In this document: piece after piece, positions 1 to 20,015 of the stretch
Numbering within the stretch: the stretch's first letter is position 1
Layout of the letters: each line of letters begins with the position of its first letter
IMG/VR virus record: IMGVR_UViG_3300048011_000155
Coordinates: 1-20,015 of that record
From: a virus
Reading direction: 5' to 3' (one strand)
DNA: 20,015 nucleotides
Made by a program: the position numbers and the translations under genes
The notes under the pieces: generated by a model
Database searches by the model: none
What the model was told of the DNA's origin: nothing
What the model saw: the letters and a program-made list of their open reading frames with translations, nothing else

Positions 1-1617
1 CACATATGCCGCTACCCAAGACGAACCTGTGTAGACAAACATAGCTTCAGCGACTGTATCGAAATACAGCGCACCAGCTACCAGCGCATTGCCGTCATTG
101 TCCAGCGTAGGTGCAGATGACTTAGCGCCCAGATACCTGTCGTCAAAGTTATCGTAAGCCGCAAGCGTTGCATCCCTAGCTGACTCAGCCGCAGTCTGTG
201 CAGACGATGCAGATGATGCGCTGGATGCCGCAGCGGTGGCTGATGACGCTGCATTGGTGGCGCTTGTAGCCGCATTGGTCTCTGACGTGGCAGCGTTTGT
301 CTCGCTAGTAGCAGCGTTGCTGGCTGATGTCGCAGCTTCCGCAGCTTTAGTCGTGGCTGTTGATGCGCTTGACGATGCAGATGTGGCAGATGCCGCAGCA
401 TTGGTTTCGCTAGTCGCCGCATTTGTTTCAGAAGTTGCAGCATTTGCAGCGCTTGTCGCAGCGTTAGTTTCGCTCGTTGCTGCATTTGACGCGCTTGTTG
501 AAGCGGCTGAAGCACTTGTCGCTGCGTTAGTTTCTGATGAGGACGCATTGGCCGCGCTTGTAGCTGCTGCCGATGCCGATGAAGCGGCATTGGTTTCGCT
601 TGTCGCCGCATTAGTGGCAGATGTAGCCGCTTCTGCCGCTTTTGTTGTAGCTGTAGAGGCTGATGTGGAGGCCGATGAAGCTGATGAAGCAGCTGCTGTT
701 TCTGATGCTGCCGCTGCTGTTTCAGATGCCGCTGCTGCGGTCTCTGAGGCTGCTGCCGCTGTCTCTGATGCAGATGCTGCTGTCGCTGATGCAGCCGCTG
801 CTGACGCGTCCGCTGCTACTCCGGCTTCGCTTGCCGCTGCATTGGTTTCGCTTGTGGCTGCGTTTGTTTCACTGGTGGCTGCGTTTGTTTCGCTTGTAGC
901 AGCCGCCGCAGCGCTTGCTGCTGCCGCTGTTGCTGATGACGTTGCTGTGGCCGCATCTACAATCAGTTCCCATTTAGACGAGTCTGTGTTTGTGCTGATA
1001 GGCAGGGAACCAGACGATGTGTGGGCTACCTGACAGATATAGATGTTGTTGTTAGTCGTGTCCTTAATTAAGTCACGGACAGCAAAAGATGTTCCGCTTG
1101 ACCAGTTTCCACGGAATACGCCCAGTTCCTGGGTGACTGACAGTTCGCCTGTGCCGTCAAAACCAAGAATTTTGTTGGCTCGGTCTGATGAACCAACAGT
1201 AAACTCTGTCGATGTCATAGTGTTTGTGCGTGACAGCTTGATAGAACGGTCCAGTTCTTCTTGCTGCTGTTGCGCAAAGAATGTCAGCTTGTCCAGCGCG
1301 TTCTCATGTTCGGAGGCCGGGAAAGGGTCGTTAGGAGTGTAGTCTGTTGTCTGTGTAAGTTCTGCATCACGGCGTATTACCACAGTAACGCCAGATGCAG
1401 GCGCCGTGACAAAGGTTACGTTGCCGCCACTCGCATCGCCCACACCCGATACAGTGTAGTTCGTTGTGATTGCCTGCACAGTCTCCGTGCCAGTCGCGTC
1501 AGTACGCAAGATAACTGTAAGGTCATCCTCGTCAAACACCTTGAAGGTGTAAGCAAACGCAGTCGTGCTGCCGTTGCCTGAGTAGCTATTCTTGGTATTG
1601 GTGCTGCTTACAGTCAT
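1..1617 (-). CDS. Tail fibre protein (T7 gp17-type N-terminus), 3' end cut by window edge
   Basis: Receptor-binding fibre; 539 codons are open to the window edge, so the receptor-binding tip is missing. Residues 1-130 match the T7 tail-fibre N-terminal domain that anchors the fibre to the tail: F-A-Y-T-F-K-V-F-D-E-D-D-L-T-V (21-35), N-Y-T-V-S-G (53-58), V-T-V-V-I-R-R (77-83), D-P-F-P-A-S-E-H-E-N-A-L-D-K (97-110). Residues 168-219 (G-V-F-R-G-N-W-S-S-G-T-S-F ... D-S-S-K-W-E-L-I) look like a small beta module with two Trp residues, as in carbohydrate-binding modules of fibres. Residues about 220-475 are an Ala/Ser/Thr heptad stalk. Residues 485-539 start with F-D-D-R-Y-L-G-A and hold G-A-L-Y-F-D-T, common near fibre stalk ends. 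Confidence 0.93.
   Translation of the reverse strand, partial: MTVSSTNTKNSYSGNGSTTAFAYTFKVFDEDDLTVILRTDATGTETVQAITTNYTVSGVGDASGGNVTFVTAPASGVTVVIRRDAELTQTTDYTPNDPFPASEHENALDKLTFFAQQQQEELDRSIKLSRTNTMTSTEFTVGSSDRANKILGFDGTGELSVTQELGVFRGNWSSGTSFAVRDLIKDTTNNNIYICQVAHTSSGSLPISTNTDSSKWELIVDAATATSSATAAAASAAAAATSETNAATSETNAATSETNAAASEAGVAADASAAAASATAASASETAAAASETAAAASETAAAASETAAASSASSASTSASTATTKAAEAATSATNAATSETNAASSASAAATSAANASSSETNAATSASAASTSASNAATSETNAATSAANAATSETNAATSETNAAASATSASSSASTATTKAAEAATSASNAATSETNAATSETNAATSATNAASSATAAASSASSASSAQTAAESARDATLAAYDNFDDRYLGAKSSAPTLDNDGNALVAGALYFDTVAEAMFVYTGSSWVAAYV
190..960 (-). repeat. Heptad repeat stalk of the tail fibre
   Basis: About 35 seven-residue units, consensus A-A-T-S-E-T-N with variants such as A-A-A-S-E-T-A and A-S-S-A-S-S-A, encoded by non-identical codons. 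This is the type of repeat described as phage tail fibre repeat. The register holds throughout except for one one-residue slip near the unit S-E-A-G-V-A-A. A longer unit starting S-T-A-T-T-K-A-A-E-A-A-T-S occurs twice, its lysine codons at 640-642 and 346-348, exactly 294 bases (98 residues, 14 heptads) apart. Confidence 0.88.
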
Positions 1618-1623
1618 GTTGTA

Positions 1624-1629
1624 CTCCTT
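1624..1629 (-). promoter_or_regulatory. Shine-Dalgarno for the tail fibre gene
   Basis: AAGGAG lies six bases before the ATG at 1617, in the 40-base gap (1618-1657) after the gp16-like gene. It fixes the fibre start. I see no promoter or terminator hairpin in this gap. Confidence 0.8.
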
Positions 1630-1657
1630 AACCCTTTATACAGCAAAACGCGCACGA

Positions 1658-4183
1658 TTAAAACTGTACGGCATTCCTAGATGGCGGTAAGAAAAATTCA
1701 GAATTGTAGTCGCGTTCCATCCGCTGTTCTAATCGGCGCAAATATCCGGGACTCATCTGTTCAGAGATGTTGTGTAGTAACAAATAGTCGATAGCGAATT
1801 TAGCATAAAACAGGTTGATGCCCGGTATGTTTCTCGACATTACCCGCGTTAATGTATCGCCCGCACCTTCTGGATTGCCGTCAGCAAATTTGCCCCAAGC
1901 CCTTAAACCATCAGCAAGTGTGCCCGCAGTCGGCCCCATCAGCGTTTCTAGCGGCCCTTGTCCATAGCGGTTAAACTCACCAAAGATAAAGTCGCCGTAG
2001 ATACCGGCACCGCCGCCAGCTACAAAGGCTTCTGTAAAGCTTTTCCATCCTTGCTCGACACTGAACACTTCGCGTGGCTCACGGCCTTTCAAGATGTCTT
2101 TTGTTGCGTTAGAGATGTAACCCATGACTGTCGCGCCAGCTATCATCTGGGCAATGCCAACAGCCGCAGAGCGTTCCGCAGCCCTGTACCCTGCCGCTTG
2201 GCGGCGCAAGCCTTTAGTGATGAACGTAACTGGAAACGATTTAAACTGCATAATCATGCGGATTGCCTCGCCTTCGGGCGTTCCCCTAGCAAGCCCTCTG
2301 TTTAGGATTGCACGTTCTCTTGCGCCCGGCGTTGGCACGGCAGCATCTGCGCTGTCTGCATAGTAAGCCATAATCTTGGTACGCAGTTCATCGCGGTATG
2401 CTTGTCTTGCGCGGTCTGTAACCTCAGTAATCCCCATATTCGCGCTAACAACAGGGTCAAGCTGTTCATCTGTCAGGTCATCAACCATTCTGGCAAACAC
2501 ATAGTTCCTGCCGTCTTCTGCTTTCGTATCGACATGCCGGAACAAAGCTATCTCGTTCTGCTTGATGTTGTACATCTTCAGCGTGTTGACTAAGCCTACG
2601 TCCATTTCATCGAAAGACTTGCCGATATTATCCGCAAGAACAGCCGCCAATATTCTAGCCGTGCCGTCCTTTTGTGCTGAGTTCCAGAACTGCATACCGT
2701 TCATCTTAAAGTACAGTTGCTGCGCCTTAGTCATCCTGCCCGGCAGCTGGTCGTCAGCAGCAAAACGTGAGTGGACATTGCCCAACATGGCGTCTGTGCC
2801 AGTGCCGAGATAGTATGAAAATTGCTGTTTTTGTTTGTCAGTGAAGGCATTCATCACATCAAGAATAGACCTGTTGTATGCCTGAAACATGCTTAACCCG
2901 GCCTCACGCTGCAAAAGCATAGCCTTTGAGTTAATGTCCGAGAATGATGAAATTGTGGCAAACCCGAGCTTGGACATATTCTGTAAGGCTCTAAGACTCG
3001 CAGCCACTGCCGTCAAATCCGCGCCAAGGAATTTCTTTTGCGTACCAAATATGCCGCGCATACTGCCATCAAGTTCAGCAAAAGCGTTCTTAATACGTTT
3101 GGCGTCTGCGCTTCCGGGCGCAAAACCAAAGTCAGAGATGTACTTGTCCACCATAGCCGCTGGGTTTGTGCCAAGCACCTCCATTAAGGCGATAGATTCT
3201 GCATCGTTTGTAATGCCGTCCAGCACAGACGAAATCAACGTCTTGCCCGAATACTTATCAGCGTAAGCTTTTGATGACTTGCCATCCTTGAAGTGCAGAA
3301 CCCTTGAGCCGCTTAGCTTTTTAGCCAAGTTAGCCGGGCCTTTGAACGCTGTAACCGGGTCTATCTTTCCGTCTGCGCCCACAACAGATGATGACTTTTG
3401 GAAATTGCCGCTTTCTAAATGCTGGTAAGCTTCCTTCAGGAAAGCCCGCCGCGCACGTTCCGGCACCCCATCAAATGTTTTCTCAATATCTAGCAGTTGA
3501 ATAATGTCATCGTGCCATGCGTCAAACCCCGCATCACGCAATCTGTTCGGGTCGTGGCGCTGTCTAACAACATAGTTAATCAGTTCACCGATATTTGCCC
3601 CACTCCGGTTCTTCCGGTGCAGTAGGTTCTTCTGCACCTTCTCTACGGCCCTTGCTATTAGTTCTGCCTCTGCATCATTAGACTTGCCAAACCCATCGAA
3701 CAGTTCAATGTAGATTGCTTGGTCAAGGTCGCCGGACTGAAACATCTTAACCAAGTCATTGCGCTCTAGTTCAGCAAGCAACAGGCCCGCAGCATCATTG
3801 AGTATGCCTTGCCGCCGGGCATCAACACTTAATCTGCCGCCTTCGTAGTTTTTGAATGAGCCGACAAGAATATCCATAAACGCATCAGCTTCTGAGCCCT
3901 TGCCGCTTTCAACATATGATTTGATTTGGCGGTTCAAATCCATAACACGCCGCTTGTTTATCAGGTAGTTTCGCTTTTGAATGGCTGCGTTTATCTTAGC
4001 GTTCTTGTGAAGCGAGATTACTTTATCGCGCAGCTGGTCCTCTTGAGACTTCGAGTATATTTTGCCTATACGCTTCTCAAGTTGCTCTTGAAGCTGGGCA
4101 AGAATTTCCTCTGCCTCGTCATCATTGATTTCGTGGCCTAGTTCTTTGGCGGCTTCTTTTACACTAAGCTTACATGCTTCCAT
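1658..4183 (-). CDS. gp16-like internal virion protein, C-terminal ORF of a split gene
   Basis: An 841-residue ORF that looks like the C-terminal two-thirds of large gp16-type ejection proteins. The most telling parts are near the end: M-I-M-Q-F-K-S-F-P-V-T-F-I-T-K-G-L-R-R, a hydrophobic helix (V-G-I-A-Q-M-I-A-G-A-T-V-M-G-Y), then Y-G-D-F-I-F-G-E-F-N-R-Y-G and G-P-T-A-G-T-L-A-D-G, a set found in many podovirus internal core proteins. The first 120 residues are a charged helix. The only upstream Shine-Dalgarno candidates are weak (GCAGG about ten bases before the ATG), so translation probably depends on ribosomes finishing the ORF before it. Length and synteny (just before the fibre) match T7 gp16. 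No catalytic motif is seen. Confidence 0.85.
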   Translation of the reverse strand: MEACKLSVKEAAKELGHEINDDEAEEILAQLQEQLEKRIGKIYSKSQEDQLRDKVISLHKNAKINAAIQKRNYLINKRRVMDLNRQIKSYVESGKGSEADAFMDILVGSFKNYEGGRLSVDARRQGILNDAAGLLLAELERNDLVKMFQSGDLDQAIYIELFDGFGKSNDAEAELIARAVEKVQKNLLHRKNRSGANIGELINYVVRQRHDPNRLRDAGFDAWHDDIIQLLDIEKTFDGVPERARRAFLKEAYQHLESGNFQKSSSVVGADGKIDPVTAFKGPANLAKKLSGSRVLHFKDGKSSKAYADKYSGKTLISSVLDGITNDAESIALMEVLGTNPAAMVDKYISDFGFAPGSADAKRIKNAFAELDGSMRGIFGTQKKFLGADLTAVAASLRALQNMSKLGFATISSFSDINSKAMLLQREAGLSMFQAYNRSILDVMNAFTDKQKQQFSYYLGTGTDAMLGNVHSRFAADDQLPGRMTKAQQLYFKMNGMQFWNSAQKDGTARILAAVLADNIGKSFDEMDVGLVNTLKMYNIKQNEIALFRHVDTKAEDGRNYVFARMVDDLTDEQLDPVVSANMGITEVTDRARQAYRDELRTKIMAYYADSADAAVPTPGARERAILNRGLARGTPEGEAIRMIMQFKSFPVTFITKGLRRQAAGYRAAERSAAVGIAQMIAGATVMGYISNATKDILKGREPREVFSVEQGWKSFTEAFVAGGGAGIYGDFIFGEFNRYGQGPLETLMGPTAGTLADGLRAWGKFADGNPEGAGDTLTRVMSRNIPGINLFYAKFAIDYLLLHNISEQMSPGYLRRLEQRMERDYNSEFFLPPSRNAVQF

Positions 4184-4186
4184 AAC

Positions 4187-5896
4187 TTAACTGCCTGCCC
4201 CCTCTAAACACTCTTTGGCTCTAGTAACTATAGAGTCGTAATCTTCAGCTTTTGCCTGCAATCGTTGCAGTTCATTGAACTCATCAATAAAGTCCTGTGG
4301 GTCTGCGCCCTCTGCAATCATTGCGTCAATCTCGTCCTGTAGTTCGTCATTATACTTGTTAATCAAACCGAGTTGTTCTGAGTCAAACTCAGCGGCAACC
4401 GCATCAGCCTCTTCCATCCGAGCCCTGATTTGTGCGGATTCTTCAGCATCACCTACAGCCTCATATTGGCCTGTACGCATGTTGTGTATTTCTTGTTCTG
4501 TGAGTCCGTCATACTCACGCTTTAACTCAGCGTCCGGGCCAAAAGCTTCTCTGCGGTTTTCAAGAACAGCAAGAAAGTCTTCATCAGACATGCCCCTATA
4601 CTTAATGCCATACTTATCAGCCTCGTCCTTTAAAGCCAAAGCCTGCTCACGCGCTGCTAATTCATCAAAGTCAAACTCTCTGTATTTAAAATCGCCAGCG
4701 ATGTCATCTTGCAACGCTTCTAAAAACTCTGACGTTGTAGGCCTGTCTTCTCCACGGAAGTAACCCGCTTCCCATGCCGCCAGTGCCATGTCATCAACGC
4801 TCTTAGGTTCTGGCCCAACCATGCCCTTTCTGCGGCGAGGTTTTGACGCGATAAGCTGCATCTGTTTGGCTTTTTTAGTTTTACCAGCTGAATCACCAGC
4901 AGCCTGTGCCACATCACCTACAAGTGGGTCATCTGCTTTGATGCCGCCAGCATCTCGAACAAACTTTGATAGTGTCTTGAGTGGCTTAACTGAAGCTTTT
5001 GTAGGCTCAAGAATGCTTGGAAGCTTGTTGCCTCTTCTCTGTCTGTCAATTAGTGGCACAGCGCGTGAGTTTTCGGGAACAGTGTTTTCGCCGCGAATGT
5101 CAGGGTCATTGCGCATAACAGGGTCGGCTTTGATAGCGAGGTTTGTGTCTACCTGTTTGCCTTCAACAGTCTGAGCGATAGCCGTTCTTGCTAATGCCAT
5201 ACGTTGTTTATGCCCGGCCCGCTTCAAAGCATCGCCCACTTTAGCCGCGCCAAAATGCAACCCGCCACCTAACGTTGTGCCAAACACAACATTCATTAGC
5301 GAGTCTGTTACCGTGTAATCGTTGTTTTGCTCATACCGCGCAGTACCATATACAATAGGCTCTACAGCTACGGCACCTATCGCGCCCTCAGTAGCTCCTC
5401 TGCGGAATGTGCCAGTCTTGCCCAGCTTTGTAACCATTGTAGCTGTTTTGGCAAACCTAGCCGCTGCCATTGTTGGAATAAATGCTGAAGCAATGTTGAT
5501 GGGGTCTAAGGCAGATGCCACCAGCGCCGTGCCAAACTGCCCCGCTGCCAAACCAAAGCCACCTCTCGTTCTGCTCAGTGTTAGCTTACGCGCTTCACGG
5601 TCATCATAACGCTCCGCAAGCATAGAGGCTTTTGATTCGTATATTCCGTCTTGGGTTACTTCTATCCCCGGCCTAAAAAACTCACTTTTCTGGTATTCTT
5701 CTGATGTCAGCTTACGGCCTGAACTTCCTCGAAACGCCAATTCAGCAGAGCGTATGGCCGATGACATCGGGTTCTCGTACATAGCCTGCTGGAATGTTGC
5801 CCCAAGAATATCTAACGTGCCTACTTTGGAATAGTCAAAGTAGTCGCGGCGTAGGTTTTCATCGGTTGCTTGGGGTGGAATATATAGTTTAGTCAC
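4187..5896 (-). CDS. gp16-like internal virion protein, N-terminal ORF of a split gene
   Basis: A 569-residue ORF in the gp16 slot, starting at GTG inside the end of the previous gene. It contains a Gly/Ala/hydrophobic region (about residues 108-205: A-A-G-Q-F-G-T-A-L-V-A-S-A-L-D-P-I-N, later V-V-F-G-T-T-L-G-G-G-L-H-F) of the kind seen in large ejection proteins that insert in the inner membrane, then a Lys/Arg-rich disordered part, then an acidic helical C-terminus. No transglycosylase motif is visible at the N-terminus, unlike T7 gp16. It ends at TAA (4189-4187), and the next ORF starts two codons later in the same frame. Together they span 1,410 residues, close to T7 gp16 (1,318), so the two probably represent one ancestral protein, made as two chains or joined by rare readthrough. 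Confidence 0.8.
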   Translation of the reverse strand: MTKLYIPPQATDENLRRDYFDYSKVGTLDILGATFQQAMYENPMSSAIRSAELAFRGSSGRKLTSEEYQKSEFFRPGIEVTQDGIYESKASMLAERYDDREARKLTLSRTRGGFGLAAGQFGTALVASALDPINIASAFIPTMAAARFAKTATMVTKLGKTGTFRRGATEGAIGAVAVEPIVYGTARYEQNNDYTVTDSLMNVVFGTTLGGGLHFGAAKVGDALKRAGHKQRMALARTAIAQTVEGKQVDTNLAIKADPVMRNDPDIRGENTVPENSRAVPLIDRQRRGNKLPSILEPTKASVKPLKTLSKFVRDAGGIKADDPLVGDVAQAAGDSAGKTKKAKQMQLIASKPRRRKGMVGPEPKSVDDMALAAWEAGYFRGEDRPTTSEFLEALQDDIAGDFKYREFDFDELAAREQALALKDEADKYGIKYRGMSDEDFLAVLENRREAFGPDAELKREYDGLTEQEIHNMRTGQYEAVGDAEESAQIRARMEEADAVAAEFDSEQLGLINKYNDELQDEIDAMIAEGADPQDFIDEFNELQRLQAKAEDYDSIVTRAKECLEGAGS

Positions 5897-8246
5897 GGTT
5901 CATCTCGCGCAACATTGCATTTGCTTGGTCAGTCAGCTGTGCTTCTCTTTCAGCAAGCCGTTTATTTTCTTTAAGTTGTTCTTGGTAAGCGTCCTCGCCC
6001 TGTTCGCGTTTGATTGTATTCAAGCCCAAACCTGTAACGATTTGACCGCGCAATCTACGCGCTTCAGCAAGCATGTTTGTTGCAGTTTCTGCCGTAACTT
6101 TGTTTTGCTTTCTGATTGAAATGGACTCTTGCATAAGTTCATCAAAAGAAAACTCAGCCCTTGTTTCCACTGACTCGTCAAGTTTATTGACAGACAAATT
6201 AACTGGGTTCTCAAACTCATCGACAAGATACACACCGTCATCTGTGTCGTTAGTTACAAAACCGCCCTTGCCATTGCGCAAATCTTGAATAAACGCCTCA
6301 CGCTCTAAGTCAGAACCGGGGAATGCAATCAAAGCGGTAAATGCAGGGTCTCTTAACTTTGCGTCTAACTGGCGCAAGAAGCCATCTGCTGTAAGTTCAT
6401 CGTACTCCGCAGGCACTCGCATTGTGGCCGAGCCGGAACGTCTGAAATTGTACTGGCTTGTAATAACCTTGGCGGCACTATCTGCGGCCTCATCAATATC
6501 CATGCCACGCGAGGCTTTTGCCAGCGCAAGCTTTAGCACAGCCTGTTCAAATCCGTTTACAGACGCAATCCGTGCAGGGGTTGCGGTCAGCCCAATGCGC
6601 CCTTCATCTATGTCGCCAATAATACTGCGCTTAAACTCAGCTGTTCTTTCGTAAACTGCGCGGGCCACATCGCCTTTCTTGGCGTTAAACACATCCAGCC
6701 CAGCCGTAATCTCTTTCATGTCTTGCTTTTCAGCAGTCAAAAGTTCCATAGAGTCCGGGTCGCCGTTACGAGATAGGGCAATGTTCATAGCTGGTGTCAT
6801 GCCAAGGCGCATCGCTCTGCCTGTGGCGAAGTTTTCGGCTTGCCCTCTAAACCCTGCAAAGAAGCGAGAAAACTCCTTATATGTAGTCTGCGCATCTAAT
6901 TCAGCTGTGCCCTCAAGCAAAGATGCAAACGCCTCGTTTGTAAACGGTGCAACCTGTGTACCAGACAAGCCCATATCTATTTGTTTTTGAACGATTTCTG
7001 ATGCTGTCGGTGCGCGGCCATTGGCTCTTTGGAAGACATTTGCAACAAATTGCGCCGGGTCTTCAGCGATTAGTTTGTTTACAGTAGATTCAGTTTTGTT
7101 CAGCGCCTCTAGCGCGGCGGCTGTCTCTGCTGCATTTTCTGTATTTATATTAGCCAGCAGTTCTTCGCGCTTCTCTGTGACTAAATCTGCGCGAGCTTCA
7201 GCTGACGAGAATGCAACGCTTGGCGTATAAAGAAATTGCGCCGAATCCAAAGCATTTATTTTTGATAGCAACAGGTTGGCTTTAGCTGGCTGAGACAGTG
7301 ACCGCAGTGTTTCCACTTCAGCCATAGCAGCGCCTTTTGCTTCTGCGTAATCTTCGTCTGTCTGGGCCATACCCATAGAAGCCATAGCGTCATCTGAGCG
7401 TGCCATCGACTCATATGTCTCTTCTGTAGCCATCTTATTGGTACGGCTTTCCAGAATGCTAATTAGTTTATCGCGCTCTGAAGGAAGGTATGTTGAATAC
7501 TCATTTAAAGACAGAACCTCACGCCCTTCTTCATCTACTGTTGAAGAACCGCCAGTCTCAATTTCTGATATTTTTTGCTGTAAATCTTGATAGGTTGCAT
7601 TCGGGTCGTTAGCCATTGAAACAACAAGCTGCGTATCTAAAGCAAATGCAAATTCTTCTGTCGTAGGAAGCTTGCCATTGAAGCCACTGCGCGTTGCAAA
7701 ATCATAAGCTTCAGCATGTGCCAACAAAGCATCATTCCTAGAAACAAGGCCAGAAACATACTCTGAGGTGGTTTGGTCCAGCCCCTTTGCCGCTGTCACA
7801 GCTTTGTTTGTTTGCTCAATATCAAATGTGTCTTTAATGCCTTGAAGCTTATACAGCTGCCCGACACTATCTAGCTTGCGCATAGCGCTTTGCAAACGCG
7901 ATTTGCTTATTGCCGGAGTGTCTAAGTTATTTTTAAACTCTGTAACCGTATCTTCGTAGAGTGTGCTCCATTCTTCTACAGTCTGTGGGTTTGTCCGTTG
8001 CCTCAAAGTGGACAGGTTTTCCCGCAGTTCGTTTGTAGAGTTAGCTATAAAGTCTTCTTGCAATTCATTCTGGCGGCGCTTTTCAAACGCAGTGGCTATA
8101 TCAGCTACAGCCCCTAGCGCTTGCTGAGTTGTTCTAACGCCTGCCAACACGCCCTGCTCAAGCCCGGCACCAGACAGCCTCGGCCCAAGCCTGCCTGTAG
8201 CCAGCGCGGCCTGTTTTCCTTGGTCAAACATTGGAATCTTAGGCAT
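5889..8246 (-). CDS. Internal virion protein, T7 gp15-like
   Basis: A 785-residue, mostly helical, acidic protein between the gp14-like and gp16-like genes; T7 gp15 (internal protein C) is 747. In T7 it forms part of the internal core and then a periplasmic tube for DNA entry. The N-terminus P-x-I-P-M-F-D-Q-G-K-Q-A-A-L-A-T-G-R-L-G-P-R-L-S and the G-V-R-T-T-Q-Q-A-L-G-A-V stretch (about 37-48) are like other podovirus core proteins. The C-terminus is a charged helix (Q-L-K-E-N-K-R-L-A-E-R-E-A-Q-L-T-D-Q-A). I see no catalytic motif or membrane segment. The assignment rests on size, composition and synteny. It overlaps the next gene by eight bases (GTGACTAA). Confidence 0.82.
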   Translation of the reverse strand: MPKIPMFDQGKQAALATGRLGPRLSGAGLEQGVLAGVRTTQQALGAVADIATAFEKRRQNELQEDFIANSTNELRENLSTLRQRTNPQTVEEWSTLYEDTVTEFKNNLDTPAISKSRLQSAMRKLDSVGQLYKLQGIKDTFDIEQTNKAVTAAKGLDQTTSEYVSGLVSRNDALLAHAEAYDFATRSGFNGKLPTTEEFAFALDTQLVVSMANDPNATYQDLQQKISEIETGGSSTVDEEGREVLSLNEYSTYLPSERDKLISILESRTNKMATEETYESMARSDDAMASMGMAQTDEDYAEAKGAAMAEVETLRSLSQPAKANLLLSKINALDSAQFLYTPSVAFSSAEARADLVTEKREELLANINTENAAETAAALEALNKTESTVNKLIAEDPAQFVANVFQRANGRAPTASEIVQKQIDMGLSGTQVAPFTNEAFASLLEGTAELDAQTTYKEFSRFFAGFRGQAENFATGRAMRLGMTPAMNIALSRNGDPDSMELLTAEKQDMKEITAGLDVFNAKKGDVARAVYERTAEFKRSIIGDIDEGRIGLTATPARIASVNGFEQAVLKLALAKASRGMDIDEAADSAAKVITSQYNFRRSGSATMRVPAEYDELTADGFLRQLDAKLRDPAFTALIAFPGSDLEREAFIQDLRNGKGGFVTNDTDDGVYLVDEFENPVNLSVNKLDESVETRAEFSFDELMQESISIRKQNKVTAETATNMLAEARRLRGQIVTGLGLNTIKREQGEDAYQEQLKENKRLAEREAQLTDQANAMLREMNRD

Positions 8247-8707
8247 CAGTTCGCTTCCTCATATCCCGCATATGCTTCTGTTGTAGCGCCCAAAATGGAG
8301 CCTATAGCAGCTTGCTTATATCCCGCTGCACGGGCTTGCCCTGACAGAATTATAGACTCTACCTCTGCCTCTTTTGCCGCTTGTTCAATACTGCTTGCAT
8401 ACTGAATGCGTGCCGCTGCGTCTTCAACTCCAAAGTAAACTTCAGCCAGTGCATTCAAAGATGAGCCAGTAACCTGAACACCAGACTTGGCAATCGCAAC
8501 TTGCGCTGCCCCTTTTGTGTATTCGCCGCGGCGTCTAGCGCGAGATTCTTCATCTCGTTTAGCCCTTGCAAGAAGTAATGACTCATTCTCTGCAATTTGT
8601 GCGTCTCTTGCGGCGACCTGCTGCGCATATTTTGCAGCGCTTCTGTTGGCTTTATAACCAACAACGCCCTGTAGTACGGTTGCGCCCGCAGCTATTTCAC
8701 CAGCCAT
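8246..8707 (-). CDS. Internal virion protein, T7 gp14-like
   Basis: A 153-residue Ala-rich protein in the gp14 slot (T7 gp14, internal protein B, is 196). In T7, gp14 is ejected first and forms a pore in the outer membrane. Seen here: a glycine/alanine N-terminal helix (A-G-E-I-A-A-G-A-T-V-L-Q-G-V-V-G-Y, 2-18), a long charged helix with A-R-A-K-R-D-E-E-S-R-A-R-R-R-G-E, the S-G-V-Q-V-T-G-S-S-L-N-A-L motif (about 75-87), which is typical of this class, and another helix ending in a Gly/Ala segment (Q-A-A-I-G-S-I-L-G-A). It shares one base with both neighbours (TAATG before, TGATG after). Confidence 0.82.
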   Translation of the reverse strand: MAGEIAAGATVLQGVVGYKANRSAAKYAQQVAARDAQIAENESLLLARAKRDEESRARRRGEYTKGAAQVAIAKSGVQVTGSSLNALAEVYFGVEDAAARIQYASSIEQAAKEAEVESIILSGQARAAGYKQAAIGSILGATTEAYAGYEEAN

Positions 8708-9129
8708 TAAATTACCCTCGCCATTCTGTAGTAATCCTTGCCATCAGGACCATACTTTTTCATCAAGCCTTCGTTCTCAAAGCCTAGCCAGCGTGCAAAA
8801 CGTATAGCTTGGGCATCCTCCGAATGCACACTTGCTTGCACTCGCTGTAGATTTGCTTCATCCATAATAACATCAAAGAACTCATCAGCATATCTAGCAA
8901 CCGTGACAGGCATCTTATGGGCATTCTTAGATACCATAATCCAGCCCTCACCTACGCCCTGCCACAAAACATGCACCCCACCCATAACAACTATGTCTTT
9001 ATCTTTGCGAGCGGTGAGTCCCACTACATTGTTGTGGCTTTTAAATGAGTCCTTTTCTGTAGAAGAAAAACCGTATCCCAAGTCAATCTCGTCTACATCT
9101 TTTCTGTTGAATACTTCTACGTTAAGCAT
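8707..9129 (-). CDS. gp13-like virion protein with GNAT acetyltransferase fold
   Basis: A 140-residue protein in the position of T7 gp13 (internal protein A). Its second half has the shape of a GNAT N-acetyltransferase: a strand with G-W-I-M-V (62-66), a long helix, Q-R-V-Q-A-S-V-H (95-102), then E-D-A-Q-A-I-R-F-A-R-W-L-G-F (104-117), which matches the GNAT motif where the final helix ends in L-G-F, and Y-G-P-D-G-K-D-Y-Y. In T7-like phages this fold is common at this locus; whether it acetylates anything is unclear, and the acetyl-CoA loop is not obvious here. I chose the ATG at 9129 over an upstream TTG at 9159: it gives the 8-base overlap ATGCTTAA, with GGAGG 13 bases upstream. Confidence 0.8.
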   Translation of the reverse strand: MLNVEVFNRKDVDEIDLGYGFSSTEKDSFKSHNNVVGLTARKDKDIVVMGGVHVLWQGVGEGWIMVSKNAHKMPVTVARYADEFFDVIMDEANLQRVQASVHSEDAQAIRFARWLGFENEGLMKKYGPDGKDYYRMARVI

Positions 9130-11311
9130 CGAATGTGTTGGACCTCCGCATAATCGCAAGGATTGTCATCGGCAGCGGCTGTGTCTGCCGCACTAATACC
9201 CTTGCATCATTGTCATACCCCGATGGGAAAAAGATTTCTTTGTCACCGTCAAACATGGGCACGGCTTCATCCATCGCCATGCTACTGTCGCGGAAAGGTA
9301 TTCTATCCAGATTGTTTGCATCTGGGCCAACCTCTGCGCCTACGCTATCAAGGAAACGCACGGTCACGCCATGGATACGCTTAATTTTGCCCTGTGATAC
9401 ACCGTCATCAGCACCAGCTTCCATACGCAAGGTTTCAACCACCGAATTGTATGAGTAGCCCACATGAACCTTTGTCGAACTCCTGTCCAATGTAATGCTG
9501 CCGCTACTAACGGTCTTGTCTGCATGTGCTGCACCGTCTGCCAATATCTGTACAGTCTCGCCCTCAAGGTGGTCCAGGCCGCTGATAGTGGTTGTAGCTG
9601 AACCGCTGTATGTCAGCCCACTATCTACATAGAACGCATCAGTCACATCGGCGCCAAAGTATATTGGCTTCATGTACACAATATGCCGTGTCTCAACGCT
9701 ATTAATAGTGCGTTTGACTGACAGATACACTTGGTCTTCGGAGCCTGACGGTATTGACGCAATACTTTCAACAACACCTGTGCCGCCCAGCGTATGCTCA
9801 TGCCACGCGATTGTGTTGTTCTGTGGGTCGTAGCTGAGTCCAAGCAATTCGCCATCTGAACGCACAAACCAAAGCACAAGTTCCGGCTCTTGCTGCCATG
9901 TCATATCATCCAAGCCCACGCGGGCTAGGTGTTCGGCCAACACAGTTAAGTCACGCCCGGTCAGGCCATCAACATCCAAGTTAAATGTAATTTCTTTAAC
10001 CTTTGTCTGGCCCTTCTGCACCATGATTGTGCTAGAACCAGCACGCACAGGACGTACATTAGACGCGCCAAACGTAGTTTCGCGCAGTACGTTCACATTC
10101 GTAGGTGTAACAGGCTGTGTGCCAGTGCCGCCTGACAACGTAAACTCTGCGCTGCTTGTCAGGATTTGCAGGAAACGGCCCTGAATCATGTGCTTAATGA
10201 CGTTTACTTGGTCGGACGCAATCGTCACGTTAATTGCTTTGTCATCCTCTGTGCCGGGAGTGTGGTTCTCAAAGTCTGCCGTCACGGACCCAAAGATGGT
10301 CTGTGGCTGGCCTGTGGTGCCTGCGTAGTACAAACGCTCCTCGTAGAACGCAACGGCCCTTGGAAAGCCTTGGTCGCCCCCAAACGCCCCTAACGACCAT
10401 TTCTTTGTGGCATTTGAAGGCCCAATCACATTGTGCGGCAACACGGATATACCGCCGTCATCCTCTTGGACTACAGCAGTAACTACCGTTGCGCTCGTGA
10501 ACACAGTGATTTTGGCATACCCAGTGTCATCGTGGCGGTATTCCCAGTCGATTGCACCGTAGGTCTCTGTGCCGCTAGTGTGAACAGGCGGGGTGTTGCC
10601 AGATGTTTGAGTAGAACCTGTCACCTGCTTATACACATGCCCATTGTATCGCACAAATTCGTTGTTAGAGTAGCTTGTACCAGCAGCCCACTCATCGTAA
10701 GTAACCTCCAGCACTTCGCGGAATCTAATAAGACGCCCAACATCTGCGCTGGTAAACAAATCAGCAGACGCCGTAATCGTCACAGTGCCTGTGTCAGCAG
10801 AGGCGTACAACGTAGTGTCTGTTATGTTCTCATCGAGATATGGCCCATCAGTGAATGTGATGTCGCTAAATGTAAAGCTGGTTGCAGTTGTGCGTGTTAG
10901 CTTTGCTGGCTCATGGTTCTTGTGAGCAAAGAAAATAACATCAGCAGACTGCGTGTAGTTTAATTCAAATATCTCTGTGACTGAATAAGGTGTAGCCACC
11001 TCGACAGCGGAACCGCCAGAAACAAGTAACCCGCCATCTGTGTAAAAACGCATGTAGTTTGCGCCTAGTTCAATGACGTATGCTTGTTCATCGCTGAACT
11101 CAAATGGTATCAATCGCACCTTGCCGTTACTCTTTGACGAGCCAGCATAGTATGTGCCGGGTCTGCGTGTTGCCCCGCCCTGCGGGAACACCAGCATATT
11201 TGTCAGCTGCTGTACGCCATTGGCGTACTTCTGCAAATCAATCCTGCCCTCAAGTCGTGGTGATAACTCGCCAGACTGAAAGTTGGTGACAATAGTGGAT
11301 ACCCGCGCCAT
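9122..11311 (-). CDS. Tail tubular protein B / nozzle (T7 gp12-like)
   Basis: Forms the nozzle of the short tail, through which DNA leaves. At 729 residues it is close to T7 gp12 (794). The family's opening is clear: N-F-Q-S-G-E-L-S-P-R-L-E-G-R-I-D-L, followed by Y-A-N-G-V-Q-Q-L-T-N-M-L-V-F-P-Q-G-G-A, then R-R-P-G-T-Y-Y and L-I-P-F-E-F (about 67-72). The body is beta-rich with many Thr/Ser/Gly residues, including E-E-R-L-Y-Y-A-G-T, W-Q-Q-E-P-E-L-V-L-W-F-V-R-S-D-G-E-L-L-G, and F-P-S-G-Y-D-N-D-A-R near the end, all usual for nozzle proteins. It overlaps the following gene by eight bases. Confidence 0.93.
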   Translation of the reverse strand: MARVSTIVTNFQSGELSPRLEGRIDLQKYANGVQQLTNMLVFPQGGATRRPGTYYAGSSKSNGKVRLIPFEFSDEQAYVIELGANYMRFYTDGGLLVSGGSAVEVATPYSVTEIFELNYTQSADVIFFAHKNHEPAKLTRTTATSFTFSDITFTDGPYLDENITDTTLYASADTGTVTITASADLFTSADVGRLIRFREVLEVTYDEWAAGTSYSNNEFVRYNGHVYKQVTGSTQTSGNTPPVHTSGTETYGAIDWEYRHDDTGYAKITVFTSATVVTAVVQEDDGGISVLPHNVIGPSNATKKWSLGAFGGDQGFPRAVAFYEERLYYAGTTGQPQTIFGSVTADFENHTPGTEDDKAINVTIASDQVNVIKHMIQGRFLQILTSSAEFTLSGGTGTQPVTPTNVNVLRETTFGASNVRPVRAGSSTIMVQKGQTKVKEITFNLDVDGLTGRDLTVLAEHLARVGLDDMTWQQEPELVLWFVRSDGELLGLSYDPQNNTIAWHEHTLGGTGVVESIASIPSGSEDQVYLSVKRTINSVETRHIVYMKPIYFGADVTDAFYVDSGLTYSGSATTTISGLDHLEGETVQILADGAAHADKTVSSGSITLDRSSTKVHVGYSYNSVVETLRMEAGADDGVSQGKIKRIHGVTVRFLDSVGAEVGPDANNLDRIPFRDSSMAMDEAVPMFDGDKEIFFPSGYDNDARVLVRQTQPLPMTILAIMRRSNTFDA

Positions 11312-11312
11312 C

Positions 11313-11909
11313 TTAGAACCTTACGTTGATAAAGTCGTCAGCCATTATTCTGTCTGGCATGCCCTCTGTAGCATCGGCAGAACGTGCCTCGCGTAGTTTG
11401 TTTTGATACCGCTGCTCCATAAGCTGCGCAATGTTTGAACTTCCTGTTACTGCATATGCAGTTTCAGCTGCCAGTGCGCTGGCAATCGTGCTGGAAAGCA
11501 TTGAGTCGTATGACTCTGTGTCTTCTGCGCGTCCAACATACACGATGTTGCATGTGTCCTCATTGCTCAGAATCTTGCGGCCCTCAACCTTGTACATGAC
11601 CTGGCTATCGTAGGCAGCGACCTCGTTGTTGACGTTGCTGTTCCAAAATGCAAGCAACCGCAAGCAGTACGGGTCAGTTGGCAATGTATACTGATATGTA
11701 AAACCAAATGCTGGTCCTACGCTGTCTTGCGCTAATGATGCGCGTGTAATCGCTACATTCCATGGGTGTGAGCGCAACACAGAGTCGCGTACCGTTTCAA
11801 AGCGGCGATTGCACAACCGAGCTTCTTTTGAGTTTTCTGTTAGCGAGGTAATGGTTGCCGCGCCCAGTAGGTCCATCGCCTCGTTACAAATATCCACTAC
11901 TGAAGGCAT
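11313..11909 (-). CDS. Tail tubular protein A (T7 gp11-like)
   Basis: Adaptor ring between portal and nozzle of the short tail. The 198 residues match T7 gp11 (196) in length. The N-terminus is typical of the family: V-V-D-I-C-N-E-A-M-D-L-L-G-A-A-T-I, then C-N-R-R-F-E-T-V-R-D-S-V-L-R-S-H-P-W-N-V-A (about 33-53), the region that starts the adaptor fold. Further on are Y-T-L-P-T-D-P-Y-C-L-R (about 74-84) and a helical C-terminal part with A-S-A-L-A-A-E-T-A-Y. The stop lies one base before the next ATG (TAAGATG). Confidence 0.92.
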   Translation of the reverse strand: MPSVVDICNEAMDLLGAATITSLTENSKEARLCNRRFETVRDSVLRSHPWNVAITRASLAQDSVGPAFGFTYQYTLPTDPYCLRLLAFWNSNVNNEVAAYDSQVMYKVEGRKILSNEDTCNIVYVGRAEDTESYDSMLSSTIASALAAETAYAVTGSSNIAQLMEQRYQNKLREARSADATEGMPDRIMADDFINVRF

Positions 11910-12259
11910 TGTCTTACCAACCTCTCTACACTAACTAATACGCCTTTGCTTGCGCCTGAGTCACCACCCTTGACTATCTTACCCGCCTTGTGGGCTTCTC
12001 TTGCCAAGGTCTTTAATCTGTTTGTTGGCAATAATACCACAGTTTTGTCTGCAAGTATAAACGCCCAAAACGCTGCTTGTGTAGTGCTGATACCGGATGG
12101 CTTTCCCCTACAAAAAAACTCCACAAACACATTACCTGTCTGTGAAGCCATGAAGTCGCGTTTAACTTCTATCGTCTTACTTTCTAATAAATCGCCTAGC
12201 CATTTTTCATATAGCTGGCCTACCTCTAGGTCATACCTAAAATCGTTGTTCTGCTTCAC
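11897..12259 (-). CDS. Small protein with PD-(D/E)XK nuclease-like pattern
   Basis: A 120-residue protein between capsid and tail genes. It resembles small nucleases of the PD-(D/E)XK superfamily: an N-terminal helix with Glu12 and Glu18, a strand T-I-E31-V-K33-R-D35, then T-G-N-V-F-V-E47 and G-K-P-S-G-I-S-T-T. The arrangement E-x-K followed by T-G-N-x-x-x-E is not the textbook order of the active site, so activity is uncertain; a structural or DNA-binding relative is possible. Translation starts at GTG (12259), with GAGG at 12270-12267 seven bases upstream, right at the end of the terminator tail; the overlapping ATG in another frame is followed directly by TGA. Its stop overlaps the tail tubular A start by 13 bases, tying it to tail gene expression. 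Confidence 0.6.
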   Translation of the reverse strand: MKQNNDFRYDLEVGQLYEKWLGDLLESKTIEVKRDFMASQTGNVFVEFFCRGKPSGISTTQAAFWAFILADKTVVLLPTNRLKTLAREAHKAGKIVKGGDSGASKGVLVSVERLVRQCLQ

Positions 12260-12270
12260 ATATGGCCCTC

Positions 12271-12299
12271 AAAGAAAGAGGGGGCGGTTGCCCGCCCCC
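12271..12299 (-). terminator. Intrinsic terminator after the capsid gene
   Basis: On the minus strand a perfect 8-bp GC-only stem, GGGGGCGG paired with CCGCCCCC, closes a GCAA tetraloop and is followed by TCTTTCTTT. It starts seven bases after the capsid stop. A GNRA tetraloop on an all-GC stem should fold very stably. The pyrimidine tail is interrupted by C residues, so termination may be partial, which would let some transcripts continue into the tail genes, since no promoter is evident between it and the next start. Confidence 0.88.
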
Positions 12300-12306
12300 G
12301 CTATAC

Positions 12307-13182
12307 TTAGTCTGGAGACTCGTCACAGTCGATTTGTACGACTTTGGCTTCTTCCATACGCACGGCGCCCAGTGACATGCAGTAGTAGACTTGAGTTGCG
12401 TAACTCTTGTCTGCCCGCTCATCAATGCGTGCTGATACGTCTTTACCAAGACCAAGTGTCAGTCCGTCTTCTGCCCAAGCAAAGCAGTTACGAATATCAT
12501 CTGTCTCAGAGCCATCGCTTGTGGTCAGGCGATTTGACATGATGAACTTGAAGCCCATGAAGGTATCCAGTTCACCCTGTACAAGAGCCTTAACACTGTT
12601 GAAGTCGCTCGATGTTACGTTTGTGTCAGCAAGCAGAGACTGAATCTGGCTTGGTCCAACAGCAATGTAACGTGGGATTGACGGGTCAACGTCACCTGAA
12701 TCCAAGGTAAACTTGGCCTCACGCAGTTTTGCGAGAGTCAGGTTAGTGTTGCCGTTAGCGATGGTGTTGGTCAAAGCCTGTGTGCCTGAACCAGTTTCGC
12801 CAGTTGCCGCTGTGCCAAGGGCAGCAGCGATAATAACGTCATCCATTGAACGGCCCATAGCTGCTGCTGCGGCTTGTGCGTAGGATGATGTCGGGTCGAT
12901 GAGCATGCGAATCTTATCTTGGTCGTCAATAAGGTCTGCATACTCGTAGTCAGCCAGAGTCAGACGGCGCCGTGAGTGTGGCGTGTCAATCTGTGGAGTG
13001 TTGGCATGACGAGATGACCGAACTTGCGCAGTTGCTACGCCAATTTGGTCGATAAAGGCATTTTTGCCAACAACATTCTCAATACGCACCGCATCACGCA
13101 GACGAGAACCCATCTGCTGTGATAGCATCTGCACGTTAGCAGAATACTGTTGTACAAATGCCGTGGTTACTTGTGTGGACAT
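12307..13182 (-). CDS. Major capsid protein
   Basis: Main shell protein, 291 residues. It belongs, by pattern, to the phage capsid family seen in Bordetella BPP-1-type and many marine podoviruses rather than the T7 gp10 sequence family; the fold is expected to be HK97-like. Landmarks are the N-terminal F-V-Q-Q-Y-S-A-N-V (about 9-17), Q-Q-M-G-S-R-L-R (22-29), D-x-P-H-S-R-R-R-L-T-L-A-D-Y-E-Y-A-D-L-I-D-D-Q-D (about 66-89), the A-A-A-A-A-M-G-R-S-M-D-D helix (about 104-115), and an R-Y-I-A-V-G-P-S-Q strand in the middle. The end of the gene has A-T-Q-V-Y-Y-C-M-S-L-G-A-V-R. It is framed by the strongest ribosome binding site and by a terminator seven bases after its stop, consistent with very high expression. 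Confidence 0.92.
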   Translation of the reverse strand: MSTQVTTAFVQQYSANVQMLSQQMGSRLRDAVRIENVVGKNAFIDQIGVATAQVRSSRHANTPQIDTPHSRRRLTLADYEYADLIDDQDKIRMLIDPTSSYAQAAAAAMGRSMDDVIIAAALGTAATGETGSGTQALTNTIANGNTNLTLAKLREAKFTLDSGDVDPSIPRYIAVGPSQIQSLLADTNVTSSDFNSVKALVQGELDTFMGFKFIMSNRLTTSDGSETDDIRNCFAWAEDGLTLGLGKDVSARIDERADKSYATQVYYCMSLGAVRMEEAKVVQIDCDESPD

Positions 13183-13186
13183 AATG

Positions 13187-13195
13187 TCCTCCTTT
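13187..13195 (-). promoter_or_regulatory. Near-ideal Shine-Dalgarno for the major capsid gene
   Basis: The minus strand reads AAAGGAGGA, four bases before the capsid ATG at 13182. It is the longest anti-16S match I noticed in the window, and it sits in one of the few real intergenic gaps (13183-13210). It fits the need for far more capsid protein than any neighbour. Confidence 0.85.
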
Positions 13196-13210
13196 GCTTC
13201 ACGGTTACAT

Positions 13211-13432
13211 TTACACTAATTGCGGTGTGCTACCCTTGCGGACACCCCTAGCTTTATTAGCCCTTTTGGGGCTGTCGTCTTCCCGACTGCCAACAGGACG
13301 AGTTTCCCCGCTACCCTGCATGACCCACTTGTAGTACCTGTCTGCAAGTGAGTCTGGATTTACTACGTCACGTTGTGTGCCATACTCTAACGCAACTCGT
13401 AAACATTCTAGCCTAATCTCAACATCATCCAT
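13211..13432 (-). CDS. Small hypothetical protein between scaffold and capsid genes
   Basis: A 73-residue protein of unknown function. Its N-terminal half is acidic and helical (D-D-V-E-I-R-L-E-C-L-R-V-A-L-E-Y) and its C-terminal half basic and Ser/Arg/Lys-rich (K-R-A-N-K-A-R-G-V-R-K-G-S). The ATG at 13432 overlaps the scaffold TGA by eight bases, the same overlap length seen at two later junctions, which supports translation. The charge split could suit binding to DNA or to an acidic partner such as the scaffold (inference only). It is followed by about 28 bases holding the capsid ribosome binding site. Confidence 0.65.
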   Translation of the reverse strand: MDDVEIRLECLRVALEYGTQRDVVNPDSLADRYYKWVMQGSGETRPVGSREDDSPKRANKARGVRKGSTPQLV

Positions 13433-14261
13433 GGATGTACGTCATTAGTTCTTGAACCCTGTCTATCGCTTGCTGGCGACCCACAACATTCTTTGAATCT
13501 GTGTACACCGGGGAAGTCATAATCGAATTTATCTCCGCTTGTGCGGCATTTTTCGACATAAACCCAGCCTGTGTTGAGTCAGACACTGTATCTTCACTGG
13601 TTACACTATGCCTGAAGGACGCAATGTTTGCAAATGCCTTAATAAAATCAGGGTGATTGCCTACCTTAGTGCCGTCAGCAAGCTGCATTTCTAACACCTC
13701 TGGTGACGCAAATTCCTGAAAAGCATTTGCTGCCGATTGTATCTTGCTTTCGTATGCCTCGCCCCACTCTTGCTTGAGTTCGGTCTGCACCTGCTGCTGA
13801 TACTCCTGCTCAGAGTGTTGCATTTTTGCCACACTCCCCTCAGACATTGACTTGTAGTATTCCAAGATACCGGACGCCTGGTCCGGTGTCAGCCTTAGTT
13901 GATGTGCTACACCTTTGAAATCATTGGCAATTTCTTCTGTAACTATATTGCCGTCAGCTGTAACTTCATAGCCTTCCGGTGTCTCTGGCCTTCCTAGTCT
14001 CCCGTAAATGTTGTCTAAGTCTTCATCCGTTGGGTTCATAGGCATCGGTAGTTTATCTGCTCCGATTAGCCTTTGTGCGTTTACATAAGACCTCGCTAAG
14101 TTACCTACATCACGAATAGGGTTTAGGCTTGGGTGGTCACGCAGTTCCTCTGGAATCATGTTCAGAAAATCGTGACCAGACCCGCCTTGTGCCACCTCTG
14201 CTGGGGTTTCCAGCGGTGCGGCCTCTGGCTGGGCTACCTGTTCGATTGCTTCTTCAGACAT
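13425..14261 (-). CDS. Scaffolding / capsid assembly protein
   Basis: A 278-residue acidic, Glu/Gln-rich protein placed just before the capsid gene, where scaffolding proteins of T7-like phages sit (T7 gp9 is 307). Scaffold guides prohead assembly and is not kept in the mature virion. It has a disordered Pro/Ala N-terminus (1-27), a D-F-L-N-M-I-P-E-E-L-R-D-H-P-S-L segment (30-45), P-E-T-P-E-G-Y (about 93-99), which is frequent in this protein class, a long helical stretch rich in Gln (about 150-185) and a short C-terminal helix. The stop overlaps the following small ORF by eight bases. Confidence 0.85.
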   Translation of the reverse strand: MSEEAIEQVAQPEAAPLETPAEVAQGGSGHDFLNMIPEELRDHPSLNPIRDVGNLARSYVNAQRLIGADKLPMPMNPTDEDLDNIYGRLGRPETPEGYEVTADGNIVTEEIANDFKGVAHQLRLTPDQASGILEYYKSMSEGSVAKMQHSEQEYQQQVQTELKQEWGEAYESKIQSAANAFQEFASPEVLEMQLADGTKVGNHPDFIKAFANIASFRHSVTSEDTVSDSTQAGFMSKNAAQAEINSIMTSPVYTDSKNVVGRQQAIDRVQELMTYIHG

Positions 14262-14464
14262 TACTTCTCCTCTGTCATCATGTTGTGTATATGAAGGATA
14301 ACAGCACGTTTTCCTTCTTCAAAAGCCGTGGCATTAGCATCGCCTGCCACATAGCTTGAACCACGCCAGTTGCAGCGTGCCTCAAGGTCTTTTAGCACTT
14401 TGAGTCCCGCATTGGAGTCAAAGGTCTTCTTATACATATCTCGCAGCTGTTCTATTTCTTTCAT
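14261..14464 (-). CDS. Bbp19-like small phage protein
   Basis: A 67-residue protein that looks like the small Bbp19-type family found beside portal and scaffold genes in podoviruses. The visible pattern is L-K-V-L-K-D-L-E-A-R-C (21-31), a short loop, G-D-A-N-A-T-A-F-E-E-G-K-R-A-V (41-55) and the closing helix I-L-H-I-H-N-M-M. The family's role is not known to me; position suggests head assembly. It overlaps the portal stop by four bases (ATGA) and shares one base with the scaffold start (TAATG), so it is translated as part of the same coupled series. Family assignment is from remembered sequence pattern. Confidence 0.7.
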   Translation of the reverse strand: MKEIEQLRDMYKKTFDSNAGLKVLKDLEARCNWRGSSYVAGDANATAFEEGKRAVILHIHNMMTEEK

Positions 14465-16047
14465 TCTTGAACCATCCTAACAGCCTGTGCAGCTTGCGCT
14501 GTAGTGTACACATCTTCCTGTTCTTGCTGCCTCTGCATCATCATGGCCTCTTGTTCAGCGCGTTGCTTGCGTGTCTCTGCTACCTCACGGCTAGAGCGGA
14601 GTGTAGTCTTAGGAACACCAAGCGCATCAGTAACATGCTCAACTAAGCCATCTGGGTCAATATGGTCCCCCACTGGCAGCGACTGTGCAAGCGGAAGCAA
14701 TATCTCAAGCGCACGCATCGTGTTGTTAAGGCTATTAGACTTCTGTGCCTTTGCCAGCGGCGATACATATTCAATATCTATGTCACGGCCTTGCAAAATC
14801 TCTGGTGGCTCTGCCAGCATGCCATCACGCAGCATCAGCGAGAATACACGGTCAATCATAGGGCGCAGCATTTCATTCATTAGCCTGCCAAGAACAGGGC
14901 CGATAACGCGCATACGTTCTTCTTGACGCTGGACAACCTCTGTAGCTGTCATCCCCGGCTGGCCTGAGAACAAAATCTGGTCAACGTAAAATGCTTGACG
15001 AATTGCAGCCCGCCGCTGTTCTTCCATATTTAAGCCAATAGGAATGTTGGCACCAGTCTGCAATGGTGTGATGGTGTCTCGTGAGCCTGCCCGAAAAAAG
15101 TTAAGACCCCCCGGTTGTGTACGAATAGGTAACAAGAAACCGTCATCAGGCACAAGCAGAGGCGGGTCAATCTGCTTTTGTGCAGCCTGAATAATTGTCT
15201 TAGACATCAAATTCAGCATCTTAACATCAGGCAGCGCAGTCATAGCTGGTGAACGACCCATAACCTCACCAGTTGCTTTCAAAAAGCGCGGCACAACGTA
15301 AGGAAGTTCCTCAAAACCACCCTCTGACATAATCATCTTAGTCTGCATGCAAAGATACGCAGACATAAATGGCATGTTCTTGTTGTTACCCTTTGTTACA
15401 TCGCGCTCTGTGCGAGGCATAACCGCATGCAGTATCTCAACTTCCTCATCAGGATTCTTTTCAACCTTTTTCTTAATGAAGTCGCTGACATTCTCAATGC
15501 CAAAGCGCTCTACAGCTTGCTCCGCAGTCATTCTGTACATACGGAATACGGTGTTCACCATGCCAAACTGGTCTTCTTGGGCGTAGAACTCAGAAATGTG
15601 GCGTGTGCTAAACCGTAGGTCACCTTTGTCCATTTCAATAAACATGCAGGATGTACCGAATACAACCAAGTCAACGTAAGTCTCATGCACCTCAGTCTCA
15701 AAATTAGACTGGTTAAATGCACGCATCATGCGCCTGGATGTGTCTTGCAGCCATTCACGCACATCGTCATCACGGTTAATATCAGTGTCCTTGATATCTA
15801 GGTGGAACCAAGGCGCCGCACCACTTGTAAGCATGCCGTGAAGGAAAGCAGCCATCAGGTCGATAGACTGTAGCGCTGTACCATCATAGATAAGTTCCAT
15901 GCGCTTTTCACCGCGGGACCGCTTCTTCACAATATCAGCCTTGCGCGGAAGCATGTAGTCCGCAAGTTCCTGATAGTGTGTGTCCCAGTTATCGCGGCGG
16001 CTTTTAATATAGTCAAACCGCTTTGCTATGCTGACCGCTTTATCCAT
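14461..16047 (-). CDS. Portal protein (T7 gp8-like head-to-tail connector)
   Basis: Forms the dodecameric ring at one capsid vertex through which DNA is packaged and ejected and onto which the tail is built. The 528 residues match the phage head-to-tail connecting protein family in length (T7 gp8 is 536) and landmarks: N-terminal Y-I-K-S-R-R-D-N-W-D-x-H-Y-Q-E-L-A-D-Y, then R-G-E-K-R-M-E-L-I-Y-D-G-T-A (about 44-58), the L-H-G-M-L-T-S-G-A-A-P-W-F stretch (about 69-81), and the central R-Q-A-F-Y-V-D-Q-I. The C-terminus is a Gln/Glu-rich helix with M-M-M-Q-R-Q-Q-E-Q-E. Its TGA overlaps the next ATG as ATGA. Confidence 0.95.
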   Translation of the reverse strand: MDKAVSIAKRFDYIKSRRDNWDTHYQELADYMLPRKADIVKKRSRGEKRMELIYDGTALQSIDLMAAFLHGMLTSGAAPWFHLDIKDTDINRDDDVREWLQDTSRRMMRAFNQSNFETEVHETYVDLVVFGTSCMFIEMDKGDLRFSTRHISEFYAQEDQFGMVNTVFRMYRMTAEQAVERFGIENVSDFIKKKVEKNPDEEVEILHAVMPRTERDVTKGNNKNMPFMSAYLCMQTKMIMSEGGFEELPYVVPRFLKATGEVMGRSPAMTALPDVKMLNLMSKTIIQAAQKQIDPPLLVPDDGFLLPIRTQPGGLNFFRAGSRDTITPLQTGANIPIGLNMEEQRRAAIRQAFYVDQILFSGQPGMTATEVVQRQEERMRVIGPVLGRLMNEMLRPMIDRVFSLMLRDGMLAEPPEILQGRDIDIEYVSPLAKAQKSNSLNNTMRALEILLPLAQSLPVGDHIDPDGLVEHVTDALGVPKTTLRSSREVAETRKQRAEQEAMMMQRQQEQEDVYTTAQAAQAVRMVQE

Positions 16048-16050
16048 GAC

Positions 16051-16257
16051 TTACCCCAATAGTGTTGGTGTTTTGGTTGTAGGTGTTGCTGTATCACCCA
16101 AAGCACCAGCTACAATAGTCGAGCCACGACCCTTACGGCGCTTCATTTCGCCTGTCATCGCTTCTTCAGCCAATGCTTTTGCTTTGCCCATGTCAGGCTC
16201 TGGCGGTGGAGGTGGGGCTGGTGGGGGTGTTGGCATTTTAGGGGTAAGAAAACTCAT
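16051..16257 (-). CDS. Small proline-rich protein before the portal gene
   Basis: A 68-residue protein with a proline block (residues about 7-21: repeated P, PP and P-P-P-P-P), a charged helix and a basic R-R-K-G-R-G-S-T-I-V-A-G tail ending in T-L-L-G. From general knowledge, short Pro-rich proteins with this kind of basic/Ser-Thr-Ile tail are often seen next to the portal gene in short-tailed phages, but their role is not established to my knowledge. The start is backed by AGGAGA at 16268-16263, five bases upstream, overlapping the stop of the previous gene. Its stop is followed by GTC and then the portal ATG, so the two genes are nearly contiguous and in the same frame. Confidence 0.75.
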   Translation of the reverse strand: MSFLTPKMPTPPPAPPPPPEPDMGKAKALAEEAMTGEMKRRKGRGSTIVAGALGDTATPTTKTPTLLG

Positions 16258-16266
16258 GGCTGTCTC

Positions 16267-17076
16267 CTATGGGTAAGTCGCTTCTGGCGGGAACTCTGGC
16301 TCCTGTATTGCTGGCAACAAGCTTGCGCCTTTTTCTGGCTGCGGCAATGTCATGAAAGCCTGATAGTTTTCAAAAGTAGACTCTGCTTGTATCTCGGACA
16401 AACGTATCTTTTCTTTTGAGGTTGTTCCCTGCTTCTTTGCTTGGGCTTCCGCTTCGTCAGGCGTAAGAAAATCACCGCCTCTAGCGTAATTTTGCAGCCC
16501 ATAATATCTTTTGGGGAGCCCCATATTGCCGGGCTCACCTTCTTCTAGGTTTGTGTGTTTATAATTACTGTCGCCAATAGTCATCTGTCCAATGCCTGCA
16601 TTCAACATATCCTTTTTCATCGGGTGCCCTTCGGGGAGGCTTGTGTAAATGGCAAAGTATCTGCGCATTTTAGGATGCGTAACATTGGCATTGTAGCTAA
16701 ACAGCAACACAGCTTCTTGTGTTTGTTTTGGAAGTTTAGTCAAATCGACTGCCGTAAGGTTATCACTTTGAGTGTTAAACTGCCGTGACCTTCTTTCAAA
16801 GACAGCGCCTGCGATTTGCGACTCTATAGCTGGGTTCTGTTTAACAAAGTCCAAATACTCTCGCTGATTTCCAAACTGCGCCAGCTGTGGGTATGCCTCT
16901 GTTAACTCAGGAACATTTGCGCGTGTGGTTTTGAACTCATCAAAAGTAATATGATAAGTGCCTGTGGTGATTACATTATTTTTTTCTGACCTTTCCTTGA
17001 GCCTGTCGCCACCAGCAATTTCTGCCTGTGCGGTTTTATCAAGAAACCAAGAATATTTAGAAGCATAATCAACCAT
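16267..17076 (-). CDS. Unknown protein, possible lysozyme/transglycosylase-like fold
   Basis: This 269-residue protein has no family I can name with certainty. Its N-terminal half has the layout of a lysozyme-like muramidase: a helix with Glu19 (T-A-Q-A-E-I-A-G-G), then G39-T-Y-H-I-T44, comparable to the G-x-x-Q-I-T that follows the catalytic Glu in soluble lytic transglycosylases. A region with N-P-A-I-E-S-Q-I-A-G-A and a later S-Y-N-A-N-V-T-H helix resemble the second lobe. This is a pattern judgement, not a confirmed match. The C-terminal part (about 185-269) looks flexible and ends Pro-rich. It starts 10 bases after the preceding stop with a modest AAGG upstream. T7 carries a transglycosylase domain inside gp16; the gp16-like protein here shows none at its N-terminus, so this could be the cell-wall-opening enzyme (inference). 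Confidence 0.7.
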   Translation of the reverse strand: MVDYASKYSWFLDKTAQAEIAGGDRLKERSEKNNVITTGTYHITFDEFKTTRANVPELTEAYPQLAQFGNQREYLDFVKQNPAIESQIAGAVFERRSRQFNTQSDNLTAVDLTKLPKQTQEAVLLFSYNANVTHPKMRRYFAIYTSLPEGHPMKKDMLNAGIGQMTIGDSNYKHTNLEEGEPGNMGLPKRYYGLQNYARGGDFLTPDEAEAQAKKQGTTSKEKIRLSEIQAESTFENYQAFMTLPQPEKGASLLPAIQEPEFPPEATYP

Positions 17077-17086
17077 AACAACAACC

Positions 17087-17968
17087 TTACTTGTATAGGA
17101 CGCCCCCGCCTTCTAGCAGGGTTTCACCAGCAAAACGCTTAGAACGAGTAGCCCTAGCGCGTTTCTTAGTCGGCGCAAGCAGTGTTCCCGCTGCCTCATC
17201 TTCAATCACTGGCTCATCCGGCTGAGGCTGAGGCTCTGGCTCATCGCGTTCTGGCTCGCCTTTAAACGGGTCAAGGTCGGGACGTCCCGTATAAACCTTA
17301 CTGCCTTTGACAAGCCCCGGCTCAATAATACCAGCAACGCCACCACGCTCATCCTTAACAATCTCTGTGCTGTAAGTAATCTTGCCATCCTTAATGACAG
17401 GCTCATCCTTAGCAATCTTTGTCAGGATATTCATGGCCGACTTTGCGCCGATTGCATTTAATAGGTTCACGCTGCCAACTGACGTGTCTGGCAACTGCCC
17501 AACCCTAGCGCGGTTTGCAAGGTCGCCAAGAACATCACGGTTCAAGTCAGGACGGCCAGCAATATTTGCAGCTGCTGTGTCTCTGTCTACACTTGGCAAA
17601 TCACCAACAGTAGCCAGCACATCTCCAGGGCTTGGACCAAGAGTACGAGCCAACTCACCGCTTGGTGCGGTCTTTTTAATGTCGGCCTTCATTTCTAAAC
17701 CGCCACCGGGCTTGGACGTAGGCGTGTAACTAACACCAACCTCGCGCATCTTTTCAGATGCTGGCCCGCCTGTATCACCTAGCTTTGCGCCAGTCTTTGG
17801 CGCAGGCTTTGGTGCAGGCCTGTCTTCACCACCAGTAGGCCTTGAGACACTAGGCTTTGGCTTAGGCGCAGGTTTTGGCTTAGGAGTTGGAGGTGCTGTC
17901 CTGCCACGCTCTACACCACGATTTCTATCGCTGCCGCCACCGCCGCCGCCGCCTCCACCTGAACCCAT
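17087..17968 (-). CDS. Gly/Pro/Lys-rich low-complexity protein, unknown function
   Basis: I do not recognise this 293-residue protein. It starts with a run of nine glycines after M-G-S, then a disordered Pro-Lys segment (about residues 25-60, built of P-K-P and P-A-P units). A more ordered middle (about 70-220) contains D-R-D-T-A-A-N-I-A-G-R-P-D-L-N and is followed by an acidic Pro-rich stretch (E-P-E-P-Q-P-Q-P, about 238-250). The basic tail is R-A-R-A-T-R-S-K-R-F-A-G-E-T-L-L. No signal peptide or membrane segment is seen. The start is well supported: a strong AAAGGAG lies at 17982-17976, seven bases upstream, inside the end of the acyltransferase gene. Its place between terminase and portal fits a virion or assembly accessory protein, but this is inference. 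Confidence 0.75.
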   Translation of the reverse strand: MGSGGGGGGGGGSDRNRGVERGRTAPPTPKPKPAPKPKPSVSRPTGGEDRPAPKPAPKTGAKLGDTGGPASEKMREVGVSYTPTSKPGGGLEMKADIKKTAPSGELARTLGPSPGDVLATVGDLPSVDRDTAAANIAGRPDLNRDVLGDLANRARVGQLPDTSVGSVNLLNAIGAKSAMNILTKIAKDEPVIKDGKITYSTEIVKDERGGVAGIIEPGLVKGSKVYTGRPDLDPFKGEPERDEPEPQPQPDEPVIEDEAAGTLLAPTKKRARATRSKRFAGETLLEGGGVLYK

Positions 17969-17969
17969 C

Positions 17970-18386
17970 TTAGTTCTCCTTTAACTTATGAAAACCGACC
18001 TTGCCAGTCTCCGTTCTTAACCAATAGCAGTCACTATAACCCATTTGAATAAAAATGTCTTTTAAAGACCTAAAGCCCTCAGTTATGCCCTTGCGACCAC
18101 CAAAACAGATAAAATCAATAACCCAAGGACTATCGCCATCACCACGCCATGCGCTAGGCGGGAACTTGCCCGTTGCCATGTATCGTTCAATGTCATCGTA
18201 GTCGGGGAATGCCCATGTAGCAAATAAGTAAGGAGTCGCTTCAGCATCTAAACCAAATATGTAATTACCCATTGCCAACGGCGGTTCTAAATACAATCTT
18301 TTGTCAGCCCTTGTATAGTCAGCATGATAAGGGCTGTATTCCATCATCATAGACGCAGTGTCGTAGTGAAAGCTGCTTATTTCCAT
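17970..18386 (-). CDS. HlyC-like toxin-activating lysine acyltransferase
   Basis: Resembles the HlyC/ApxC family (RTX toxin acyltransferase), which transfers a fatty acyl chain from acyl-carrier protein to internal lysines of RTX protoxins. Matches to E. coli HlyC, recalled from memory: S18-P19-Y20-H21 matches HlyC S-P-L-H23; T-P-Y-L-F-A-T-W-A (51-59) matches Y-P-V-A-Y-C-S-W-A; W88-V-I-D91 matches W-F-I-D92; the C-terminal G-K-V-G-F-H matches G-K-V-S-E-F-H. His23 and Asp92 are HlyC's essential residues, so both catalytic positions are kept. At 138 residues it is shorter than HlyC (about 170), lacking part of the C-terminus. It sits directly after terL and its stop is one base before the next ATG (TAAGATG). 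No strong Shine-Dalgarno precedes its ATG. No RTX protoxin or transporter is visible, so the substrate is unknown; a virion or host protein is possible (inference). Confidence 0.78.
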   Translation of the reverse strand: MEISSFHYDTASMMMEYSPYHADYTRADKRLYLEPPLAMGNYIFGLDAEATPYLFATWAFPDYDDIERYMATGKFPPSAWRGDGDSPWVIDFICFGGRKGITEGFRSLKDIFIQMGYSDCYWLRTETGKVGFHKLKEN

Positions 18387-18401
18387 TAAGGTTTACTCAA
18401 A

Positions 18402-19688
18402 TCAATGTTGAAAAGGGTTGTAACTGTTGTCCGCAACCTGTTGAGGAGGTTTGACCATCCTTGTTCTGTTTTCAAGCCCGACCGCGAGGTATCGGAACGC
18501 ATCTGCTGCATGGCTTGTAAAGTCGTGTCTTGGCGCGTCTCTGAAGCTGCGTTTTTTGTCATCCCATTCCTGCCTGTACTGCCGCAGCATATCTAACCCC
18601 TCCGCTGTCTTGTCGCGGTCAAAGTAGCATTTAGGCAGTAACATTCGTGCGGCATTGATGCCATCAGCAACCTTCATCTTAGGAACTACTTTGAATCTGA
18701 TTCCGAGCGAGTAAGCCGTTTCAAGCCTGCTTTTACCCGAACCCAACTCACGGACCTCAATGTCGTGAGGAGCGAGGTGGTCGCCATAATTATAATCTTT
18801 CTTTGTGAGTATATCTGCATAATGGTCGAGACCAACGCCAGAACTCTCGTAATAATCAATAACATTTACCGCACCGCCTCTGAATATCTGCGCAAACCAA
18901 ATGGCCGTAGAGTCATTAATGCCCAAGTCCCAAGCCGTGTGAACCGGATACATAGGGTCGTAAGGCACCCTAGTAATGCGGTCATCTTCCTCAGCTTCCC
19001 CTAGCAACTTGCCGTAGTAGGCGCCGATAATAGCCGCCGTAAATGAACACTCGTATTCCTGTTCGTACTGCTCAGGTGTCATCTGCGCTTTAGCAGCATC
19101 TAATTCATCAGGCCTAACAATACCTGTTTCACTAGCCTTACAAACTTTAAAATACCAGTCTTGAGAGCCTTCGGCAATCTGTCCACGCGCCGTGTCTAGC
19201 AAATCAAAAAAATGGTTATGCCCCGCAGGCGTGCCTAAAAAACAAGCCGACCCCTGCCTGTCAGATAGCGCAGGCCGTACAACCTCCCCCCATACCCTTG
19301 GGTTTTGCATGCCAAATTCATCGAAAACACACTCATCCAAGTAAATACCACGCAAAGCATCCGGGTTTTCGGCAGACAACAACATTAACCGCCCCCCGTT
19401 AGGGAAATCTGCACGCAGTTCAGTCTCGTTAAACGTGACGCCAGGAATCACAGATGCGTAAAACTTCACATAATCCCAAGCAATACGCTTGGCCTGTGCA
19501 AACGTAGGCGCAACAAACGCAGTGCGCGGCCTTGGCAAAGGACAAGTCAGTGTCGTCTTTATTAGCTGATTAACCGCAAACACAGTCTTGCCAAAGCGCC
19601 TGTGCATCACTAAGACATTCCAGCGCTTCAGGCTGTTGTGCATTTCAGCTTGGAGCGCACGAGGCTTATACGGAATCTTAACGTCCAT
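18402..19688 (-). CDS. terL: Terminase large subunit (packaging ATPase/nuclease)
   Basis: Motor and nuclease that cuts concatemeric DNA and pumps it into the prohead through the portal. Numbering from the ATG at 19688: Walker A-like M-H-R-R-F-G-K-T ends at Thr35; Walker B hydrophobics lead to Asp123-Glu124 (C-V-F-D-E); a coupling motif L-G-T-P lies near 151-154. The C-terminal RNase H-like nuclease has Asp254 (A-W-D-L-G) and Asp259, Asp309 (P-H-D-I) and a terminal H-D-F-x-x-H-A-A-D-A-F-R-Y block around 388-399. Length of 428 residues is a little short for the family but all motifs are present. An in-frame GTG at 19700 would add four residues; I prefer the ATG because it gives the TAATG stop/start overlap seen at other junctions here. 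Confidence 0.95.
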   Translation of the reverse strand: MDVKIPYKPRALQAEMHNSLKRWNVLVMHRRFGKTVFAVNQLIKTTLTCPLPRPRTAFVAPTFAQAKRIAWDYVKFYASVIPGVTFNETELRADFPNGGRLMLLSAENPDALRGIYLDECVFDEFGMQNPRVWGEVVRPALSDRQGSACFLGTPAGHNHFFDLLDTARGQIAEGSQDWYFKVCKASETGIVRPDELDAAKAQMTPEQYEQEYECSFTAAIIGAYYGKLLGEAEEDDRITRVPYDPMYPVHTAWDLGINDSTAIWFAQIFRGGAVNVIDYYESSGVGLDHYADILTKKDYNYGDHLAPHDIEVRELGSGKSRLETAYSLGIRFKVVPKMKVADGINAARMLLPKCYFDRDKTAEGLDMLRQYRQEWDDKKRSFRDAPRHDFTSHAADAFRYLAVGLENRTRMVKPPQQVADNSYNPFQH

Positions 19689-20015
19689 TAGCTTTCCCAC
19701 ATAATGCGTATGCCACCGTCAGTCACCTCAACGCCAGCCTTGTTCTTTTGTTCGCCAAAGCGCTCAGGGATAATCTTCTGCACCTTCCAGCGCACATGAT
19801 TGGCATAATCACGCAGTACATGCGGGTCATAGTCTTTCCGCTTGTTAAGGGCATCGTCATACAGCTTATCAAGCTCCTCTAGCGCCTTCTCTGCACTATA
19901 CTGCTGTGCAGTGCGTACTGCAGCATCAAGTTCCTCGCTGCGCTTCATACGCTTGTACAGAGCCTGCCTAGTAACGCCAGCACGATTACAAGCATCTACC
20001 ATCGTAAAGCCATCG
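19688..20015 (-). CDS. terS: Terminase small subunit, 5' end cut by window edge
   Basis: Probable small terminase, the DNA-recognition subunit that loads the phage genome onto the large terminase. The visible 108 residues begin with a helix-turn-helix-like stretch (G-F-T-M-V-D-A-C-N-R-A-G-V-T-R-Q-A-L-Y-K), the usual N-terminal DNA-binding element of small terminases. A charged helical segment follows (residues about 25-75 of the visible part). There is an ATG at 20002, but the frame stays open to the window edge and the upstream residues (D-G-F-T) complete the first helix, so the true start is probably outside the window. The stop overlaps the next gene's start by one base (TAATG at 19688), and that gene is a clear large terminase. 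The assignment rests mainly on this position plus the HTH pattern. Confidence 0.75.
   Translation of the reverse strand, partial: DGFTMVDACNRAGVTRQALYKRMKRSEELDAAVRTAQQYSAEKALEELDKLYDDALNKRKDYDPHVLRDYANHVRWKVQKIIPERFGEQKNKAGVEVTDGGIRIMWES

Follow-up and report, generated by a model that had tools for sequence, protein, structure and literature searches.

Phage T7 internal virion protein D (gp16; phrog_342) is a single chain of 1318 aa that has no cysteine, carries an SLT lysozyme domain at its N-terminus (residues 15-127) and is encoded in the 13-14-15-16-17 cassette. In phages epsilon15 (gp16/gp17) and phiV10 (p19/p20) two chains are encoded instead, the second of which belongs to phrog_684, and in epsilon15 the SLT domain is annotated on gp15. 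Two internal virion proteins were also found in marine phages, HTVC035P (gp48/gp47) and Skadi-4. One review counts the ejection proteins of Epsilon15 as divergent homologues of gp14/gp15/gp16, and cysteines are not mentioned in it (PMC8954989).

We analyzed a 20,015-nt stretch of the IMG/VR virus record IMGVR_UViG_3300048011_000155 (positions 1 to 20,015; hereafter, the window), whose minus strand carries a podophage structural module comprising a portal (Head-tail_con), a major head protein and tail proteins, followed by ejection genes. The features relevant here are as follows:

8707..9159, minus strand: acyltransferase-like internal virion protein at the gp13 position (phrog_308, 1.4e-12)
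8246..8707, minus strand: gp14-like internal virion protein (phrog_418, 8.4e-6; PF24072 T7_gp14, 4.2e-4, below the cut-off)
5889..8246, minus strand: gene at the gp15 position, 785 aa, no cysteine, placed by gene order against T7 13-14-15-16-17 and HTVC035P gp51-gp47
4187..5896, minus strand: ORF1, 569 aa, GTG start at 5896, predicted to form the N-terminal half of a gp16-type ejection protein encoded in two parts, in the cassette position of the epsilon15 gp16-like gene
4208..4210, minus strand: sole cysteine codon of ORF1 (TGT), residue 563, seventh from the end, in an AxxC motif
4187..4189, minus strand: TAA stop codon of ORF1, in frame with ORF2, a native gene end according to the family comparison
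1658..4183, minus strand: ORF2, 841 aa, ATG at 4183, predicted to form the C-terminal half of that two-part ejection protein, of the epsilon15 gp17 / phrog_684 type
4172..4174, minus strand: sole cysteine codon of ORF2 (TGT), residue 4

The succession of the gp13-position, gp14-like and gp15-position genes, ORF1 and ORF2 follows the T7 order 13-14-15-16-17, and the ORF1-ORF2 pair takes the place of T7 gp16. ORF1 matched the profiles phrog_3003 (8.8e-31) and phrog_342 (2.3e-11), its residues 32-390 aligning to positions 226-429 of the latter, and hhalign paired it with T7 gp16 221-418 (E=2e-4, probability 47%). ORF2 is a full-length match to phrog_684, a virion structural protein family (residues 3-837 of 841, E=4.3e-150), and its residues 637-689 paired with T7 gp16 1098-1146 (hhalign E 0.0096, probability 4%), with the MQFKSF motif in common. 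T7 gp16 is thus matched in order, its N-terminal part by ORF1 and its C-terminal part by ORF2, although this sequence link is remote and the order was recovered by hhalign only weakly. Among the relatives, phrog_342 was matched at 288-454 by ORF1 of phage VP2 and at 750-1000 by residues 310-559 of Acinetobacter 4316 ORF2 (2e-14), while ORF1 of BcepC6B and of TPWB-05 bears an SLT domain like the N-terminus of T7 gp16. In the window proteins, no Pfam domain reached the curated cut-off and no SLT domain was found in ORF1; searches of solved structures with the ORF1 and ORF2 sequences returned none that was relevant, and Foldseek gave no significant structural match for either single-chain model. 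Because of the in-order match to T7 gp16 and the SLT domain on ORF1 of BcepC6B and TPWB-05, we consider ORF1 and ORF2 to be the predicted counterparts of gp16 in split form, in a putative podophage with an epsilon15-like cassette. The initial annotation had noted that their summed length is near that of T7 gp16, which holds for the numbers (1410 aa vs 1318 aa); the likeness is partly coincidental, since T7 gp16 includes the SLT domain that ORF1 lacks.

The described two-chain systems are distant from the window in sequence. Epsilon15 and phiV10 share with it the gene order, the two-chain split and the terminal cysteines, but only about 28% identity over the alignable parts, and the stop/start overlap of epsilon15 is out of frame. 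Likewise, HTVC035P and Skadi-4 have the cassette and the cysteines of the window, with about 28% identity and out-of-frame junctions.

Two ORFs were present at all 42 IMG/VR loci containing the junction. Among the cultured two-gene phages compared, including Pelagibacter HTVC035P and Skadi-4, Pseudomonas Flu_PA14_4 and MPK9, Vibrio 1.182.O, VP2 and K225, Stenotrophomonas BUCT708, Escherichia phiV10, epsilon15 and BcepC6B, the ejection cassette has the ORF1-type gene immediately followed by the ORF2-type gene, and both genes are present in every two-gene relative. The alignment of ORF1 reaches within about six residues of the ends of its homologues, and that of ORF2 starts from the first residues. 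We conclude that the protein is almost certainly made as two chains, with the TAA doing no more than ending ORF1, and that ORF1 and ORF2 are an ordinary pair of adjoining phage genes. Together with the in-order alignment to T7 gp16, the constant presence of both genes supports the earlier proposal that the gene is truly split and that its two chains assemble with each other. The coordinates confirmed that the two ORFs share one frame with TAA-GTT-ATG between them, i.e., one stop and a single GTT codon (4186-4184). The ribosome binding site of ORF2 had been called weak, fairly so because the upstream context, GAGGGGGCAGGCAGTTAAGTTATG, is G-rich yet poorly spaced for a Shine-Dalgarno site; the two genes are probably translationally coupled.

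What tells most about the junction is a feature that the initial annotation had not noticed, a pair of cysteines at the chain ends. In the alignments, the single conserved cysteine column of ORF1 is residue 563 (42/42 homologues), and that of ORF2 is residue 4 (41/41 aligned homologues covering it). Both terminal cysteines were found in 162 of 162 distinct junctions parsed automatically, which form 62 clusters at 70% identity and 35 at 50%. Six further junctions, misparsed by the script because of start codon or parsing problems, had both cysteines on a hand check, giving a total of 168 distinct junctions. The cysteine is the only one of its chain in 134 of the 162 ORF1 proteins and in 156 of the 162 ORF2 proteins; the last cysteine of ORF1 lies 2-10 residues from the end throughout, and the single one of ORF2 is mostly found at residues 3-12. 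These positions are encoded by TGT as well as by TGC, and therefore selection acts on the protein. The only true exception is a Rickettsia endosymbiont MAG (L165), which encodes two chains with neither cysteine and whose ORF2 also lacks about 50 N-terminal residues; this locus looks degenerate and may belong to a decaying prophage. Two loci were not assessable, L207 with a broken ORF2 start and L172 with no identifiable ORF1, the latter having the ORF2 cysteine. A provisional literature search on cysteines or disulphides in ejection proteins, with most subscription papers outside its reach, returned nothing relevant.

Single-chain versions provide a natural control for this pattern. We identified seven natural fusions (L137, L139, L142, L145, L146, L163 and L171), originating from Oscillospiraceae, Neisseriales, Verrucomicrobia and Hydrogenedentota MAGs. 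All seven contain an ORF2-like C-terminal part as in the window (1e-130 to 1e-216) and five of them a detectable ORF1-like N-terminal part, but they are single polypeptides, none of which has a cysteine closer than about 100 aa to the joint (162 two-chain junctions vs 7 fusions, Fisher p=1.5e-12, uncorrected for ancestry). MAG and contig sequences may hold errors, but the fusions were recovered from several different assemblies. In a midpoint-rooted tree the fusions sit among the two-chain proteins and the best free tree requires three changes, whereas a single fused clade was not rejected (AU test p=0.61), so that the within-family control may amount to one to three events. The T7-type gp16 proteins form a single-chain lineage of their own, and among 82 distinct sequences of it 75 have no cysteine and seven have one at scattered positions.

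Since each broken end has an invariant cysteine that is missing in the natural single-chain versions, a disulphide is the most likely role for the pair. Taken as a whole, an explanation by a gp16-type split pair, two chains with their ends joined by a disulphide, appears probable. For the bond itself, suggested by correlation, we lean modestly towards a link between the C-terminal tail of ORF1 and the N-terminus of ORF2; the meeting of the two chains at their cysteine ends, the disulphide nature of the link and its timing are what we infer from this pattern. Through such a link the two chains would regain the continuity that the backbone provides in T7 gp16. Virion assembly takes place in the reducing cytoplasm, so the bond would be expected to form beyond it, either once the virion has been released or, on ejection, in the periplasm of the host, where the ejected proteins would build a trans-envelope channel. 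In AlphaFold single-chain models both cysteines are placed in terminal helices (ORF1 534-568 and ORF2 2-14); these models are weak (ORF1 pTM 0.40), with low to moderate confidence in the terminal regions.

A further step, which we regard as rather unlikely, is that the oxidizing conditions of the periplasm switch on assembly of the DNA channel, with the split gp16 halves being linked end to end only there. It is part of the same doubtful proposal that lineages with fused genes can do without the cysteines. The cysteine pair tracks the chain break over 62 or more lineages and is thereby a simple and testable clue to two chains doing the work of one, which could connect ejectosome assembly with periplasmic redox conditions. 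It also offers a hypothesis on the function of epsilon15 gp16/gp17 and of many homologues annotated merely as hypothetical or virion structural proteins. If the disulphide is real, split gp16 with disulphide-joined halves would be a widespread class of podophage ejection protein.

The main rival to the disulphide takes ORF1 and ORF2 as separate ejection proteins, each with a terminal cysteine that has a role of its own, such as in homotypic disulphides within each ring, in a metal or cofactor site, in lipidation or as a packaging tag; this is a substantial possibility although not the one we favor. Both cysteines are kept in eight junctions with genes lying 63-524 nt apart, and therefore each is selected as a chain end, which fits independent roles, as does the fact that the cysteines have not been seen meeting in any structure. 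However, the two cysteines always occur as a pair and are lost together at the fusion joints and in the degenerate Rickettsia endosymbiont locus. Independent roles would not predict such an absence on fusion, and neither protein has another conserved cysteine column.

Two other readings of the junction in the initial annotation, regulated readthrough and a mutation or base-calling error, fail by the refuting condition named there, since the relatives encode two proteins with differing junctions. The frame of ORF1 relative to ORF2 was 1 in 63, 2 in 10 and 0 in six of 79 distinct junctions, and a larger automatic parse of 171 distinct junctions gave 136, 19 and 16, respectively; junctions of the in-frame type thus account for about 8-9% (6/79 or 16/171). 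With random frames, about a third of abutting gene pairs would be in the same frame, and the in-frame layout of the window junction is, judging from these counts, no more than chance. The commonest junction forms of the family are the TAATG and ATGA overlaps, both out of frame. The TAAGTTATG of the window is therefore one among several spacings that are multiples of three by chance, and Klebsiella phage BUCT711 (L113) has an in-frame junction with spacing identical to that of the window.

Regulated stop-codon readthrough, yielding a little full-length ORF1-ORF2 protein, has in its favor that the reading frame stays open across the TAA. It is nevertheless extremely improbable, because only about 8% of junctions have the stop in frame, so that the conserved in-frame stop expected of readthrough was not found, and because the genes can lie hundreds of bases apart (63-524 nt); the nearest relatives, L056 and L002, have out-of-frame TAATG-type overlaps, and the junction has no readthrough signal and no special RNA structure (z +1.0). 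Equally negligible is a single gene broken in this genome by a point mutation or base-calling error, since the end of ORF1 and the start of ORF2 lie where they typically do in the family and both have the conserved cysteine, the two-gene relatives all have a stop at the same place, and real fusions exist whose joint looks different; in its favor, the window is one contig and no close relative checks the TAA base, given that the 95% identical L047 ends short of the junction, the phage collection contains no relative at the DNA level and a DNA pattern scan with the junction found no close one. It should be noted that window positions 4192-4181 (minus strand) read AGTTAAGTTATG, with a tandem AGTTA at the ORF1/ORF2 junction, and that the in-frame spacing is obtainable from an L002-like TAATG overlap by a 4-base insertion.

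Several homologous loci differ in the surroundings or the domain content of the pair. In TPWB-05, an extra 117-aa gene (L112:3594-3947) lies between ORF1 and ORF2, with both terminal cysteines kept, and the Pseudomonas prophages L153, L156 and L159 have ORF1-ORF2 gaps of about 450-475 nt. The record of Dunaliella viridis virus SI2 (L114, HQ332136.1) carries a phage ejection module with both cysteines, and for this reason it looks like a bacteriophage rather than an algal virus. A long ORF1 homologue (L039:2507-5980) bears an ADP-ribosyltransferase exoenzyme domain at residues 847-1021 (PF03496, 7e-27), suggesting that the C-terminal region of ORF1 may serve as a site that accommodates cargo domains for delivery to the host bacterium. 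Finally, the ddrB-like ParB domain (PF18763), known from polyvalent injected proteins (PMC5512222), was identified on ORF1 of Acinetobacter TPWB-05 (L112:650-3496) and Escherichia vB_EcoM_APEC (L116:1409-4018).

What the first reader, a model, noticed from the sequence alone, without database searches (positions are those of the whole stretch)
17970..18386. HlyC-like lysine acyltransferase in the packaging operon of a podovirus
The protein aligns over nearly its full length with RTX-toxin-activating acyltransferases and keeps both catalytic residues in context: His21 in S-P-x-H (HlyC His23) and Asp91 in W-x-I-D (HlyC Asp92), plus the P-x-x-x-x-x-W-A strand and a G-K-V terminal strand. In bacteria such enzymes sit beside an RTX protoxin and its type I exporter. 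Here it sits between the large terminase and virion genes, with no RTX repeats in any visible protein. A phage could use it to acylate a virion protein (for membrane entry), to modify a host RTX protein or surface protein, or to acylate another lysine target. The shortened C-terminus hints at a changed substrate range.
Basis: partly seen in the sequence, partly recalled or inferred. Interest (0 to 1): 0.85.

Follow-up and report, generated by a model that had tools for sequence, protein, structure and literature searches.

The report
Phage enzyme related to toxin-activating acyltransferases
A marine phage carries, between its DNA-packaging gene and its tail-channel genes, an intact relative of the bacterial enzymes that attach fatty acids to toxins; the same kind of gene recurs in unrelated phages next to tail-tip genes, so these phages may attach lipids to a virion protein to help them cross the host envelope, although no substrate has been shown.

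Summary
The ORF (17970-18386, MINUS strand, 138 aa) is real and belongs to the toxin-activating acyltransferase (HlyC) family. Pfam PF02794 is matched above its curated cut-off, all 40 aligned relatives match it, S18/H21/D91 are invariant in them, the gene is under purifying selection, and the AlphaFold2 model's best PDB match is ApxC (E 2e-7). It lies in a podovirus packaging/tail-channel operon. No RTX protein or acyl carrier protein was found in relatives. HlyC-family genes are already annotated in six cultured pelagiphages, so the occurrence is not new. New here: (i) a four-subtype subfamily in uncultured HTVC010P-like podoviruses, an optional gene always directly upstream (65/65 slots) of a Gly-rich, gp7.3-like protein; (ii) in two unrelated phage lineages the HlyC gene again sits directly upstream of a tail-module protein (lambda-J-like hub or Lys-rich protein). 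This resembles hlyC-hlyA and cdiC-cdiA. Best reading: acyl-ACP-dependent acylation of the adjacent tail/ejection protein, to help it enter the outer membrane. Enzyme family is well supported; substrate is inferred. Against: some partners have no lysine, related phages lack the enzyme but keep the partner, two phages carry it in an early operon, and pelagiphage forms lack the catalytic His.

The parts
17970..18386 (-). HlyC-family (toxin-activating lysine-acyltransferase-like) gene, 138 aa, called Acyl here
   Evidence: PF02794 above cut-off; 40/40 relatives match; fold matches ApxC 4whn; purifying selection
18333..18335 (-). codon for Ser18 of the S-P-Y-H motif
   Evidence: invariant in 40 relatives
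18324..18326 (-). codon for His21, predicted catalytic histidine
   Evidence: invariant in 40 relatives; aligned to the SPLH histidine of ApxC
18114..18116 (-). codon for Asp91, predicted catalytic aspartate in W-V-I-D
   Evidence: invariant in 40 relatives; aligned to WFIDW of ApxC
17976..17980 (-). AGGAG ribosome-binding-like sequence inside the 3' end of Acyl, serving the next gene; the two coding regions are 1 base apart
   Evidence: sequence; gap of 1 base in most relatives
17087..17968 (-). Partner candidate 'GlyPro', 293 aa: N-terminus MGSGGG, C-terminal basic motif, mosaic middle; gp7.3-like by position and composition only
   Evidence: directly downstream in 65 of 65 Acyl+ slots; no significant profile match to T7 gp7.3
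16267..17076 (-). ORF of 269 aa at an exchangeable position; one relative carries a phage tail lysozyme (PF18013) here
   Evidence: lysozyme in relative L126
16051..16257 (-). ORF of 68 aa, Pro-rich with RRKGRGSTIVAG motif, directly before the portal
   Evidence: conserved in nearly all slots
18402..19700 (-). terminase large subunit, directly upstream of Acyl
   Evidence: PHROG 2472/2; nearest isolates pelagiphages of the HTVC010P group, about 49-54% identical
19688..20002 (-). terminase small subunit
   Evidence: PHROG 1482
14461..16047 (-). portal (head-tail adaptor)
   Evidence: PHROG 332, E 2e-155

Best explanation
The gene encodes a phage toxin-activating-type acyltransferase. Shown by sequence and model: family, fold, conserved His/Asp pair, late-operon position, fixed place before a tail-channel/ejection-type gene. 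Inferred: late in infection it takes a fatty acyl chain from host acyl-ACP and transfers it to an amine of the protein made from the next gene (GlyPro, a tail-channel/ejection-type protein). The lipid would help that protein bind or enter the outer membrane when the virion opens, as CdiC does for CdiA and HlyC for HlyA. My separate estimates: real HlyC-family acyltransferase 0.9; substrate a virion protein 0.5; substrate the adjacent protein 0.35-0.4.
For: Family and fold. Constraint: dN/dS 0.05-0.18. Context: TerL-Acyl-GlyPro-(exchangeable ORF)-ORF68-portal across the loci covering it; a separate GlyPro-type gene follows in 65/65 Acyl+ slots, while the Acyl- slots include 11 distinct rows with GlyPro missing or fused to ORF68. 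Convergent context: in HTVC026P, 111P and 112P the HlyC gene lies between a minor tail protein (L position) and a J-like tail hub, touching or overlapping the hub gene; in HTVC115P and eight related environmental contigs it directly precedes a Lys-rich protein starting MGAIS/MGSI/MGSF. Precedent: CdiC acylates CdiA and aids binding to the target outer membrane (PMC8510554). No phage ACP in 18 relatives, so a host donor is likely.
Against: No substrate, acyl donor or activity is shown. GlyPro occurs without Acyl in 15 distinct rows of the tree set. GlyPro of L069 has no lysine and those of L036/L076 have one, so lysine acylation of GlyPro cannot be universal. Only three independent gain/loss contrasts exist, too few for significance. 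HTVC103P/104P carry the gene in an early region. Pelagiphage forms do not have His at the H21 column.
Confidence: 0.4

Rival explanations
1. The enzyme acylates another virion protein (tail hub, gp14/gp15/gp16-like internal proteins or fibre), and its place before GlyPro only reflects late co-expression.
For: GlyPro exists without Acyl and can lack lysine; in HTVC026P/111P/112P the neighbour is a different protein, the tail hub.
Against: No other widespread gene family was found only in Acyl+ genomes; the neighbour rule holds in the structural modules of three lineages.
Confidence: 0.22
2. The enzyme modifies a host protein (surface protein, receptor, or a regulator), for example for superinfection exclusion or takeover.
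For: Optional, moron-like presence; early-region position in HTVC103P/104P near a LexA-like repressor and an ssDNA-binding protein.
Against: In the window group it is tightly packed in the late packaging/tail operon (1 base to GlyPro, 15 bases to TerL) and was seen only there in the related loci.
Confidence: 0.2
3. It is a GNAT-like fold repurposed as an assembly factor or acetyltransferase, not a fatty-acyl transferase, at a position like that of T7 gene 7 before gene 7.3.
For: T7 order is 6.7-7-7.3-(7.7)-8; the Acyl model resembles viral-library entries named host specificity protein A / host range protein (prob 0.95-0.99, E 0.03-0.04); a GNAT gene holds the same pre-hub slot in phage DSL-LC06; His is absent in pelagiphage forms.
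Against: ApxC is a far better match than any GNAT (E 2e-7 versus 1e-2); profile comparison with T7 gp7 is not significant; the T7 gp7 model was too poor to use (pLDDT 44); S18, H21 and D91 are invariant in the window group.
Confidence: 0.16

Closest known systems
HlyC/ApxC/CyaC toxin-activating acyltransferases (PF02794; ApxC structure 4whn)
   Same: Fold, S-P-x-H and W-x-I-D motifs, gene directly upstream of the presumed substrate
   Different: No RTX protoxin or type I exporter found; phage virion operon; 138 aa against about 170 in 4whn; substrate unknown
CdiC of class IV contact-dependent inhibition loci (PMC8510554)
   Same: HlyC-family enzyme with a non-RTX partner encoded next to it; the lipid is proposed to anchor the partner in the target outer membrane; some loci lack the enzyme
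   Different: CdiA is a giant secreted effector; here the partner would be a virion protein
Annotated toxin-activating lysine-acyltransferases of pelagiphages HTVC026P, 103P, 104P, 111P, 112P, 115P
   Same: PF02794 members in phage genomes, four of the six in tail/structural modules
   Different: Only about 18-23% identical to the window protein in the alignment; His21 replaced; different partner proteins; no functional discussion found in the library searched
T7 gp7 - gp7.3 gene pair
   Same: Small protein encoded directly before a Met-Gly, basic tail-channel protein, upstream of the portal
   Different: No significant sequence relation shown; fold of T7 gp7 not established here

Membership tests
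Toxin-activating acyltransferase family (PF02794, HlyC) | Profile match above the curated cut-off | tested here: met
   28.7 bits against 25; 40/40 relatives match at E <= 0.1
Toxin-activating acyltransferase family (PF02794, HlyC) | Catalytic His and Asp in S-P-x-H and W-x-x-D context | tested here: met
   H21 and D91 invariant in 40 relatives, aligned to those of ApxC
Toxin-activating acyltransferase family (PF02794, HlyC) | ApxC-type modified GNAT fold | tested here: met
   Model pLDDT 86.6; 4whn E 2.2e-7, prob 1.0, TM 0.74 by query
Toxin-activating acyltransferase family (PF02794, HlyC) | Acyl-ACP-dependent fatty acyl transfer to a lysine | not testable with these tools
   needs biochemistry
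RTX toxin operon (hlyCABD type) | Adjacent RTX protoxin with GGxGxDxUx repeats | tested here: not met
   PF00353 absent from 18 related contigs; no window ORF with two GGxGxD motifs
RTX toxin operon (hlyCABD type) | Type I secretion genes | tested here: not met
   genes around Acyl are packaging, portal, capsid and tail genes; the virus record is a 20 kb fragment
Class IV CDI cdiC | Neighbouring cdiB and cdiA genes | not tested
   no specific search was made; annotated neighbours are phage virion genes
T7 gp7.3 family (for GlyPro) | Sequence or profile match | tested here: not met
   hhalign not significant; no PHROG hit for the window protein

The most novel reading that the evidence does not exclude
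HlyC-fold enzymes form a recurrent virion-lipidation module of marine phages: each acylates the N-terminal glycine (alpha-amine), not a lysine, of the tail-channel or tail-hub protein encoded next to it, a phage counterpart of N-myristoylation. Support: partners start Met-Gly in 42 of 43 distinct Acyl+ sequences and in both other tail-module lineages, against 4.2% of long ORFs; MGSGGG is kept despite synonymous codon changes; a partner without any lysine (L069) and a hub whose first lysine is near residue 41 (HTVC112P) still start MG. Against: one partner starts Met-Ala (L089), and Met-Gly starts also occur in enzyme-less phages (HTVC010P, HTVC202P, P19250A).
Probability: 0.1. Interest if true: 0.9.

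Novelty: new variant of a known kind. Interest (0 to 1): 0.6.

Why it matters
I found no published study of a phage enzyme that lipidates its own virion proteins; the literature library searched was limited. How short-tailed phages get proteins through the outer membrane is an open question, and a dedicated acyltransferase in the tail-channel operon suggests a direct test. It also extends the CdiC precedent, that HlyC enzymes act outside RTX toxins, to phages that include cultured pelagiphages on which it can be tested.

Tried and rejected
Acyl carrier protein in related phages: none. RTX repeats: none. Close relatives in named phages, by tblastn of window-type subtypes: none; they only appeared when starting from a Sinorhizobium homologue. 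Relatives in species genomes by peptide pattern: none. A widespread gene found only in Acyl+ phages: none beyond Acyl itself. Lysine acylation of GlyPro as a universal rule: rejected by lysine-free GlyPro. Acyl as a recognisable homologue of T7 gp7, and GlyPro of gp7.3, by profile: not significant; the T7 gp7 structure was too poor to use. Phylogenetic test of Acyl against GlyPro: only 3 independent contrasts, no power. Literature on phage HlyC: none found.

Full report
CHECK OF THE OBSERVATION. The ORF is exactly at 17970-18386 but on the minus strand; it encodes 138 aa. The only Pfam match is PF02794 HlyC, 28.7 bits against a curated cut-off of 25; PHROG 20210 (unknown function) also matches; NCBIfam does not. 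The first scan of IMG/VR gave 43 loci, the second 163 relatives, of which 80 were kept. Forty non-redundant members at 34-99% identity fall into four subtypes; S18, H21, W88 and D91 are invariant and all 40 match PF02794. A profile of them finds one solved structure by sequence, ApxC (4whn, E 3.4e-6), with H21 on the SPLH histidine and D91 on the WFIDW aspartate. An AlphaFold2 model (pLDDT 86.6, pTM 0.80) matches ApxC first (E 2.2e-7, TM 0.74 by query); the next matches are ordinary GNAT enzymes at E about 0.01. Pairwise dN/dS of 0.05-0.18 shows a constrained gene.

CONTEXT IN THE WINDOW. The gene order on the minus strand is TerS, TerL, Acyl, a 293-aa Gly/Pro-rich protein (GlyPro), a 269-aa ORF, a 68-aa Pro-rich ORF, portal, a scaffold-like gene, capsid, tail tube genes, a gp13-like GNAT, a gp14-like protein and further large internal proteins. 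TerL is 49-54% identical to TerL of the HTVC010P group of pelagiphages, but GC is 49%, so the host is unknown. Acyl and GlyPro are 1 base apart, with AGGAG inside the end of Acyl, which suggests translational coupling (inference).

OPTIONAL GENE, FIXED PLACE. In 96 distinct TerL-portal slots, 65 have Acyl and 31 do not, and 18 Acyl-less contigs lack it anywhere in the record. Acyl+ slots always have a separate GlyPro-type gene downstream. The distinct Acyl-less rows include 15 with GlyPro and 11 where it is missing or fused to the 68-aa ORF. On the TerL tree the label needs at least three changes, so only three independent contrasts exist; Acyl and GlyPro go the same way in two to three of them and never the opposite way, which is not significant.

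THE PARTNER. GlyPro has a conserved start (MGSGGG or MGGG), a hypervariable middle and a basic C-terminal motif. In subtypes II and III it is short and Lys-rich, resembling T7 gp7.3, a protein at the adaptor/nozzle junction that is ejected at the start of infection (PMC11784390). Profile comparison does not support homology, so this is a resemblance only. GlyPro of L069 has no lysine: lysine acylation of GlyPro cannot be the rule in every phage. The Met-Gly start is kept in 42/43 distinct Acyl+ partners with synonymous codon variation, but Met-Gly also occurs in enzyme-less relatives, including HTVC010P.

OTHER PHAGES. Starting from a Sinorhizobium homologue one finds HTVC115P, and from it six cultured pelagiphages with annotated members; the four scanned score 49-62 bits on PF02794. 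In HTVC026P, 111P and 112P the gene lies between a minor tail protein (L position) and a J-like tail hub, touching or overlapping the hub gene. In HTVC115P and environmental relatives it directly precedes a Lys-rich protein starting MGAIS/MGSI/MGSF. HTVC103P and 104P are exceptions, with the gene in an early region. In related phages the pre-hub slot holds nothing (HTVC202P), DUF6950 (roseophages) or a GNAT (DSL-LC06). The pelagiphage forms have Lys or Gln rather than His at the H21 position (by eye for the loosely aligned N-terminus); CdiC and ApxC His mutants keep some activity (PMC8510554), so these could still be active, but this is inference.

MECHANISM. HlyC enzymes move a fatty acyl group from acyl-ACP to lysines of the protein encoded next to them, and CdiC shows that the partner need not be an RTX toxin: it modifies the receptor-binding domain of CdiA and is proposed to anchor it in lipid A (PMC8510554). 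By analogy of gene order and of the partner's likely role at the envelope, the most likely reading is acylation of the adjacent tail/ejection protein. The enzyme family is shown; substrate, donor, site and benefit are inferred.

NOVELTY. A HlyC-family gene in a phage is not new as an annotation: six pelagiphage records and a viral entry named HlyC (A0A6J7WXX7). The searched library held no study of its function. The window subfamily, its optional fixed position and the repeated neighbour rule across unrelated phage lineages are the new content.

Noticed in passing
window 8707-9159 (-): A second GNAT-fold gene, matching PHROG 308 (T7 gp13, internal virion protein), lies between tail tube B and the gp14-like gene, as in T7.
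   Followed up: partly
window 16267-17076 and relatives (L001, L003, L012, L022, L126, L129): The gene after GlyPro is exchangeable between near-identical phages; one relative has a phage tail lysozyme domain (PF18013).
   Followed up: partly
L003:3134-4105, and slots of L127, L129, L155 and others: The ORF after GlyPro often stays open upstream in another frame across the GlyPro C-terminus, giving a hydrophobic, signal-peptide-like N-terminal extension; meaning unknown.
   Followed up: no
L225 (T7 18500-20300): T7 gene 7 ('host range and adsorption') directly precedes gene 7.3; viral structures named host specificity protein A resemble the HlyC-like model, so T7 gp7 may be GNAT-like.
   Followed up: partly
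L258, L259-L265, between tail genes L and J: The same slot before the tail hub holds HlyC, a GNAT, DUF6950 or nothing in different phages, which suggests an exchangeable hub-modifying or hub-assembly gene.
   Followed up: partly
window and L121-L125 (TerL versus Acyl): TerL of the window groups with phages carrying subtype IV Acyl, while its own Acyl is subtype I: the acyltransferase has probably been exchanged between lineages.
   Followed up: partly
window 1-1617 (-): The fibre-like gene contains long Ala/Ser/Thr-rich repeats (AATSETNAATSETNAA).
   Followed up: no
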